From positions 1 to 64,000 of the forward strand of contig NZ_JACSET010000011.1 in the NCBI RefSeq assembly GCF_014334325.1: 64,000 nt of DNA, written 5' to 3'. Positions 1 to 64,000 of this stretch are shown here, in pieces. Each line of letters begins with the position of its first letter. The stretch's first letter is position 1. The position numbers and the translations under genes are program-made. The notes beneath the pieces were generated by a model, which was not told the DNA's origin, ran no database searches, and saw only the letters and a list, made by a program, of their open reading frames with translations. The stretch is from Treponema sp. Marseille-Q4130. Its GTDB lineage: Bacteria > Spirochaetota > Spirochaetia > Treponematales > Treponemataceae.

Positions 1-6
1 GAAGAT

Positions 7-1671
7 TTGGCGCGCGTACAGCGCACCATCATAAGCCCGTCGTTTTATGTACTCGACGTATCGCCCGAAATACAAAGCGTGCCGTGCAAAGCCGACGGAA
101 CATTGTTTGACAACACGGCGACGGTTGAAATCGTCGCAAAGCTGTATTTCGGCATAGACGATACGGACAAAGGCGTAAACCGTTCGGCGGCGCTTGAGGA
201 CGGAATGATCGTCGGAACATGGGACGACAACATTTTGACGCTTCCCGTATCATTGCTTACGTCAAATACGCTCCGCGTTTTTATTACCGTAAGCGACAGT
301 GAGAATAGGACACGGACGGCGATCGCTACGGTAAATAAATTGTACGCAGGCGATACGCCGTTTGTATACATTATGCGTTTGAGTGAAAACGCGGTACGGG
401 TAAGCGAAGATAAAGAAATTATCCCCGCAAAAATCGCCGCGCAAAAATTAATAAAATCGGGCGCGGATTATATCGATACTGACTACGGCAATATAACCGT
501 GTCGATCGACGGTGGAAAAGACCAGCCGGTAAAAACGGGCGATGTGTTTGTGTATATCGAAACGGACAATGGATTGCTCGGAGATGACGCGGGAAGATTT
601 ATATTGTTTGACGATGCCGACTATGCGGCAAACGGCGTAAAAATCCCATACGGCGCGAAGCAGTTGATTTTCCGCTACCGTACACCCGAAAATGTACTTA
701 TTCAAAGTGAAACTGTACCGGTGCTGTACGACGGTGCGAAAGGCGATAAAGGGCAACGCGGCTCATCTTATTGGGGTACGAAAAAACCGGACGAAGCGGT
801 ATACGGCGATTATTACCTCGACGTAAACGACGGCTATATTTACGAGTACAGCGCGACGTATAATGCGTGGATAAAAATCACCGATTACAGCGATTTCCGA
901 TACAAGCAGGCGATGAACGATATGCTCTCCGTTGCCGAACACGCGCCGAATATACAGTTTCTCGCCGTCGTAAACGCATGGGTAAAAAACCTCGTCGCGG
1001 GTACGGCGCTTATAAACGAATTGTTTGCGAAAAATATCATCGCACAAAATAAAATCGCGTCGAGTAATTATTACGACAAACAAGGGAACCCGACAGGCAG
1101 CGGGTTTTTGATAGACGCGCAGGCGGGCGACGCAGATTTCAGAGGCAATACACATATAGGCGGCAATACCATAATAGACGGAAATACATTACTTAAAGAT
1201 GTACAGATAAGCGGAAATTCTATATTTGAAGGTGCAATAAATTCGGGTCCGCTTTATTTGTCGAAAGAACATACAAATGCTTTAACTGTACGATTAACAA
1301 AAGGTATGACTTATTATCAGGTAAGAGCTGCTTTTATTGCGGCGGGTTTTGCATTTAATAATGGATATGCTTTAAATAAAATATTAAGCAATTATGACAA
1401 TATCCATATTGGTTACTTTCGGTGGATGGATTATGATGGGGATTTTTTAAGAATCTGGGTTGCAGATGCTTATGGTTTGAAAGAAAAAGATGTGGCTGTT
1501 GTCACAAGATATACCGATCAACCAGATAAATATTACTTAAAAAATAATTTTTATTTAACACAAGAAGACTATAATTCATATACTTTCCTTTTGCGAAATC
1601 TTCCAACACTAAAACCAACTACTCGAAATGCTATTTGGAATGATAACGGTACGCTAAAAATCGTAACTTGA
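7..1671 (+). CDS. Phage tail / receptor-binding protein, 5' end probably cut by window
   Basis: Prophage structural protein of at least 554 residues. The codons at 1-6 are sense and in frame, so the TTG at 7 may be internal and the gene may begin outside the window. A short collagen-like segment (GAKGDKGQRG, near residues 243-252) is typical of phage tail fibre and tip proteins. It is followed by a region resembling siphophage tip-attachment proteins, with helical segments and then repeated G-N-T turns (GNTHIGGNTIIDGNTL) that suggest a beta-helical stalk. The last ~140 residues (from about base 1250) have no recognisable motif and are much more A+T-rich than the rest, as expected for an exchanged receptor-binding tip. 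A small lipoprotein gene follows 46 bp downstream on the same strand. The structural role is well supported; the receptor is unknown. Confidence 0.72.
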   Translation: MARVQRTIISPSFYVLDVSPEIQSVPCKADGTLFDNTATVEIVAKLYFGIDDTDKGVNRSAALEDGMIVGTWDDNILTLPVSLLTSNTLRVFITVSDSENRTRTAIATVNKLYAGDTPFVYIMRLSENAVRVSEDKEIIPAKIAAQKLIKSGADYIDTDYGNITVSIDGGKDQPVKTGDVFVYIETDNGLLGDDAGRFILFDDADYAANGVKIPYGAKQLIFRYRTPENVLIQSETVPVLYDGAKGDKGQRGSSYWGTKKPDEAVYGDYYLDVNDGYIYEYSATYNAWIKITDYSDFRYKQAMNDMLSVAEHAPNIQFLAVVNAWVKNLVAGTALINELFAKNIIAQNKIASSNYYDKQGNPTGSGFLIDAQAGDADFRGNTHIGGNTIIDGNTLLKDVQISGNSIFEGAINSGPLYLSKEHTNALTVRLTKGMTYYQVRAAFIAAGFAFNNGYALNKILSNYDNIHIGYFRWMDYDGDFLRIWVADAYGLKEKDVAVVTRYTDQPDKYYLKNNFYLTQEDYNSYTFLLRNLPTLKPTTRNAIWNDNGTLKIVT

Positions 1672-1717
1672 TTTATATTAAAATAGGGTATATTATGTAA
1701 TAGAGGTATTAATAGTT

Positions 1718-2239
1718 ATGAGAAAAATTATATTTATTACTTCCGTTTTTATATTGATTTCTTTAAGTGCTTGCAATATTACCGAACCGAATAGGATAGA
1801 AAATGCAACAGTAACGAACAAATCTTCGATAACACCGATTGATTTTAAAACGGACGGAATTACTTATAGTGTACCTAGTGGCGTCAGTAACAGTATTACG
1901 ATACAAACGAGATGGACAGACGTTGTCGAATTATTAAACAATCCGAGAGCGCTGGCTAATAAATATTATGATTATGCAAACGGCGATAAATTAAAAATAG
2001 ATTTTGTCGATATGCCCGTATATAAGTTTAAGATAAAAAATAATTCAAATTCCAATATAACACTGAAAGAAGCGAATAATTTATTAACCGACACATACGG
2101 CGGAACACTTACGTTAACGGCTCATGCAGAGGAACAGAATGTCAATATTTATACTGAACAACCCCTTTTATCAGTTGTAACACCGACGGATGTTCCTTTC
2201 GTAATAAAGAGATATGGTAAGGTTATTATTATTGAATAG
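1718..2239 (+). CDS. Small prophage lipoprotein A, paralogue of the facing lipoprotein B
   Basis: A 173-residue protein with a lipoprotein signal peptide (MRKIIFITSVFILISLSAC, lipobox LSAC, Cys19). The body is beta-rich and has no known domain. It is paralogous to the convergent gene at 2242-2745: both share a D-M-P-x-Y stretch, an N-rich strand and a T-P-T-D-V motif near the C-terminus, in the same order. It follows a tail/receptor-binding gene, which is where phage T5 carries llp, the lipoprotein that blocks the receptor against superinfection. That parallel is inferred from position and topology only. The gene is strongly A+T-rich, like the end of the tail gene before it. Confidence 0.7.
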   Translation: MRKIIFITSVFILISLSACNITEPNRIENATVTNKSSITPIDFKTDGITYSVPSGVSNSITIQTRWTDVVELLNNPRALANKYYDYANGDKLKIDFVDMPVYKFKIKNNSNSNITLKEANNLLTDTYGGTLTLTAHAEEQNVNIYTEQPLLSVVTPTDVPFVIKRYGKVIIIE

Positions 2240-2241
2240 CT

Positions 2242-2745
2242 TTAATAAATCTTCAAATAATATTTTTTATCGCTTTCATTAAAATAATTTTCATAGCGAT
2301 AACCGCCGACATCGCAAGTAAAATCAAATTGTACATCGGTAGGCGTAATTCGAGTGTGAATAATGTGCGATGCCGACGGGGTAATTGTTATCGACTGCGG
2401 TACAGCAAATCTATCGTTTTTTATTTTTACCGTTATTTGATGTGTAAATGTATTGTTGATATTTAATTCATAGGTCGGCATATCTTCAATCGTTGCGTTT
2501 TCCGCATGAGTTTTAAAAACAACCGGTACGTCGGAGATAATTTTTCCCGCCGGAAAACTCGGCAGTTTCAGTGTCATCCGCTCCGCCGCCGCAAGGGTGA
2601 AAACTTTATCGCCGTACGACGTAAGCGTAAATTGCGCCGTATGCGAGGAATTGTTGATAATATCTCTCTCTCGTACCGTAGAGATAACCGAATCGCACGA
2701 AGTGAAAATAAAAACGGGTATGAAAAATAACATGAGTTTTCGCAT
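2242..2745 (-). CDS. Small prophage lipoprotein B, convergent paralogue of lipoprotein A
   Basis: A 167-residue lipoprotein starting MRKLMLFFIPVFIFTSC (lipobox FTSC, Cys17). An upstream in-frame start exists, but it would place 25 non-signal residues before the signal peptide. The chosen ATG at 2745 is also supported by a -10 box (TATACT on the minus strand, 2757-2752) ending 6 nt before it, so the message may be leaderless. The body aligns with lipoprotein A (D-M-P-x-Y, N-x-x-x-x-I-T-V, I-T-P-T-D-V). The two genes meet tail to tail with 2 bp between their stop codons. On its own strand it lies downstream of the tail-fibre gene 3055-4029, separated only by the silent fibre C-terminus. Confidence 0.7.
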   Translation of the reverse strand: MRKLMLFFIPVFIFTSCDSVISTVRERDIINNSSHTAQFTLTSYGDKVFTLAAAERMTLKLPSFPAGKIISDVPVVFKTHAENATIEDMPTYELNINNTFTHQITVKIKNDRFAVPQSITITPSASHIIHTRITPTDVQFDFTCDVGGYRYENYFNESDKKYYLKIY

Positions 2746-2751
2746 ACGTTT

Positions 2752-2779
2752 AGTATACAGCGATTGCGCAAAAATGCAA
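2752..2779 (-). promoter_or_regulatory. Promoter for lipoprotein B (leaderless geometry)
   Basis: Minus-strand TATACT (2757-2752) with TTGCAT (2779-2774) 16 bp upstream. The -10 box ends 6 nt before the ATG and no Shine-Dalgarno sequence fits between them. The -35 box overlaps the first codon of the facing fibre fragment. Confidence 0.5.
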
Positions 2780-3058
2780 GGGTTTTCGAATGCTGCTGCC
2801 TTTATAGAAAAAACGGACAATTTAATTAAACAAGGTCAAGCGACGGCAGTAAATGGATTAAAGGTTCTTGTAGCTGGAGAACATGCTCATAATATAGGAT
2901 CTAGTGAGAATGGCTCTGGGGCATTTCCAAGAGGCTATTATTCCACACAACATTCTGTTTTATCAGGATATGCAGGAAATCATTATCATTCATTGTCCGG
3001 AGATACTGAAACAAGACCCACTAACTATACTGTCAATCTCTGGCTTCGTACCGCCTAA
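2776..3058 (+). pseudogene. Promoterless second copy of tail-fibre C-terminus
   Basis: An open frame of about 93 codons encoding only the C-terminal part of a tail fibre. It opens N-A-A-A-F-I-x-K-x-D-x-L-I-K-Q-x-x-A-T-x-x-N-G-L and closes E-T-R-P-T-N-x-T-x-x-L-W-L-R-x-A; both blocks recur at the matching places in the opposing fibre gene at 3055-4029. The middle (with H-A-H and H-Y-H pairs) differs completely. There is no ribosome-binding site and no N-terminal shaft. It is convergent with the intact fibre: their stop codons overlap in the four bases 3055-3058. It is either a silent alternative tip or the remnant of a duplicated fibre. Confidence 0.7.
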
Positions 3059-4029
3059 GCAATACGCAACCATAGTTGATGTGTAAAGTTAGTAGGTCGG
3101 GTTTCATTATCATTGCTTCCCAAATAAATGTTGTCTTGAGCGGTCTTTAATGGTATTCGATCGCCGTAAGACACTTTGTTTTCTTGAGAAGCATCAAGAC
3201 GATTTGTGTCCTTCGAAGAACCACCCCAACTTGAATGGGCTAAATCCACTTTATGATTATGTCCAGCAGTGGTGTTTGCCATACCTGTACCATCAGACCT
3301 ACTATTCAGCCACAAACCGTTCTTAGCAGTTGCGTCTTTCTGTTTAATTAATTCGTCCGATTTATTTATAAACGCCGCCGCATTACCGCCTGTCGCGCGG
3401 AAGAACGCTCCTGCATACTGCTCTTGCAGCGCCCACTTTGTACAAATAAACAAATCTTCCGGCGCTTCCTGCTGCGGGTATTGCACGTATATCTCTCCGA
3501 TGCGTGGACATGATAACCCTTCCCATTTGCTACCGTTCCAGATAATCGTTTGTATTTGTTTTACTTGCAACGTCGAATCGCCGTCGCGTGCTGTAGTGCC
3601 GCGTATGATATGTGTTTTATCTGTCGTATTAATAATTTTTACTTCGATACCTGCATACGATCCATCGCCGAGTGTTAATACGATTTCGTTTGTTGCGGAG
3701 ATAATAACAACTCTGTCAAATTCAATAGCACCTATATCACTTGATTGTGCGATTGTGTCTTTTGCGACCGTTGCTTGTATGTTATCGCATGGTTGCGGCA
3801 CTCCGTTTTTATCGATGTATATCGGGACCCCTCGCGTTCCTACTTTCAGCGGAGCGGCTTTTGTTCCGAGATGTGCCGCGTATTCCGCGTTTACAGATTT
3901 CCCCGCCGTTACATCTTTTAGTTTTACGCCTTTTGTTGCTTCGTTTTGTGCAACTAATAAAATGTCATCGTCGCTCGCCGAAGCCGCAGGAGCTTTATTG
4001 TATATCTCTTGTATCGTTGTCGTTGCCAT
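3055..4029 (-). CDS. Phage tail fibre / tail-collar protein
   Basis: A 324-residue tail fibre. The N-terminus (residues ~1-45, I-Q-E-I-Y-N-K-A-P through V-K-L-K-D-V) resembles prophage fibre base domains. The centre is beta-rich, and the C-terminus carries the N-A-A-A-F-I-N-K-S-D-E-L-I-K-Q segment, an A-G-H-N-H motif and the E-T-R-P-T-N ending seen in tail-fibre and collar tips. His-x-His pairs in such tips usually bind metal. The ATG at 4029 has a good ribosome-binding site (AGAGGT on the minus strand). It is read against the neighbouring tail gene, which suggests a separately controlled or movable host-range module. Confidence 0.75.
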   Translation of the reverse strand: MATTTIQEIYNKAPAASASDDDILLVAQNEATKGVKLKDVTAGKSVNAEYAAHLGTKAAPLKVGTRGVPIYIDKNGVPQPCDNIQATVAKDTIAQSSDIGAIEFDRVVIISATNEIVLTLGDGSYAGIEVKIINTTDKTHIIRGTTARDGDSTLQVKQIQTIIWNGSKWEGLSCPRIGEIYVQYPQQEAPEDLFICTKWALQEQYAGAFFRATGGNAAAFINKSDELIKQKDATAKNGLWLNSRSDGTGMANTTAGHNHKVDLAHSSWGGSSKDTNRLDASQENKVSYGDRIPLKTAQDNIYLGSNDNETRPTNFTHQLWLRIA

Positions 4030-4043
4030 ATTTTACCTCTACG

Positions 4044-4054
4044 TATATAGTCAT
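4044..4054 (-). promoter_or_regulatory. 11-bp motif shared by two minus-strand prophage genes (copy 1)
   Basis: On the minus strand the sequence ATGACTATATA lies just upstream of the tail-fibre ribosome-binding site. An identical 11-mer precedes the small membrane ORF at 4433-4561. It may be a -10 region or phage regulator site; its function is inferred only from position. Confidence 0.3.
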
Positions 4055-4160
4055 TTTGGTAAATTGGTAGAGAGGCAAAAAATAATTATAAACGTAAGGC
4101 TATGCAACCCGCTATTTTTGACGTATATTTAGATAAGGAAATAGAGGAGCAACACTGGGT

Positions 4161-4409
4161 ATGAATAGCCTAAATACAGATCTATTGATAACGAATAACT
4201 TAAAGAAAATAATAAATAAACAATTTCCGTTATTGAAAATATTTATTTTTTATAATAAAGACGAAAATAAATTTTATGTAACTGTTTTTGATGAAAAATT
4301 ATATCATTCATCTGAATATCAACAGTTAATTATGAAAATAAAAATAGAATATTTATGGAAAAATAATATAAATAATTACCTTTTTGTTTATGAAAGGGGG
4401 GCGCAGTAA
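4161..4409 (+). CDS. Small A+T-rich prophage hypothetical protein
   Basis: An 82-residue protein with no recognised family. It has a mixed hydrophobic and basic sequence, including L-K-I-F-I-F-Y-N-K, and an A+T-rich codon choice like lipoprotein A. The ATG at 4161 has GAGGAG 11 nt upstream. A 20-codon open frame at 4102-4164, with AAGG before its start, ends by overlapping this ATG (ATGA), so translation may be coupled. It ends in a G6 run. A real coding gene is likely; its function is unknown. Confidence 0.45.
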   Translation: MNSLNTDLLITNNLKKIINKQFPLLKIFIFYNKDENKFYVTVFDEKLYHSSEYQQLIMKIKIEYLWKNNINNYLFVYERGAQ

Positions 4410-4432
4410 TTTTTCAAAAAACAAGAATATAT

Positions 4433-4561
4433 TTATCCGCAAAACAGCTTCAGTACAAAATACAGCGCGATTACAATAATTCCTATGCTTATTGCGATAT
4501 GCACGATAATCATAATTACGGCTATAAAACATATAATAAGTTTTTTGAGTAAATCGCCCAT
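4433..4561 (-). CDS. Possible 42-residue membrane protein
   Basis: A short ORF starting at the ATG at 4561 and reading M-G-D-L-L-K-K-L, then a long unbroken run of Ile, Val and Ala with one His, ending V-L-K-L-F-C-G. It would form one or two membrane helices. Small hydrophobic proteins next to tail genes are often holins or excluders, but nothing beyond hydrophobicity supports that here. It is preceded by the same ATGACTATATA motif as the tail-fibre gene; the ribosome-binding site is weak. Confidence 0.35.
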   Translation of the reverse strand: MGDLLKKLIICFIAVIMIIVHIAISIGIIVIALYFVLKLFCG

Positions 4562-4564
4562 ACC

Positions 4565-4575
4565 TATATAGTCAT
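4565..4575 (-). promoter_or_regulatory. 11-bp motif shared by two minus-strand prophage genes (copy 2)
   Basis: Minus-strand ATGACTATATA directly upstream of the small membrane ORF, identical to the copy at 4044-4054. Confidence 0.3.
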
Positions 4576-4650
4576 ATAATCGTTTTATGGGGCTAAAACA
4601 TTTGCGTCTAATAAAAAAATACCGTATAATATAAAAAAAGAGGTGCGAAA

Positions 4651-5484
4651 ATGGCTAATGAATTAACACTCTTTGAGGGTAACGATCCCGATTTTGAAAA
4701 ATTATCTCATCAAAACGGTAATCTCTATTGGTATGCCTCTACGCTTATGCAAGCATTGGGATATGATGAGTTTAAAATAAATGCGCAGCCGATTTTAAAA
4801 GCATCGCAAGTCTGTACGAATGCGGGTATAAATTACATGGATCACTTCATACCATGCGACAACGAAAAAGACGGAAAGCATATTCGTGATATGAAGCTTA
4901 CCCGTTTTGCCTGTTACCTTGTTGTAATGAATGCCGATATAAAGAAACCGAATGTCGCAAAAGCACAGGTGTATTTTGCGGCTTTAACGAATGCCGTACA
5001 GGAATATTTTATCGAGCAGGCGGATATAGAGCGTATCGATTTGCGAGGACAAATATCGGAACACGAAAAAGCACTTGCATCGACGGCTAAAAAATCCGGT
5101 GTTCAAAAGTATGGCTTTTTCCAAAATCAAGGATATATGGGGCTCTACAATATGCCCTTGTGGAAGATTAAACAAATAAAAGGTATTCCCGAAAATCGTA
5201 CACCATTTGATTTTATGGGACGCGAGGAATTGGGCGCCAATATTTTTCGAATAACACAGACCGAAGCAAAAATCAAGCGTGAAAATATTACGGGACAAAA
5301 AGGATTAGAGGACGCAGCATATAACGTCGGTCGTATGGTGCGGAATGTATTAAAAGAAAACGGATCGACACTGCCCGAACAGTTGCCCCCTAGTCAGGAT
5401 ATAAAACAAATAAAAAGCGACTTAAAAAAGACGAATAAGGCGTTTAATAAAAAAGATAAATTAAAAAAGCCTCCTAAAAAGTGA
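4651..5484 (+). CDS. dinD: DinD-like DNA-damage-inducible protein
   Basis: A 277-residue protein matching the length and order of E. coli DinD. The N-terminal BRO-type domain includes the W-Y-A-S-T-L-M-Q-A-L-G-Y-D-E-F segment, followed by R-F-A-C-Y-L-V-V-M-N-A-D, Q-V-Y-F-A and the C-terminal G-F-F-Q-N-Q-G-Y-M-G-L-Y and N-I-F-R-I-T-Q-T-E-A-K blocks. DinD binds RecA filaments and inhibits strand exchange in E. coli; that role here is by homology. The Lys-rich tail (last ~30 residues) is longer than usual. The ribosome-binding site (GAGG) lies 9-10 nt before the ATG. It sits between tail genes and the integrase, so it is probably prophage cargo. Confidence 0.85.
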   Translation: MANELTLFEGNDPDFEKLSHQNGNLYWYASTLMQALGYDEFKINAQPILKASQVCTNAGINYMDHFIPCDNEKDGKHIRDMKLTRFACYLVVMNADIKKPNVAKAQVYFAALTNAVQEYFIEQADIERIDLRGQISEHEKALASTAKKSGVQKYGFFQNQGYMGLYNMPLWKIKQIKGIPENRTPFDFMGREELGANIFRITQTEAKIKRENITGQKGLEDAAYNVGRMVRNVLKENGSTLPEQLPPSQDIKQIKSDLKKTNKAFNKKDKLKKPPKK

Positions 5485-5594
5485 AATCAATAATTATCTT
5501 TATGTTATAATTCCCTTTAATAATTTCTCCTGCGCCGTATATACTTCGGGCATCATCTCCGCGCGACCAGCTTAAAACTATTTGACTAAATTAG

Positions 5595-6650
5595 TTATTT
5601 ATTTAAGAGTAAAAATCGCTCGCGTTGCCATTCAAGTATTTCCGTTAAATCTTCCGGCTTAAATGAGGTATATACGTCTGCAATACCGCGAAGCGAATGC
5701 CCCGCAATGCTTTCCACTTTTAGTGGATTAACGCCAGAAGATTTCGCGTCAGTTATAAAGAAATGACGCAACGAATGAATTGTTAATTTTCGAGCTTCGG
5801 CATTTTCGATTTGTTTAATAATAGGGTTTATATTTTGATAAATGTATTTTATGGAGTGCGGCGTTTCGTGTATTAACGATATAAGTTCCGATATAATCGG
5901 AATGTGCCGTGATGTTTTAGTTTTAAGTGGTAGGTATTTTTTGCCTATTAATTGTTTAGTCAAATTAATAAAATAAAATTCATTTTGTTTAATAATATCA
6001 GATGATACTATGCCCGCACATTCTTTAATGCGCATACCTGTAAGCGCAAGTAAAATAATAAGTTCACGTTCGTAAATGTCTGAAATTGATCGCACTAGCA
6101 AACATATCTCATCAAAAGAAAATGAATCGCGGCTTGTACCTGACGGCAGAGGCGCGAAATTCTCAAATGGATTTTTTGCGAGTAAACCGTCTCGTTGTGC
6201 ATTTACGGTTATGATTTTCAGTGTCGCCATAATTAAATTGATGGTACGATTTGCAAGCCCTTGTGCAATAAGTTTTTGACGCATAGATATTAAAAACGAA
6301 TAATTCACGTCCGCAATTCTTACTCTGCCTGCTAAAGGTATGATATATGTATTTAATGCCATACGATACGCTTTGATCGTGTTTATCGAATATTGGCCTT
6401 GCGCTTGTTTATCTTTTACAAAATCTGAATCATCGTTGAAAAAGTTTTTTGCATATTCGGATAATAATTTTGATGTACCTGTCCACAATAAGCCCTCTTT
6501 AAATAGTCGCTCACAATAGATTTGCGCCGCACCCTTAGAGGTGCAGCCTGTTGTTTTTGCCGAAGTCCGAATCCCGTTGAAATCGTACGTGCGATAATAC
6601 CAATAGTCTCCGCGCTTATAAAGCGAAAACGCTTTTTTATAACGACCCAT
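5595..6650 (-). CDS. Tyrosine recombinase, prophage integrase
   Basis: A 351-residue integrase. The N-terminal part (1-60) resembles the three-stranded arm-binding domain (Y-W-Y-Y-R-T-Y-D), residues ~80-165 form the SAM-like core-binding domain, and ~175-335 the catalytic domain. Visible catalytic residues are Arg207 (L-T-G-M-R-I-K-E), a Lys at 243/245, His292-x-x-Arg295 (H-S-L-R-H), His318 (A-G-H-S) and Tyr327. It integrates and excises the prophage and probably marks its right end. No attachment repeat could be identified because the left end lies outside the window. Ribosome-binding site AAGGGG is about 7 nt from the ATG. Confidence 0.92.
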   Translation of the reverse strand: MGRYKKAFSLYKRGDYWYYRTYDFNGIRTSAKTTGCTSKGAAQIYCERLFKEGLLWTGTSKLLSEYAKNFFNDDSDFVKDKQAQGQYSINTIKAYRMALNTYIIPLAGRVRIADVNYSFLISMRQKLIAQGLANRTINLIMATLKIITVNAQRDGLLAKNPFENFAPLPSGTSRDSFSFDEICLLVRSISDIYERELIILLALTGMRIKECAGIVSSDIIKQNEFYFINLTKQLIGKKYLPLKTKTSRHIPIISELISLIHETPHSIKYIYQNINPIIKQIENAEARKLTIHSLRHFFITDAKSSGVNPLKVESIAGHSLRGIADVYTSFKPEDLTEILEWQRERFLLLNK

Positions 6651-7037
6651 AAAATACCCCTTGTTTTGGCTTCATTCTGGCTACTCTTGTTTGCAATTTA
6701 TTGTATTATAAAAGAATAAAACATACAATGAGTAACAGAGTATTATATACCGAAAAGGTCAATCGCGCAACGCAAATGAAAACAAATACAAACGAAACTG
6801 AACCGCGCGTTCGCCGATATATCACCGTCGTATATTGCCGTAACGGGCGTGACTTGTTTTAATAATTATTAATTTGGGCGTCCCCTGCCGTCCGGCAGGT
6901 CGCGTCCTCCAGGATTCCGCTTTCGCTTCATTTGACGGCGGGCTTTGCCCGCCGCCAAACGCCTTCGGCGTCCTTCCGGCCGCTGACGCAGGGATCGGGT
7001 ACGCTTTCGTTTCGGCGTGACCGTCGGTTCATCGTCA
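6651..7037. other. Intergenic gap at the prophage right boundary
   Basis: This gap of about 390 bp holds the integrase promoter region near 6690-6720 (a TATAAT is visible on the minus strand) and then a shift from A+T-rich phage sequence to G+C-rich chromosome near 6860-6890. Two hairpins follow (CTGCCGTCCGGCAG and GGCGGGCTTTGCCCGCC). No gene or tRNA is visible. The attachment site is probably here but cannot be named. Confidence 0.4.
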
Positions 7038-7066
7038 TTGCGTACCGCTGCGTCCTCTGCTATAAT
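7038..7066 (+). promoter_or_regulatory. Sigma70-type promoter, leaderless geometry, for the hemolysin III gene
   Basis: TTGCGT (7038-7043), 17-bp spacer, consensus TATAAT (7061-7066), then 6 nt to the ATG at 7073. A start point 7 nt after the -10 box falls on the A of the ATG. Confidence 0.6.
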
Positions 7067-7072
7067 GACGCC

Positions 7073-7978
7073 ATGACACGGGAAGACAATGCTGCGTTGC
7101 GCGCCGTACGCCGTTCGACGCTAAAATCGATCAACGCAAAAAAGAAAGAGCGTATCAGACAGATAAAAGCGAATTACGATTCGGATATCCGCGAAATAAA
7201 TATCAAATACGCAAAGGATCCCGAACGCTTGCGTGCAAAATACGCTGCCGACGATTACGCGAAAAGCGAACGCGCGAAGCGTCGAGCCGAACGCAGGATA
7301 GCGAAGGAAGAGCGCCGTATCGAACTTCGCGGAAAGGAACGGCAGCTTTCGCTCGGTGAAGAGATCTTCAGCGCGATCGTACAAGGACTCGGTGTTCTCG
7401 TGTCGGTCGCGGCGACCGCCGTCCTTGCCGACCGCGCGATAACCCATGCGAACGACGCGCTCCGTGTGTTGTATGTTTCCACATTCGTATGCAGTACGGG
7501 GCTGATGATCGTCATGTATATCATGTCGACGCTGCATCACGCACTCATGCCGGAAAGCGCAAAAGAAGTATTCGATCGGCTCGCCCATTGTTTCGTCTTT
7601 CTCGTACTCGGAAGCGCATATACGTCGTTCATACTGATTTTCGCTCGCGGTGTCGGAGGCTGGGTGCTCTTCGGCCTCGTGTGGACAACCGCAGTCGTCG
7701 GCATCGTGCTCTATGCGGTGTGGGGCAGCGAATTGAAAATCGTCAACACCGTATTCTATTTTGTCATCGGCTGGGCGGGGCTTTTTCTCATGCGGCGCTT
7801 CTACCTCGAACATGCGCTGCGAAGTTTCGCATATCTTGTCGTTTCGGGGCTTTTGTACAGTTCGGGCTGCGCCTTTTTTCTCTTACGCAAGATCAAATAC
7901 ATGCATGCCGCCGGCAACGTCCTTATGCTCTTGGGAACGCTGAACTTGTACGCGTCGTTATTTTTTTCCGTCGCATGA
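7073..7978 (+). CDS. Hemolysin III / PAQR-family membrane protein
   Basis: A 301-residue protein whose C-terminal ~205 residues form the seven-helix hemolysin III (YqfA/PAQR) domain. Visible motifs are E-E-I-F-S-A-I-V-Q-G-L-G in the first helix, S-T-L-H-H-A-L after the second, and D-R-L-A-H-C-F-V-F-L-V-L-G-S-A-Y-T-S-F. The His and Asp residues are those of the family metal site. The first ~95 residues are a charged, Lys/Arg/Glu-rich coiled coil absent from most members. The start was set at the ATG at 7073 because a consensus -10 box ends 6 nt before it; the longer upstream frame starts with TTG inside the hairpin region. The stop overlaps the mntP start (ATGA), so the two are co-translated. 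Confidence 0.85.
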   Translation: MTREDNAALRAVRRSTLKSINAKKKERIRQIKANYDSDIREINIKYAKDPERLRAKYAADDYAKSERAKRRAERRIAKEERRIELRGKERQLSLGEEIFSAIVQGLGVLVSVAATAVLADRAITHANDALRVLYVSTFVCSTGLMIVMYIMSTLHHALMPESAKEVFDRLAHCFVFLVLGSAYTSFILIFARGVGGWVLFGLVWTTAVVGIVLYAVWGSELKIVNTVFYFVIGWAGLFLMRRFYLEHALRSFAYLVVSGLLYSSGCAFFLLRKIKYMHAAGNVLMLLGTLNLYASLFFSVA

Positions 7979-8691
7979 GTTTTGCCGAATTGCTGCTGCT
8001 CGGCGTCGCGCTTTCGATGGACGCGTTTACCGTAAGCGTGACAAACGGCATGACGCTCGGAAGCGTGCCCCTGCGCTATGCGCTCGCCGTATCGCTGACT
8101 TTCGGTACATTTCAAGCGCTTATGCCGCTGATAGGATTTTTCGGCGGCAGTTTTTTTTACACATACATCGAAGCGATCGATCACTGGGTCGTACTTGTAC
8201 TGCTTTGCGCTCTCGGCGGCAAAATGATTTTCGAGGCGGTGCGGGAACTGCGTGCAGCAGAACGTAAAAACACGGACTGCGAAACGGCTTTCGCCGCTGC
8301 GCCTGAGGCAGCCGAACAAGGCGATACGGTGCTGCAGAAAGCCGTACAAAAAATTAATAATTTTACGGAAACGGCGGACAAAAAAGATATTCGACGGAAC
8401 GCTTCGTGCCGCCGGCGTTTATCGCCGTCCCTGCTTTTGGTGCAGGGGATCGCGACAAGCATCGACGCGCTTGCCGTCGGTATAAGTCTTGCCGCCGTGA
8501 ATGCGAACATCACGCTCTCTGCGGTGACGATCGGCATAACGACGGCGCTCATCTGTTTTCCTGCGGTATACATAGGCAAAAAAACGGGAGATGCGCTCAA
8601 CGATAAAGCTCGGCTTGCCGGCGGCTGCATACTGATCGGAATCGGGATAAAGATATGCGTTCAGCATTTACTCGAACGCGGCGGTGTGTAA
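7975..8691 (+). CDS. mntP: Manganese efflux pump MntP
   Basis: A 238-residue inner-membrane protein of the MntP (YebN) family, which exports Mn2+. Two halves of three helices are visible. The first begins F-A-E-L-L-L-L-G-V-A-L-S-M-D-A-F-T-V-S-V and the second carries Q-G-I-A-T-S-I-D-A-L-A-V-G; the two Asp-containing motifs are the family signatures. Between the halves (about residues 85-140) is a polar insertion of roughly 50 residues, so the protein exceeds the usual ~190. It starts within the stop codon of the hemolysin III gene. No Mn riboswitch was seen upstream, and regulation probably follows the shared promoter at 7038. Confidence 0.9.
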   Translation: MSFAELLLLGVALSMDAFTVSVTNGMTLGSVPLRYALAVSLTFGTFQALMPLIGFFGGSFFYTYIEAIDHWVVLVLLCALGGKMIFEAVRELRAAERKNTDCETAFAAAPEAAEQGDTVLQKAVQKINNFTETADKKDIRRNASCRRRLSPSLLLVQGIATSIDALAVGISLAAVNANITLSAVTIGITTALICFPAVYIGKKTGDALNDKARLAGGCILIGIGIKICVQHLLERGGV

Positions 8692-8700
8692 GCAGGGTCT

Positions 8701-9492
8701 ATGCTTGTCGATTTTCACACGCACTTGCATGCGTACCGGCGCGGAGATGAGCGCGATGCGGCTCTCGAGTGCATCCGGCAAAATGCAATCCTCACGGTCG
8801 CATCCTCCGTCGATACGGCAACGTGGAATGAAACGCTTTCGCTTGCATCTCTTGTTTTTCACTCCGAAAGAAAATTAATAATTCCTACCTTCGGCATTCA
8901 TCCGTCGTATTGCGCGGGTTTGCCGGAAAACGAGGGCGAACTTGCCGCACTGCTTGAACCGTACCTGTGTGCATCGCCGGTCGTCGGAGAAATCGGGCTC
9001 GATTTTTATTGGGAAAAAAAGATACCTCACGAAACGCAGGAGCGCGTGTTCCGCTGCATACTCGATCATTGCGAACGTACGGAAAAATATTGCGTCGTGC
9101 ATACGAAGGGCGCCGAATCGCGCATTGCAGACATTCTCGCGGACTTTCCGCACGCAAAGCCCGTCATCCACTGGTATGACGGACCGGATTCGGCGTACGA
9201 TGTTTTTTTATCGCGCGGGTATATGCAGACATTCGGCTGCGAAGTGCGCTATTCCGATCGTATCAAAGCGCTGCTCGATCGGACGCCTCTTGAGTTTTTG
9301 CTTTCCGAAACGGATAATCCGACGGGAGAAGTGTGGCTCGGAGGCGAGGATTCGTCGCCGCTTTTGATAAAGCGCGTCGTACAAGATATCGCGAAAGTAA
9401 AGGGGATCGAAGATGCGGAGGCGGAATCGATTTTGCAAAAGAACGCCGGAAAAATTCTTGCAGCGTCGAATATCGGACAATATATCGACTAG
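8701..9492 (+). CDS. tatD: TatD-family metal-dependent DNase
   Basis: A 263-residue TIM-barrel hydrolase. Metal ligands are visible: His6 and His8 (D-F-H-T-H-L-H), Glu97 (G-E-I-G-L-D), His134 (V-V-H-T-K), His157 (V-I-H-W-Y) and Asp205 (S-E-T-D-N-P). TatD proteins are Mg2+-dependent 3'-5' exonucleases involved in DNA repair. It follows mntP after 9 bp and is probably co-transcribed. Length is normal for the family. Confidence 0.9.
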   Translation: MLVDFHTHLHAYRRGDERDAALECIRQNAILTVASSVDTATWNETLSLASLVFHSERKLIIPTFGIHPSYCAGLPENEGELAALLEPYLCASPVVGEIGLDFYWEKKIPHETQERVFRCILDHCERTEKYCVVHTKGAESRIADILADFPHAKPVIHWYDGPDSAYDVFLSRGYMQTFGCEVRYSDRIKALLDRTPLEFLLSETDNPTGEVWLGGEDSSPLLIKRVVQDIAKVKGIEDAEAESILQKNAGKILAASNIGQYID

Positions 9493-9768
9493 TAGGTCGA
9501 AAGTCGAGTTTCGAAAGTATTTCTAAATAAAGCTATGCTTTCGGCGAGAACTTCGTTCGCTGCGCTCACTACCGAGTTTGCTCTGCAAACTCGCCGTGTA
9601 TGCCGCGGTCGAGCTTTTAGGGTAGGCTTCCGCAAGCCTAACGCTCGAAACGGCACGCAGCCGGAACCTCGCCTCCGCATCATTTTATTCACTTTCGAAA
9701 CTCGCCGTTCAGTTGGTGAACGAAACAGTTGGAAAATTTCGAGTTTTAGAAAACTCGAAATTAAACCT
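9493..9768. repeat. Dispersed palindromic intergenic repeat, family A, copy 1
   Basis: About 276 bp that recurs at 61915-62149, with a partial copy at 12682-12760. Shared blocks include CGGTCGAGCTTTTAGGG, AGGCTTCCGCAAGCCT (hairpin), GGCACGCAGCCGGAACCTCG and the closing palindrome TTTCGAGTTTTAGAAAACTCGAAA. This copy also has a CGAGTTTGCTCTGCAAACTCG hairpin. It sits between tatD and the acyl-CoA synthetase and holds no gene. Confidence 0.8.
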
Positions 9769-9826
9769 AGTATTATTTACGGGTATCGATTATACTGTGC
9801 GGGTTGAGTTGAAGAGGGATTGTTAC

Positions 9827-11518
9827 ATGGTGTTGTATAAAGAATTTGTTGAAAACGACAGGGACTATCTGTCCTATGAAGATTTGAAAAAGAATTTTAA
9901 AATTAAAATTCCCGACAATTTTAATTTTGCATACGACGTCGTAGACCGCTATGCGGCGGACGATCCCGAAAAGCGGGCGCTTGTATGGTGCGACGATTGC
10001 GACGAAGAGCATATATTTACGTTTGCCGATATTTCGGAGATGTCGAAACGCACGGCAAATTTTCTCACGGCGCACGGAATCGGAAAGGGCGATTCCGTCA
10101 TGCTCATTTTGCGCCGCCGGTATGAGTTTTGGTGGTTTATCATCGCGCTGCACCGGATCGGTGCGATCGGCATCCCGGCGACGGATCAGCTGCTCGAAAA
10201 AGATATCGAATACCGCAACAAAGCCGCCGAAGTGAAGATGATCATTTCATTCGACGAGCCGAAAGTGCAGGAAGAGATCGAAAAATCGCTCGCCGCTTCT
10301 CCGTCGGTAAAGACGCTCGTGACGGTCGGAAAGGAGCGCGGCGTCTGGGTGAACTTTCACAAAGAGATCGAAAAATACGATGCGCATTTTGATCGGCCGA
10401 CGGGCGACAAAGCGACGTGCAACGAAGATATCATGCTGCTGTATTTTACGTCGGGTACGTCCGGCTATCCGAAAATGGTGCAGCACAATTTCGTATATCC
10501 CCTCGGCCATATCGTGACGGCGAAGTATTGGCAAAATGTCGTCGACAACGGTTTGCATTTGACGATAGCCGAAACGGGCTGGGCAAAAGCGGTGTGGGGA
10601 AAACTCTACGGTCAGTGGCTTGCAGGCTCGGCGGTCTTTTCGTACGATATGACAAGCTTTAAACCGGACAGGATGCTGCAAAAGATTTCACACTATAAAG
10701 TGACGACCTTTTGTGCGCCGCCGACCGTGTATCGCTATCTTATCCGGCAGGATTTGAAAAAATACGATCTGTCGAATCTGCGCTATTGCGTGACCGCGGG
10801 TGAAGCGCTCAACGCGGAAGTGTACAATAAATTCTACGAGCAGACGGGCATTAAAATGTTCGAAGCGTACGGGCAGACGGAAGCGACCGTCATCATCGGC
10901 AATTTTCCCGGCATGGAGCCGAAGCCCGGTTCTATGGGAAAGCCTGCGCCGGGCTACGATGTCGATATCATCGCGCCGAACGGTACGAAGTGCGAAGCGG
11001 GAGAAGCGGGAGAAATCGTCATTCACGTCGACAAAGAGCGCCCCTTCGGTTTGTTTTCCGGCTATTACCGCGATTTTTCTCTGACGGCGGCGGCCTTCGA
11101 CAGCGGACTCTATCATACCGGTGATACCGCTTATTATGACAGCGACGGCTATCTGTGGTTTATCGGACGCAACGACGATATTATTAAAAGTTCGGGCTAC
11201 CGCATCAGTCCGTTCGAAGTCGAAAGCGTATTGATGAAGCACCCGTCCGTGCTCGAATGCGCGGTGACGGGCGTTGAAGACAAGCGGCGGGGCCAGATCG
11301 TCAAAGCGACTATCGTACTCAATGCCGGCTTCGAGCCGTGCAAAGCGCTTGAACTTGAACTGCAGGATTATGTAAAGCATCAGACGGCGAGCTACAAGCA
11401 CCCGCGCATCATCGAATTTGTTAAAGAATTGCCGAAGACGATCAGCGGTAAAATCCGCCGCGTCGAAATCCGCGAAAAGGACAAAGATTCGGTGATGAAA
11501 AAGAAAGGCAGAAGCTGA
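9827..11518 (+). CDS. AMP-forming acyl-CoA synthetase (ANL superfamily)
   Basis: A 563-residue adenylate-forming enzyme that activates a carboxylic acid to acyl-AMP and then acyl-CoA. Core motifs are the P-loop [11 protein letters not shown] (~residues 206-216), E-A-Y-G-Q-T-E (A5), Y-H-T-G-D-T-A (A7), [10 protein letters not shown] (A8) and [10 protein letters not shown] (A10, catalytic Lys). The overall pattern resembles the medium-chain/acetyl-CoA synthetase group, but the substrate cannot be read from sequence. The ATG at 9827 is chosen because GAAGAGGGA lies just before it; longer in-frame starts would run into repeat family A. It is a single-gene unit. Confidence 0.85.
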
Positions 11519-11538
11519 AACCGTTTCGGCGGGGGATG

Positions 11539-12441
11539 CTATGACCGTTCGACTTTCGCTTCGGTGAGGCCGGTAGCTTGCACTATCTTTTGTACGGAAT
11601 CGCCGAATTGTTTTAATATCTTCGCCGTTTTGAGCTTTGCTTTGTATGAGCCTTCGGAAATGCCCGCTGAAAAACCTTTCGCTTCACCCTGCACAATACC
11701 TTCCTGCAATGCGATTTCTCTTTCTTCTTCTCGCTGCACGGCGATGTCGACATCGTAATCGTATTCGGCAATCAGCATATTCATCACCTCCCGACTTTTC
11801 CGCTGTAAGTATTCCCGTAAGACGTCGTTTTGTATACACTCTTTGATCGCATTCTGGAAGCCGTTTTCGCTGTCAAGTTTCGTATGTCTCCGTACGGCGT
11901 CTATGAACAGAGTGTACTCTTTTAACGGTTTACACGTATGCAAGATTTTACTTCCCTTAGTATAATTGATATTCATCACGCTGACAACAAGTTCGAGGCA
12001 AGGCTTTTCAGGTGTCGTCATAAAGGCGTCGGAAAGACGGAGCGTTGCGCTTTTAGGATAATCTTCTTCGCTGTTGTAGAACACATAAAATTCCGGTGAG
12101 GGTATCTTTTTCAGTCTGCGAAGATAGCGGTCGCGAGGGTTTTGGATGCGCTCGTAGAGACGCGAGGCGTACTGCAAAAAGCGCATCGGCATGTTTTCGT
12201 TTACCGTAGACTGATGTTCGATCAATACGATGATCTTTCCGTCGACGAGGCAGGCCACGTCGTTACGAAAGGCCATGTACATCACCTGTTCGAGACGGAG
12301 CGGTTCAAGCTCGGTCGATGCATCGAGCTTTGTCCCGTGCAAAGCGTTGTAGAGCAAAAGGAAGTTCGCTTTTGCGTTTTTGTCTTCACTGAAGAGATCA
12401 ACGAATACCGAATCTTTATACCGCCGATTATGCTTTGCCAT
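11539..12441 (-). CDS. Rpn-family PD-(D/E)XK nuclease / transposase-like protein
   Basis: A 300-residue protein of the Rpn (PDDEXK_2) family. The N-terminal nuclease shows F-L-L-L-Y-N-A-L-H-G-T and the active-site strand R-N-D-V-A-C-L-V-D-G-K-I-I-V-L-I-E-H-Q-S, with Asp and the E-x-Q signature. The C-terminus repeats short helices (R-E-I-A-L-Q-E-G-I-V-Q-G-E-A-K-G), characteristic of these proteins. E. coli Rpn proteins are DNA endonucleases that promote recombination and can restrict phage. Ribosome-binding site GGAGG. It converges on the acyl-CoA synthetase and is bounded by repeats. Confidence 0.85.
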   Translation of the reverse strand: MAKHNRRYKDSVFVDLFSEDKNAKANFLLLYNALHGTKLDASTELEPLRLEQVMYMAFRNDVACLVDGKIIVLIEHQSTVNENMPMRFLQYASRLYERIQNPRDRYLRRLKKIPSPEFYVFYNSEEDYPKSATLRLSDAFMTTPEKPCLELVVSVMNINYTKGSKILHTCKPLKEYTLFIDAVRRHTKLDSENGFQNAIKECIQNDVLREYLQRKSREVMNMLIAEYDYDVDIAVQREEEREIALQEGIVQGEAKGFSAGISEGSYKAKLKTAKILKQFGDSVQKIVQATGLTEAKVERS

Positions 12442-12760
12442 AATAAAACCTCCGCAAAATATTCACTATATAAATCGCGGAAATAGTGCGATTCCGGAGT
12501 TTTTTAGAAAAGATTTTCAGCCAAGCGGAATGCGGCAAAAGGGAACGTGTGACAGGGCAACTGTACCGGATGTTCAAGTCTGATTCGATTAGGGTCGGCT
12601 GCGTGATTTGCAATGAACGCGTTAGCGCGAAGTTCCCCGCGCAACTTGCAGCGAGCGCAGTTTTTGCCCTTATGTATCTAAAAGGTCGAAACTAGCCGTT
12701 CAGTCGGTGCGTGAAGCTATTGAAAAAATTCGGTTTTTAGAAACCTTGAAATTGAACCTT

Positions 12761-12812
12761 TTATTTGTGCGGAGGGTTTAATACCTCGACACTTGCGTCG
12801 GGGTTGTTGATT
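12761..12812 (+). repeat. Family C palindromic element, short form
   Basis: A 52-bp element opening TTATTYGTGCGGAGGGTT and closing GTCGGGGTTGTTGATT around a GC-rich hairpin. Other copies: 14769-14886, 41135-41273 (inverted), 53416-53554 and 63030-63081. Confidence 0.75.
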
Positions 12813-12898
12813 TTTAATTCGGCTTTGTAGGCTCATCGAGTCGTGAAAACTGTTTGCCCGCTGTCTTTCCGCAATTCGGCAAGACAGCGGCCGAGGGC

Positions 12899-12945
12899 AT
12901 TTTCAAAGTTACTTCTAAAAACTGCCGTTTTTAGAGGTTCCGAAT
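12899..12945. repeat. Family E hairpin, copy 1
   Basis: GCATTTTCAAAGTTACTTC followed by a stem (TTCTAAAAAC/GTTTTTAGAG). The same unit recurs at about 30342-30388 with a changed loop and a preserved stem. Possibly a mobile terminator. Confidence 0.6.
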
Positions 12946-13099
12946 AAAAAACCGCCCCGAAGCCGGAACTTTCTCCGACTTGGGAGCGGTCACTTATTTT
13001 AATTGGTAATATGTAATTTGTAATTCGATTACCGATTAGCCATTACCGATTACACAGTATCGATGCTCCATTCAGCCGAATTATCGATTATTGATTGGA

Positions 13100-14671
13100 T
13101 TACGGGTTAGGTGGCGCCACACTTTCAAACTTTGCTTTTTGTTCGGTAGTATCGGCACCGGGAACAGCCATAGCAGTAAGCGCTTCATCTGCAGTGTAGG
13201 CGTCATAAAAACGCTCCGGCACCTTTATGCTGTTGGCATCGAGTCCGGTGCAACCGGAGAAAGCCTCATTAAACCTATCGGGAAGATAATTACACTTAAG
13301 CGTAACAGATGTTATATTTGTACACTTTTTAAAGCAGTATCTCATATACACAACACGGTTCGGTATCGTCGGGGCTGTAGTTAATTCTTTGCAGTTATAA
13401 AAGCACTGATCCATATTCTTAACGCCGTCCGGTATGTTCGGAACTGTCTGTAAGTTTTGGCAGTCGTAAAAGCACTGCTCCATATTCGTAACTTTGTCCG
13501 GTATGTTCGGAACTGTCTGTAAGTTTTTGCAGCCGTAAAAACAGTTCATCATATTCGTAACGCTGCCCGGTATCGTCGGGGCTGTGGTTAAGTTTTTGCA
13601 GGCGTTAAAGCAGTACCTCATATCCGTAACGCCGTCCGGTATGTTCGGAACTGTGGTTAAGTTTGTGCAGCCAGAAAAACAGTACTTTATATCCGTAACG
13701 CCCTTCGGTATCTCCGGAGCTGTGGTTAAGTTCGTGCAGCCGGAAAAACAGCCGCTCATATTCTTAACGTCGTTCGGTATGTTCGGAGCTGTCTGTAAGC
13801 TTGTGCAGCCGTAAAAGCACTCTTCCATATTCGTAACGTTGTTCGGTATCGACGGAGCTTGCTCAAGTTTAGTACAGTTTTTAAAGCACTGCTTCATATT
13901 CGTAACGCCGTTCGGTATTTTAACCACGCTTACGAGGTTTTCGCACTTATAAAAGCAGTAGCTCATATCAGTAAGACCTGCTATTGTTTCCGGTAATTTA
14001 AGCGCAACTTTTTTATCTGAATTGGCTTTCAGCACTTCTCCGAGCGGGCTCGAGCTCGCTTCAGAACCAGAAGAGGGAGGGGGGCTTCCTTTTAAGTCCG
14101 CTGCATTAAGATCGGGTATTTCGATTTTATGGACTGTCGAACCTCTTGGCAGACCTTGCAGGTAGGTGGCAAGATTTGCATAGGTTACAGGGGTGTACTC
14201 AGGCGGAGTGGCGGTGCTTTCAAAACTCACCTGCACGGTTACCGCTTCGGTAACGGGGTGCTTGAACGTGTTTGTTGTATTGTCAACTACCGTTTCCCCG
14301 TTTAATTTCCACTCTTTTACCCGGTAGTCTTTATCAGGTACTGCGGTAAAGGTTACGGTTTTACCTTTTTCGACGTTTATGGAACTCGGCTCTGTTTCCT
14401 CTATGCCGTCCGACTGCGCTTTTAGCGTGCCGTTCTCGCCTTCTACGCTGAAGCTTACCGTGAATGTCTCGGCTGTGTTTGTGCCGCCTCCCGTCTCTCC
14501 TCCGGAGTTACCGCCGCCGGAATCGCTGCTGTTGGTACAGCTCATAAAAACCGGCGCTGCGGCAAAAAGCAATGCGCAGGCCGCCGCAATGGATAGTTTT
14601 TTAAAAAGGGTTTTGCCGAATGCCCCCCCCCTATACATACGTAAGGGATGTATTTTTACTTTGTTCATCAT
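13100..14671 (-). CDS. BspA-like leucine-rich-repeat surface lipoprotein with G9 tract
   Basis: A 523-residue outer-surface lipoprotein. The signal peptide ends at lipobox F-M-S-C (about residue 45). A low-complexity Gly/Ser linker follows, then an InlB B-repeat-like module (~residues 70-155, with F-T-A-V-P-D-K-D-Y-R-V-K-E-W). The rest is about eleven ~23-residue BspA/DUF285-type repeats of the form N-M-x-x-C-F-x-x-C-x-N-L-x-x-x-P-x-I-P-x-x-V-T. Such treponemal and Bacteroidales proteins bind fibronectin or other bacteria. A run of nine G (C on the plus strand, 14623-14631) lies at codons 14-17, ahead of the signal peptide, so slippage would switch the gene off. Ribosome-binding site AGAGGCGG. 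Confidence 0.88.
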   Translation of the reverse strand: MMNKVKIHPLRMYRGGAFGKTLFKKLSIAAACALLFAAAPVFMSCTNSSDSGGGNSGGETGGGTNTAETFTVSFSVEGENGTLKAQSDGIEETEPSSINVEKGKTVTFTAVPDKDYRVKEWKLNGETVVDNTTNTFKHPVTEAVTVQVSFESTATPPEYTPVTYANLATYLQGLPRGSTVHKIEIPDLNAADLKGSPPPSSGSEASSSPLGEVLKANSDKKVALKLPETIAGLTDMSYCFYKCENLVSVVKIPNGVTNMKQCFKNCTKLEQAPSIPNNVTNMEECFYGCTSLQTAPNIPNDVKNMSGCFSGCTNLTTAPEIPKGVTDIKYCFSGCTNLTTVPNIPDGVTDMRYCFNACKNLTTAPTIPGSVTNMMNCFYGCKNLQTVPNIPDKVTNMEQCFYDCQNLQTVPNIPDGVKNMDQCFYNCKELTTAPTIPNRVVYMRYCFKKCTNITSVTLKCNYLPDRFNEAFSGCTGLDANSIKVPERFYDAYTADEALTAMAVPGADTTEQKAKFESVAPPNP

Positions 14672-14768
14672 AAACCGCCTCTGAAAACTTTTGCAGGAAG
14701 CACGGCTCTGTTACCGAATGTTTTCTGCATCTTATTGGTATTATATCACATTTTTAAAAATTTCACAA

Positions 14769-14886
14769 TTATTCGTGCGGAGGGTTTAATACCCCGACGC
14801 TTGCGTCGTAACAAAGGGTATTAAAGCCGACTGCAACCACCTTATAAGAACAACATACCCCGACGCTCGCGTCGGGGTTGTTGATT
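14769..14886 (+). repeat. Family C palindromic element, long form
   Basis: Same ends as the short copies (TTATTCGTGCGGAGGGTT and GGGGTTGTTGATT). Between them are a partial duplicate of the GC hairpin and a CAACCACCTTAT segment, giving about 118 bp. Confidence 0.75.
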
Positions 14887-15139
14887 AAATGCTCGAAGCG
14901 ATATAATTTTTTTGCGGCGCGGATAAAGGCTTGTGCCGTCTGTCTGTGCGGAGCGATGCGAAATCGTTTTTTTGCGAATAAGCGATGTATTCACAGTACG
15001 CCTACGCCCGACCGGAGTACCGCGCAGCGTCCGCGCGTAAGCGCGGATGAGGGTTACCGAAGTACGGAGGGCGGGATCTTCCGATACGTGCCGTCCCCTC
15101 TCTCATGAAATATCCTTTTTTTGCCGAAATTAATGTGAT
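14887..15139. other. Intergenic gap before rlmE
   Basis: No gene seen. A GCGTCCGCGCGTAAGCGCGG hairpin lies near 15028-15047. A plausible rlmE promoter could not be fixed. Confidence 0.3.
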
Positions 15140-15751
15140 ATGTCTGCAAAACAATCGAAGGCTTATGCGGAGCCGGATTTTTGGTCGAAAAAAGCGTTTT
15201 CCGAGGGCTACCCCGCGCGGTCGGTGTACAAGCTGCGGGAGATCGACGAAAAATTCGATTTTATTCCGAATCCGAAAAATTGTACCGCTCTCGATTTGGG
15301 TGCGGCTCCGGGCAGCTGGACGATGTTTTTACTGCGGAAGTTTAACGGGGAAGGGCATATCGTTTCGTGCGATTTGAACGAGCTTGCAAAAAACGTCAAG
15401 GGCGATAATTTGACCTTTATTCAGGGCGATTTGAATGATGCGGCGGTCAGAGAAAAGATAGGTGCGCTCGGGCCTTATGATATCGTCGTGAGCGATGCCG
15501 CCCCGCTTACGACGGGTAACCGCATCGTCGATACGGCACGTTCGGAGCAGCTGGTCGATATGGCGTTATGGTATGCCGAGTCGATGCTGAAAACCGGCGG
15601 CAATATGGCGGTAAAGATTTTTCAAAACGGCAGTCAACAGGCGCTGCTGCAAAAGATGCGCGCCATGTTCGAATCGGCGAAAGGGTTTAAGCCCTCCGCG
15701 TGCCGTTCCGAATCGTTTGAAACCTACCTTGTCGGTATCGGAAAAAAGTGA
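15140..15751 (+). CDS. rlmE: 23S rRNA 2'-O-methyltransferase RlmE (FtsJ)
   Basis: A 203-residue SAM-dependent methyltransferase that methylates U2552 of 23S rRNA (E. coli numbering) on the 50S subunit. The SAM motif L-D-L-G-A-A-P-G-S-W lies at residues 51-60. The catalytic tetrad is visible as Lys31 (V-Y-K-L), Asp119 (S-D-A-A-P), Lys159 (V-K-I-F) and Glu194 (S-F-E-T-Y). Length is normal. There is no clear Shine-Dalgarno sequence. It stands alone, followed by a separately promoted peptidase gene. Confidence 0.93.
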   Translation: MSAKQSKAYAEPDFWSKKAFSEGYPARSVYKLREIDEKFDFIPNPKNCTALDLGAAPGSWTMFLLRKFNGEGHIVSCDLNELAKNVKGDNLTFIQGDLNDAAVREKIGALGPYDIVVSDAAPLTTGNRIVDTARSEQLVDMALWYAESMLKTGGNMAVKIFQNGSQQALLQKMRAMFESAKGFKPSACRSESFETYLVGIGKK

Positions 15752-15842
15752 CGAATTGCCGCGGCACTTGCAACGAGCGCGAAGTTTTTCGCACAAGGGG
15801 CAGGCTTGCTGCCGGAAATGCGGCGGAGAGTCGGACGCTCGA

Positions 15843-15871
15843 TTGATATTTGCGGCGATTTGAGGTACAGT
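15843..15871 (+). promoter_or_regulatory. Promoter of the LysM/M23 peptidase gene
   Basis: TTGATA (15843-15848), 17-bp spacer, TACAGT (15866-15871). The predicted start point near 15878 lies after the ATG at 15872, so translation should begin at 15905. Confidence 0.5.
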
Positions 15872-15904
15872 ATGTTCATACACGGTTTGAAAGCGGCGGA
15901 CAGT

Positions 15905-16921
15905 ATGATAAAAAAGTTGCGCGATGTATTGTATAGGCTCATCCCGTCGCAGGGCGGCAGGCTCGTGTTCCGCAGCATTGCGGCATTTTGTTTCGGAGCC
16001 GCCGTGTGCGCCGGACTTGCAGCTCTTGCGGGCGGCATACGTACCGAAAACGGCGTCGGCGGGCTTGAAACGCCGGGCGTTCCGAAATTTTCAGAAGATG
16101 TCCTTTCGATTACCGATTCCTCTGCTTCGGATGAAGATATCGCTTCCGCTGCCGCGCTGCTTCCGGGCGGCGAAGGAGCGGCGAAGGAGCTTACGTATTT
16201 TACTTACCGCGTCAAATCGGGCGATATGATCGGCGTCATTGCCGATACGTTCGGCGTAACACAGGACACGATCATCAGCGTAAACGCCATCCGCCAATCG
16301 CGCCTTTTGCAGGTAGGTCAATATTTGAAGATTCCGTCGATGCCCGGCATTTTATATACGGTCAAGCAAAACGGCGAAACGCCTGAAACGGTCGCTGCGA
16401 AATTCGAAGTGAGCGCGGACAAGTGTGCGCTTGTCAATTCACTTTCCAAAACTGCGGCGATGGATTCCGGCGTTACGATTTTCGTTCCCGATGCGGAGCT
16501 CGATTGGGTTACAAAGCAGGAAATCAACGGTGACTTGTTCAGGCGGCCGCTGCACGGACGCTATTGGCTTTCGTCGTATTACGGATGGCGGAAGAGTCCT
16601 TTTACCGGTGCCCGTTCGTTTCATTCGGGCATAGATATGGCGGCTCCTCACGGCACATCGGTGTATGCGGCGCTCCCCGGCCGCGTTGCAGCCGTCGGCT
16701 ACAATGAAACCTACGGCAATTATGTCATCATCTCTCATCATTCGGGGTATCGGACGCTTTACGGTCACATGAGCGCGGTAACCGTCGTGCGCGGACAAAA
16801 CGTCGACATGAACACGCGTATCGGTCGTGTCGGCAATACGGGGTTGAGTACGGGACCGCACTTGCACTTTACGGTTTTTAAAGGCGGGAAGACGGTAAAT
16901 CCGATCGGCCTGCTGCGATAG
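15905..16921 (+). CDS. LysM-domain M23 metallopeptidase (cell-wall hydrolase)
   Basis: A 338-residue envelope protein with an N-terminal membrane anchor (residues ~20-45). Two LysM modules follow (Y-R-V-K-S-G-D-M-I-G-V-I-A-D-T-F and Y-T-V-K-Q-N-G-E-T), then a C-terminal LytM/M23 domain. Zinc ligands are visible in F-H-S-G-I-D-M-A and in G-P-H-L-H-F-T-V; Y-G-H-M supplies the other catalytic His. It should cleave or remodel peptidoglycan peptides in the periplasm. An upstream in-frame ATG (15872) lies too close to the predicted -10 box, so 15905 is preferred. Confidence 0.88.
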   Translation: MIKKLRDVLYRLIPSQGGRLVFRSIAAFCFGAAVCAGLAALAGGIRTENGVGGLETPGVPKFSEDVLSITDSSASDEDIASAAALLPGGEGAAKELTYFTYRVKSGDMIGVIADTFGVTQDTIISVNAIRQSRLLQVGQYLKIPSMPGILYTVKQNGETPETVAAKFEVSADKCALVNSLSKTAAMDSGVTIFVPDAELDWVTKQEINGDLFRRPLHGRYWLSSYYGWRKSPFTGARSFHSGIDMAAPHGTSVYAALPGRVAAVGYNETYGNYVIISHHSGYRTLYGHMSAVTVVRGQNVDMNTRIGRVGNTGLSTGPHLHFTVFKGGKTVNPIGLLR

Positions 16922-17036
16922 GGGCTGTCTCAAAAGTCGGTTAGTTTCTCGAAAGCCTCTTGCACGAAAGCCCTTGCAATTGCTGGGCGATAGCCGTATA
17001 GTTAATATATAAACGAGTACGGGAGATATAAAACCT

Positions 17037-17321
17037 ATGTCGATGACGTCTACTTTCAGTATAAAAATGGACTCCGATATAAAAAAACAAAGCGAGTCTC
17101 TGTATAATGCTCTCGGTCTCAATTTAACGACGGCGATCAATGTTTTTCTCCGAAAGTCCATACAAGCGGGCGGATTTCCGTTCGACGTGCGCTTGGATAC
17201 CTGCAACGACGAAACATTGCAGGCGATAAAAGAAGCGGACGTCATACACGATGAAATAAAAAACGGATACAGGGTTCCGTTTGCTTCGTGGCAGGAAGCA
17301 AAGAAAAGTCTGGCGGAATGA
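17037..17321 (+). CDS. dinJ: RelB/DinJ-family antitoxin
   Basis: A 94-residue ribbon-helix-helix antitoxin. The N-terminal DNA-binding fold is seen in S-T-F-S-I-K-M-D-S-D-I-K-K-Q-S-E with L-G-L-N-L-T-T-A-I-N-V-F-L-R-K-S, which matches DinJ closely. The C-terminus (from residue ~60) would wrap the toxin. It overlaps the YafQ-like toxin by 4 nt (ATGA) and probably represses their shared promoter. GGGAG lies 11 nt before the ATG. Confidence 0.88.
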   Translation: MSMTSTFSIKMDSDIKKQSESLYNALGLNLTTAINVFLRKSIQAGGFPFDVRLDTCNDETLQAIKEADVIHDEIKNGYRVPFASWQEAKKSLAE

Positions 17322-17590
17322 AATATCGGTTTGAGTATACGACGAAATTTAAAAAAGATTATCGTAAACTTACCGATCAAAAAATTATCCGCGAACTCGA
17401 TATCGTTATCGATAAACTTTTGAACGGCGAAACGCTCGAAGCAAAATATCAAGATCATCCCTTGCTTGGTAATTACAAGGGATGCCGTGACTGTCATATT
17501 CGTCCCGATGTGGTTTTAATTTATAAAAAAGAAGAAGATATTTTAGTTTTGACCGCTTTACGGGTCGGCACGCACAGCGAATTATTTTAA
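17318..17590 (+). CDS. yafQ: YafQ-family mRNA interferase toxin
   Basis: A 90-residue RelE-superfamily ribosome-dependent endoribonuclease. Comparison with E. coli YafQ places catalytic His at 47 (Q-D-H-P-L), 60 (R-D-C-H-I-R-P-D) and 86 (G-T-H-S-E-L-F), and Asp at 64. The Trp71 equivalent is Ile68. It looks intact and full length. It starts inside the antitoxin stop codon. A related but broken toxin lies at 42494-42652. Confidence 0.88.
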   Translation: MKYRFEYTTKFKKDYRKLTDQKIIRELDIVIDKLLNGETLEAKYQDHPLLGNYKGCRDCHIRPDVVLIYKKEEDILVLTALRVGTHSELF

Positions 17591-17630
17591 AATCAAGTAA
17601 AAGAATCTCCAAAAACGCGCTTGATTTTTT
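17590..17630 (+). terminator. Terminator of the dinJ-yafQ operon
   Basis: AAATCAAG pairs with CTTGATTT, followed by a T run, directly at the toxin stop codon. Confidence 0.6.
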
Positions 17631-17649
17631 CGCGGACTCTGTCGCGCGT

Positions 17650-17949
17650 TTACGTTTCTTTTGCCGCTTCCGGCACGGCGAGTACGATCGTGCATCCCTT
17701 TCCCGCTTCGCTTTCGGTACGCACCGTTCCGCCGAGCGCGCTCATAATGCTTTTGACGATCGCGAGTCCCAATCCCGCGCCTCCTCCGCTTCTTTCGTGC
17801 GCTTCGTTTCGGCGCATGACGGCTCTCATGCGCATACCGCGGTACGGGCGCGCACCCTTGGGGTCTCGTGCATTTTGAGAAAGTGCGATCGTACAGCATA
17901 TAAAAAATATAATCACCGCCGTGCCGGCGATTTTTTTACCCGTGACCAT
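17650..17949 (-). pseudogene. Internally deleted histidine-kinase remnant
   Basis: A 99-codon open frame that joins a membrane-anchor start (M-V-T-G-K-K-I-A-G-T-A-V-I-I-F-F-I-C-C-T-I) to the last ~45 residues of a sensor kinase ATPase domain: G-G-G-A-G-L-G-L-A-I-V-K-S-I with downstream G-K-G-C-T-I-V-L. The sensor, HisKA dimerisation and N-box regions are missing. The reading frame survives the deletion. Kinase activity is not possible. It converges on the YafQ terminator and has no visible partner regulator. Confidence 0.65.
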
Positions 17950-18095
17950 AGTTTCATCATACGGTATTTTCGTGGTTTTGTATCGCCGTTTCAGATTAAA
18001 ATTTTTTAATCTTTTTCCAATGCTCCGTTCATGATACAAGGTGCGGAAAGCGCTATATTTTACGTCGGACGGTGCGATCACCGTACTACATTTTT

Positions 18096-18445
18096 TAGGA
18101 GGTACGATAAAAAGCGCCGTCTGAAATATCGCCGTCGCTGGAGTCTAGAGCCGAAAAACGCTGAAGCGTTTTTCTTTTATCGGAGACACTCGCGATTTCT
18201 GTACATTGCTCGAAATCGCACCGTTCTTATCTCGAGTTTGCTTGGATGTTTGCAGAAGGCGTGTATGCGTGTTGTTTCGATAACAATCGTATGAATATGA
18301 TACACTGTATTTTGCAAACTCGATTATTAAACGTGTGCGCTTCGCTCGAAACTGCGCGCTGACGCGCTTGTTGCGAGATACGCGCCCGGCTAAAAAATTT
18401 TTCGGAAGTTGCAACTTCCTACAAAACTTTTTATAGGAGTATGAT
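18096..18445 (+). repeat. Family B structured leader-like repeat, copy 1
   Basis: About 350 bp, closely similar to 46331-46704. Shared features in order: TAGGAGGTACGATAAAAAGC, a terminator-like hairpin (AAAAACGC/GCGTTTTT plus T run), a GCGATTTC/GAAATCGC stem, a TCGAGTTTG/CAAACTCGA outer stem around a TTGTTTCGATAACAAT palindrome, a GGAAGTT/AACTTCC stem, and TTTTTATAGG acting as ribosome-binding site of the next gene. Both copies end at a start codon. Confidence 0.75.
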
Positions 18446-18991
18446 ATGAAAACAAAAATTATTAAAAAGACGGTTGCGGCGGGTATCGCTGCGTTGCTTT
18501 TGGCAGGTTCGGTTTTTGCCGATTTGCACAAATCGAATTCGAAAAAACCGCCGCACGGAGGCGACTTTGCGCAGCGCGAAATGAATGCGGACGGCCGCTC
18601 TCCTATGCACGGGGAAAAACCCGTGAAGCGCGTCAGAGCGGCAGGTCCTATGCAAAATTCCGTCATGGGCGATTGGATCGTCCGTGATACCGATAAAATC
18701 GTCAAAGTGGAATTCGATCGCGACGGAACGATGGAAATCACGTGGAAACAGGGTTTTGCATCGGAAGTCGAATGGAAAGGCTATTGGACTGCGACCGATT
18801 CGGAAATCACGTTTACCGTGAAGAGCAAAGAAACGGAAACGTGGACGAACGGCAAAAAAAAGGAAACGCGTGAAAGCATGAACGAAGTGTGGAAGATTGC
18901 ATACGTGAGAGACGGTGACACGCTTACGCTCACATCAAGCGATTTACCGAAAGAGGTCGCGGGCGGTACCGTGTATACTTGGGAGTATTGA
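18446..18991 (+). CDS. Secreted hypothetical protein
   Basis: A 181-residue exported protein with a type I signal peptide (cleavage after A-G-S-V-F-A, about residue 25). A polar basic linker (~26-70) is followed by a C-terminal beta-rich domain with W-I-V-R-D-T-D-K-I-V-K-V-E-F-D-R-D-G-T and W-K-G-Y-W. This resembles the lipocalin-like or NTF2-like periplasmic folds of small treponemal proteins, but no family is certain. Its leader is a family B repeat that includes the ribosome-binding site. Confidence 0.6.
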   Translation: MKTKIIKKTVAAGIAALLLAGSVFADLHKSNSKKPPHGGDFAQREMNADGRSPMHGEKPVKRVRAAGPMQNSVMGDWIVRDTDKIVKVEFDRDGTMEITWKQGFASEVEWKGYWTATDSEITFTVKSKETETWTNGKKKETRESMNEVWKIAYVRDGDTLTLTSSDLPKEVAGGTVYTWEY

Positions 18992-19103
18992 AAAATCGCG
19001 CGCATGGCGCACTGCACTGCACATCGAACGGGATACGCGATTTACGTGTTTCGTTCGTGTCGGCAAGGTGTGCGTCGTGCAAAAAAAGTTTCATCTATTT
19101 TAT

Positions 19104-19601
19104 CTATTCGATAAAAAGATAGTCTGAAAAATAGATCGCTTGAATTTTGTTGAGCGAAAGGCGTTCGTTGAGCGCCGTAAGCAAGTCGGCTTTGATTTTT
19201 TCTTCACCCCGTGAGAGCAGTTCGTCTTCCGTGTACTTTGAAAAATATTCCGTGATGACGGCTCTCATGATCGTGCTTTTTTGCGAAAGCTCTTCGTAAA
19301 AAGCCCTGTCGCCTGCGGGATAGGAAAACCACGGCGTGATGACGACGGGAGTTCCGCCGGCCGCTTTTTTCGGATCGGGCTTTGTCGCCGCGCGCAGTCT
19401 TCCGAGACCCGTAAAGGCGTCGAGCTTTGTGTTGTCGGGTGTGCTCATCGATGAAACGGCAAGCGGGGACGGATCGGGAGTGCGGATATTTTTTCCGGGC
19501 TGCGCTTTTTTCAACGCGAACGACACGAGCGTTCCGATGACGATCGCCGCCGCCAAAAAGGAAGCGATGAGGACGAGCACGCGATTTAAAATCGATTGCA
19601 T
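19104..19601 (-). CDS. FliL-like membrane protein
   Basis: A 165-residue single-pass protein: one N-terminal helix (residues ~7-30), a Pro-rich linker, and a C-terminal domain with S-T-I-M-R-A-V-I-T-E-Y-F-S-K-Y-T-E-D-E-L. That segment and the closing I-Q-A-I-Y-F-S-D-Y-L-F match the flagellar stator-associated protein FliL. No flagellar genes are adjacent, so this is probably a second FliL-like protein. It begins 3 bp after the hflX stop on the same strand and lacks its own ribosome-binding site, which suggests coupled translation. Confidence 0.65.
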   Translation of the reverse strand: MQSILNRVLVLIASFLAAAIVIGTLVSFALKKAQPGKNIRTPDPSPLAVSSMSTPDNTKLDAFTGLGRLRAATKPDPKKAAGGTPVVITPWFSYPAGDRAFYEELSQKSTIMRAVITEYFSKYTEDELLSRGEEKIKADLLTALNERLSLNKIQAIYFSDYLFIE

Positions 19602-19604
19602 ACG

Positions 19605-20852
19605 TTACTCTACCAGATACGGCGTGATGAGCGCAAGTGATTTTCCTCGCGCGTATACCGTTACGTGTACGCCGTCTTCGAGCCATTGTTCGCTTAGGAT
19701 GCGGCCGCCTTTGCGTATGTCGGCGAGGAGCGGGCTTTTGTCCGGAGGCAGTACGCATTTACAGCGTTTTCCGAACAGTGCGCCCGCAATTTTATCGCCG
19801 AGTTCGTCGAAGCCCGTCTTTTCTTTTGCGCTTACGGACAGAGAGTCGGGAAATTGTGCGCGCAGTTCGGCAAGTCTTCCGCCGTCTTTTTTGAGCGCGT
19901 CGATTTTATTTAATAATACGAGGCGTTCATTTTCGACCGCTCCTATTTCGCCGAGTACGCGGCATACGGTTTCGTATTGCTTTTCCGCATTCGCATCCGA
20001 AGCGTCTATGACGATGAGCAAAAGATCGGCGCGCACCGCTTCTTCGAGCGTCGATTTGAACGCATTGACGAGCGTGTGCGGAAGGTTTGAGATAAAGCCG
20101 ACGGTGTCGGTAAGCAAAACCGCGCTTCCGTCTTTTATCCGCATGCGCCGTGTCGTCGGGTCGAGCGTTGCAAACAGTTTGTTTTCGACGAATACGTCCG
20201 CTCCCGTAAGCGCGTTCAAGAGGCTTGATTTTCCGGCATTCGTGTAGCCGACAAGCGCGCACGACGGAACGGAAACCTTGTTCCTCCGCTTGCGCTGCGT
20301 AACGCGCCCTGCGGCGACGCTTTTGAGTTCCTGTTTGACGCGAAAAATTTTTTCGCGCACTTGGCGCTGATCGAGTTCGAGCTGCGTTTCTCCCGAACCC
20401 TTTGCACCGTAATTGCCGCCTCTCTGCCTTGCCAAATCGCCGTACATGTGCGCGAGACGCGGCAGCGAATATTCGAGGCGGGCGAGTTCGACTTGCAAAA
20501 CCGCTTCATGCGTTTGCGCGCGCGACGCGAAGATGCGCAAAATCACTTCTTCCCTGTCGAAACAAGGCAAGCCCGAAAGCTTTTCCCAGTTGCGCTGCTT
20601 CGTCGGTTCGAGCGTAAAGTCGAAGACGATGCAGTCCGCTTCGCACTCTTTCGCACCCGCTGCGATTTCTTCGGCTTTGCCTTTGCCCATGCCGTATGCC
20701 GGCTGCACTTCAAGCCGCGAAAGCGTAATCGCCGAAACGGTTTCCATGCCGAGCGTGTCGATAAGGCTTTTGAGTTCTCGAAGATCGTTGCCCGGCTCTC
20801 CGACGAGCACGCAGCGGATTTTCCGCTCCGCTTCTTTTTGCAGTTCTTCCAT
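19605..20852 (-). CDS. hflX: Ribosome-associated GTPase HflX
   Basis: A 415-residue GTPase that splits stalled ribosomes. The N-terminal ND1 domain includes A-Y-G-M-G-K-G-K-A-E-E-I. The helical linker has G-K-G-S-G-E-T-Q-L-E-L-D-like residues, and the G domain has G1 G-Y-T-N-A-G-K-S-S, G3 D-T-V-G-F-I and G4 L-N-K-I-D. The start at 20852 is chosen over a longer frame because a consensus TATAAT (minus strand, 20864-20859) ends 6 nt before it. The upstream extension would be non-conserved. Confidence 0.92.
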   Translation of the reverse strand: MEELQKEAERKIRCVLVGEPGNDLRELKSLIDTLGMETVSAITLSRLEVQPAYGMGKGKAEEIAAGAKECEADCIVFDFTLEPTKQRNWEKLSGLPCFDREEVILRIFASRAQTHEAVLQVELARLEYSLPRLAHMYGDLARQRGGNYGAKGSGETQLELDQRQVREKIFRVKQELKSVAAGRVTQRKRRNKVSVPSCALVGYTNAGKSSLLNALTGADVFVENKLFATLDPTTRRMRIKDGSAVLLTDTVGFISNLPHTLVNAFKSTLEEAVRADLLLIVIDASDANAEKQYETVCRVLGEIGAVENERLVLLNKIDALKKDGGRLAELRAQFPDSLSVSAKEKTGFDELGDKIAGALFGKRCKCVLPPDKSPLLADIRKGGRILSEQWLEDGVHVTVYARGKSLALITPYLVE

Positions 20853-20858
20853 CGCGCC

Positions 20859-20887
20859 ATTATACGGATAAACGCGCCGTTTTGAAA
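20859..20887 (-). promoter_or_regulatory. hflX promoter, leaderless geometry
   Basis: Minus-strand TATAAT ends 6 nt before the ATG. A weak -35 (TTTCAA) lies 17 bp upstream. Confidence 0.5.
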
Positions 20888-21081
20888 GTATTTTAAAAGC
20901 GTGCATATATCTGAGGAAAACGGGCGGTGTCTCAAAACACGATCGCTTGTTGCCGTCCTTGACTTCCGATCGAATCGTCGGTTTTGAAAGCGAATCGAAA
21001 AGCGATACTTTGCGTGCGAGGGGGGACGGCACTGTATTTTTATCCGTTTTATGCCGATACTGTAAGAGGAGACAGGACGAA

Positions 21082-23640
21082 GTGACTTCAGGACAGAAAA
21101 TTGCCGTAAGTATTTTAACGACAGCCGTCATATTTGCCTGCTTTGTCGTTGCGGCATTTGCGGGGCTTTTTTCCAAAATCGAAGCGCGGTTTTACGAACC
21201 GGCTAAGATAGCCGATATTCGAAAGCAGCTCGATTCGGTCGCGGAATACGGCGATACGTACATCAATACGCTCCTCGAACAAATCGATAGCGGAGAAAAT
21301 GCATATCTCTCCGACAGATCCGTCTCTTCGTATGCATTGACTTCTCCGTCGGACAGCGACGTGCAGCAGCGCGCACGCAGGACAGCCGCTCTTTTTTCCG
21401 AAGCGAGCGGACTGAACGGCATTCGCTTCATCGACGCAAACGGTCGCAGCGTTCATTTCAGTACCTATTCGTCGGACTTACTCAAACAAACCGACAATAT
21501 GCGCATATATAAAAATTACGATGAACTGCGCACGCCGCTCGGCAACGACGAATTCGCGTTTTTCAAAGTGTCGGTACCCGATAGCGAAGAAGGAGAGCGG
21601 TACCGCATCGTATTCGACGGGGAAGACAATCGAATATTGCTTGCGTTTCCCTTTTACGATCCCTACGACGTATACCGCGGTACGATGATCTTTTACGTAA
21701 ACGCGCAGGATTTCAACCGTACGCTTATCGAACGGAATCTCACGACGGTCGCGAATACGAGCGATCTTATTTCCGATACCACCGGAGCGATCGGAGGATT
21801 CGTGTTCGGTATGCCGTCTGTCGGACACGACGATATCGAGCGGGAGACGATTGCACGCTGGCGCGACAATTCCGCAGGTCCCGATAAGATAGCTTCGATA
21901 CCCGCGAGCGGCGGCTCTGCAAAGGAATCGTATTGGATTTTGATTTCAAGCAACCGCAGCCGCTTTATGAAAGCTGCGGGCGTTTACCGAGATTCGATAT
22001 TTCTCATGCCGCCAGCCGTACAGTTTCTTTTGCTCGCGTGCGTTTTTATTACGCTGTTTCTCACGATCTTTATGCTCTTCAATCTGCGCCGCGACGATAT
22101 GGTCGTCATACGTGACAGAGTGAAGCGCTTTCAGCTTGCCCTCATCAACGAATATTTTGAAAATAAAGAAAATATAAATTGGGCGGACGTTTCCAAAAAA
22201 ATCGCAGGGCGGAAAACCGAAGTTTCCGAAGCGATCAAAGAGAGTCTCGGAAAGCGGGCAAGGCGGCATCGCAAAGAAACCAATGCGCTCATCGATAAAA
22301 GCTGGAACGAGATCATCGGCGCGCTGAACGTCAAAACCAATGCGGACGCTGCGAGCGCATTGCAGGACTCAAAAGAGATCCGCAGAATGCTCGAAGAGAT
22401 TTTGCGCAGCGGTACGATACATGTGCAAAGCGCCGTACCGCCTGCAACGGAAGCGGTGCCGAAAGAGATATCGCTTGCGCAGGAAAGCACGGAAAAAGGC
22501 ATAACGTTTGAAACAAACACGGATGCGGTCAACGCGGCGACCGAAGCCGAAGAATCCTTTTTTAATAATATGATCGCGACCGAGTCCGCCGAAAAGGATG
22601 TGTCTTCCGTACATGCATCGCCTGCAAATACGCCTGCAGAAAATATGTCCGGTCATTCTGCAGAACCCTTTGAAGGCGGACAAATGTCTGCTGCGGAAGA
22701 CGCCGACAGCGATACCGCGCAAAAGATCGATCTCTTCGGTGAAATACCCATGGCGAAAGAAAACGCGAACGGTTTGTCCGATGCGGATATAGAAATCGTC
22801 AACGCGGCGACGGAAGCTGAAGAAGTCTTTTTTGAAAATATGTCCGCTGCGGAAAAAGATACGGCTTCCGAAAATACGGCGCCTGAGATCGCTGCGGAAA
22901 GTGAAGCTTCGGCTGCTCCCGTCGAAAACGCGCGTGATATACATCGGGATGAAAGCGCCGAAATCGGTGCGGACAAAAAAGACCAAACGGAAGATGTCGA
23001 CTTTTTTATGGGCGACGGCGCAGAAACGAAAACCGACACTCCGGCAGAAAGTACAAATTCCGCCGTGATTGCAAAAGCCGATGCGAAGCCCTCATTTGAG
23101 ATGGAAGAGGTCGATATCGATTCGTTTATGGAAACGGCGGGCGATGTTCCTTCTCCGGATGCCGATATCTTTGCCGAACCGCTGCAGTTGGGCGAGCCGA
23201 AAACCGATACGGTCGCTCATGAAGAAATCAAACCGATCGATTTTGATGTCGTTTCCGCGCCGAACTTTTTATTTCTCGATGAAAATCGAAGCGGAGAAAA
23301 GCAGGGATATAATTCCGCTGCGGCGAAAGCCGATACCCCGCATGAGGTGTCGTTCGTCGACGGGGAAAACGCGGCAGATCGTACGGATGCGGCGGGCGAC
23401 AGTGATGCTGCTGCCGATGCGGTGGATATTCTGCCGTTTGAAAACGAAAAAAGCGCCGTTCCCTTTTCGTTTACATCGTTTGCTTCGAACGAAGCGAAGA
23501 TACAAAACCTCTCGCCCGTTTCCGATGACGTCATCATCGAAGGAAAGGACGGCGTATTTTCGATCGCGCCCGATATCGCACTTGACGGCGTTTCCCAAGA
23601 CGAATCGTTCAAACGCTTAGTCGATTCCGTTATTAATTGA
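21082..23640 (+). CDS. Large spirochaete membrane protein with acidic repeat tail
   Basis: An 852-residue protein of unknown function starting at GTG (21082) behind AGAGGAGA. A first membrane helix (residues ~7-30), an extracytoplasmic domain of ~280 residues (possibly a double Cache-like sensor fold), and a second helix (about 320-345, F-L-L-L-A-C-V-F-I-T-L-F-L-T-I-F) are followed by a Lys/Arg helical segment. A very acidic Ala/Glu-rich tail of ~400 residues ends the protein. The tail contains two near-identical units (V-N-A-A-T-E-A-E-E-x-F-F-x-N-M) near residues 475 and 570. No kinase or methyl-accepting domain is visible. It looks like a spirochaete-specific envelope protein. Confidence 0.6.
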   Translation: MTSGQKIAVSILTTAVIFACFVVAAFAGLFSKIEARFYEPAKIADIRKQLDSVAEYGDTYINTLLEQIDSGENAYLSDRSVSSYALTSPSDSDVQQRARRTAALFSEASGLNGIRFIDANGRSVHFSTYSSDLLKQTDNMRIYKNYDELRTPLGNDEFAFFKVSVPDSEEGERYRIVFDGEDNRILLAFPFYDPYDVYRGTMIFYVNAQDFNRTLIERNLTTVANTSDLISDTTGAIGGFVFGMPSVGHDDIERETIARWRDNSAGPDKIASIPASGGSAKESYWILISSNRSRFMKAAGVYRDSIFLMPPAVQFLLLACVFITLFLTIFMLFNLRRDDMVVIRDRVKRFQLALINEYFENKENINWADVSKKIAGRKTEVSEAIKESLGKRARRHRKETNALIDKSWNEIIGALNVKTNADAASALQDSKEIRRMLEEILRSGTIHVQSAVPPATEAVPKEISLAQESTEKGITFETNTDAVNAATEAEESFFNNMIATESAEKDVSSVHASPANTPAENMSGHSAEPFEGGQMSAAEDADSDTAQKIDLFGEIPMAKENANGLSDADIEIVNAATEAEEVFFENMSAAEKDTASENTAPEIAAESEASAAPVENARDIHRDESAEIGADKKDQTEDVDFFMGDGAETKTDTPAESTNSAVIAKADAKPSFEMEEVDIDSFMETAGDVPSPDADIFAEPLQLGEPKTDTVAHEEIKPIDFDVVSAPNFLFLDENRSGEKQGYNSAAAKADTPHEVSFVDGENAADRTDAAGDSDAAADAVDILPFENEKSAVPFSFTSFASNEAKIQNLSPVSDDVIIEGKDGVFSIAPDIALDGVSQDESFKRLVDSVIN

Positions 23641-23713
23641 TAATGGGTAATTCTCCTGTGCCCGACTTAATTACCGATTACACATTACCAATTACCAATT
23701 GTATTGCTATGTG

Positions 23714-23742
23714 TTGTCGCGCGCGTCGTTTTTATTTATACT
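23714..23742 (+). promoter_or_regulatory. Promoter of the thioesterase-metNI operon, leaderless geometry
   Basis: TTGTCG (23714-23719), 17-bp spacer, TATACT (23737-23742), then 6 nt to the ATG at 23749. Confidence 0.6.
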
Positions 23743-23748
23743 GTCGGC

Positions 23749-24174
23749 ATGAAATATTCGGCACCCCTTGTCGTGCGCACCTATGAATGCGATGCGTACG
23801 GTCACGTAAACAATGCGGTTTATTTGAACTTTCTCGAATACGGAAGAATGGAATACCTGCATCAAATCGATTTCGATTATAAAAATCTCGTTGCGGACGG
23901 ATACTATCTGTACATTACGCATATCGACATCTATTATAAAGCGTCGGCCTTTCTCGACGATGAATTGTTTGTCGATGTCGAGCCGGTAAAGCTCGGCGTC
24001 ATTCAGGGAACCTTTCATCAAATCGTGCGCAAAAAAGACGGGACCGTCTGCGTTGAAGCCGATGTCACGTGGGCGAGCGTCAAAAACGGTAAGCCTGCGA
24101 AGATCCCCGAAAAATACATGGTCGATGGCTTGTACCCGGACGGAGACGCGCGAAAACAAAAGGCGGTGCGCTGA
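23749..24174 (+). CDS. 4HBT-fold acyl-CoA thioesterase (YbgC-like)
   Basis: A 141-residue single hotdog-fold thioesterase. The motif Y-E-C-D-A-Y-G-H-V-N-N-A-V-Y-L-N-F-L-E is the 4-hydroxybenzoyl-CoA thioesterase/YbgC signature (residues ~12-30), with the catalytic Asp at the D-A-Y-G-H position. The start at 23749 is supported by a -10 box ending 6 nt upstream. The stop TGA overlaps the metN ATG (TGATG), so it is co-translated with the methionine transporter. The acyl substrate is unknown. Confidence 0.82.
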   Translation: MKYSAPLVVRTYECDAYGHVNNAVYLNFLEYGRMEYLHQIDFDYKNLVADGYYLYITHIDIYYKASAFLDDELFVDVEPVKLGVIQGTFHQIVRKKDGTVCVEADVTWASVKNGKPAKIPEKYMVDGLYPDGDARKQKAVR

Positions 24175-25196
24175 TGGATATCCGTTTAAAAAATCTTGTT
24201 AAAACTTATGAAGGCGGTGTGCACGGATCCGAAATCAATGCGGTGCGCGACATAAGCCTTTCGATTCCGTCGAATACGATTTTCGGCATTATCGGAAAAA
24301 GCGGTGCGGGAAAATCGACTCTCGTGCGCTTGATAAGCCTGCTCGAAAAGCCGGACTCGGGCGAAGTGTTTTACGACGGGGATCGTGTGGACGATCTTTC
24401 GACTTCGGATCTCATTGCACGGCGCCGGCGGATCGGCATGATATTTCAAAATTTCAATTTATTCAGCTCGCGCACTGCGGGGCAGAATATCGCCTATCCG
24501 CTTGAAATATGCGGCACGCCGAAAACGGAAATCGCTTCCCGAGTGGAGGAAATGCTTTCCATCGTCGATTTGGCCGACCGCCGAAACGCTCCGATCAGTA
24601 CGCTTTCCGGCGGACAAAAGCAGCGCATTGCGATTGCACGCGCGCTTGCGGCAAAACCGGATATCCTCTTTTGCGATGAAGCGACGAGCGCGCTCGATCC
24701 GCAGACGACCGAATCGATTTTAAATTTAATAAGAAAAATACAAAATCAAATGAATCTCACCGTCGTGATGATCACGCATCAGATGGAAGTCGTGCGCGAC
24801 GCGTGCAGTTATGTTGCGGTCATCGATAAGGGAAGCGTCGTCGAAGAGGGCAGGGTAAACGATATTTTTTTGCATCCGAAGAGCGATGTGACGAAGGATT
24901 TTTTGCTGAACTTGACTCCGACGAAAGAAGCGGGTGTCGACGGCGGCATTGTGCGCTGGTCGGAATGCGGAGGTAAATACGTTTTGCGTTTTATCGACAC
25001 GCTTACCGATGAACCGGTGCTGAGCCGCATGGCGCAAAAATTCAACGTCGAATTCAATATACGCGCGGGCGGCATACAAAAACTTTCGGAGAGCCGCGTC
25101 GGGACTTTGATAACCGATATCGCAGGCGATGCCGATGAGGTCGCAAAAGCGATCGCGTATTTGAAAAGCGAAGGCGTTTCGGTCGAAGGAGAATGA
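24174..25196 (+). CDS. metN: Methionine ABC transporter ATP-binding protein MetN
   Basis: A 340-residue ATPase. Walker A G-K-S-G-A-G-K-S-T, Q-loop I-F-Q-N-F-N-L, signature L-S-G-G-Q-K-Q-R and Walker B I-L-F-C-D-E-A are all present. The ~80-residue C-terminal NIL domain (from about residue 260) senses cytoplasmic methionine and mediates trans-inhibition. It drives D/L-methionine uptake with MetI and a MetQ lipoprotein. metI follows after 3 bp. No metQ is adjacent, so the binding protein must be elsewhere. Confidence 0.92.
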   Translation: MDIRLKNLVKTYEGGVHGSEINAVRDISLSIPSNTIFGIIGKSGAGKSTLVRLISLLEKPDSGEVFYDGDRVDDLSTSDLIARRRRIGMIFQNFNLFSSRTAGQNIAYPLEICGTPKTEIASRVEEMLSIVDLADRRNAPISTLSGGQKQRIAIARALAAKPDILFCDEATSALDPQTTESILNLIRKIQNQMNLTVVMITHQMEVVRDACSYVAVIDKGSVVEEGRVNDIFLHPKSDVTKDFLLNLTPTKEAGVDGGIVRWSECGGKYVLRFIDTLTDEPVLSRMAQKFNVEFNIRAGGIQKLSESRVGTLITDIAGDADEVAKAIAYLKSEGVSVEGE

Positions 25197-25199
25197 CGG

Positions 25200-25862
25200 A
25201 TGAATATCGATAAAATAATAATTCTTGTGCGCGATGCTGCGGCGCAGACCGTGGTCATGGTCGTCTTTTCGACGTTGTTCAGTCTTTTGCTCGGCCTTCC
25301 GCTCGGCATCCTTTTGTGCACGAGCGATCCGCAGTCGGGAATCCGGCCGCGTCCGGCGCTGTATCAGATTTTAACGAGGATCGTCAACGCGCTCCGATCC
25401 TTTCCGTTTATCATTTTGATGATCGTTCTCTTTCCGCTCTCGCGCGTCATCGTCGGGACGAGTATCGGAACAAAGGCGACGATCGTTCCCCTGTCGATCG
25501 CGGCCGCTCCCTTCGTCGCGCGCATCATCGAGTCGGCGCTCAAAGAAGTGGACAAGGGCGTCGTACAGGCCGCCCGTGCGATGGGTTCGACGACGATGCA
25601 GATCATCTTTAAAGTGCTCATCCCCGAAGCGCTGCCTTCTCTCATCGACGGCGTGACGCTGACGGTCATCAACGTGATCGGTTATTCGGCGATGGCGGGC
25701 GCTATCGGCGGCGGCGGACTCGGAGATTTGGCGATCCGTTACGGCTACCAGCGCTTCCGTTCGGAAATCATGGCGATCGCCGTCATCGTGATTTTGCTGA
25801 TGGTCGAATTGATTCAAATGCTCGGCACGGCGCTTTCACATAAAGTGGCTGCGACGCGATAA
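25200..25862 (+). CDS. metI: Methionine ABC transporter permease MetI
   Basis: A 220-residue inner-membrane permease with five predicted helices. The EAA-type coupling loop is E-V-D-K-G-V-V-Q-A-A-R-A-M-G-S (residues ~120-134), followed by I-P-E-A-L-P-S-L-I-D-G. The motif A-G-A-I-G-G-G-G-L-G-D-L-A-I-R-Y-G-Y-Q-R is diagnostic of MetI. It ends the operon. Confidence 0.93.
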   Translation: MNIDKIIILVRDAAAQTVVMVVFSTLFSLLLGLPLGILLCTSDPQSGIRPRPALYQILTRIVNALRSFPFIILMIVLFPLSRVIVGTSIGTKATIVPLSIAAAPFVARIIESALKEVDKGVVQAARAMGSTTMQIIFKVLIPEALPSLIDGVTLTVINVIGYSAMAGAIGGGGLGDLAIRYGYQRFRSEIMAIAVIVILLMVELIQMLGTALSHKVAATR

Positions 25863-25874
25863 AACGCTTTCGCA

Positions 25875-25900
25875 AAAAGCTGCCGTGCGGCAGTTTTTTC
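25875..25900 (+). terminator. Terminator after metI
   Basis: CTGCCG/CGGCAG hairpin with a 2-nt loop, flanked by an A run and a T6 run. Confidence 0.75.
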
Positions 25901-25953
25901 AAGCGGCGGATGGTACGCGTTTGTGGGGTCGAATGAGTGCGTAACGACGATCC

Positions 25954-27498
25954 TTACTGCGCCGCACCTCCCATGCAGGTTTGCATGAGCGTCGCAAATA
26001 CGTAGATTTTTTGATAGACGGCCGCTCCGATTTCATACGGCGGCTTGTCGGAAGCGCGTTCGATTTCTCTCCAGTTCGTGATCACTTCCGGCGATTTTTT
26101 CTTTTCATCTTCGATGAGCCATTTTATCATTTTGCCGATTGCGATGAGATTGCGCGTCGACTTTATGATGTACGTCTTTGCCTCTTCGTTCGATTCGTTG
26201 ACGAGCCGGTTGATAATCGCCGCCGAATCGGGGGCATGCTGCGTGCGAGGCAGCAGCGTTTTGATTTTTATACCGATTTCTCCGTCTTCGGCGAGGCTGT
26301 CGTCGAAAGCCGTGATCGCTTCGGATGAGGAGAGCAGATCGTTGTATGCGTTCGACATGGGCATAGATACGGGAGTGGATACCCACGCGCCGCGGACGAG
26401 GACGAGATCGCAGTATTCGCGTACGTCTTTTTTAACAAATTCGATGAGAAAGCCTTTGACGTAATTGAGCGGGTCGCAGTAGAGATAGCCGTTGAGTTTT
26501 TTCTTTTCGAGCGGAGCGCTGTTTTCGGCGATATAATTTTTCAGGTAAGAGACGGATGTCGTATTGAAAAGCTTTACAAGCAATTCGTTTACTTTGCCGC
26601 TCGTCGCAGCCGATTCCAGTTTTTTGATAGCAGCCGTCGTTTCGAGTTTGAATTTATTGATAAAGGGTTCGACGATATTCGTTGTGACGTTATTTAAAAC
26701 TGGAGCATAGTCCGGATCCTGAGTGATGAGTTGGACAGTCATATCGAATACGCCGGTCGCCTGTATATGCTGCATCTTCGTTACGATCTTTTTCCATACG
26801 CCGATCGGAACGGGTTCGACTCCGCGTATGTCTTTGAGCATTTTTATCATGGGCGCCCAATCGATATTTCCCGTTATGTTCCACATGAGCGTCGTAAAAT
26901 CTTTGATATCGTCGGCGATGTATTTGCCGTCCGTCTTTTCGAATTGCGGAGTCACGGAAAAATCGCGTTCGGCAAACGACGAATTGAATTTTTTTAAGGT
27001 AAAATAATAATCGTAGGAACAAAAATCTTTAAAGCACAGCAACTCTTTGTACCGCTGTTCGATCATCGTCGTTCGCTCAAGGGTGAATTCGTCGATAAAC
27101 GTTTGGAGCTGTTGCTGGACGTACTCGGTAAATTGCCGGAGCGGCATGGTTTTGCTTTTTTCCGCGATCGCTTCCTGCGTCAGCTCTTCTTCGATTTTGC
27201 GCTGATTGTCGGAAAGGAAATATTCGATGATCGCGACTTTCATCGCATTTTGATTTTTTATGTTTTGAAATAAAAGCTGCGCGGGCGATACGGCTTTATA
27301 AATTTCGTACAAGAGCTTTGCAAAGCCGGGCAACACTTCGCCGCTTCCCGCTTTATAAAAACGATAGTGCGATTTCGAAAGGCGTTTTGCGATCGCTTTC
27401 AACTGCCGTTTTTTTTCGTATTCAGGATCGTCGGAACCTAAAATGGACGCGAGTATTTTTTGAATGAAATTTCCGCCTGATGATTTTGCTTTTGCCAT
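25954..27498 (-). CDS. DUF5312-type spirochaete protein
   Basis: A 514-residue, mostly helical cytoplasmic protein without enzymatic motifs. The opening S-G-G-N-F-I-Q-K-I-L-A-S-I-L-G-S-D-D-P-E-Y-E-K-K-R-Q-L-style start and the length match a treponeme-restricted family (DUF5312, recognised from memory). A longer in-frame start exists 30 codons upstream, but the family pattern begins at M-A-K-A-K. On the minus strand TTTACA and TATGAT, spaced by 17 bp, lie just upstream. Function is unknown. It is monocistronic and converges on the metNI terminator. Confidence 0.6.
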   Translation of the reverse strand: MAKAKSSGGNFIQKILASILGSDDPEYEKKRQLKAIAKRLSKSHYRFYKAGSGEVLPGFAKLLYEIYKAVSPAQLLFQNIKNQNAMKVAIIEYFLSDNQRKIEEELTQEAIAEKSKTMPLRQFTEYVQQQLQTFIDEFTLERTTMIEQRYKELLCFKDFCSYDYYFTLKKFNSSFAERDFSVTPQFEKTDGKYIADDIKDFTTLMWNITGNIDWAPMIKMLKDIRGVEPVPIGVWKKIVTKMQHIQATGVFDMTVQLITQDPDYAPVLNNVTTNIVEPFINKFKLETTAAIKKLESAATSGKVNELLVKLFNTTSVSYLKNYIAENSAPLEKKKLNGYLYCDPLNYVKGFLIEFVKKDVREYCDLVLVRGAWVSTPVSMPMSNAYNDLLSSSEAITAFDDSLAEDGEIGIKIKTLLPRTQHAPDSAAIINRLVNESNEEAKTYIIKSTRNLIAIGKMIKWLIEDEKKKSPEVITNWREIERASDKPPYEIGAAVYQKIYVFATLMQTCMGGAAQ

Positions 27499-27628
27499 AA
27501 CGTATGCGTACATCATAGCTTGAACGACGAGTTTTGTAAATGCGCTTGCAGAGCGTGTTGTAGGTGTCCCCGATATTGTAGGTGTCAAGCTATTGACATC
27601 TTTTATTTTTTTGGACTAAAGTAAAATC

Positions 27629-27745
27629 ATGAATAAAAAAGCTGTTTTTGACGGACAATTTATTCTTTTTAATGTTCCATACTTGTATGACAGGAAGGGA
27701 ATAAAAATGTCAGCTATAGCTTACCCCCCCCATTTTCTCTGTTAG
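27629..27745 (+). CDS. Short ORF with a C8 tract in the leader of the LRR island
   Basis: A 38-codon frame (M-N-K-K-A-V-F-D-G-Q-F-I-L-F-N-V) that ends just after a run of eight C (27724-27731). A TTGACA (27593-27598) lies upstream. It could be a leader peptide, a decayed gene start or chance. The tract length could change what follows the frame. Function is unknown. Confidence 0.25.
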   Translation: MNKKAVFDGQFILFNVPYLYDRKGIKMSAIAYPPHFLC

Positions 27746-27905
27746 TTATAATATCTCTAACAGATAGTTTTTTTAAAAATTATTTTTCTTATATCGGCAT
27801 CATCTCAAATCCAAACCGCATAGTCGATTTATTCCGGCTGTACGGTTTTTTGTATACATTAAGCATTTTTTTGTATGTATTAAGCATTTACGGAGGAGGT
27901 TTAAT
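27746..27905. other. A+T-rich leader of the unknown gene at 27906
   Basis: Contains a hairpin (CTGTTAGTTATAATATCTCTAACAG, stem CTGTTAG/CTAACAG) near 27739-27763 and a direct repeat TTTTTTGTATACATTAAGCAT / TTTTTTGTATGTATTAAGCAT at about 27850-27890. GGAGGAGG precedes the next ATG. Confidence 0.45.
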
Positions 27906-28598
27906 ATGAAATTAAACACAGATTACGGCGAAAAGTCGGATGAAAAGCCATTTGAACACTTTTCTAAGGACTTATTTGAAGAATTGCAAAAACATCCTTT
28001 CGGCAGTATGCCTAAAAGGGACTTGGACTGTTTGCTCTTTTTTCTTTTTGAAAAGCACGGCCTTTTAGAAGGAAAAAACAACAGAGAAAAGGCTCAAAAT
28101 CTTCAAATAAACGAAACAAGGTTAAAATCCTACATTCTTGATGCAAATGCAAAGTACGGTAAGGATGAAAAGGCGAAAAATCTTGTTAAATTATTGCAGA
28201 AGATGGGAGACGGCACTAAGGTCTCAATAGACGGCGATTATTTGGTATTCCTTGAAGAAGACCCTGTTATAAAAGCCGACTTTGTTCAAAGTTTAAAAGA
28301 TGAGGGCTTTTACACCGATTCAAGTTTTAATAATGAGCTTATAAAGGTAAAACTTTCAAGCTTTTTGTGCTTTGCCAAAAATAAGGGGTTTTTAAACAAT
28401 AAAAAACTTCTTGACATTGTAAAAAGCGATGAAAAAAGCACAAAACTGATCAAGCAATTTATTGATAAGAATAAGAATGTAAAAGAAATGGCTTTAGGTG
28501 TATTAAAAATCATACAAGCACAAAACGGCTTTGGCATAGGTACATTTATAAGCCTTTTTGAATACGGAAAAGATATATTCACAGCTAAAATAAATTAA
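27906..28598 (+). CDS. Unknown 230-residue protein of the low-GC island
   Basis: A Lys-rich, mostly helical protein without signal peptide or membrane helix. I do not recognise a family. Notable stretches are P-K-R-D-L-D-C-L-L-F-F-L-F-E-K-H-G, L-Q-I-N-E-T-R-L-K-S-Y-I-L-D-A-N and a hydrophobic C-terminal helix (L-K-I-I-Q-A-Q-N-G-F-G-I-G-T-F-I). The strong ribosome-binding site is GGAGGAGG. Codon use is A+T-rich, unlike the flanking chromosome and like the following lipoprotein gene, with which it is joined (TAATG). The winged-helix-like N-terminus is a guess only. Confidence 0.55.
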   Translation: MKLNTDYGEKSDEKPFEHFSKDLFEELQKHPFGSMPKRDLDCLLFFLFEKHGLLEGKNNREKAQNLQINETRLKSYILDANAKYGKDEKAKNLVKLLQKMGDGTKVSIDGDYLVFLEEDPVIKADFVQSLKDEGFYTDSSFNNELIKVKLSSFLCFAKNKGFLNNKKLLDIVKSDEKSTKLIKQFIDKNKNVKEMALGVLKIIQAQNGFGIGTFISLFEYGKDIFTAKIN

Positions 28599-28609
28599 TG
28601 GGGGTTTTT

Positions 28610-30310
28610 ATGAAAACATCGAACTATGCAAGAAAAATTTTAACGGGAGCGGCACTCTTTATGCTGTTTACCGGTTTGTTTACAGGCTGTCCGCAAAACA
28701 TTGAGGACAAAGCAGTTTCCGTAGAGAGTGTAAGGCTCGATAAAACGGAACTGGATCTCGGGGTAGAAGAAAGCTATAAGTTAAGTGCAGCAATTACCCC
28801 TGCGAATGCAAACAACAAAAAAATAACGTGGGCTTCGGACAACTCCGGAATTGCAAAAGTGGACCAAAACGGGAATGTAAGGGGTAAGGCCGATGGTACT
28901 GCCCTAATTACCGTAACCACAGAAGACGGAGGCAAAACCGCAACTTGCACCGTAAAGGTAAAGTTTATACACATAGATGGTATAAGTTTTGATAAAAATG
29001 AGCTCGACCTTGGGATAGGAGAAAGCTATAAGCTGACTGCAACAATCGATCCTGCAAATGCAAGCAACAAAAAAATAACGTGGGTTTCGGACAAGCCTGC
29101 AATTGCGGAAGTAGACCAAGACGGGAATGTAAGGGGTAAGGCCGAAGGTACCGCTGTAATTACAGCAACTACGGAAGACGGAGGCAAAACCGCAACTTGC
29201 ACCGTAAAGTTAGAAGAAGTAGTGATCCTTATTCCAAGCCCCGATAAAAAAGACATTTATATTAAAGCCGAAAGTTCAAGCGGTAATATAACTGTTATAG
29301 GCTGTACCCAAACGGAACTTACAAGCGGAACGGAAACCACCTTAAATGCAACAAGCGATAGGGTTATCTTAAAAGGAAATATCAGAATCCTAGACTGCCA
29401 CGGCAATCAGCTTACAAATCTCTATGTACAGGGTTTAAATGACTTGGAATCGCTGTACTGCTATGAAAATCAGCTTACAAGCCTGAATATGCATGGTTTG
29501 TATAACTTGGAGCGGCTGGAGTGCCACAAAAATAGGCTTACAAACCTTGATGCGCGGAGTTTGTATAAGTTGAAATGGCTGGACTGCCACGGCAATCAGC
29601 TTACAAGCCTTGATACGTGGGGTTTGAGGAAGTTGGAAGAGCTGGACTGCAACAGCAATCAGCTTACAAGCCTTGATACGTGGGGTTTGAGGAACTTGGA
29701 AAAGCTGAACTGCAACACCAATCAGCTTACAAGCCTTGATGTGCAGGATTTGAACAACTTGAGATGGTTGGAGTGCGGCAGAAATAGGCTTACAAGTCTT
29801 GATGTGCATAGTTTGAATAGATTGCAATATCTGTGGTGCTATGAAAATCAGCTTACAAGCCTTGATGTGCAGGGTTTGAATAACTTGAACTGGCTGGACT
29901 GCAGCGACAATCAGCTTACAAGCCTTGATGTGCAGGGCTTGAATAACTTGAACTGGCTGGGGTGCTCCGAAAATCAGCTTACAAGCCTGAATGTGCAGGG
30001 GTTAAATAACTTGAACTGGCTGGGGTGCTCCGAAAATCAGCTTACAAGCCTGAATGTGCAGGGGTTAAATAACTTAAAAACGCTGTGGTGCAACGTCAAT
30101 AAGCTTAACCGAGATGCTTTTACAAAACTCTTTAACGATTTACCTACGAGGTATAGCAGCGATAACGCATATTGCGTTCTTTATACCGAAGGAAATGGTA
30201 TTATCGAGGGAAACTATAGGGACTTTACCCCGGACGAACTGCAAGTAATCAAAAATAAAAACTGGAAGCCATATAAACTAAACAAGAACAATTGTCAAGA
30301 GGCACTATAA
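28610..30310 (+). CDS. Surface lipoprotein with two Big2 domains and leucine-rich repeats
   Basis: A 566-residue exported protein. The signal peptide ends L-F-T-G-L-F-T-G-C (Cys ~25). Two bacterial Ig-like (Big2) domains follow (~residues 35-115 and 120-200), each with the W-x-S-D-x-x-x-I-A-x-V-D-x-x-G-N-V-R-G-K-A-x-G-T-A motif. A transition region then leads to about 11 leucine-rich repeats of ~21 residues (L-x-x-L-x-C-x-x-N-Q-L-T-S-L-x-V-x-G-L-x-N). The last two repeat copies (about 29,935-30,070) are almost identical in DNA, a sign of recent expansion or slippage. It probably acts as an adhesin. Starting at 28598 (overlapping the preceding stop) is the alternative. Confidence 0.85.
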   Translation: MKTSNYARKILTGAALFMLFTGLFTGCPQNIEDKAVSVESVRLDKTELDLGVEESYKLSAAITPANANNKKITWASDNSGIAKVDQNGNVRGKADGTALITVTTEDGGKTATCTVKVKFIHIDGISFDKNELDLGIGESYKLTATIDPANASNKKITWVSDKPAIAEVDQDGNVRGKAEGTAVITATTEDGGKTATCTVKLEEVVILIPSPDKKDIYIKAESSSGNITVIGCTQTELTSGTETTLNATSDRVILKGNIRILDCHGNQLTNLYVQGLNDLESLYCYENQLTSLNMHGLYNLERLECHKNRLTNLDARSLYKLKWLDCHGNQLTSLDTWGLRKLEELDCNSNQLTSLDTWGLRNLEKLNCNTNQLTSLDVQDLNNLRWLECGRNRLTSLDVHSLNRLQYLWCYENQLTSLDVQGLNNLNWLDCSDNQLTSLDVQGLNNLNWLGCSENQLTSLNVQGLNNLNWLGCSENQLTSLNVQGLNNLKTLWCNVNKLNRDAFTKLFNDLPTRYSSDNAYCVLYTEGNGIIEGNYRDFTPDELQVIKNKNWKPYKLNKNNCQEAL

Positions 30311-30341
30311 ATAATTTGTAACAGGTCATAACGGATAATTC

Positions 30342-30388
30342 GCATTTTCAAAGTTACCTCTAAAAATGGCAGTTTTTAGAGGTAACCG
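30342..30388. repeat. Family E hairpin, copy 2 (possible terminator)
   Basis: ACCTCTAAAAA (30356-30366) pairs with TTTTTAGAGGT (30373-30383). The preceding GCATTTTCAAAGTTAC is shared with the copy at 12899-12945. Confidence 0.6.
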
Positions 30389-30500
30389 ATTGGGTAAATC
30401 GGCAATTATCCGTTATCCTTATTCAGTGCCGTATATTCGATGCACATATTGACTTTTTTTTACGCTTTCACTAGTATTATTTTTACGTTTGAAAAAACGT

Positions 30501-30573
30501 GCTCCCTTAGCTCAGTTGGTAGAGCAATGGACTGTTAATCCATGTGTCGCAGGTTCAAAACCTGCAGGGGGCG
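30501..30573 (+). tRNA. tRNA-Asn (anticodon GTT)
   Basis: A 73-nt cloverleaf: acceptor GCTCCCT/AGGGGGC with one T-G pair, D arm AGCTCAGTTGGTAGAGC, anticodon loop CTGTTAA with GTT, and T arm GCAGG-TTCAAAA-CCTGC. No CCA is encoded. A terminator follows directly. Confidence 0.93.
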
Positions 30574-30574
30574 G

Positions 30575-30606
30575 ACAGCTGTCACAAACCGACAGCTGTT
30601 TTTTAT
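30575..30606 (+). terminator. Terminator of tRNA-Asn
   Basis: ACAGCTGTC pairs with GACAGCTGT across a 7-nt loop, followed by T6. Confidence 0.8.
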
Positions 30607-30866
30607 TTAACAAAAAACGGTACATCGCCGATACGTCAGGTTTTGAACCGGAGCTGTCGCGCGGAGCGAAAAGCGCACAGGATGTGCGAGCCTCAGGGAA
30701 AAAGCCTACGCCCGCGTGGAGCGGTGCCGAAGGCAGCCGCCGAAGCGAGAGCAGCGAGTGAGGCGGCCGCGCGTGAGCAAGCCGCGAAAGACGGGATTCT
30801 TCCGACCGTTTCGTCCGTACAAAGGATATTTTAAAACCCGATGTGCGGAACGAAGCGAGCGGATTT

Positions 30867-32549
30867 TTACCGTGCGACGATGTTCGGGAGCGGAGCTGTC
30901 TTTCGCTTTTTATACAGATACTTAAACGGGTGGATGTCGAACGCATTCGACGACCAGCCGCCCGTCGTTTCCAAATCGATGACGTTGAGGCTCACCGGAT
31001 GCGATATGGGGAGAACTTCACCCGAATCGAGCAAAAGCTGTTCCGCCCGAGCAAGCAGTTTTGTACGCTCGTCACCCGTATAAAGCGCGGCTTCTCCGAG
31101 CAGTTTGTCGTATTCGGCGTTTTTCCACCGGGCGACGTTGAGGGTCGATGCCGATCGGAAGAGTTCGAGGAATGCGAGCGGGTCTGCAAAATCGCCGATC
31201 CACGTATATGAAAAGAGGTCGGCGTTCCACGAGGGAATGCTTTCAAGATAGCGGTTTATCGGAGAAGTTTGTACTTCGACGTCGACACCGAGCGCTTTCC
31301 ATGCGCCGGATAAAATCTTCGCCTGCTTTTTCATATAATCGGTATCGGGGATCGCGATCACGAGCGGAAGTTTTTTATCCTGCGGAATGCCCGCCTTTTT
31401 TTTCGCATCGGCCATAAGCGATGCCGCTTCGTCGGGGTCGGTGTACGTAAAGCCCTCAACCTGCGGATAGCCGTTTATCGGATAGACGAGGGTCGGTGCT
31501 TTGACGAAGGCTTGCGAGCGCAGCTCATCCCACGGCACGGCTTCGAGGAGGGCGGCTCGCAGATCGGGATTGTTCCACACGCTTTTTTTCCGTGCCTTGA
31601 AAAATAAATATTCCGTTGCGAACTCCGCGTTGATCTGCACGCTGTCTTTGTCGAGCAGCTTTTGAACGGTGACGTTTCCCGCTATCCAGTCGGCACTTCC
31701 CGTGTTAAATAAAAATGCGTTTTCATCCGCATTGTCGCTTTGTACGATTGCAATCCGCTCAATGTGCGTATGGTCGGCGTCCCAATGATTATTATTTTTT
31801 ATTAAAATCATCTCTTCGTTCGCGTTCCGCTGCAGGGAAAATGCGCCGCTTGAAACGCTTTTGTCTTTTTTGCAGACGACGAACGCGCTGTGGCACAAAA
31901 CACGCGGCAAATATCCTGCAGGGGAGGCGAGTTCTACGACGAGCGTCGTGTCCGAAAGCGCGCGTATGCCGACCGCATCCCGTTTACCTTTTCCGTTTCG
32001 ATATGCGGCCGCTCCCTCGATGATGTCGAACATAGACGAATAGGGTGCGCGCGGTTCCGCAAGTAAATCGAGCCATGCATCGCATACATCCTGCGCAGTG
32101 ATCGGCGAGCCGTCGCTGAATTTCGCGTTTTTGCGGAGCGTAAAAGTCCAGCGCTTTTTGCTTCTCGAAATGCGGTAATGCACTGCAAGAGCGTTCTTCG
32201 GTTCGAGTGTTACGGGGTCGTAGGAAAAAAGCCCTTCGTAGAGCGATGAGAGTATCTGCGATTCGGAACTGTAGGAAGCCGTGTGCGGGTTCAAATCGTA
32301 TTCGTGCACGGGAACGATGATCGTAAAATTATGCTGGAGCGCGGGGTCGATCGTTTCCGCTTCGAAAAAATCGCCGTCGATTTCGGGAAGGTTCGTGTCG
32401 GGGTCGTCGCGGGTTTGCGGAAAGAGAGCTGCGGTACAGAGCATTGCGGCAAAAAGCGCAGCGATGCATTTCTTTGCAAAGCCGATTTTATTTTGATGAT
32501 ATTTTCGAGACGCGATATTCGGATTATTAAAATCAAAGCGCATCTTCAT
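30867..32549 (-). CDS. Oligopeptide ABC transporter substrate-binding protein (OppA-like)
   Basis: A 560-residue periplasmic binding protein of the SBP_bac_5 family. An N-terminal export signal (C-I-A-A-L-F-A-A-M-L-C-T-A-A-L-F) begins about 27 residues in. Family landmarks are D-L-N-P-H-T-A, I-L-S-S-L-Y-E-G-L-F-S-Y, W-T-F-T-L-R-K-N-A-K-F-S-D-G-S-P-I-T-A-Q-D-V, and a C-terminal W-x-A-D-L-F-S-Y-T-W-I-G-D-F-A-D-P. It captures peptides for a transporter whose membrane parts are not nearby. It overlaps the 3' end of the upstream coiled-coil gene by 17 nt, so the two are co-transcribed. Confidence 0.87.
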   Translation of the reverse strand: MKMRFDFNNPNIASRKYHQNKIGFAKKCIAALFAAMLCTAALFPQTRDDPDTNLPEIDGDFFEAETIDPALQHNFTIIVPVHEYDLNPHTASYSSESQILSSLYEGLFSYDPVTLEPKNALAVHYRISRSKKRWTFTLRKNAKFSDGSPITAQDVCDAWLDLLAEPRAPYSSMFDIIEGAAAYRNGKGKRDAVGIRALSDTTLVVELASPAGYLPRVLCHSAFVVCKKDKSVSSGAFSLQRNANEEMILIKNNNHWDADHTHIERIAIVQSDNADENAFLFNTGSADWIAGNVTVQKLLDKDSVQINAEFATEYLFFKARKKSVWNNPDLRAALLEAVPWDELRSQAFVKAPTLVYPINGYPQVEGFTYTDPDEAASLMADAKKKAGIPQDKKLPLVIAIPDTDYMKKQAKILSGAWKALGVDVEVQTSPINRYLESIPSWNADLFSYTWIGDFADPLAFLELFRSASTLNVARWKNAEYDKLLGEAALYTGDERTKLLARAEQLLLDSGEVLPISHPVSLNVIDLETTGGWSSNAFDIHPFKYLYKKRKTAPLPNIVAR

Positions 32550-33951
32550 CGATTCCCAATTTTTCCATCTGCATCTTTTCTTCGGCGACGGCTACGTATT
32601 CGGCGCGTTTTTGGTTCGTTTTGACGAGCGTGTTTTTCATCGTGACGAGTTCTATCTTCATCCCTTTGATTTTGTCTTTATTCGCAGAGGACGTTTGCGA
32701 TTTGAAATATTCGTCGAGCGCGTTCAGCTGCAAAAGAATTTCCCTGTTGTCGGTGAGCTGCCGATTGACGAAACCGAGCACGGTTTCTTCCGGCGCCGCC
32801 GCGATTTTTCGGAACTCGTCGCTTTGCGTATCGGCGAAGGATTGCAAAAACTGCTGCTTCCGTACGAGAAGCGCAAAAAAAGTATGGTATTCGATTTTTT
32901 TCGTCGTGCGCGCTTCATTTTTTTGATTTACGATAACGAGTTCGTATTCTTCCGGAGGGGCTTTGAGATTGAACGCCTGCCTGAGTGCGCGTTTTAATTT
33001 GTCGAAAAAGCCGTTGTGTTCGGAGCTGAGAACGGCGTGATTCGCATCGACCTTTGCGGCGACCTGTTCGTACTGGGGCGCAAGCGCCGAAAGGGAAAGC
33101 ACAGTGTCGAGCAGCATGGCTCTCGTGTCGACTTTTTGCTTTACTTCGCGGACGGCGGTTTCCGCTACACGCAGACGGGCGAGAGCCTGCATCTTCAGCT
33201 GTTCGCGTTCCTGTGCGCAATCTTCCTTGACGATTTCTTGAATGAGTTCGCTGTAGTATTGTTTTTTGGGAAGCAGCTTCGGAAAGAGTCGCTTGATTTC
33301 CGCAATCTCCGCACTGAACGAAGAGAGCGTCGTTTTATCGAAGGCGGGATTTTCGAGTACCTTTTTGCGGACTTCAAACTTATACGCTTCGCGCTGGAAA
33401 TTTACCAAATCGGTCAAGCCCGAATAAATCGCCGAAACGGCCGTACTGCTTTTGTTGAGCGAATCGCTTATGAGGCTTAGCACCATTTGCGGGGCGTGGA
33501 CGTGCGCTTCGTTTACGAGAGTCGCCAACCCGCGCGTGTTCACCTTCGAACTGTTGACCGAAAATGCTCTCCAATCGATGCAGGTCGCCAAATCGAGCAG
33601 GCGTTTCGTTTGCGCCAAATCGAGCCGGTCGGTCGAAAATTTATAATACGTGCACACGAATTCGAGCATGCTTTCGTAGTCGGAAAAGCGCGTTCCCATG
33701 ACGATGGAGCGCTCGTTTTCCATATAAGCCGATTCATCGGGCAGTGTGATCTCCGTGATTTTTTTTTCAAGCTTGTACGGATCCGGCTTGATAAGCGCGC
33801 GCTGGACGAGCATGGTATACATGTTTTTGACGCAGGTGTGGAGCAGCTGAAAATTCGAAAGTACGCCGGGCAGCACTTTTGTATTTAAGTTTTCCGTTTT
33901 TTCCGCGATCGCCGTTTCGAGCGCGCCGAAAAAAGTTTGATTATCGCTCAT
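32533..33951 (-). CDS. Spirochaete coiled-coil protein of unknown function
   Basis: A 472-residue, almost wholly helical cytoplasmic protein without known domain. Long heptad-like stretches occur around residues 230-300 and 420-470. The start M-S-D-N-Q-T-F-F at 33951 is favoured over a frame 12 codons longer because a -10 box (GATAAT on the minus strand) ends exactly 6 nt before it. It is translationally linked to the peptide-binding protein gene. Confidence 0.55.
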   Translation of the reverse strand: MSDNQTFFGALETAIAEKTENLNTKVLPGVLSNFQLLHTCVKNMYTMLVQRALIKPDPYKLEKKITEITLPDESAYMENERSIVMGTRFSDYESMLEFVCTYYKFSTDRLDLAQTKRLLDLATCIDWRAFSVNSSKVNTRGLATLVNEAHVHAPQMVLSLISDSLNKSSTAVSAIYSGLTDLVNFQREAYKFEVRKKVLENPAFDKTTLSSFSAEIAEIKRLFPKLLPKKQYYSELIQEIVKEDCAQEREQLKMQALARLRVAETAVREVKQKVDTRAMLLDTVLSLSALAPQYEQVAAKVDANHAVLSSEHNGFFDKLKRALRQAFNLKAPPEEYELVIVNQKNEARTTKKIEYHTFFALLVRKQQFLQSFADTQSDEFRKIAAAPEETVLGFVNRQLTDNREILLQLNALDEYFKSQTSSANKDKIKGMKIELVTMKNTLVKTNQKRAEYVAVAEEKMQMEKLGIDEDAL

Positions 33952-33957
33952 ACTTCT

Positions 33958-33986
33958 ATTATCGTAACTTTTTTGCGAAAAATCCA
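33958..33986 (-). promoter_or_regulatory. Promoter of the coiled-coil / oppA-like operon, leaderless geometry
   Basis: Minus-strand GATAAT (33963-33958) ends 6 nt before the ATG. The TGGATT 17 bp upstream is a weak -35 box. Confidence 0.4.
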
Positions 33987-34047
33987 CCGAAAAAAAGCGA
34001 GGTCAACGTACAGCAAATTTGCGAACATATAAACATATAAGTATTGC

Positions 34048-34076
34048 TTGCTTTACCTTGCGGCGTGATGTATAAT
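34048..34076 (+). promoter_or_regulatory. brnTA promoter and probable operator
   Basis: TTGCTT, 17-bp spacer, TATAAT (34071-34076). A direct repeat ACATATAA ACATATAA lies just upstream (34025-34040) and may be the BrnA operator. Unlike the leaderless genes, it gives an 18-nt leader with AAGG. Confidence 0.55.
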
Positions 34077-34094
34077 TTTACCAAGGTTCGGATA

Positions 34095-34364
34095 ATGCTG
34101 TTTGAATGGGATGAACATAAAAACAGAGAAAATAAACGCAAGCACGGAATTGCATTTGAAGAGGCTGTCCGTGTTTTCGCCGATCCGAATTTGAAGATAG
34201 TACCGGATTCGGAAGAATCGGAGATCCGCTGGAATGCCGTCGGCTTTGCCGACAAAATGCTGTTTGTGGTTTTTACGGAACGCGGAAAAAACGCTTTGCG
34301 TATTATCTCTGCGCGCAAAGCAACCAAAAGAGAAATATATGGCTATAAAAACGATGACCTTTGA
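34095..34364 (+). CDS. brnT: BrnT-family ribonuclease toxin
   Basis: An 89-residue RelE-fold toxin. The BrnT signature F-E-W-D-E-H-K-N-R-E-N-K-R-K-H-G-I-A-F-E-E-A covers residues 3-24 and the family tail R-I-I-S-A-R-K-A-T-K-R-E is present. The ATG at 34095 follows AAGG. The gene overlaps brnA by 26 nt, which fits the toxin-first order typical of brnTA. It looks intact. Confidence 0.93.
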   Translation: MLFEWDEHKNRENKRKHGIAFEEAVRVFADPNLKIVPDSEESEIRWNAVGFADKMLFVVFTERGKNALRIISARKATKREIYGYKNDDL

Positions 34365-34635
34365 AGAAATTAAGAAGCTTCCGCCGCTTATGAAAGAACG
34401 CATCAAAGAAATTGATAGTTTTAAAAACACCGATTTTTCCGATTGTCCGGAACTTACCGATGTGCAGCTTAAACGTTTAAAATCCGCATACGATGTTCAT
34501 CCCGAATGGTTCGACGATACAAAGACTACTGTACAGATTACCCTGGATAACGATATTTTGGCTGCACTCAAAGCGGAAAGTACGGAATATCAGTCCCGCA
34601 TCAATGCAATTTTACGCAAAGCCGTTTTAGGATAA
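34339..34635 (+). CDS. brnA: BrnA-family antitoxin
   Basis: A 98-residue antitoxin with a central D-V-H-P-E-W-F-D segment and a C-terminal ribbon-helix-helix (T-V-Q-I-T-L-D-N-D-I-L-A-A-L-K-A and Q-S-R-I-N-A-I-L-R-K-A-V), which binds operator DNA. BrnA neutralises BrnT and autoregulates the operon. Confidence 0.9.
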   Translation: MAIKTMTFEEIKKLPPLMKERIKEIDSFKNTDFSDCPELTDVQLKRLKSAYDVHPEWFDDTKTTVQITLDNDILAALKAESTEYQSRINAILRKAVLG

Positions 34636-34683
34636 ATACGATAAGCTGCTATATAATTCGAGATGTATACGCTGCACAATTTC

Positions 34684-35859
34684 TTACCGCGCCGCGTCGG
34701 AAACGCTTCCGTAGAGGATCGTTCCCAAATCGACGGAGAGAAAACCGCTTTTGCCCGTTTTGTAAAAGGAGCTTTCTTCCCACGCGGCGTACATTGTCGC
34801 CCCTGAAACGGCGAAGGTCGTGTATGCATAGCCTTCGGGCAGTTTCGGCAGCCTGAATGCGACGGGTTTTCCGCCGTTTACGATATGTCTTCCGTAAAGC
34901 GCGCCGCTTGCGTACGTCGTACCGTCGCGGAACATGAGACACGCGTAAGTGTCGGCGATGAGCGCGTTCGCCGAAAGCGGTGAGGCATCGTCGTTTTGCT
35001 TTTGATTCGTGTAGCGCCTCGGCGAGTGTCCGCCTGCCGTCCGGCATTCTACGAAAAATGCCGTATTTTCATCGACGAGCGATGCGAGCTCTTGCAAACG
35101 TTTCGGTGCGAATGCGATATCTACCGGAGTCGCCTGCGATCGGTATGCATCGGCGTCCGTTTGGGAGATGAGGAGATCGTTTTTTGCCGAAGCAGGCGAA
35201 ATCGAAAGGAGCGGGATTTTCGGCTGTACGGACAGATATGAAAAATCGTTTTTTTCGTCTTCCGATTTTTTTACCGAACATACAAAAACGTTTCCGTCCC
35301 ACACGAAATCAGTTATCTCAGACTCGGCGGGAAGGGCGAGAGCCGTGCACGTGATGAGCGGGTAAAAGACGCTCGACGCCGTATCGAAGAGAACAAGAAA
35401 GTGGTGTACGCCGTCTGTAGCGTTATTTGCAAGCGATGCATTGAAAAAGGTGCTTTTATACAGAGAAAAAATCGGCGTATCGTTTTGGAATACGAGATTG
35501 CCGGCCGTTCTGTCGGCAAAGACTGCGGCGTCCGTATACAAGCGGAAGGTGCTGCCGGTAAAGACGATCATGCCGAGCCTGTTGACGACGGCGTATGCAC
35601 AGGGCATTTCGTTTCCGTTTCCGAGCGCGCTCGATGCCGATGAAATGCGTACGGCTTCCGTCCACGGTTTTTCCGCCTGCATCGGCGCGCGCCTTACGTC
35701 GTCGATTTCTTTTATTGCTCCGCCGTCAAAACAATACCACGTGTGAGCTTTTTTCTCCGGAGCGGCATCCGAAAAAGAGAGCGGGGCTTGCCGATCTTTT
35801 CCGCTGCACGAAGCGAGCGAGAGGAGGGCGCACAGTACGGCTATGTATCTGCATTTCAT
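34684..35859 (-). CDS. Lipoprotein, second gene of a two-lipoprotein operon
   Basis: A 391-residue lipoprotein (M-K-C-R-Y-I-A-V-L-C-A-L-L-S-L-A-S-C, lipobox L-A-S-C). The body is beta-rich with repeated W/Y-containing strands (F-V-W-D-G-N-V-F-V-C-S-V-K, Y-A-Y-T-T-F-A-V-S-G-A-T-M-Y-A-A-W), which could be a beta-propeller, but no family is recognised. A much longer open frame exists upstream but lacks a signal peptide and overlaps the preceding gene. The chosen ATG overlaps that gene's stop (ATGA) behind GGGGAAC. Confidence 0.7.
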   Translation of the reverse strand: MKCRYIAVLCALLSLASCSGKDRQAPLSFSDAAPEKKAHTWYCFDGGAIKEIDDVRRAPMQAEKPWTEAVRISSASSALGNGNEMPCAYAVVNRLGMIVFTGSTFRLYTDAAVFADRTAGNLVFQNDTPIFSLYKSTFFNASLANNATDGVHHFLVLFDTASSVFYPLITCTALALPAESEITDFVWDGNVFVCSVKKSEDEKNDFSYLSVQPKIPLLSISPASAKNDLLISQTDADAYRSQATPVDIAFAPKRLQELASLVDENTAFFVECRTAGGHSPRRYTNQKQNDDASPLSANALIADTYACLMFRDGTTYASGALYGRHIVNGGKPVAFRLPKLPEGYAYTTFAVSGATMYAAWEESSFYKTGKSGFLSVDLGTILYGSVSDAAR

Positions 35860-36770
35860 TGTTCCCCAGTGTATAGCGGTACGGCCGATATTGCAAGTGC
35901 CGGAACGCCGTCCGCGCGGTACTGCACTGCGGCGATACTTTGGATCGTGTACAAGTAGCTCGTAACGCCGGTTTTTTTGAGAAGCGTTTTTCCCGTTTTG
36001 CGCTGCGTGCGGTAAAGCGGGATATACTGCGGAATAAAAAGCGCATGAGATGTTTCCGTACCGTCTGATTGCGGCGCGCCGATTTCTTTCGCTTTTTGTT
36101 CGAGTTCGGCTACCGGGATAAGCGCCGTTTTTTTCATCGAAAGGAGCGATACGCCGAACGAATGTTCCGCAATCGCCGTGCAGACGGCTTCCGTATCCGC
36201 TTTCCACGGATCGTAAGGGCGTTCCGTGTCGGCAGATTTTTCGGCAAGGGCGTCACACAATTTTTTCCAATTGAATGTTGCAAGGTATGCGCCGTTCCCC
36301 GTTTCGTTTGCACGGCTCTTTACCGATGTATTTCCGTTATTCGCCGATTCCGTGCCGCCGCTTGTTCGGCCTCTCGGCGAGTAGAGCCGCATACACACAA
36401 AAGCTGCAAAACCGCTTTCCCAGCTGAGTTTTCTTTCATGCGGCCAGATGCAGCCCGCGGGCTTAAAAAATAAGGCGTTCGTTTCTCCGTGACGGCTTAC
36501 GGGCTGAGCGATCACTGCGAGCGGACGGTCGGCTGCGGCTTCGAGCATTACGGTTTTCGCTCCCGTTTCAAGGCGAATGACGCGCCCGGCTTGTGTGCCG
36601 CCCGCGTACCGTATTTCCCAATAGGCGAGCGGCGGAAATTCGGCGCACTCGTCCGGCGGCCATGAAGGAAGCGAAAACGTAATTTCTTCCGTTTTGTCGA
36701 GCGGATTTTTGCACGACGCCATCCCCGCTCCGAGCAGGATAAGGGCGAATAATATCGATATCTTTTTCAC
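35856..36770 (-). CDS. Lipoprotein, first gene of a two-lipoprotein operon
   Basis: A 304-residue lipoprotein starting at GTG (36770) with a signal ending G-A-G-M-A-S-C (Cys20). It contains a Trp/Pro-rich early segment (L-P-S-W-P-P-D-E) and a charged central region with an N-x-G-N-T-S linker. No domain is recognised. It overlaps the downstream lipoprotein gene by 4 nt, so the two proteins probably act together in the envelope. Confidence 0.65.
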   Translation of the reverse strand: MKKISILFALILLGAGMASCKNPLDKTEEITFSLPSWPPDECAEFPPLAYWEIRYAGGTQAGRVIRLETGAKTVMLEAAADRPLAVIAQPVSRHGETNALFFKPAGCIWPHERKLSWESGFAAFVCMRLYSPRGRTSGGTESANNGNTSVKSRANETGNGAYLATFNWKKLCDALAEKSADTERPYDPWKADTEAVCTAIAEHSFGVSLLSMKKTALIPVAELEQKAKEIGAPQSDGTETSHALFIPQYIPLYRTQRKTGKTLLKKTGVTSYLYTIQSIAAVQYRADGVPALAISAVPLYTGEQ

Positions 36771-36843
36771 GCTATATAAATCGCCTGAATCTTATCGTTT
36801 TACGCGGTTTTTTTATCGATTTTTCGTAAAACCTGTTGCCATA

Positions 36844-36874
36844 TTGAGAAATTTTTTATATCTTTAACTATAAG
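36844..36874 (+). promoter_or_regulatory. groEL promoter candidate
   Basis: TTGAGA (36844-36849) and TATAAG (36869-36874) with a 19-bp spacer. No CIRCE inverted repeat is present, so HrcA control is not supported here. Confidence 0.4.
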
Positions 36875-36883
36875 TCAGCATAA

Positions 36884-38569
<1,686 letters not shown>

Positions 38570-38574
38570 TAACA

Positions 38575-38614
38575 TGAAAGTGCCGCGAACGATGCGGTGC
38601 TTTCAAATTTTTTC
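38575..38614 (+). terminator. groEL terminator
   Basis: GAAAGTGCCGC pairs with GCGGTGCTTTC (two G-T pairs) before a T run. A second hairpin with CTGTCCAAAAA and TTTTTTGGACAG arms follows at 38621-38651. Confidence 0.7.
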
Positions 38615-38673
38615 GAATGGGCTGTCCAAAAACTTCAGTTTTTTGGACAGTTTCTTTAATGTACTATGCGATG

Positions 38674-38714
38674 TTTAAAATTAAGTCATTACAACATAAA
38701 GACTTAATTTTAAA
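38674..38714. repeat. Perfect 14-bp inverted repeat
   Basis: TTTAAAATTAAGTC (38674-38687) and its exact reverse complement (38701-38714) around a 13-nt loop, between groEL and the pallilysin relative. It may be a bidirectional terminator or regulator site. Confidence 0.7.
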
Positions 38715-38743
38715 CTCGACAGGCTGTCGAAAAAGTAACCGAC

Positions 38744-38772
38744 TTTTGCGACAACCCCTTTTTTTGTATAGT
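38744..38772 (+). promoter_or_regulatory. Promoter of the pallilysin relative, leaderless geometry
   Basis: TTTTGC, 17-bp spacer, TATAGT (38767-38772), then 6 nt to the ATG at 38779. Confidence 0.55.
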
Positions 38773-38778
38773 AGCCTT

Positions 38779-40365
38779 ATGGCATCAAAACCCGCTCCGT
38801 CCGCCCGACGCGGTACAAAATCGAAAAACGGAAAACTCAACAAAGCGATCCCCGTGATTTTTATGATCGCGGCTTTCGTCATTGCGCTGATTTTCGTCGC
38901 CCGCGTCTTTATCGGAGAATCGTCCGAGCGTCTTCCGCGTGCGCGCATCGTAACGCCTGTCGCTCCGGGTGAAGCCGAAAATCAATCGTCGACCGATGCC
39001 GTTTCGTCCAACAACGAAGCTATGACTTCGTTCGTACCGCTTTCGCTCAATGAAACGCTCACCAGCACCTTGTCCATCGATTTGAATAACGATATGAAAG
39101 AAGATCAGGTCGTCGCCGTCCGCAAAGAAGGCGTACCCGGTCTCGTGCTCATTGTCGGCATCTACGATACCGAACGGAACGCATACCTTCGCACGGCGGA
39201 AATCGCGACGGAGATTTCCCGCACGCGTACCTTTTCCTATACCGGTATCGACATGCTCGGCGAACATCAAAACGCTCTCGTGTATCAAGGCGTCAAAGAC
39301 GACGGTACGAGCGTTTTGGCGATCTATATGATGCGCAAAGAGCGCAATAAAATCGAACTCGTACAGATCGGTGATTTCGAATCCGACGGCACGATTTTTA
39401 TTCAGCAGGACGACCGTTCGATGTCGTACGAGCTTTCGCAATCGCGCGGAGAGAGCTTTCCGGTGTGGGTATACAGTTCCGCAAAGGATTCCGGCGATGG
39501 TGAAAATGCGAATTTGAGCCAAATCCAAACCGAATATCGCTGGAACGAAAGGGAACAAAAGTACGTCGAAACGCGGCAAGTACGCGTCACGGGAAGCAGG
39601 GTCGCCGCACGCGAACTCGCGCGCATTCAGGACGGTACCGTTGAAACCTTTGCCGATTTTCTCGACGGACTGTGGTACAAGACGTCGTCTTCGCAGGACG
39701 GCATACGCTATCTCTTTTTCGATCACGCGCAAAAAGAAGTGATTTTCCTCTACGACGATACCGAAGAAGTGTACGCGTGGGAAGACAGCAACCTGCGCAG
39801 AAGCGGTATTTACATTACGACGACGAACAAATCGATTACGAATATGCAGCGCCGCTGCGATATTTCGCTTGCGGGCATCGATGAAGTGCGTATTCACATT
39901 ATCGACGACGTGCGCATGATTATTAAAGAAAATAATTTGTGGGACGGCAGTTACCGCAAAATGACGGCGTTCGCGTCCTTTGCGTCCGAAAGCCGGCAGC
40001 AAGACGAATACGAAACAATCTTCGCAAAATGGCCCGAATGGAAAACCGACAACGGTCTCGTTATCAAATTCGGAAAAACGACGTATACCGTTTCCGGCGA
40101 CAATGCATACGATGAAGGCATCTATGTGACCGGCGCCGTCGCGGGCAAACACGTCGTACAATTTCGATCGTCTCTGAACTCTCCGCTGCTTTCAAGCGCG
40201 TATGAAATGCGTTTTAAAAGCGTAACGATCCCCGCTGCTTCCCGCCGTGCCGCCGAAGTTCAAACCGACTACCATACGCTAGAACTCGCGCCCGTGCGGA
40301 TTGCACCCGACGCGTGCTATTCGGCCGAAGGCCGCACGTTTACGCTGACGCGCGAAGCTGACTGA
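38779..40365 (+). CDS. Pallilysin (Tp0751)-related envelope protein
   Basis: A 528-residue membrane-anchored protein with a positively charged start and one helix (residues ~25-45). Residues ~300-400 align from memory with T. pallidum Tp0751 pallilysin: F-L-D-G-L-W-Y, Y-L-F-F-D-H-A-Q-K-E-V-I-F, then N-K-S-I-T-N-M-Q-R-R-C-D-I and N-N-L-W-D-G-S-Y, matching the adhesin's beta-barrel domain in order. The Tp0751 H-E-V-I-H zinc motif is replaced by D-E-V-R-I, so metalloprotease activity is unlikely; adhesion is the safer guess. It carries ~180 more residues on each side than Tp0751. Confidence 0.75.
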   Translation: MASKPAPSARRGTKSKNGKLNKAIPVIFMIAAFVIALIFVARVFIGESSERLPRARIVTPVAPGEAENQSSTDAVSSNNEAMTSFVPLSLNETLTSTLSIDLNNDMKEDQVVAVRKEGVPGLVLIVGIYDTERNAYLRTAEIATEISRTRTFSYTGIDMLGEHQNALVYQGVKDDGTSVLAIYMMRKERNKIELVQIGDFESDGTIFIQQDDRSMSYELSQSRGESFPVWVYSSAKDSGDGENANLSQIQTEYRWNEREQKYVETRQVRVTGSRVAARELARIQDGTVETFADFLDGLWYKTSSSQDGIRYLFFDHAQKEVIFLYDDTEEVYAWEDSNLRRSGIYITTTNKSITNMQRRCDISLAGIDEVRIHIIDDVRMIIKENNLWDGSYRKMTAFASFASESRQQDEYETIFAKWPEWKTDNGLVIKFGKTTYTVSGDNAYDEGIYVTGAVAGKHVVQFRSSLNSPLLSSAYEMRFKSVTIPAASRRAAEVQTDYHTLELAPVRIAPDACYSAEGRTFTLTREAD

Positions 40366-40386
40366 GGTTTCGCCGACAGCGTTTCC

Positions 40387-40415
40387 TTGTCCTTCGCCTT
40401 TATATGAAATAGGAT
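40387..40415 (+). promoter_or_regulatory. trmJ promoter, near-leaderless
   Basis: TTGTCC, 17-bp spacer, TAGGAT (40410-40415), 5 nt before the ATG. The AGGA within it could instead serve as ribosome-binding site, so this is ambiguous. Confidence 0.35.
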
Positions 40416-40420
40416 ATTTT

Positions 40421-41149
40421 ATGGATTTACGGAAAATATGTATCGTTCTTGTGCGTCCCGAAGAAAGCCGCAATATCGGGAGCGCGTGCAGAGCGTTGGC
40501 AAACAACGATATCGCCGATCTCCGCATCGTCGGCAAAAAAAGCGATTATGATGATGCGGCGGTACGCACGCTTGCGCTCCATGCGGCGGATATTTGGGAT
40601 GGCGCACGCTTTTTTCATTCGATCACCGAGGCGACATCTGATTGTACGCTTTCGGCAGGTACGACGCGACGGCGCGGCAAAAACAGAAAAGGTAAACTTT
40701 TACTGCCGGAAGAATTCGCCGTAAAAGCGGCCGATATCTCAGACGCACAGGGCACCGTTGCGGCGGTGTTCGGAAACGAGCGCACGGGACTTACCGATGA
40801 AGAACTTTCCGAATGCACGCTCGGTGTTGCTATACCGTCAAGCGAACACTTCGCTTCTCTCAATCTTTCCCACGCCGTTCAGATGATCTGCTATGCCCTG
40901 TTTCGGGAAAAGAGAAGCGGCATAACGGGCTATACGCCGCTACCGCTTTCACGCATCGATGAAACCGTTTCGGTCATCGCGGACAATTTGCAAAAAATCG
41001 GATTTTTCAGCGTGACGGGCAGGCGCGATATGGAAAAGTTCTGGCGGGCGCTACTGTCGCGCGCAGCGCTTTCGGAAGGCGAAGCGCAATACATGGAAAA
41101 AATATTTACGAAAGCCGCAGGTCTCGCCGCTCGAAATCAACAATCCTGA
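40421..41149 (+). CDS. trmJ: tRNA 2'-O-methyltransferase TrmJ (SPOUT)
   Basis: A 242-residue TrmH-group enzyme that methylates the ribose at tRNA position 32. SPOUT motifs: N-I-G-S-A-C-R-A (motif 1), A-A-V-F-G-N-E-R-T-G-L (motif 2) and S-L-N-L-S-H-A-V-Q (motif 3, trefoil knot). The catalytic Arg is likely in the first block. The last four residues (N-Q-Q-S) and the stop codon come from an inserted family C repeat, where a C-to-T change created TGA. Confidence 0.88.
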   Translation: MDLRKICIVLVRPEESRNIGSACRALANNDIADLRIVGKKSDYDDAAVRTLALHAADIWDGARFFHSITEATSDCTLSAGTTRRRGKNRKGKLLLPEEFAVKAADISDAQGTVAAVFGNERTGLTDEELSECTLGVAIPSSEHFASLNLSHAVQMICYALFREKRSGITGYTPLPLSRIDETVSVIADNLQKIGFFSVTGRRDMEKFWRALLSRAALSEGEAQYMEKIFTKAAGLAARNQQS

Positions 41150-41273
41150 CGCAAGCGTCGGGGCACAGTGCTCAATGTTTCGCACTGTGTGTTCTCATAA
41201 GGTGGTTGCAATCGCCTTTAATACCCTTTGTTACGACGCCAGCGTCGGGGTATTAAACCCTCCGCACGAATAA
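41135..41273 (-). repeat. Family C palindromic element, long form, overlapping the trmJ stop
   Basis: Inverted copy. Reads AATCAACAATCCTGACG from the trmJ end, with an inner CACAGTGC/GCACTGTG hairpin, and closes ACCCTCCGCACGAATAA. It supplies the stop codon of trmJ. Confidence 0.8.
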
Positions 41274-41321
41274 AATTAATAATTAGGTCAAACTCGGCTT
41301 TCGACCGATTAATAATTTTTG

Positions 41322-41789
41322 CTACTGTTTGAAGACAGGGTGCATTGTGCGGAAAAGGATGGAGCTTGACAAGAAAAATGAAGATGCAATTATACGATAT
41401 TGAACGAGTTCACCGGCATACTTTTTTCTCTCTCGATACAGATGTTCGCATATTTTTGCCGGTTTCCGGAGTTTTGGAGAGGTATAACCGATGGCACGTA
41501 AAAGTTTACCTACCCATCCTTTACTGCAAGCGATGTTATAGATTTCATGCAAGAGACGGGTAAACAGCGGATAGGTTATATTTTCAAACGGGTTTTCACC
41601 GTCGATCCGCGTGTTCAAAAAAATATCGGTAACGATCTTTTTCCGCTGTTCGATGTTCTCATCGTGATGAATTTTTCCGGTGTTGCCGTGTATGAAGATT
41701 TTATCTCCGAGAGCTTTATACCGATTGATGTTTAGTTGTACTGTCCGTTGAGTAACACCGAGCATGATAGCCGCTTGGAGTGTTTTCAT
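41322..41789 (-). pseudogene. Truncated IS transposase (ISNCY-like)
   Basis: A 155-codon frame matching only the N-terminal part of ISNCY/IS1202-group transposases. A helix-turn-helix (L-Q-A-A-I-M-L-G-V-T-Q-R-T-V-Q-L-N-I-N-R-Y-K) is followed by F-I-H-G-N-T-G-K and then R-K-K-Y-A-G-E-L-V-Q. In intact members the G-E-L-x-Q motif leads straight into the D-G-S/T catalytic domain; here homology stops and about 25 unrelated residues follow. No terminal repeats are recognised. Confidence 0.7.
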
Positions 41790-42004
41790 ATTTTTTGCGA
41801 TACACTTTGCATAAATTTGTTTTTTTAGCTTTTGTCCTTAGGTTAATGCTATTTTCATACTGTTTCCTCACAATACTCTTATTATTACATATCGGATAAA
41901 ACAGCGAAAACGAACAGATTGCAGGGGATTATTATTTATATATTTTTATATATTTTTGCAATATTTTATTGATTTATCTATAAATTAGGTGTATACTGTA
42001 AAAT

Positions 42005-42172
42005 ATGAAAAAGGCAAACGATAAAAGAGTTAACAACGATGAACAGAGAGCCATATTCAGCGTGTCGTGCAGTGTCGCGGAACGGGAAAAAATTAAAAAG
42101 CTTGCGAAGAAAAACGGCATGACGATCTCGGGCTATATCCTTTGGTGCTGCTTGAAAATCGGTATCAAATGA
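42005..42172 (+). CDS. Small ribbon-helix-helix DNA-binding protein
   Basis: A 55-residue protein with a ribbon-helix-helix layout: strand A-I-F-S-V-S-C-S, helix V-A-E-R-E-K-I-K-K-L-A-K-K-N, turn G-M-T-I-S, helix G-Y-I-L-W-C-C-L-K-I. It is too short for most gene predictors. Its stop codon lies inside the first of two inverted 16-mers (GGTATCAAATGATACC), which are good operator candidates. It may be an orphan antitoxin or plasmid-type regulator. Confidence 0.6.
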   Translation: MKKANDKRVNNDEQRAIFSVSCSVAEREKIKKLAKKNGMTISGYILWCCLKIGIK

Positions 42173-42230
42173 TACCATTTTTTATTGATTACACTTTTGT
42201 ATTCACTCTATTTTGGTATCATTTGATACC
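42161..42230. promoter_or_regulatory. Pair of inverted 16-bp near-palindromes
   Basis: GGTATCAAATGATACC (42161-42176) and its exact reverse complement GGTATCATTTGATACC (42215-42230). Each has 7-bp palindromic arms (GGTATCA/TGATACC). They could be RHH operators or form one long hairpin. They lie between the RHH gene and the antitoxin gene. Confidence 0.6.
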
Positions 42231-42302
42231 GGAATAGAGTTGCCGATATTGCTTGAAAAAGACGAAGAAACGGGATAGATTTAATACGTAGGAGACAGTG
42301 CT

Positions 42303-42497
42303 ATGCCGTTAACAAAGCTGGAAGAAAAATTAAAGACATTGCCGGAAACGTGTTTTCAGGAATTATACGACTTTATGGAATTTCTGGAATACAAATCACA
42401 AAAGAACGGGCTTGATACGGCCATTGCGGAACTTGAGCAGGGAGAGTATGAAACGTATGATTCGTTTGAAGCGTTTAAGGCGGCAATGACGGAATGA
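42303..42497 (+). CDS. Antitoxin-like protein of a decayed toxin-antitoxin locus
   Basis: A 64-residue acidic protein (K-L-E-E-K-L-K-T-L-P-E-T-C-F-Q-E-L-Y-D-F-M-E-F-L-E-Y-K) resembling DUF2281-type antitoxins, with a C-terminal E-T-Y-D-S-F-E-A-F-K-A-A-M toxin-binding tail. It has a clear ribosome-binding site (TAGGAGA). Its stop overlaps the start of a truncated YafQ-type toxin (ATGA), so the pair was once a normal operon. Confidence 0.65.
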   Translation: MPLTKLEEKLKTLPETCFQELYDFMEFLEYKSQKNGLDTAIAELEQGEYETYDSFEAFKAAMTE

Positions 42498-42652
42498 CAT
42501 ACGAATTACGGATCACGAAGAGTTTTAAGTCCGATTATAAAAAATTGAATAAACAAGAGATTGAAGCAACTGACGGCATCATTAAGCGACTTTTAGCTGA
42601 TGAAGCACTGGAAGCGAAATACTGTGATCATTCGCTGAAGGAACACCGATAA
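42494..42652 (+). pseudogene. Truncated YafQ-type toxin
   Basis: 52 codons matching the first half of YafQ/RelE toxins (F-K-S-D-Y-K-K-L, A-L-E-A-K-Y-C-D-H-S-L-K). The match ends after the first catalytic His (His46). The second His, the Asp and the C-terminal His seen in the intact homologue at 17318-17590 are missing. The frame ends at a junction with an unrelated coding fragment. Confidence 0.75.
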
Positions 42653-42798
42653 CGCTCACCGGTTCAGAAGATTTTATTTCCGTTGTTATACCGAATATAA
42701 CCGTTTCCTTCGGCGGTACGATGACTGCGGACATAAGCATAGACAGCGGCGCGGCTCAATCTTACACATTGAAGTTTGAAGGCAGCAATCTGAATTAA
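42646..42798 (+). pseudogene. C-terminal fragment of an unrelated secreted or surface protein
   Basis: An open frame without start, reading P-I-T-L-T-G-S-E-D-F-I-S-V-V-I-P through S-Y-T-L-K-F-E-G-S-N-L-N, a beta-sandwich-like sequence. It is fused out of frame to the broken toxin at about 42646, so a deletion joined two genes. The parent gene is unknown. Confidence 0.5.
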
Positions 42799-42838
42799 AC
42801 GCAAGCTTAAAAAGCATCGCTCGGACAATATTCTGTAA

Positions 42839-42874
42839 AGCGGGGGCGGCATTCTGTACGCTCCCGCTTTTTTG
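42839..42874 (+). terminator. Strong intrinsic terminator
   Basis: AGCGGGGGCG pairs with CGCTCCCGCT (one G-T pair), 10-nt loop, T6. It follows the surface-protein fragment and was probably its terminator. Confidence 0.8.
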
Positions 42875-43119
42875 TTTTCATACATCATATCCGCTATCCT
42901 TTTTTGCCTTTTACACCGTCACATATTTTGTCGTTTCCGAAACGCCTTCCTTTACCTCTACCGCGCTCACCTTTACTTTTTTCTTAATTACTGTTAAAAA
43001 TTTCACAGTAAATGCGGATTTTCCGATTTTTTTCGATTTTTCGGCTTCGAATCGATGGAAAATGCCGAATTTTCCGTTGACCGGAAAACCGTACATCCGC
43101 TACTATCGGGAGGATTGCG
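42875..43119. other. Intergenic gap before rex
   Basis: A 61-codon minus-strand frame (42911-43096, Val/Lys-rich) is present but lacks a ribosome-binding site. GGGAGG precedes the rex ATG. No Rex-type palindrome is visible. Confidence 0.3.
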
Positions 43120-43812
43120 ATGAACGAAATGCTGTCCGCGCCGCAAAAGCGCGTTTCCGAACCGTCGAAGCGGCGGCTCGTGCTCTTGGCCGAACTGCTT
43201 TCGCGCACGGATACCGCGCGCATCACGTCGGTCGAGCTCGCTTATCTCACGCATTGGAGCACGGCGCTCATCAGGCACGACATAGCGTCGATCGGTTTTT
43301 GCGGCGGCGTTTCAAACGGCTACGACGTGCGCCGCCTCTGCGATGCGATTTTGCGTTTTTTCGAAATCGCTCCCGCATCGAGCGAAAAGAAGTGCTGCAT
43401 TGTCGGTTTGGGCAGGCTCGGCGCCGCCCTCCTCGACGAAGCGATATTCGACGGCACGGGTTATAAAATCGTCGCGGGCTTCGATCCGAACGTAAACCGG
43501 ACGGAAATCCTCCGATCGGCGTTTCCGCTCTATCCGGCATCGCGGATCGAAACGGTCGTCGCTTCGGAACGCATCGAATATGCGATTCTCGCGGCGAAAA
43601 ACGAAGACGCCGCCCCTTTGGCTGGGCGTCTTGTAGCGTGCGGCATACGCGGCATCGTCAATTACACCGATGCCGTGCTGAGATCGACCGTATCGGCTGC
43701 GGTGGAAAATGCATCGCCCGTGACGTTGCTCCGAACGCTTTCCGCCCGGGGTTCGGGAATCGCGCTGGAAGCGGAGGAAGTAAAAAGAAACGCGACGTTC
43801 GATGCTTGTTAA
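43120..43812 (+). CDS. rex: Rex-family redox-sensing repressor
   Basis: A 230-residue NADH/NAD+-sensing repressor. The N-terminal winged helix includes S-V-E-L-A-Y-L-T-H-W-S-T-A-L-I-R-H-D-I-A-S-I-G-F and a G-x-x-x-N-G-Y-D-V wing. The Rossmann domain has G-L-G-R-L-G-A-A-L (residues ~96-104) and a C-terminal dimer helix. The DNA-recognition residues diverge somewhat from canonical Rex (usual R-K-D is R-H-D), so its operator may differ. Ribosome-binding site GGGAGG. Confidence 0.82.
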   Translation: MNEMLSAPQKRVSEPSKRRLVLLAELLSRTDTARITSVELAYLTHWSTALIRHDIASIGFCGGVSNGYDVRRLCDAILRFFEIAPASSEKKCCIVGLGRLGAALLDEAIFDGTGYKIVAGFDPNVNRTEILRSAFPLYPASRIETVVASERIEYAILAAKNEDAAPLAGRLVACGIRGIVNYTDAVLRSTVSAAVENASPVTLLRTLSARGSGIALEAEEVKRNATFDAC

Positions 43813-43843
43813 TACGGTTAAATAGATTTTGTGTGGTTAAGAA

Positions 43844-44317
43844 ATGAATGATTTTTTTAATGACGTAATAATAATAAGTGCGCTTACAATTATAGCGATT
43901 TTCTTTTATTTGATTATTTTTGGACAAATTATGAAAGCTAAAAAACGAAGCGGAAAATCCAAACCGAGACAACAAGCCTTAGATAAAGCTGCCGAATTAA
44001 TGGTTGAGTTTATGCAAACCGGTGAAGAGTGGAGATTAGGCACGCTAAATTCTATCACAACACTTGACGATTATATTGAGAAAAAAAGGGGTATATATAG
44101 AACCGAAGATATACTTGCTGATAATGATTTACTTATGAAACTGGGAAGTTTTTATGGTGAAATTTTATGTAACAAAAAGCACTATAAATGGAATTTCACA
44201 AAAGATTTAATTCCGCAACTCGTAAAAAACGGCAAATTAATTTATCCTTTCGAACTGATAAAACAAAAAATTACCGGCGATATTGGAAATCTTTATGATT
44301 ACACAAAAAGTTTGTAG
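43844..44317 (+). CDS. Membrane-anchored hypothetical protein in the A+T-rich accessory stretch
   Basis: A 157-residue protein with one N-terminal membrane helix (I-I-I-S-A-L-T-I-I-A-I-F-F-Y-L-I-I-F) followed by a basic segment and a cytoplasmic helical domain. No family is recognised. A+T-rich codon use contrasts with rex just upstream. It is followed by a 64-bp hairpin element that recurs after the next gene, so it may be its own mobile cassette. Confidence 0.5.
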   Translation: MNDFFNDVIIISALTIIAIFFYLIIFGQIMKAKKRSGKSKPRQQALDKAAELMVEFMQTGEEWRLGTLNSITTLDDYIEKKRGIYRTEDILADNDLLMKLGSFYGEILCNKKHYKWNFTKDLIPQLVKNGKLIYPFELIKQKITGDIGNLYDYTKSL

Positions 44318-44360
44318 GTTTGTGTATTTACAAAATTATGAAAAAAAATTTGCAAAAGAA

Positions 44361-44424
44361 TGTATAACGCAGTTTTCAAGGCCGACAGGCAGTCAAACTG
44401 CTTGAGGTTTAAAATAATGATAGG
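44361..44424 (+). repeat. attC-like hairpin element, copy 1
   Basis: Reads GTATAACGCAG, TTTCA, CCGACA, a GCAGT/ACTGC hairpin, then GGTTTAAAATAATG (44405-44418) and ATAGGC. Same order, length and key blocks as the element at 46204-46270. Confidence 0.55.
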
Positions 44425-44462
44425 CGGACAGCCCCTAGACTGAAAAAAGGAGGAAATAAAAA

Positions 44463-46199
44463 ATGGCTGGATTTCAATCTCCCATAACAATTTATCAGGC
44501 AATAACTAATATTGAAAATAAAGATTACTTACTGCCAGCCTTTCAACGAGAATTTGTTTGGACAACAGAACAAATTGAGAGATTTTTTGATTCTTTAATG
44601 CAAGGTTATCCAATTAATTCCATGCTTTTTTGGAAAGTAAAAGGAAATACTGTCACAGATTTTAATTTCTATAATTTTTTAAATAGATATATAGAAGTTT
44701 ACAATACACATAATGAATTGAAGAAACAAATTTCTAAAGATTTTTATGCTATTCTTGATGGGCAACAAAGACTTACATCATTATACCTAGGATTGTGTGG
44801 TAGTTATGCTTATCATGAATATCATAAATCATGGGAAAATAATCCAAATTCATTTCCTGAAAGAAAACTTTATCTGTGTATTACAAAAACAAATACAGAT
44901 GAAGAAGCTGACAGGAAATATTTGTTTTGTTTTGAAAAAGTTGCTATCACTGAAAGTAAAGATTTATATGTTGACATAAATAACAATATATGGTTCAGAG
45001 TAGGAAAGATTCTTGATTTACACCTTGGGCAATATGATTTAGATGATTTCTGTGAAGATAATAACATTTCAAAAGACAGCAAAAAAATGTTACGCGTATT
45101 AGAAAAATCAATATTTAATGAGTTTAATATAAATTACTATGAAGAAGATGAACAGAATCCCGATAAAGCGGTAAATATCTTTACCAGAATTAACTCTGGA
45201 GGAACTTATCTTTCATTTTCTGATATTATGTTCTCTTTAATGGTTGCAAATTGGAAAACTGATGCAAGAACTGAAATTATAGAACTTGTTGATAGAGTTA
45301 ATAACAAAGGCTTTTCTATTAATATTGATTATGTATTAAAAGCTTTCTTATTTCTTTATCATAAAATGATAAAATCTTCAATAAATAGTTTTTCAAAAAG
45401 TTTCTGTAAATTATTGGAAGACAATTGGAAAGGAATAAGAGATTCTGTGGATTCTTTGTTTGATTTACTACGTAGCTATGGGTTGGATAGCTATACATTA
45501 ACTTCTAACAATGCTACATTACCAATTTTATATTATACATATCATAAAAATATTTATGGCAACTTTACGACCGCAAAAATGTATGAAGATAATCGAAAAA
45601 TAATAAAAAAATGGTTGTTTTCAGTTTTACTTAGACAAGGGTTTGGTAGTCATTCAGATTCAACTTTATCTTCTGCAAGAAAAGCATTTACAGAAAATAT
45701 AGAGGAGAATTTCATTGAAGATACAATTACATTATTCCCTGCAGATGAAATATTGGAGAAAATTAAACGTCATCTTACAACACTAGATGATGATTTTATT
45801 GATGAGCTTCTGTCTACCCAAAAGGATAACAAATATTGTTTTTCAATTCTTGCAATGTTATATCCTAACTTGGATTACAAAAATAATAATTTCCATAAAG
45901 ACCATATGCACCCTGATGACCGATATGACGAATTATCACAAGAATTACAAGAAAAATATCCTTATCGGATGTATAATTCAATAGTTAATCTGCAAATGCT
46001 TGATGCAAATGAAAATGAATCTAAAGGAAAAAAAGCATTAGATAAATGGGTCGAGGAAGAATTAAAACAAACAAATAATAGAAAACAATTCTATGAGGCT
46101 CATTTAATACCTGATGTTGATTTAACGCAAAAAAATTTTGATGAGTTCTATATTAAGCGTAAGGAATTATTATCAAATAAATTAAAATCTATTTTATAG
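44463..46199 (+). CDS. GmrSD-like DUF262/DUF1524 defence nuclease
   Basis: A 578-residue stand-alone protein. The N-terminal DUF262 (ParB/GmrS-like) domain has L-P-A-F-Q-R-E-F-V-W (24-33), D-G-Q-Q-R-L-T-S-L (99-107) and F-T-R-I-N-S-G-G (~243-250). The C-terminus contains a His-Met-His (K-D-H-M-H-P-D-D-R) and N-L-Q-M-L-D-A-N-E-N-x-S-K-G-K block typical of the DUF1524 HNH nuclease. Related proteins are NTP-dependent type IV restriction enzymes that cut modified phage DNA (GmrSD, BrxU, SspE). Strong ribosome-binding site (AAGGAGG). A+T-rich and flanked by two copies of a hairpin element, so it was probably acquired as a unit. Confidence 0.85.
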   Translation: MAGFQSPITIYQAITNIENKDYLLPAFQREFVWTTEQIERFFDSLMQGYPINSMLFWKVKGNTVTDFNFYNFLNRYIEVYNTHNELKKQISKDFYAILDGQQRLTSLYLGLCGSYAYHEYHKSWENNPNSFPERKLYLCITKTNTDEEADRKYLFCFEKVAITESKDLYVDINNNIWFRVGKILDLHLGQYDLDDFCEDNNISKDSKKMLRVLEKSIFNEFNINYYEEDEQNPDKAVNIFTRINSGGTYLSFSDIMFSLMVANWKTDARTEIIELVDRVNNKGFSINIDYVLKAFLFLYHKMIKSSINSFSKSFCKLLEDNWKGIRDSVDSLFDLLRSYGLDSYTLTSNNATLPILYYTYHKNIYGNFTTAKMYEDNRKIIKKWLFSVLLRQGFGSHSDSTLSSARKAFTENIEENFIEDTITLFPADEILEKIKRHLTTLDDDFIDELLSTQKDNKYCFSILAMLYPNLDYKNNNFHKDHMHPDDRYDELSQELQEKYPYRMYNSIVNLQMLDANENESKGKKALDKWVEEELKQTNNRKQFYEAHLIPDVDLTQKNFDEFYIKRKELLSNKLKSIL

Positions 46200-46203
46200 A
46201 ATC

Positions 46204-46270
46204 GTATAATATGCATTTCAGATTACCGACAAACCGGTCGAGCCGGTTTGCGGTTTAAAATAATGTTGGC
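46204..46270 (+). repeat. attC-like hairpin element, copy 2
   Basis: Reads GTATAATATGC, TTTCA, CCGACA, a CAAACCGG/CCGGTTTG hairpin, then GGTTTAAAATAATG (46252-46265) and TTGGC. It begins 4 bp after the defence gene stop. Confidence 0.55.
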
Positions 46271-46330
46271 AACCGGCTCTCAGAGCTGCTTACAATGTTC
46301 GCGGATCAATAACGCGAATTATCGAAAATA

Positions 46331-46704
46331 TAGGAGGTACGATAAAAAGCGCCGTCTGAAATGTCGCCGTCGCTAAGGTCTGAAGCCGAAAAACGCAAAG
46401 CGTTTTTCTTTTATGTGAGACACTCGCGATTTCTGCGCATTGCTCGAAATCGCAGCGTTCTTATCTCGAGTTTGATTGGATGTTTGCAAAAGACGTGTAT
46501 GCGTATTGTTTCGATAACAATCATATGAATATTGATATACCTATTTTGCAAACTCGACTATCTAGCGTGTGCGCTTGTGCGCACGGCTAAGAACTTTTTC
46601 GGAAGTTGATTCGAAGTCCGTGAAAGCGGACATATAGAATCGGTTCTTTGCAGAACGAGCCGCAGGCTCTAACTTCCTGCAAAAGTTTTTATAGGGAGCC
46701 AACT
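46331..46704 (+). repeat. Family B structured leader-like repeat, copy 2
   Basis: Nearly colinear with 18096-18445. The GGAAGTT/AACTTCC stem here carries a longer loop (about 70 nt). It ends with TTTTTATAGGGAG, the ribosome-binding site of serC. Confidence 0.75.
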
Positions 46705-47802
46705 ATGGGACGTGTGTACAATTTTTCGGCGGGACCCTCGTGTTTGCCGGAAGAAGTGTTGAAAGACTGTGCCGATGAAATGCTCGATTACAAAGGCACG
46801 GGGCAGTCGGTTATGGAGATGAGCCATCGTTCGTCGGCATTTAAGCCGATCATTGAGGACGCGGAAGCTATGGTGCGAAAACTCATGCGCGTGCCCGACA
46901 ACTACAAAATCGTGTTTTTGCAGGGCGGCGGTTCGACTCAGTTTGCAATGGTGCCGCAGAACCTCGGCATACGTTCGGGCAAAGCGGTCTACGTCGATAC
47001 CGGCGTGTGGTCGGGTAAAGCGATCAAAGAAGCGAAAAAATACGTTTCAGTCGATGTCGCCGCGTCGTCGAAAGACCGCAATTTTTGCTATATCCCGAAA
47101 ATCGATAAAATCACGGGCGATTACGATTACGCGTATATCTGCCTCAACAATACGATCAAGGGCACGCACTGGAATTATATTCCCGATACGGGCAGCATTC
47201 CGCTCGTCGCCGATATCTCTTCGTGCATCCTGTCCGAGCCGCTCGACGTGAGCGCTTTCGGTCTCGTTTTTGCAGGCGCGCAAAAAAATCTCGGGCCTGC
47301 GGGCGTTACGCTCGTCATCATCAGGGACGACCTCATCACCGATTCTCCGCAAAAAGGTACGCCGACGATGCTCACGTATAAAACGCACACCGACGAAGAT
47401 TCGCTGTACAATACGCCGCCGTGCTATGCGATCTACGTCGTCGGTAAAGTGCTTCATTGGATAGAAAAAAACGGCGGAGCGGAAGGCATGAAAGCGCGCA
47501 ATTATGCAAAGGCCGAGCGCCTATACGACTACCTCGATTCGAACACCGTCTACCGTGCAACCGCCGACAAAGACAGCCGCTCGATCATGAACGTGCCGTT
47601 TTTGACAAAAGAGGAAGACGAAGCGAAGGCCGACGCGATCAACAAAAAATTCACAGCCGAAGCGGCGAAAGCGGGGCTCGTAAACCTTGCGGGGCACCGT
47701 ACCGTCGGCGGTATGCGCGCGTCCATATACAACGCCATGCCGCTCGAAGGCGTCGAACGTCTTATCGAATTTATGGATAAGTTTGCCGCTGAAAATTTTT
47801 AA
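46705..47802 (+). CDS. serC: Phosphoserine aminotransferase SerC
   Basis: A 365-residue PLP enzyme converting 3-phosphohydroxypyruvate to phosphoserine. The start M-G-R-V-Y-N-F-S-A-G-P is the classic SerC N-terminus. The PLP Lys is Lys194 in G-A-Q-K-N-L-G-P-A-G, and the phosphate loop is G-G-G-S-T-Q-F. serA follows after 91 bp. The leader is a family B repeat ending in the ribosome-binding site. No serB is nearby. Confidence 0.95.
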   Translation: MGRVYNFSAGPSCLPEEVLKDCADEMLDYKGTGQSVMEMSHRSSAFKPIIEDAEAMVRKLMRVPDNYKIVFLQGGGSTQFAMVPQNLGIRSGKAVYVDTGVWSGKAIKEAKKYVSVDVAASSKDRNFCYIPKIDKITGDYDYAYICLNNTIKGTHWNYIPDTGSIPLVADISSCILSEPLDVSAFGLVFAGAQKNLGPAGVTLVIIRDDLITDSPQKGTPTMLTYKTHTDEDSLYNTPPCYAIYVVGKVLHWIEKNGGAEGMKARNYAKAERLYDYLDSNTVYRATADKDSRSIMNVPFLTKEEDEAKADAINKKFTAEAAKAGLVNLAGHRTVGGMRASIYNAMPLEGVERLIEFMDKFAAENF

Positions 47803-47893
47803 GCGGACGAATGCCCGCCGAAAGCATATCGTTTTGATACGGCTTTCGAAACACGGCATCCATATTAATAATTAATAATTTACGGGAGCCAAT

Positions 47894-49072
47894 ATGTTTA
47901 AAATTCAAACGCTCAACAAAATATCCTCTGCGGGGCTTGAACGATTTCCCCGCGACGATTACGAAATCGCATCTTCGATCAACGATCCCGACGCCATCCT
48001 CGTGCGCTCTCAAGACATGCACGGTATGACGATTCCCGATACGGTAAAAGCCGTCGCACGAGCGGGAGCGGGCGTCAACAATATTCCCGTGCAGGAGTTG
48101 ACCGAGCGCGGCATCGTCGTGTTCAATACGCCCGGTGCGAACGCGAACGCGGTAAAAGAACTCGTCATACTCGGTATGCTCATCGCAAACCGCCCCGCGA
48201 TCGCCGCCGCCGAGTGGGTAAAAAGTCTTGCAGGCAAAGGCGATGCGATCCCCGACCTTGCGGAAAAAGGCAAATCCCAATTCGTCGGGCCCGAACTGCA
48301 GGGCAAAACGCTCGGCGTCATCGGTCTCGGCGCCGTCGGAGCCATCGTTGCAAACGCGGCCGTCGGTTTGGGGATGACCGTTATCGGGTACGATCCGTTT
48401 ATCTCCGTCAAACACGCGTGGCAGCTCGACACGCACATCAGACAGGCGGAAACCCTCGACGCGCTGCTTTCAAAATCGGACTACATCACGATCCACATGC
48501 CGCAGACAAACGATACGAAAGGCTTTATCAACGCCGACAGATTGAACGCGATGAAAACCGGCGTGCGCATCGTAAACTTTGCACGCGGAGGACTTGTCAA
48601 CAATGCCGATATGCTTCAGGCGATTGCAAACGGAAAGGTTTCCATGTTCGTCACCGATTTTGCCGCGGAAGAACTGCTTGCCGATCCGAGAGTCATCTGT
48701 TTTCCGCACCTCGGCGCATCGACGCCCGAAGCCGAAGAAAACTGCGCCGTCATGGCAGTCGCGGAACTCCGCGAATTTCTCGAGCGGGGCACCATCTCCA
48801 ATTCGGTAAACTTTCCGAAAATCGTCACCGAAAACGAAATTCCCTCAGGCGGTACGCGACTTTGTATTTCGAACAAAAACATTCCCGGCATGGTATCGAA
48901 GTTTTCGACGATTTTGGGTGAAGCCGAACTCAACATCGCGGGTATGATAAACCAAAACAGCGGCAACATCGCCTACAATATCATCGACGTCGAAGGCAAT
49001 GTGAGCGACGATACGCTTGCAAAACTTTCCGCAATGGAAAACGTCACGCACGTGCGCGCGATTGCAGGGTGA
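47894..49072 (+). CDS. serA: D-3-phosphoglycerate dehydrogenase SerA
   Basis: A 392-residue NAD-dependent enzyme for the first step of serine synthesis. The Rossmann motif is G-V-I-G-L-G-A-V-G (~residues 138-146). Catalytic residues are Arg in N-F-A-R-G-G-L-V, the downstream Glu, and His in F-P-H-L-G-A-S-T. A C-terminal ACT domain (from ~residue 318, I-P-G-M-V-S-K-F) suggests serine feedback control. Ribosome-binding site GGGAG. Same operon as serC. Confidence 0.95.
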   Translation: MFKIQTLNKISSAGLERFPRDDYEIASSINDPDAILVRSQDMHGMTIPDTVKAVARAGAGVNNIPVQELTERGIVVFNTPGANANAVKELVILGMLIANRPAIAAAEWVKSLAGKGDAIPDLAEKGKSQFVGPELQGKTLGVIGLGAVGAIVANAAVGLGMTVIGYDPFISVKHAWQLDTHIRQAETLDALLSKSDYITIHMPQTNDTKGFINADRLNAMKTGVRIVNFARGGLVNNADMLQAIANGKVSMFVTDFAAEELLADPRVICFPHLGASTPEAEENCAVMAVAELREFLERGTISNSVNFPKIVTENEIPSGGTRLCISNKNIPGMVSKFSTILGEAELNIAGMINQNSGNIAYNIIDVEGNVSDDTLAKLSAMENVTHVRAIAG

Positions 49073-49300
49073 GAGGGCTCTTTGCGGAGAAATTATCCGG
49101 AGTAAATTTTTATTAAGAGGGGGGGAAGTCTCCCCCTCGCTCCCGCCCGTATCTCTCCGCAAACGTAAAACCCGCCGTTTTCCGTTTGCTCCGTTCATAC
49201 GGTCGTTCGCTGCCCCCTCTGCGGGGACACCCCGCAACGCCCCGTACGCTTTGATGCCTATAGAAAATATCATCTGCTATGGAAAGACGAGGTCATCCTG
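49073..49300. other. Intergenic gap with a G7 hairpin
   Basis: No gene. A hairpin with GAGGGGG and CCCCCTC arms (49117-49138) follows serA and contains seven consecutive G. CTTTGCGGAGA and TCTCCGCAAA near 49080 and 49155 form an outer stem. Confidence 0.4.
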
Positions 49301-49329
49301 TTGTCACGTGAGCGCTTTTGATTTAGACT
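49301..49329 (+). promoter_or_regulatory. Promoter of the UvrD-type helicase gene
   Basis: TTGTCA (49301-49306), 17-bp spacer, TAGACT (49324-49329), 13 nt before the ATG. Confidence 0.45.
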
Positions 49330-49342
49330 GCATACCGACAGT

Positions 49343-51487
49343 ATGGAATCGATTCTTTTATCGCTCAACGACGAACAGAAGGCATCCGTCATGCAGACGG
49401 AAGGGCGCGTGCGCGTCATCGCGGGAGCGGGTACGGGCAAAACGAGAGCGCTGACGTCGCGCTACTGCTACCTCGTCGACGAAGCGGGCATCGCTCCGGG
49501 CAATATTTTGTGCGCGACTTTTACGAACCGCGCCGCGAACGAAATGAAACAGCGCGTGCGTAAGCGGCTCGGCGACATCGATTTGGGATATATCTGCACG
49601 TTCCACGCGTTTTGCGTTCAGCTGCTCAAAGAGGATATCAGCGTTTTAAACTACCCGAAAAATTTCGTCATCATGGATACGGAAGACGAGCGCGATATTC
49701 TGCTGCGCATCTTTTCCGATATGCACATTACGATGCGGGAGATGACGGTGCAAAGTGCGATCGACGAAGTGCTCGAAGCGAAAAAAATGCGCGCCGATAC
49801 GTATATCGACGATATCTACCGCATGAACAACGAACAGCTCCGCGAACGTTTCAATTTTATCAAAGACCGCCGCGATGAAATTTTTGCACGCTATATCTAC
49901 GAGCAGAAAAAAATCTTCGGTCTCGACTTCAACGATTTAATAAATTTTACGACGTATATCCTCGAACATTTTTCCGCCGTGCGTGAAAAATGGCAGACAC
50001 GCATGCAGTACGTCATGGTCGACGAATTTCAGGACGTGAGCAAAAAGCAGTACAAAATCGCACAGATACTTTCCGCAAAGCACGGAAACCTCTACATCGT
50101 CGGCGATCCCGATCAAACGATTTATTCGTGGCGCGGCTCGCACGTAAAACTCTTTTTCGATTTCGATAAAACTTATCCCGATGCGAAAACGTTTTTGCTT
50201 TCGAAAAATTACCGCTCGACGCCGGAAATCATCAAGACGGCCGATACGCTGATCGCAAAAAATACCGTGCGTTATCAAAAGACGCTTAGGGCGGAAAAGG
50301 CGGCGGGCACCAAACCGATTTTTTGCCATTGCAAGAGCGAAGGCGAAGAAGCGCTTTGGATTTTTAATAAAATCGATGAGCTTGCAAAACGCGGCGCAGC
50401 CTACGGCGACATCGCGGTCTTATATCGCGCGCACTATCTTTCCCGTGCGATCGAAGAAACGTTTATCGATAAGCGCGTACCCTATAAATTTTACAGCGGT
50501 ATAGAATTTTACAGCCGCAGGGAAATCAAAGATATCGTGTGCTACCTTCGCATGATCACGTCCGGTGACGACGTCGCGTTTTTGCGCACGGTCAATATGC
50601 CGTCGAGGAAAATCGGCAAAGCGAAAATAGATGCGCTGCGGACTCTTGCCGAACAAAACGGTACGGCGTTCTACGACGAACTTAAAAAAAATATCGATAC
50701 GCCGCTTTTTGCAGGCACCGGAGCGCGCGCATACGTCGAAGCGATAGAAACGCTTCGCGCATCGTATACCGCCCTTCCGCTCGGTACGCTGCTGCAGGCG
50801 GTTATGGACAGGTCGGGCTACGAAGCGTACTTGCGTCTGCAAAACGATCAGGACAGGCTCGACAACGTTGCCGAATTTCGCCGTGCGGTGGAAAAAGCGG
50901 GACAGGACGACGACGCGAACCTGGAAGACTTTCTCGCGCACATTGCGCTCTTTACCGATTTGGACAGAGAAGAAAATCGAAGCAACGTCAAACTCATGAC
51001 GATCCACGCGGCAAAGGGCATGGAGTTCCCGTATGTGTTTGTCTGCGGTCTGAATGAAGGCGTGTTCCCGTCGCGTAAAACGCTCTCGCTCGACGATATG
51101 GAAGAGGAACGGAGGATCGCGTATGTTGCGATGACACGTGCGAAAGATACGCTCTTTTTGTCGGATGCGGAAGGGACGGCGAACGACAACCTTTTTAAAC
51201 AGCCGTCGCGTTTTATTTTCGATGCGGGACTTGAAAACCTCACGCTTGAAAAAGAACTCGACGAATCGCTTGTCGTGCAGACGAAAACGCTCATCGATTA
51301 CAGTGAAGCGCAGCTCAAACGGATCGGCACTCCGTACGAAGAAGGCACACGCGTACGCCATCCGATCTTCGGTGACGGCACCGTCATTTCGGTAAACAAA
51401 AAAGCCGGCTGTTACGGCATCGCGTTCGATTCGATGCAAACCGAGCGGAGCATCCGCTTCGGTGCGGAATTGAGCGAAGTGGAGTAA
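49343..51487 (+). CDS. UvrD/PcrA-type superfamily 1 DNA helicase
   Basis: A 714-residue 3'-5' helicase. Motifs: Q motif L-N-D-E-Q, I A-G-A-G-T-G-K-T, Ia T-F-T-N-R-A-A-N-E-M, II V-D-E-F-Q-D-V, III G-D-P-D-Q-T-I-Y-S-W-R-G, IV N-Y-R-S-T, V H-A-A-K-G-M-E-F and VI V-A-M-T-R-A. The tail includes a V-R-H-P-I-F-G-D-G-T-V segment, the RNA-polymerase-binding Tudor-like module of PcrA/UvrD. It acts in repair and conflict resolution. Ribosome-binding site is absent or weak. Confidence 0.92.
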   Translation: MESILLSLNDEQKASVMQTEGRVRVIAGAGTGKTRALTSRYCYLVDEAGIAPGNILCATFTNRAANEMKQRVRKRLGDIDLGYICTFHAFCVQLLKEDISVLNYPKNFVIMDTEDERDILLRIFSDMHITMREMTVQSAIDEVLEAKKMRADTYIDDIYRMNNEQLRERFNFIKDRRDEIFARYIYEQKKIFGLDFNDLINFTTYILEHFSAVREKWQTRMQYVMVDEFQDVSKKQYKIAQILSAKHGNLYIVGDPDQTIYSWRGSHVKLFFDFDKTYPDAKTFLLSKNYRSTPEIIKTADTLIAKNTVRYQKTLRAEKAAGTKPIFCHCKSEGEEALWIFNKIDELAKRGAAYGDIAVLYRAHYLSRAIEETFIDKRVPYKFYSGIEFYSRREIKDIVCYLRMITSGDDVAFLRTVNMPSRKIGKAKIDALRTLAEQNGTAFYDELKKNIDTPLFAGTGARAYVEAIETLRASYTALPLGTLLQAVMDRSGYEAYLRLQNDQDRLDNVAEFRRAVEKAGQDDDANLEDFLAHIALFTDLDREENRSNVKLMTIHAAKGMEFPYVFVCGLNEGVFPSRKTLSLDDMEEERRIAYVAMTRAKDTLFLSDAEGTANDNLFKQPSRFIFDAGLENLTLEKELDESLVVQTKTLIDYSEAQLKRIGTPYEEGTRVRHPIFGDGTVISVNKKAGCYGIAFDSMQTERSIRFGAELSEVE

Positions 51488-51629
51488 AGGACGCGCGTTG
51501 CTTGTCCGCTCTTCGATGCGGGATTGTACGGGGAATTTATCACTTTTAATTATTTGCTATTAGACGATATTATTTTTTGAAAATCCGATATCGGTCTTTT
51601 GGATAAAAATCGATTTTCGTGTGAGGTTC

Positions 51630-53075
51630 TCACACGGTGATGACGGCGGCGCCGGTTTTTTCGTCTTTCGAAAGTCGTGCCGGATCGCCGATCTTGCCGG
51701 CTGCAATACGATCGCCCGAAAAAAGGGTGATACCGGATGCGGGAACTGCGAGCGTCAATCCGAGCGGACTGCACGCGTAGTGTCCCGAAGCGCGGCCGGG
51801 AAGAGTGATGGTGTCGCTTACGATGCGGATCGGAAATTCGGCGCTTGCCGCTTTTGCATTTCCTTTTTCGAAAGCGTTTCGGGCAAAGAGAAAACTTACG
51901 ACGGCTCTCGTTTTCGGAAGCTTTGCGTCTTTCGAAAGTTTCAAAAGCGAGGGAGGCGCGTCCTCCGTCGAAAAGGCGAAGTTGCACCACTTCGACGCGC
52001 TTCCCGTATGCGCGCGGTATCCGTTCATCGGGCATGCGCCCGCGTGCGGACAGGGCGAAACGATCGTCATATTTTTTTTAAGCAGCGTATCGCGCATCAA
52101 GCTGATAATGCGTGCGGCGGACGGCACTCCCGGTTCGATGACGAGCAGGGCGCATTTTTTTGCCGCATAGGAGAGGAGCGATGAGGCGTACTGTTTTGCG
52201 CGTATTTCGTCGCTCCGCGCATCGGTTTCGCGCAGTTCGTTCAGCATGTCGGCACAGACGATGAGAGAGGCTTTTTGCCGTAGCGGTTCTCCGAGTTCTC
52301 CTTTTACGCGCACGATATTCCAATGAGGGGCCGCGTTTTTATCGGAAGGAGGGACGCGGGCTGCGATCGAAAGGTAGAGGTTTTCTCCGAGCGCGAGGGA
52401 TGCCTGCGATATGTCCATGCAGTACCACGTAAGTTTTTTGTTCCGCAGTTTGGGGCGGGAAAGCCACAGCGAGATGACGGCGGTGAGCGGGCCGCTTCCG
52501 ACATCGAGGCAGGCGTCCCCGTCAGAAAGCGCGAACGCGTCTTTTTCAAAGTTTGCAAAGAGGCGCGTAAAGCGGACTATGTTCCACCACGAAAAATAGC
52601 GAACGTATGCGGAAAGCGTTTCGGGCGCATTCATATAGCCTTTTCTCCGTTCGCCCCGTTCGTCGGTGAGCGCGTGCGAAAGCGCGTTTATATGTTTCGG
52701 AAGAGAGGCGAGCTGCCTGCCGTTTGCGGGAAATACGCTTTGCAATATCTTGTCGAATTCGTCGATGACATTTCGTGCGTCGGGCGGGATCGCATCGGCG
52801 GAAAACATGCTGCGCCGTTTCAAAATTGCCGCGCCGGCCGTGCGGTACGCCGCTTTGGTTTTCGGCGATGTGCGTTGTATCGATTGCGAAATACCGGAGT
52901 TTTGCCACGCGGGAGTAGACTTCGGTTTCGCTTGGGCAGGCGCATCATATATCCGCGGAACTTTCCGTTTTACCGCGGAAGCGCCGTCGATCATCGCGCG
53001 CGTTTCGGCATTTTTTGCCGCGGTATTTTTTTTAATAAATTTTCCGTAGCGCTTTGTGCCGTCAGTTCGATTCAT
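51630..53075 (-). CDS. Rsm22-family methyltransferase-like protein
   Basis: A 481-residue SAM-methyltransferase-fold protein related to mitochondrial small-subunit factor Rsm22. The SAM loop is L-D-V-G-S-G-P-L-T-A, and the family Cys/His cluster is P-C-P-H-A-G-A-C-P followed by K-W-C-N-F. That cluster ligates an iron-sulfur centre in homologues. A basic N-terminus (~110 residues) may bind RNA. GAGGAAAT precedes the ATG. It overlaps the end of the MerR gene by 14 nt. Confidence 0.8.
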   Translation of the reverse strand: MNRTDGTKRYGKFIKKNTAAKNAETRAMIDGASAVKRKVPRIYDAPAQAKPKSTPAWQNSGISQSIQRTSPKTKAAYRTAGAAILKRRSMFSADAIPPDARNVIDEFDKILQSVFPANGRQLASLPKHINALSHALTDERGERRKGYMNAPETLSAYVRYFSWWNIVRFTRLFANFEKDAFALSDGDACLDVGSGPLTAVISLWLSRPKLRNKKLTWYCMDISQASLALGENLYLSIAARVPPSDKNAAPHWNIVRVKGELGEPLRQKASLIVCADMLNELRETDARSDEIRAKQYASSLLSYAAKKCALLVIEPGVPSAARIISLMRDTLLKKNMTIVSPCPHAGACPMNGYRAHTGSASKWCNFAFSTEDAPPSLLKLSKDAKLPKTRAVVSFLFARNAFEKGNAKAASAEFPIRIVSDTITLPGRASGHYACSPLGLTLAVPASGITLFSGDRIAAGKIGDPARLSKDEKTGAAVITV

Positions 53076-53397
53076 GCTTTCGGTATTTCCTCATCGTAAG
53101 GTAGATGTCGGTCAAATCGGTGCGCAAGTCGTGGATCGCGTGCAGCGTATCCGCGTCGTCTTCGAGGCGATTCGCATCTTCGATGATTTGACTCCGCGCA
53201 CCTTCGATCGTAAATTTTTTAATATTGATAAGGTATTTCAGCCGAAGGATGATATCGATTTCGCGCTGCGAATACACGCGGTGTCCCGCCATATTTTTTT
53301 GCGGGGCGAATCCGGGTATCACGCTTTCCCAATAGCGAAGCACGTGGGCTTTTACGCCCGTGATCTCTTCTACGTCGCCGATCGAATACGATGCCAC
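53062..53397 (-). CDS. MerR-family transcriptional regulator
   Basis: A 111-residue regulator starting at GTG behind GGAGAG. The MerR winged helix is S-Y-S-I-G-D-V-E-E-I-T-G-V-K-A-H-V-L-R-Y-W-E (residues 3-24) and R-V-Y-S-Q-R-E-I-D-I-I, followed by a coiled-coil dimer helix. No Cys cluster or ligand domain is visible, so it resembles the small MerR proteins of unknown signal (RacA/SoxR lookalikes). It is co-transcribed with the Rsm22-like gene. Confidence 0.82.
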   Translation of the reverse strand: MASYSIGDVEEITGVKAHVLRYWESVIPGFAPQKNMAGHRVYSQREIDIILRLKYLINIKKFTIEGARSQIIEDANRLEDDADTLHAIHDLRTDLTDIYLTMRKYRKHESN

Positions 53398-53415
53398 TTG
53401 TCTCTCCGTCAGTTT

Positions 53416-53554
53416 TTATTCGTGCGGAGGATTTAATACCCCGACGCTTGCGTCGTAATAAAGGGTATTAAATCCGACTGCAACCACCTTATGAGAACAC
53501 ACAGTGCGAAACACTGAGCACTGTGCCCCGACGCTTGGGGCGGGGTTGTTGATT
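53416..53554 (+). repeat. Family C palindromic element, long form, inside the der 3' end
   Basis: Long form with the inner CACAGTGC/GCACTGTG hairpin. Its right-hand ~65 bp are translated as the C-terminus of Der and contain its stop codon. Here the GC hairpin is slightly changed (GACGCTTGGGGCGGGG). Confidence 0.8.
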
Positions 53555-55003
53555 GACGCGGTCTTCCCATTTTTGCCGGCTCGCTTTCAGTTCGAGCTGC
53601 ACGGGAATTTTATTAAATCCCAAATCTTCGCGGATTCTGTTTTTGAGATAGGCGATATACGTCTGCGGTACCGATTCGGGCTTTGTCGCAAAGATCAAAA
53701 ACGACACGGGATTGACGCCGGTCTGCGTCATATAACGTACTTTAAAATGCGCGGTTTTCGCTGCGGGCGGCGGGTATTGAAAGAGCCAATCTTTGAGCGC
53801 CGCGTTCAGCACCGACGTTTCGACTTTTCGCGTAAGCTGAGCGTAGAGTTCAAGCACCGTATTCAGCAAATCCTTGATGCCCTTGCCTTCGAGGGCGGAA
53901 AGCGCGACGGTCGGCGCGTATTCCATGTGACCGAACATGATGCGGATGTTTTCCGCCGCTTTGCGAAAAGCCGTGCGCCCCTTTTCCTGCGTGTCCCATT
54001 TATTGAGCGCGAAGACGATGCCGCGTCCGCGTTCGTGTGCGAGCGCGCACAATTTTTTTACCTGCTCGTCCAATCCGTCCTGCGCATCGATCATCAATAT
54101 GACGACGTCGCATTCGTCGAGCGTTTTGATCGCGCGGTTTACGGAATAGTATTCGACGTTTTCTTTTACCTTCGTCTTTCTTCGGATGCCGGCGGTATCG
54201 AGCACTTGAAAATCGGCTCCTCCGTACGAAAAAGCTCCTTCGACGACATCGCGCGTCGTGCCGGCGTAATCGCTGACGATCGACGCGTCGGAATGCGTCA
54301 AGCGGTTTGCGAGCGTCGATTTTCCGGTGTTCGGTTTTCCCATGATCGCGATGCGTATGACCGGTGTTTTGTCGGTTTCGACGACGGACGAAAAATCGAG
54401 GCGCGAAACGATTGCATCCGAAAGTTCGGGAATGTGATCGCCGTGTTCGGCCGAAATGAAAATCAAATCGCCGAAGCCGAATCTTGCGTAATCGTAAGCC
54501 TGTTCTCTGTTGCGTCCGCCTTCCGTTTTATTGACGACAGCGATGACTTTGTCCCGATACGGACGCATTTCTCCGATGAGCTCTTCGTCTTCGGCGGTAA
54601 GTTCTTCGGCATCGAAGACGAGCAAAATCAAATCGGCCTTCCGTATCGCATCGAGCGAACGGTTTACGACGAGTTCGTCGAGGGCGGCTTCCTGCGTACC
54701 CGTTTTTCGTTCGAGCTTATAACCGCCCGTGTCGATGAGGCGAACGGGTTTTCCGGCGATGAGCGCCGTACCTTCGACGGGATCGCGAGTAACGCCCGGA
54801 GTCGGATCGGTGATCGCGATATTTTTTTTCATAAAGCGGTTGAAGAGCGTAGACTTGCCGACGTTCGGACGTCCTGCGATGACAACGACGGGGCAGTTTG
54901 CAAACAGCTTGTCGCGCTTTTCATCCGTTGCTTTTTGCGCGAGCGATTCCGAGCGCTTTTTTTCGAGCGGTTTTGAAAAATCAGGTTTGCGTTTTTTCTG
55001 CAT
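53489..55003 (-). CDS. der: Ribosome-assembly GTPase Der (EngA)
   Basis: A 504-residue tandem GTPase required for 50S assembly. The first G1 is G-R-P-N-V-G-K-S-T (~residues 45-53) and the second G-K-P-N-T-G-K-S-T (~220-228). Each is followed by D-T-x-G and N-K-x-D motifs, then a KH-like domain. A ~35-residue Lys-rich N-terminal extension is present. The final ~21 residues (N-Q-Q-P-R-P-K-R-R-G onwards) are encoded by a family C repeat that also provides the TAA, so the native tail was replaced. ptsI lies 31 bp upstream on the same strand. Confidence 0.93.
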   Translation of the reverse strand: MQKKRKPDFSKPLEKKRSESLAQKATDEKRDKLFANCPVVVIAGRPNVGKSTLFNRFMKKNIAITDPTPGVTRDPVEGTALIAGKPVRLIDTGGYKLERKTGTQEAALDELVVNRSLDAIRKADLILLVFDAEELTAEDEELIGEMRPYRDKVIAVVNKTEGGRNREQAYDYARFGFGDLIFISAEHGDHIPELSDAIVSRLDFSSVVETDKTPVIRIAIMGKPNTGKSTLANRLTHSDASIVSDYAGTTRDVVEGAFSYGGADFQVLDTAGIRRKTKVKENVEYYSVNRAIKTLDECDVVILMIDAQDGLDEQVKKLCALAHERGRGIVFALNKWDTQEKGRTAFRKAAENIRIMFGHMEYAPTVALSALEGKGIKDLLNTVLELYAQLTRKVETSVLNAALKDWLFQYPPPAAKTAHFKVRYMTQTGVNPVSFLIFATKPESVPQTYIAYLKNRIREDLGFNKIPVQLELKASRQKWEDRVNQQPRPKRRGTVLSVSHCVFS

Positions 55004-55034
55004 AATCGATAATCCCGTTCGCCGTAATTATTAA

Positions 55035-56750
55035 TTAATATAAATTATTGAGATGCTTTGCCGAAATCGCATTCAATTCATCGATCGTAAAGCGCGATAA
55101 AAGCTCTTTGATGCCGGAAATCGATTTTGCGCTCATACTCAAACTGCGAAGTCCCATGCCTGCAAGCACGAGAACGCTGTCGTTTTTTCCCGCCATTTCG
55201 CCGCACACGGAAACGGGTATGCCCGCTTTTCCGGCGGCATCGACCGTCATCGCGATAAGGCGCAGGACGGCCAAATTGAATTCGTCGTAGAGTCCCGACA
55301 CGGCGGGATTTTCCCTGTCGATGCCGAGCGTGTACTGCGTTAAATCGTTCGTGCCGATCGAAAAAAAATCGCTGTGCTTTGCAAGCGAATCGGAAAGTAG
55401 GGCGGCGGCGGCCGTTTCCACCATGATGCCGATCGGGACCTTATCGTTGAACGGAATATTTTCGGCGCGCAGTTCGCTCTGCACCGTTTTCGCGATCGAT
55501 TTGCACTGCTTGACCTGATCGACGGTCGTGATGAGCGGCAGCATGATGCGCAGGTTTCCGTAGATGCTTGCGCGGTATAAAGCGCGCAGCTGTGTTTTTA
55601 AAAGCTGCGGATAGGCGAGAGAAAGGCGTACGGCGCGCAGTCCCATGAGCGGATTTTTTTCTTCCGCAGCCGGAATGTCCGCCGAATGAATGAGCTTGTC
55701 GCCGCCCGCGTCGAGTGTGCGGATCGTTACGGGCTTTCCGTTCATAGCGCCGAGCGCGTGCTTATACGCGTTGAACTGCACTTCTTCGTCGAAGGGACGG
55801 TACGCGTAGTTTGCCGTTTCGCGCATACAGCTCATGTATAAAAATTCCGTACGGAAGAGACCGATGCCGTCAGCCCCCTCTTTTACCGCGAAGTCCGCTT
55901 CTTCCGGCGTACCGATGTTTGCGTACAATTGAAATTTCGTGCCGTCCTTCGTTTCGGCGGATTTTGTTAAAAATATTTTAAGCTTTTCTTCGTGCGCTTT
56001 TTCCTCTTCGATTTTTTTTTGATATTCGGAGAGAGTTGCGTCGTCGGGACAGGCGATGACTTCCGCCGTTTTGCCGTTTACGACGACGGTTTCTCCCGTT
56101 TGAATTTGATGTGTGATATTGTTGATGCCGACGACGGCGGGAATGCCGTAGTTACGCGCCAATATGACGACATGGCTCGAAAGACCGCCTTCGGTGAGCG
56201 CGAGAGCTGTGATATTTCGTTTTGCAAGGGCGATCGTATTCGTCGGTGAAAGAGATGACGCGACGATGACCGCTCCTTCAGGTACATCGTTTGCATCGAA
56301 TTCGCGGACGCACAGCATATCGTCGAGCACGAGGGCGAATACGTCGGTGATGTCTCTTGCCCGCTCCGCCAAATAGTCGTCGCCCGCGTTGCGCAGTTTT
56401 TCGGCATATTCGGACGCTTTTACATCGACGACGTGTTCGATATTTACGTTCGATTTTTCATAAGAATCTTTGAGTTCGGCGGCGAAAATCGGATCGCCGA
56501 GCATGAGCGTATAGGCTTCGAGCAAATCGCGCTGCGTTTTGTTCGCCGTGTTTTTCGGCAAGTGTTCAAGTTCGGCATCGAGCCTTTCGGTGACGGCGCG
56601 TACCGACGATAAAAAATGCTTCCAGCCTGCATCCTTTTCTTCTTCTCGGACGGTTTTTTGAGGGATGTTTTTTTTTGTCGCTTCGGGAATGACGAACGCT
56701 TTTCCGAGTCCGATTCCGTCAGCTGCCGGAATGCCGAGAAATATTTTCAT
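55035..56750 (-). CDS. ptsI: PTS phosphoenolpyruvate-protein phosphotransferase (enzyme I)
   Basis: A 571-residue EI that moves phosphate from PEP to HPr. The phosphorylated His is His193 in T-E-G-G-L-S-S-H-V-V-I. The PEP-binding barrel shows G-L-F-R-T-E-F-L-Y and R-T-L-D-A-G-G-D-K, and the catalytic Cys is in S-V-C-G-E-M-A. No ptsH or sugar-specific EII is adjacent, so its partners are elsewhere; treponemes often use PTS for regulation more than for transport. Consensus promoter directly upstream. Confidence 0.95.
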   Translation of the reverse strand: MKIFLGIPAADGIGLGKAFVIPEATKKNIPQKTVREEEKDAGWKHFLSSVRAVTERLDAELEHLPKNTANKTQRDLLEAYTLMLGDPIFAAELKDSYEKSNVNIEHVVDVKASEYAEKLRNAGDDYLAERARDITDVFALVLDDMLCVREFDANDVPEGAVIVASSLSPTNTIALAKRNITALALTEGGLSSHVVILARNYGIPAVVGINNITHQIQTGETVVVNGKTAEVIACPDDATLSEYQKKIEEEKAHEEKLKIFLTKSAETKDGTKFQLYANIGTPEEADFAVKEGADGIGLFRTEFLYMSCMRETANYAYRPFDEEVQFNAYKHALGAMNGKPVTIRTLDAGGDKLIHSADIPAAEEKNPLMGLRAVRLSLAYPQLLKTQLRALYRASIYGNLRIMLPLITTVDQVKQCKSIAKTVQSELRAENIPFNDKVPIGIMVETAAAALLSDSLAKHSDFFSIGTNDLTQYTLGIDRENPAVSGLYDEFNLAVLRLIAMTVDAAGKAGIPVSVCGEMAGKNDSVLVLAGMGLRSLSMSAKSISGIKELLSRFTIDELNAISAKHLNNLY

Positions 56751-56759
56751 TTGTATTTT

Positions 56760-56788
56760 ATTATAACGGCGGCTCGGAGGAGTGTCAA
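56760..56788 (-). promoter_or_regulatory. Consensus sigma70 promoter of ptsI-der
   Basis: Minus-strand TTGACA (56788-56783), 17-bp spacer, TATAAT (56765-56760): both hexamers are perfect. The -10 box ends 9 nt before the ATG, leaving a leader of about 2-3 nt and no Shine-Dalgarno sequence. Confidence 0.75.
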
Positions 56789-56817
56789 ACAGAACAGCGG
56801 TGCTTTTGTGATTATTT

Positions 56818-56890
56818 TGGAGATAGCCGGGATCGAACCGGTGACCTATAGATTGCGAACCTATCGCTCTACCAACTGAGCTATATCCCC
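56818..56890 (-). tRNA. tRNA-Ala (anticodon CGC)
   Basis: 73 nt on the minus strand. Acceptor GGGGATA/TATCTCC includes the G3-T70 pair that identifies tRNA-Ala. D arm GCTC...GAGC, anticodon loop TTCGCAA (CGC), and T arm with TTCGATC. One A-C mismatch is seen at the outer T-stem pair. No CCA is encoded. Confidence 0.88.
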
Positions 56891-56906
56891 GTATTTCACT
56901 ATTATA

Positions 56907-57605
56907 CTATAAATCGACGATTTGTTTCAAGAGGGCAGGCAGTGCATACATATCGGCCATGCGGAGCACACGTCCGGGGTGCAAAGGAGGCGCGGAAACG
57001 GCGCTCAGCGCGGGAGATGCTCCCGCCCCCAGAGGCGTGCCGTTGTGAGTACCGACGAGGACGGCGACTCCTCCGAGTGCCGCATATCCGTCGACGTATT
57101 TGAATTGGTCGTCGAAAAAGAGCGTGTCGTCCGTCGTACCGCCGCATTTTTTAAGGGCGGCGCGGTAAGCGGCTTCATAGGGTTTGCCTTTGAAATTGCA
57201 ATCGCGTATGTCGCAAATCGATTCGAACTCGTCGGCGACGTTTAATTTTTTGAGGACGCGCTCGGCGTGTTCGAGCGGCGAATTTGTTAAAATCGATTTC
57301 GGTATGCCGATCGATTCGAGAAGCGGGCGCAGGTTTGCATCGGCTTCCAGTTCGTCCGCTTCGCTTTCGGGATGCATATACGCCAAATAACCTTCGACAT
57401 CGGTGAGACCTTCGCTTTGCAGCCATTCGAGTGTCGTGGAAAAATTCGGCAGATTGCGAAGGCGTTTTTCGCGCGCTTCTTCGCGGCTTATGTTAAAAAA
57501 ATCCGAAACGAACGCAGTCGTACGATTTAGAAATCCCGCCGTGATGTCCGCAGTTGGAGCATACAGCGTACTGTCGAGGTCGAATATAAGGCGTGTGATT
57601 TTCAT
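56907..57605 (-). CDS. HAD-superfamily hydrolase (pyrimidine 5'-nucleotidase-like)
   Basis: A 232-residue phosphatase of HAD subfamily I. Motif I is F-D-L-D-S-T-L-Y (residues 8-15, nucleophile Asp9), motif II S-I-L-T-N-S, motif III the Lys in N-F-K-G-K-P, and motif IV F-F-D-D-Q. The layout fits Sdt1-type pyrimidine nucleotidases. The start at 57605 (with GGGAG upstream) gives the usual N-terminus; a frame 26 codons longer is not conserved-looking. Confidence 0.8.
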   Translation of the reverse strand: MKITRLIFDLDSTLYAPTADITAGFLNRTTAFVSDFFNISREEAREKRLRNLPNFSTTLEWLQSEGLTDVEGYLAYMHPESEADELEADANLRPLLESIGIPKSILTNSPLEHAERVLKKLNVADEFESICDIRDCNFKGKPYEAAYRAALKKCGGTTDDTLFFDDQFKYVDGYAALGGVAVLVGTHNGTPLGAGASPALSAVSAPPLHPGRVLRMADMYALPALLKQIVDL

Positions 57606-57761
57606 GCTGTCGCTGCTCCCATAAAATTTTTGCAGGATGTTTCGACATCCGAAAAAGTTTTTAGTCGCGTGCGCATCTTTCAACGAGGAACTTGGCTCCG
57701 ACGTTTAAGGCGAGCGCACACGTCGAATAGTCGAGTTTTCCAAGACTTGACATTCGACCCG

Positions 57762-58811
57762 TTATTTTAAAAAGCGTTCGGCGGCTTTTTTTACTTCCTG
57801 TACGTACTGCATATCGGCGATGAGCAGTCCGTCTTTCGATTCGATGACGGCGCAATTTTTTATGCCGAGCAGCGCGACCGCTTTTCCGTTTTCGGTGTGA
57901 ATGAGATTGCCGGAGGCATCTTTGAAAAACGCGATGCCGTTTGCCGCGTTGCCGCTTTCATCTTTTTCGGAAAGTTCCCACACCATGTTCCACGAGCCGA
58001 CATCGCTCCAGCCCGCATCAAGCGGAATGACTACGGCGTTTTTCGTGTGTTCCATGACGGTGTAATCGATCGAATTGCCTTCTATCGCTTCGAAATCGAT
58101 TTTGTTAAGTTGAAGCGCCGTATCCGTCCGTTCGGCATTTTTGTACGCATCTTTTACGTGAGAAAGCATTTCGGGCGCGAACGCTTTCATCTCCGCGAGG
58201 TAGAGTTCGGCGGGGATCGCAAACATACCGCTGTTCCAAAAATAATTTCCTTCCGCAACGTATCGCAGGGCCGTCGCTTCGTCCGGCTTTTCTTTGAACG
58301 CTTTGACCGGACGTGCATCTTCGAGCGTACCTTCTTCGGTTTCGATATAGCCGTATCCCGTTTCCGCCCTTGTAGGCACGATGCCGAACAGCGCGTATTT
58401 ATTTTTCAATGAGGCTTTATGCGCTTTTGCGACCGCCTTTTGAAATACGGGTACATTTAAAATCGTTGCGTCGGAAGGGAGAACGAGCATAAGACCGTCT
58501 CCTTCGTGCTCTCGGCAGTACAGTGCCGCCGCCGCGATTGCCGGTGCGGTATTGCGCCCGACCGGTTCGAGCATGACGGGACGCTGCAGTTTGCCGATAT
58601 CCGAAAGCTGCGAGCGGACGAGAGCGATGTGGTGCTCATTGCATATCACGAGCGGAGACGACATAAAATCGAGACCGTCGAGCCGCATGATCGTCTGTTG
58701 GATCATCGTCCGCTTCGCGTCCATGAGCGGAAGAAATTGCTTGGGTACGTCGGGTGTCGAAAGCGGCCACAGGCGCGAGCCCGAACCGCCCGAAAGGATT
58801 ACGGGCAACAT
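57762..58811 (-). CDS. manC: Mannose-1-phosphate guanylyltransferase
   Basis: A 349-residue nucleotidyltransferase making GDP-mannose. The nucleotide loop is L-S-G-G-S-G-S-R-L-W-P-L-S (6-18) with P-K-Q-F-L next. The substrate motif F-K-E-K-P lies near residue 171 and N-S-G-M-F after it. It is the single-domain form, lacking the isomerase C-terminus of bifunctional enzymes. No glycan genes are adjacent. The promoter shows leaderless geometry. Confidence 0.92.
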   Translation of the reverse strand: MLPVILSGGSGSRLWPLSTPDVPKQFLPLMDAKRTMIQQTIMRLDGLDFMSSPLVICNEHHIALVRSQLSDIGKLQRPVMLEPVGRNTAPAIAAAALYCREHEGDGLMLVLPSDATILNVPVFQKAVAKAHKASLKNKYALFGIVPTRAETGYGYIETEEGTLEDARPVKAFKEKPDEATALRYVAEGNYFWNSGMFAIPAELYLAEMKAFAPEMLSHVKDAYKNAERTDTALQLNKIDFEAIEGNSIDYTVMEHTKNAVVIPLDAGWSDVGSWNMVWELSEKDESGNAANGIAFFKDASGNLIHTENGKAVALLGIKNCAVIESKDGLLIADMQYVQEVKKAAERFLK

Positions 58812-58817
58812 AGGGCT

Positions 58818-58846
58818 ACTGTATCACGCTTGGCGCCGAAGGGCAA
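58818..58846 (-). promoter_or_regulatory. manC promoter, leaderless geometry
   Basis: Minus-strand TTGCCC (58846-58841), 17-bp spacer, TACAGT (58823-58818), then 6 nt to the ATG at 58811. Confidence 0.5.
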
Positions 58847-58941
58847 GGTGTGCATTTGTGCGAATCTGTATTCTCGCGTGTCGTATTTGTGCGATATGTA
58901 CTTCGCGCACAGCGAGTACAGTTACAGTACATGTCCTTTTT

Positions 58942-59412
58942 TTAAGTTTTTCGAGATGTGTGCTTTTGTGCACTTTCGATATGTACTGCGTTTTCGAGCA
59001 CCGAATCGAATGTGAGCAGCGGAAGTTGCAGCCGCCCGGAAAGTTCAAGATATGCTGCGTCGTAAAACGAAAGCGAGTATGCATCGGCGAATTCTTGGAT
59101 CCGCATCATGAGAGCCGTATCACAGTTTTCATCGAACACGATCGGGAGTTCGAACAAGTCGTATTCGATTTCATGCTGCTCCGTTTTTGTGATGCGCTTG
59201 TGTGCAGCGGTATGCAGGATATTGCCCATTTCGTAAAAGAATATGTTCGGTACGAAAAGTTGCCCGTTTTGCGAAACGATTGCAGAGATCGCATCGCGCG
59301 CTTTCGAAAATCCCTGTTCGTGCGAAGTTTCTTTTCCCGCAAAAAGTCCGAGAAAATACGCCGCCATAAACGACGCGTCGACGACGGCCGCCGGAATTTT
59401 ACGCTCTTCCAT
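58942..59412 (-). CDS. VapC-like PIN-domain toxin
   Basis: A 156-residue PIN ribonuclease toxin. The acidic residues expected for Mg2+ binding are Asp13 (V-V-D-A-S-F), Glu in F-F-Y-E-M-G-N-I-L and Asp in F-Y-D-A-A-Y-L. The length is slightly above the usual ~130. It overlaps the antitoxin gene by 14 nt and looks intact. It probably cleaves tRNA or rRNA. Confidence 0.85.
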   Translation of the reverse strand: MEERKIPAAVVDASFMAAYFLGLFAGKETSHEQGFSKARDAISAIVSQNGQLFVPNIFFYEMGNILHTAAHKRITKTEQHEIEYDLFELPIVFDENCDTALMMRIQEFADAYSLSFYDAAYLELSGRLQLPLLTFDSVLENAVHIESAQKHTSRKT

Positions 59413-59659
59413 CGGTTTTCCATTTGCCGATTTCTTTTAGCGTAACGGGCTTGCCGCGCGAAGCGATGAGTTTTGCCCGCGCTTCGATACGGCGGCACGC
59501 ATCGCATGCGCGTGTAGTATCGTCGGTCGCTTTTGTAAGCGTCGCGATGGGCCTGCCGTTTTTCGTTACGGTAACTCTAATGCCTTTTTCGATTTTACGG
59601 AGCAGTTCGGAAAAATGCGTTTTCGCATCGAACGCACCGACTTCAATTGTACCCTGCAT
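59399..59659 (-). CDS. Phd/YefM-type antitoxin
   Basis: An 86-residue antitoxin with the Phd fold N-terminus (E-V-G-A-F-D-A-K-T-H-F-S-E-L-L-R-K-I-E-K-G) and V-T-V-T-K-N-G-R-P-I-A-T-L. The ATG at 59659 is preferred because GGAGG lies 7 nt before it; an ATG two codons upstream leaves too little space. Together with the PIN gene it forms a type II toxin-antitoxin operon. Confidence 0.82.
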   Translation of the reverse strand: MQGTIEVGAFDAKTHFSELLRKIEKGIRVTVTKNGRPIATLTKATDDTTRACDACRRIEARAKLIASRGKPVTLKEIGKWKTDGRA

Positions 59660-59755
59660 ACACATACCTCCGCTGCATATAAAATAACATAACTGTTTTA
59701 AAAAATCAACCGGTTAAACAGACCGGTTTGTCAGGGCGATTGACGTCTAAAATAT

Positions 59756-60135
59756 GTTCCTTAAAATGCGGCATTGCAGGAAGTGTCAACTTCCGAAAAT
59801 GACGCATTAGTGCGCGGAAGCGCACACGTACATCCGCGAGTTTTCGAAAGAAAACTCGAAGTTAAAAGTGCCGCGCTATTTCAGCGGCGCTTTTAAACGT
59901 TCCTTAAAATGCGGCATTGCAGGAAGTGTCAACTTCCGAAAATGACGCACTAGTGCGCGGAAGCGCACACGTACATCCGCGAGTTTTCGGAAGAAAACTC
60001 GAAGTTAAAAGTGCCGCGCTATTTCAGCCGCGCTTTTAAACGTTCCTTAAAAATGCGGCATTGCAGGAAGTGTCAATTTCCGAAAATGACGCAGTCGTGT
60101 GCGTGCGCGCACATGTACATCCGCGAGTTTTACTG
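59756..60135. repeat. Three tandem 143-bp palindrome-rich repeats
   Basis: Units begin at 59756, 59899 and 60042 (GTTCCTTAAAATGCGGCATT), exactly 143 bp apart; the third is truncated. Each has nested hairpins: GGAAGTGTCAACTTCC, GTGCGCGGAAGCGCAC, a CGAGTTTTC/GAAAACTCG stem and GCGCTATTTCAGCGGCGC. Units 1 and 2 differ at only a few positions. They lie between the VapBC pair and glyS, and no gene is visible. Confidence 0.9.
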
Positions 60136-60184
60136 CAGCGGAGAATGTAAAATTTTGTCTTGATTTTTTTCGGGGAGGGGTACA

Positions 60185-60304
60185 ATGAAAAAAAAGTTTT
60201 TCTATGCTATTGTCAGCAGCGTTAAAGTTAAAACGGCGATTCCGGTGCTGTTTTTATATTCTTCGTTTATCATTCGTACGTTTACGAAGAGGAGACAAAA
60301 ATGA
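60185..60304 (+). CDS. Tiny ORF 1 upstream of glyS
   Basis: 39 codons (M-K-K-K-F-F-Y-A-I-V-S-S-V) behind GGGGAGGGG. It has a basic start and hydrophobic core like a decapitated signal peptide or small membrane peptide. It overlaps tiny ORF 2 by 4 nt. Confidence 0.3.
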   Translation: MKKKFFYAIVSSVKVKTAIPVLFLYSSFIIRTFTKRRQK

Positions 60305-60375
60305 AAGTCAAAAAAATATTCGCGCTTTTATTTTATTGCTACAAACGTTTTTTTTTGGTAAAATCGCCGTCATAG
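60301..60375 (+). CDS. Tiny ORF 2 upstream of glyS
   Basis: 24 codons (M-K-V-K-K-I-F-A-L-L-F-Y) behind GAAGAGGAG. It starts within the stop of tiny ORF 1 (ATGA). A run of nine T (60348-60356) lies near its end. It may be a leader peptide or a gene truncated by slippage. Confidence 0.3.
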   Translation: MKVKKIFALLFYCYKRFFLVKSPS

Positions 60376-60475
60376 CGAACGAACGTTTTGAACGTAACGC
60401 TTAATAATTTTTTGTGACGGGAGCTTGCGGAAACTGCGGTTTTCGGAAGCAGCCCGGTACGTACGGGAGACGGCT

Positions 60476-61912
60476 ATGGCGGAAACGAATCACGAATGCA
60501 CGCTTGATAAAATCATCAGTTTGTGCAAGCGGCGCGGTTTTGTATATCAATCGAGTGAAATTTACGGCGGACAGGCGGGTGCGTGGGATTACGGGCCGCT
60601 CGGCATCGAACTCAAGCGCAATATCCAAAACGCGTGGTGGAAAGAGATGACGCAGCTCCACGACGATGTCGTCGGCCTCGACTCTTCGATCTTTATGCAT
60701 CATACGACGTGGGAAGCGAGCGGACACGTCGCGCATTTTTCCGATCCTATGATCGACTGCACCGAATGCAAAGCTCGTTTTCGTGCGGATCAGCTCATCG
60801 AAGATTTTTGCGCTTCTCACGACATAAAGCCCGAAAAAGCGGTAGACGCGATGTCGCACGAAGAGATGAAAGCGTTTATCGACGAGCACGGCGTCAACTG
60901 CCCTGTGTGCGGCAAGCACAGCTATACTGCCGTGCGCGAATTCAATTTGATGTTCAAAACGTATCTCGGTCCCGTCCAAAGCGACACGTCCGTCGTATAC
61001 CTGCGCCCGGAAACCTGCCAGGGCATCTTCGTCGATTTTAAAAATATCGTTCAATCGAACCGGATGAAGATCCCGTTCGGCGTCGCACAGGTCGGAAAAT
61101 CGTTCCGCAATGAAATCATTTTTAAGAATTTTATCTTCCGCACCTGCGAATTCGAACAGATGGAAATGGAATACTTTTGCAAACCCGGTGCCGACGACGA
61201 TGCGTTCGCGTATTGGCGGGAACAGCGCTGGAACTTTTACAAGCGCTACGGCATTGCAGAAAAAAATCTTCACTGGAAGCACCACGACAAACTCGCGCAC
61301 TACGCGAAAGATGCGTACGATATCCAATACCGCTTTCCGATCGGCTTCGAAGAGATCGAGGGTATCCACAACCGTACGGATTTCGATCTGTCGCAGCACA
61401 CGAAGTACAGCGGCAAAGATATGAGCTATATCGATCAGGACGACGGCAACAAACGCTACACTCCGTACGTCATCGAAACGTCAGCCGGATTGAACCGCAA
61501 CTTTCTCATGTTTTTGTGCGAAGCGTACGAAGAGCAAAACGTCGCATCCGACGGCGGAGAAGATTACCGTACGGTGCTGCACCTCCATCCGCGTCTCGCG
61601 CCGGTTACGGTCGCCGTACTCCCGATGATGAAAAAAGACGGGCTCGCGGAGATAGCGGCGGACATCCGCAAAGCGCTCAAAGAAGATTTCGTCACCGATT
61701 ACGATACGAGCGGTACGATCGGCAAACGCTACCGCCGGCAGGATGAAATCGGCACGCCGTTTTGCGTTACGGTCGATTATCAAACAAAAGACGACGACAC
61801 CGTGACGATCCGCTTTCGCGATTCGATGGAACAAACGCGCGTCAAGCGAAGCGATTTGGTTTCCGAAATTCATAAAGCGATCGCGTCGTACACGCCCGTC
61901 ATTAGAAATTAA
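60476..61912 (+). CDS. glyS: Glycyl-tRNA synthetase, homodimeric type
   Basis: A 478-residue class II synthetase of the eukaryote/archaeal-like alpha2 type. Motif 2 lies around G-K-S-F-R-N-E-I with R-T-C-E-F-E-Q-M-E, and motif 3 near G-L-N-R-N-F-L-M. A Cys cluster (C-T-E-C and C-P-V-C) forms the zinc insert near residues 87-145. The ATG at 60476 follows CGGGAGA. An anticodon-binding domain fills the last ~100 residues. No T-box is seen upstream. Confidence 0.94.
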   Translation: MAETNHECTLDKIISLCKRRGFVYQSSEIYGGQAGAWDYGPLGIELKRNIQNAWWKEMTQLHDDVVGLDSSIFMHHTTWEASGHVAHFSDPMIDCTECKARFRADQLIEDFCASHDIKPEKAVDAMSHEEMKAFIDEHGVNCPVCGKHSYTAVREFNLMFKTYLGPVQSDTSVVYLRPETCQGIFVDFKNIVQSNRMKIPFGVAQVGKSFRNEIIFKNFIFRTCEFEQMEMEYFCKPGADDDAFAYWREQRWNFYKRYGIAEKNLHWKHHDKLAHYAKDAYDIQYRFPIGFEEIEGIHNRTDFDLSQHTKYSGKDMSYIDQDDGNKRYTPYVIETSAGLNRNFLMFLCEAYEEQNVASDGGEDYRTVLHLHPRLAPVTVAVLPMMKKDGLAEIAADIRKALKEDFVTDYDTSGTIGKRYRRQDEIGTPFCVTVDYQTKDDDTVTIRFRDSMEQTRVKRSDLVSEIHKAIASYTPVIRN

Positions 61913-61914
61913 TA

Positions 61915-62149
61915 GATCAAATGTCGAGTTTGGAAAGTATCAGCTGATAAAGCTGTGCTTACGGTGAGAACCCGTCCGCTTAGCCGCGGTCGAGCTTTTA
62001 GGGCAGGCTTCCGTAAGCCTAACGCTCGAAGCGGCACGCAGCCGGAACCTCGCCGTGAGCATAATTTTATTTATTTTTCCAAACTCGCCATTTAGTGGTG
62101 AACGAAACGGATGGAAAATTTCGAGTTTTAAAAAACTCGAAATTGAACC
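61915..62149. repeat. Dispersed palindromic intergenic repeat, family A, copy 2
   Basis: Shares its main blocks with 9493-9768 in the same order, including CGGTCGAGCTTTTAGGG, the AGGCTTCC-GYAAGCCT hairpin, GGCACGCAGCCGGAACCTCG and the closing TCGAGTTTT/AAAACTCGA stem. It is shorter near its start. Confidence 0.8.
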
Positions 62150-62222
62150 AAATAATCATGTATCGTATCCGCGCGGGCATTTTGCCGGTGCGTTTACGGC
62201 GTCTCCGTTATTCGGATAAAGT

Positions 62223-62984
62223 ATGGAATACGTTCGGCTCGGTAAAACGAATCTCCTCGCAAGCAGGACGGCCTTCGGCGCCATGTCGCTGAAGCATACG
62301 GGCGATGCCGAAACGGCTTCGACGCTCATCCGAAAAGCATACGAAGCAGGAATCAATTTTTTCGATACGTCGCGCAGCAACGGTGCAAGCGAAAAGCTGC
62401 TCGGAGACGCGTTGTATGAAGTGCGGGAAAACGTCATCATCGCGACGAAATCGAAAGCCGCTTCGGGGCAGGAACTCCTTCGCGACTTGGACGAAAGCCT
62501 GGGCGCGCTGCACTGCGATGCGATCGATCTGTATCAATACGAAACCGAAAATTTTGTTCCGACGGTCGACGGTAAAGACGGCATCTATCAAACCCTCCTT
62601 ACGATGAAAGCGTCGGGAAAAATCAAACACATAGGAGCCGTAACCGAAGACTTCGATACCGCTTCGGAAATTATTAAAACGGAACTTTACGAAACGATTC
62701 AATTTCCGTTCAGCATGATAAGCCCCCTCGTCACAGCATCCCTCGTCGGTCTGTGTGCGGAACGCGATATGGGTTTCATCGCGATGCAGCCCTTGTGCGG
62801 GGGCGTGCTTTCGAATATCCCGCTTGCGTTCGGTTTCCTTCATCAATACGAAAACGTTTTTCCGCTGTGGGGTGCTGAAACGCCCGAAGAGCTTTCGCAG
62901 ATTTTGTATTTCAACGACCGACCTCCGGTCATCGATGAAGCGTTTCAAAGAGATGTCGAAAAGCTGCGCACGTTTTTTAATTAG
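62223..62984 (+). CDS. Aldo/keto reductase-fold protein with altered catalytic site
   Basis: A 253-residue protein of the aldo/keto reductase superfamily (Y-V-R-L-G-K-T-N-L-L-A-S-R-T-A-F-G-A-M at the start, F-F-D-T at 46-49, I-I-A-T-K-S at 72-77, barrel L-x-T-M-K-A-S-G-K-I-K-H-I-G). Of the tetrad, Asp48 and Lys76 are present. The catalytic Tyr (usually S-Y-G) is Asn53 (R-S-N-G-A-S-E), and the His after Y-Q is replaced (Y-Q-Y-E). It is shorter than the usual ~310 residues. Redox activity is doubtful; it may bind NADPH or a ligand only. Confidence 0.75.
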   Translation: MEYVRLGKTNLLASRTAFGAMSLKHTGDAETASTLIRKAYEAGINFFDTSRSNGASEKLLGDALYEVRENVIIATKSKAASGQELLRDLDESLGALHCDAIDLYQYETENFVPTVDGKDGIYQTLLTMKASGKIKHIGAVTEDFDTASEIIKTELYETIQFPFSMISPLVTASLVGLCAERDMGFIAMQPLCGGVLSNIPLAFGFLHQYENVFPLWGAETPEELSQILYFNDRPPVIDEAFQRDVEKLRTFFN

Positions 62985-63029
62985 CGGGAAAGGCGGTTTG
63001 CGGGGCGGTTTTCTTTTTTGGCAATTTTT

Positions 63030-63081
63030 TTATTCGTGCGGAGGGTTTAATACCCCGTCGCTTGCGTCGGGGTTGTTGATT
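63030..63081 (+). repeat. Family C palindromic element, short form, at the Xre-gene stop
   Basis: Short form with a perfect GCTTGCGTCGGGG hairpin half. Its right end TTGTTGATT meets the stop codon (TAA) of the Xre-family gene on the minus strand. Confidence 0.75.
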
Positions 63082-63376
63082 ATTTCGATAAATACGATTC
63101 TATCATCGCTTTGATTTCCGTAAGCAGTTTGCGCTCGTTTTGAATTTCAGCGTAATCTACCGCAGGATTTTCGGAAAACAGCAGCGCCGGATGGATTTGA
63201 AAAATTTCCGCCATTTTTATAATTAAATCAAACGAAGGTTTTGCGATACCGCATTCGATGTTGCCGATCGTACCCGTTGCGACGCCGCACAGTTCCGCAA
63301 AATACGCTTGTGAAAATCCGTTTTTTGTTCTGTTCTTTTTTACATTTTCGATAAACTCTTGCTGATATCGATACAT
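63080..63376 (-). CDS. Xre-family helix-turn-helix regulator
   Basis: A 98-residue regulator with an HTH_3 domain (N-R-T-K-N-G-F-S-Q-A-Y-F-A-E-L-C-G-V-A-T-G-T-I-G-N-I-E-C-G-I-A-K-P). The start at 63376 is chosen because a -10 box (TATACT on the minus strand) lies 7 nt upstream; a longer frame would lack conservation. It diverges from a small lipoprotein gene and shares its promoter core, so it probably controls that gene. Confidence 0.82.
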   Translation of the reverse strand: MYRYQQEFIENVKKNRTKNGFSQAYFAELCGVATGTIGNIECGIAKPSFDLIIKMAEIFQIHPALLFSENPAVDYAEIQNERKLLTEIKAMIESYLSK

Positions 63377-63383
63377 TTTTACC

Positions 63384-63434
63384 AGTATAAAATGATTTTT
63401 GGTATTGACAATAATATTTAATTGGTAGTACAGT
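63384..63434. promoter_or_regulatory. Overlapping divergent promoters of the Xre gene and the lipoprotein
   Basis: Plus strand: TTGACA (63405-63410), 18-bp spacer, TACAGT (63429-63434). Minus strand: TTGTCA (63411-63406), 16-bp spacer, TATACT (63389-63384). The two -35 boxes share five base pairs, so only one polymerase can bind at a time. Confidence 0.6.
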
Positions 63435-63484
63435 GGATTTATCAATTAAATTGAGTGAAACTCGGTTTAATTAAGGAGTCAAAC

Positions 63485-63898
63485 ATGAATATGTACAAGA
63501 AATTCTTTTCCTTGTTCGGCGCAGCGCTCGTCATAGCCGCTGCAGTATGCACGTTTACAAGCTGCAAAAGCGGTGACGATTCGGATCCGGCGCCCGTTGC
63601 GACGATCAAATCCGATGACGGAGACGCGACGCTTACGGTTTTAACCCTTGACAAAACGACGCGCAGCGGAAAATACAAAGTTACCGGCAAGGTCGGTCCC
63701 GCTGATTTTACCGCTAAAGGAGACTTTGTGCTCGATGCTTCGGAAACAAAGATCACGTTGAAAAATACTAAAGTTACTCCGGATACATTTGCAGCGATGG
63801 CAATGGCTATTAACGGCGACCATCTTATTAATGCTTCTAAAAAAGTAACGATTGTAGGTTTTACCTTTAATCTTACAGACTTGTTCGCGAAGATGTAA
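63485..63898 (+). CDS. Small lipoprotein under an Xre regulator
   Basis: A 137-residue lipoprotein (lipobox F-T-S-C, Cys ~24) with an acidic S-G-D-D-S-D-P linker and a beta-rich body (A-T-L-T-V-L-T-L-D-K-T, F-T-A-K-G-D-F-V-L-D-A). No family is recognised. Strong ribosome-binding site AAGGAG. Divergent from the Xre regulator. Confidence 0.7.
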   Translation: MNMYKKFFSLFGAALVIAAAVCTFTSCKSGDDSDPAPVATIKSDDGDATLTVLTLDKTTRSGKYKVTGKVGPADFTAKGDFVLDASETKITLKNTKVTPDTFAAMAMAINGDHLINASKKVTIVGFTFNLTDLFAKM

Positions 63899-64000
63899 CC
63901 GAGTCGATTCAAAATAAACGATCCGAGCCGAGAACGCGCAAAGCTTTTTCGGCTCGCTCGCGAAAACCTTTCCGTCTTTTACTTCAATCGATTTTATTTA

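Follow-up and report, generated by a model that had tools for sequence, protein, structure and literature searches.

Why does a treponeme prophage carry two related lipoprotein genes between its tail tip and its tail fibre, and do they belong to the tip, to the fibre or to the host? We addressed this question in a 64,000-nucleotide stretch of Treponema sp. Marseille-Q4130, the whole of which is referred to as the window. The features needed for the argument are the following.

1..1671, plus strand: 3' part of the tail tip gene, 556 aa, lambda-J-like (frame 7-1671, open at the window edge)
1122..1671, plus strand: C-terminal part of the tip, exchanged (DNA identity with the sister prophage ends at 1121; composition)
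1718..2239, plus strand: LipA, predicted lipoprotein of 173 aa (lipobox LSAC; family profile A1)
2242..2745, minus strand: LipB, paralogous predicted lipoprotein of 167 aa, convergent with LipA (lipobox FTSC)
2738..2780, unstranded: 43-bp stretch with the LipB start codon and upstream bases, identical in the sister prophage, which is without LipB
2789..2832, unstranded: inverted repeat arm 1, containing ACGGACAATTTAATTAAACA (repeat search)
2789..3058, plus strand: silent alternative fibre C-terminus, a frame without its own start (similarity to the expressed C-terminus)
3055..4029, minus strand: tail fibre with the expressed C-terminus (phrog_34297, E 2e-77)
3341..3384, unstranded: inverted repeat arm 2 (repeat search)
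4651..5484, plus strand: Bro-N domain protein of the prophage (PF02498, E 3e-6)
5595..6650, minus strand: prophage integrase, right conserved flank of the exchanged region (PF00589, E 5e-11)

A convergent lipoprotein pair behind a J-like tip

The initial annotation placed a tail gene at 7-1671 on the plus strand; the frame is correct, the gene is not complete. Window base 1 is the first base of its contig, and the 5' part of the tip gene is found on another contig of this genome, C7, where the last 126 bases encode an identical 42 residues and close an 840-aa open frame; given this overlap, 1-1671 is merely the 3' part of the gene. Upstream of the tip, C7 encodes a tape measure and two minor tail proteins, which is the gene order of lambda-type J, and the sister J in Treponema socranskii (G087) matches phrog_31, 'central tail fiber J', with E 1e-39. 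From about position 1231 the tip gene is AT-rich (32% G+C versus 47% in the upstream portion).

LipA lies directly behind the tip gene, the gene order known for exclusion lipoproteins. Both LipA and LipB have lipobox-like signal peptides, called with our own pattern, and are thus lipoproteins by prediction. The frames 1718-2239 (plus), 2745-2242 (minus) and 4029-3055 (minus) were all recovered, and the proposed paralogy of the two lipoproteins holds: a single-pair BLASTP comparison gives E 2e-4, one profile family covers both, and DMPxY and TPTDV are present in each. The layout built on these genes, two matched sets of tail protein and lipoprotein with LipB assigned to the minus-strand fibre, had to be abandoned. 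The fibre and LipB are separated by an alternative fibre C-terminus, which has inverted repeats, and the homologous fibre of a further prophage of this genome (C14) adjoins a DNA invertase, not a lipoprotein. Moreover, a convergent LipA/LipB pair without a fibre occurs elsewhere in the same genome, so the assignment of a separate lipoprotein to each tail protein is wrong. LipA and LipB are one convergent pair behind a J-like tip, and the fibre next to LipB appears to be of the invertible-cassette kind. Promoter-like sites were not in excess (14, versus 10.0, sd 3.7, in shuffled sequences), and the same scan found no terminator.

The neighbouring fibre

The silent fibre C-terminus that had been proposed between the fibre and LipB is indeed present at 2789-3058. 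It shares 39% identity with the expressed C-terminus and 95% with the silent cassette in C14; the fibres of the two prophages are 87% identical over 233 aa. Silent and expressed C-termini stand face to face, bounded by inverted repeats (44 nt, 82%). Comparable repeats bound the cassettes of C14 (35 nt, 89%), G087 (66 nt, 98%; on its contig C67, 26 nt, 81%) and G218 (49 nt, 88%), and none were found in G066. Invertible tail-fibre cassettes are represented by those of Mu (Gin) and P1 (Cin), with which the present ones share the opposed expressed and silent C-termini and the inverted repeats and, in C14, an invertase beside the fibre (phrog_125, E 2e-46). Unlike the Gin/Cin type, the window prophage lacks an invertase: the sole one matched in the genome is that of C14, which could act in trans on the window cassette; furthermore, in a search for both cassette orientations, with one genome per species, the two prophages were collinear and in the same orientation. 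Judged by its architecture, the fibre region is probably an invertible cassette, and it is from this architecture that we infer inversion.

Lipoproteins behind J in related prophages

Of 40 J loci, 9 have a lipobox in the first ORF of at least 80 aa that follows J, always within 100 bp; among the other ORFs of these loci, 13 of 334 (3.9%) have one (Fisher p 1.3e-4). Among the best-scoring J loci, seven out of eight have a lipoprotein next to J, and the eighth has a transposase-like ORF there. The control with other ORFs of at least 300 aa gave 3 of 95, and those three too are beside lipoproteins at tail-gene ends. In loci picked for holding family members, the background is higher, with 36 of 408 other ORFs (8.8%) scoring as lipoproteins. 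The link between tip and lipoprotein in related prophages is real: the co-occurrence with tail genes that the initial annotation proposed to look for in other treponeme prophages recurs, above expectation, behind the receptor-type tip.

Joint exchange of tip end and lipoprotein

The sister prophage in T. socranskii shares the tip DNA at 92.5% identity over 1,121 bases and the backbone at 91–94% on either side, including 91% over the integrase flank (window 5544-6744). Tip C-terminus and lipoprotein are both different, an NlpC/P60-type lipoprotein standing behind the tip in place of LipA/LipB; tip and lipoprotein sequences thus differ together between the sister prophages, the co-variation that had been anticipated. 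The exchanged block begins with the tip C-terminus, ends at the fibre and also includes unrelated genes. By eye, ORFs of DUF4236-like and ion-channel-like type were recognised in the same region of G087. The 43-bp match at 2738..2780 and a second match of 37 bp (86%) at the old tip end are scars marking the former LipA/LipB place in G087. A 64-aa ORF behind the NlpC lipoprotein was considered as the old tip end and rejected as a protein match, its similarity being non-significant (213 of 1000 shuffles as good); its sole support is the 37-bp DNA scar. G156 also has this C-terminal domain of the tip (27% over 230 aa; composition-corrected E 7e-11), joined there to an unrelated tail body that gave no match. 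There the tip abuts a lipoprotein of the LipA/LipB family, convergent and overlapping with it, whereas in the window tip and LipA are on the same strand.

The LipA/LipB family on chromosomes

The family occurs at 31 places in the genus, 26 of which were examined in context. The initial annotation had named lipoproteins without tail genes in many genomes as an observation against its idea, and such is the position of 22 of the 26. Intact chromosomal copies of LipA without J are found in C15, G087, G066 and G045. By eye, some chromosomal neighbours recur, namely tsaD (L043 and L045) and a G3E-type GTPase (L051 and L088). In the family tree, phage-borne and chromosomal members are intermixed, with 5 changes, at least three of them forced. 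Capture of a chromosomal pair by the phage was considered as the source; the idea is weakened by phage gene fragments alongside in C15, G087 and G066, and by an intact prophage-type NlpC lipoprotein adjoining the pair in C15.

Searches of LipA and LipB against Pfam, PHROGs, NCBIfam and PADLOC returned nothing above cut-off, and no Cor family was reported there. The family profile had no match above cut-off among PDB sequences (19 matches listed, best E 0.084), and the solved T5 Llp complex is absent among these 19, all with E of at least 0.084. LipA and the fibre had no match in annotated phages, nor had LipA and LipB in IMG/VR, where the scans were sensitive to close relatives only. The AlphaFold2 model of LipA, based on an alignment of four sequences, has a mean pLDDT of 35, too low for a usable fold. 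As far as such comparisons reach, the pair appears to be without detectable sequence relation to known families, and we do not file it under Llp or Cor.

A candidate exclusion module and its alternatives

In our judgement, there is about an even chance that this treponeme prophage, of the lambda-type siphovirus kind, uses LipA with LipB as a superinfection-exclusion module linked to its tip. We infer that the exchangeable C-terminal domain of the J-like tip would recognise a surface receptor, and that the lipoprotein behind the tip would be made in the lysogen and anchored in the envelope, where it would interfere with the receptor or with DNA entry, such that phages with the same tip could not infect. 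Acquisition of a new tip C-terminus would bring exchange of the lipoprotein along with it, and prophage remnants would retain lipoproteins after loss of virion genes because these still protect the host. The neighbouring fibre would be a separate device, its C-terminus switched by inversion of a two-cassette segment. Consistent with exclusion are the enrichment behind J, the joint difference of tip end and lipoprotein in G087, the tip domain in G156 and the intact LipA copies without J, with a dN/dS of 0.13–0.19 between prophage and chromosomal copies. Against it count the 22 family members away from tail genes, a dN/dS of 0.47 for C15 versus G087, both chromosomal copies, a LipB broken in G066 and reduced in G087, the lack of an excess of promoter-like sites, the finding of no lipoprotein behind the tips of G164 and G059, which resemble that of G087, and two NlpC lipoproteins (G087, G043) behind tips without detectable similarity. 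Moreover, once composition is corrected for, only 28 residues of the G114 tip end still resemble G156, and the G064 tip no longer resembles the window tip.

The lipoproteins might instead be lysogenic-conversion cargo that serves host surface biology, like lambda Lom and Bor, and has no bearing on other phages; insertions would simply be tolerated where the tail operon ends. Such an origin would suit a mainly chromosomal family with the same neighbours in two genomes in two cases, the mixed tree and the other cargo in the same G087 region, but cargo of any kind would not place a lipoprotein in seven of the eight closest J loci at a background of 3.9%–8.8%, and the tip domain is accompanied by this lipoprotein family even on a different tail body; we regard this possibility as somewhat unlikely. 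Adjacency alone can also make neighbouring genes co-travel, and tip C-terminus and lipoprotein could have been exchanged together merely as neighbours between conserved flanks, with no functional tie. The unrelated genes of the exchanged G087 block and a tip/lipoprotein pairing that is not one to one agree with such linkage; it is nevertheless improbable, as in one strong case, G156, the association with the tip domain holds although tail body and lipoprotein orientation are different. Finally, small lipoproteins can be spanins, and a role in lysis as an outer-membrane spanin, or in the virion as a tail component, is conceivable but very improbable indeed: as judged by eye, ORFs resembling an amidase and a small lipoprotein already sit close together elsewhere in the prophage (L109 7854-8447 and 8699-9088), and five to six of the nine J-adjacent lipoproteins besides LipB (in G114, G050, G064, G043 as a second copy, G251 and G138) are on the strand opposite to J, hence outside the late operon.

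Relation to known systems and significance

In some lambdoid phages, cor genes lie near J. The Cor lipoproteins of T1, phi80 and relatives are described as excluding phages that use the same receptor, and T5 Llp, the gene of which adjoins that of pb5, as blocking FhuA (PMC9586334). The likeness to T5 lies in a small lipoprotein gene that comes next after the gene of a receptor-binding tail protein, although T5 is lytic, unlike the window prophage, and Llp is much smaller, with 61 residues aligned in that account (PMC9586334). The genes of the mEpimmI lipoproteins of E. coli phages belong to the structural cluster, and tests have shown these proteins to exclude phages; they resemble the present ones, as described, in having several sequence types in related prophages, a place in the structural cluster and a partial match to receptors (PMC11893012). 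In contrast to mEpimmI, where exclusion was tested, LipA/LipB are candidate exclusion proteins, and their family is also widespread on chromosomes. By analogy, the proposed exclusion module would, on the best reading, work like T5 Llp or the mEpimmI lipoproteins.

Almost nothing is known about the receptors and exclusion systems of treponeme phages, and the main text of the one genus-wide prophage survey found, which reports 38 prophages, nowhere uses the word lipoprotein (PMC11144348). A bolder, rather doubtful proposition is that the tip C-terminal domain and a receptor-shielding lipoprotein of a dedicated family form one exchangeable host-range and immunity cassette, that the family shuttles between tips and chromosomes, and that copies in dead prophages are kept as standing receptor-specific antiphage immunity, making the chromosomal members an unrecognised defence repertoire. 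If the exclusion reading is right, tip and shield would be exchanged as a unit and retained by the host after phage decay, the lipoprotein family would reveal the surface protein used by the phage tip, and it would give the study of phage immunity in spirochaetes a first foothold.

Tip gene and adjacent lipoprotein genes

The five coding stretches reported in the initial annotation were all found in the window:

1-1671, plus strand, tail tip gene
1718-2239, plus strand, LipA, predicted lipoprotein
2745-2242, minus strand, LipB, predicted lipoprotein
2789-3058, plus strand, silent fibre C-terminus
4029-3055, minus strand, tail fibre, with the expressed C-terminus at 3384-3055

The window opens at base 1 of contig C2, which truncates the first gene (the genome comprises 2.79 Mb in 18 contigs). 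The last 126 bases of contig C7 encode the identical 42 residues, which close an 840-aa open frame; upstream of this frame lie genes for a tape measure and for two minor tail proteins. Moreover, its sister, the 1341-aa J protein of the sister prophage in G087 (taken as Treponema socranskii subsp. socranskii, of one genus with the window's genome), matches phrog_31, ‘central tail fiber J’ (E 1e-39). Together, the contig overlap and this match show that 1-1671 encodes the 3' portion of a tail tip of the lambda J type.

Lipoprotein genes behind J

A profile of three J proteins has matches in 46 of the 274 genomes of the family. The comparison covered 40 J places and five more; with G133 excluded, as its largest ORF is not J, and the window J counted once, 44 loci were counted, four of which have no downstream ORF, leaving 40 to be scored. 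By a lipobox pattern of our own making, the first ORF of at least 80 aa 3' of J is positive in nine of the 40 loci, each time at most 100 bp away, versus 13 of 334 other ORFs in these loci (Fisher p 1.3e-4), although these cases lack independence, as the J are mutually related and the profile was built from three of the best eight. In loci chosen for members of the LipA/LipB family, 36 of 408 other ORFs are positive. Eight J score best (own, G087, G114 twice, G050, G043 twice and G064), and the lipoprotein comes next in seven of them; the exception is the second G114 copy, where a transposase-like ORF lies at the J 3' end (L149, 5457-6695). In the other 32 loci it comes next in two (G251, G138). 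As a control, a lipobox ORF follows three of 95 other ORFs of at least 300 aa; these three are again at tail-gene ends, or involve the same lipoprotein viewed from the other side.

Tip and lipoprotein differ together

The window and the G087 prophage share 92.5% DNA identity over 1-1121, 93.5% over 3902-4086 and 91% over 5544-6744, and between these blocks they differ throughout, short scars excepted. The G087 J has a different C-terminus, with an NlpC/P60 lipoprotein (PF00877, E 6e-10) 9 bp downstream. Tip and lipoprotein both differ between the two prophages. A 43-bp scar at the start of LipB is identical in both, and another of 37 bp, where the tip ends, has 86% identity; these scars suggest that an ancestor carried LipA and LipB at this site. 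The two J proteins of G114 are identical over 918 aa and have unlike C-termini. The C-terminal domain of the window tip is also present in G156 (27% over 230 aa, composition-corrected E 7e-11), in a tail protein the rest of which has no match among J proteins; there it adjoins a lipoprotein of the LipA/LipB family, convergent and with a 4-base overlap. Under composition correction, the end of the G114 tip retains a weak match to G156 (28 residues, E 7e-8), whereas that of G064 to the window tip is not reported, though for the latter none of 500 shuffles was as good. Evidence against strict pairing comes from G164 and G059, whose tips resemble that of G087 without a lipoprotein, and from the two NlpC lipoproteins (38% identical) behind unlike tips.

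Fibre cassette

The silent and expressed fibre C-termini meet tail to tail with inverted repeats at their borders, and equivalent layouts occur elsewhere.

Inverted repeats of fibre cassettes (length, identity)
Window: 44 nt, 82%
G087 C2: 66 nt, 98%
C14 prophage, own genome: 35 nt, 89%
G087 C67: 26 nt, 81%
G218: 49 nt, 88%

No inverted repeat was found in G066. The core ACGG-n-TTAATTAAACA is present in both arms of G087 and C14 and, by the strict pattern, in the silent arm only of the window. A DNA invertase (phrog_125) adjoins the cassettes of C14 and G087 C67, that of C14 being the sole match in its genome. The cassettes of the window and C14 share one orientation, so that inversion is inferred.

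Invertases with inverted alternative fibre C-termini are seen in three other prophages (L009, from C14, 10311-11543; L108, 8291-9607; L113, 5186-6565). L183 (G099 C8, 9580-12400) holds a shufflon-like tail-fibre array, in which a repeat of approximately 26 bp (GAACGGTTTAAAAATACAGTGGGG) occurs many times, in either orientation, between alternative fibre C-termini. A reverse transcriptase near a tail fibre gene in L050 (G156 C10, 4683-5882; phrog_1423, E 4e-53) is possibly part of a diversity-generating retroelement. In the window, a Bro-N domain protein (4651-5484; PF02498, E 3e-6; phrog_8036, E 2e-87) lies between fibre and integrase.

Lipoprotein family and chromosomal copies

Sequence comparison upheld the paralogy of LipA and LipB. 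Across 200 genomes of the genus, a profile built from 18 relatives detected family members in 24, at 31 places, 26 of which were examined for context. Four of the 26 (LipA, LipB, G114 and G156 C10) lie in prophage tail modules, and the other 22 do not adjoin tail genes. One chromosomal locus type holds five (A and B on C15 of the own genome, A in G087, A and B in G066); the remaining 17, including a weak fragment in G059 and a G104 member with pieces of phage genes no more than a few kilobases away, sit elsewhere. Six more lipoproteins, from prophages of another genus of the family and from G032, are matched by the profile when signal peptides are included (E 7e-16 to 4e-4), and the mature parts of this group reach a profile-profile probability of 96%. 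The tree of 31 members requires five changes between phage-borne and chromosomal states, and equally low numbers arose in 3 of 500 shuffles; well-supported branches make at least three of the changes unavoidable.

A phosphatase-like gene on C15 stands beside a row of lipoprotein genes: NlpC/P60, intact and with 79% identity to the one behind J in the G087 prophage, then LipA and LipB. Approximately 0.8 kb beyond LipB lies a fragment of a phage gene, with 77% identity across 57 aa to a prophage gene carried by C7; pieces of this same gene are also found near LipA in G087 and G066. LipA is intact in C15, G087, G066 and G045 (taken as subsp. paredis). C15 also has an intact LipB, whereas the G087 copy is reduced and the G066 copy broken; in G066 the NlpC gene survives only as its 3' end. 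Between prophage and chromosomal copies, dN/dS is 0.15 and 0.13 for LipA, 0.19 for LipB and 0.18 for NlpC; chromosomal LipA of C15 versus G087 gives 0.47 on 18 changes, and other LipA pairs 0.21-0.28. Transfer in the opposite direction is the alternative; we read the chromosomal copies as prophage-derived genes retained by the host.

The prophage region beside the C15 pair also encodes an AbiL-type ATPase (L008, 7708-8859; PADLOC AbiLi, E 2e-50). By eye, the prophage cargo includes ion-channel-like ORFs, placed between tail genes or next to them (L107, 10904-13017; L188, 2928-3752).

Possible function

Searches of an open-access library listed no paper on a tip-lipoprotein module in treponemes, and the main text of a Treponema prophage survey (PMC11144348) mentions neither ‘lipoprotein’ nor ‘socranskii’. 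Precedents are described in other phages: Llp of T5, encoded next to pb5, acts via FhuA from the periplasm (PMC9586334), and mEpimmI lipoproteins, whose genes belong to the structural cluster, keep phages out upon expression, in a partly receptor-dependent manner (PMC11893012). Since LipA and LipB show no sequence relation to known families in Pfam, PHROGs, NCBIfam, PADLOC or PDB sequences, we propose that they work like these proteins and do not claim membership in their families. A lipoprotein encoded behind the receptor-binding tip, varying along with it and retained after the phage is gone, is most simply explained by superinfection exclusion at the envelope, which the tip-linked lipoproteins would mediate.
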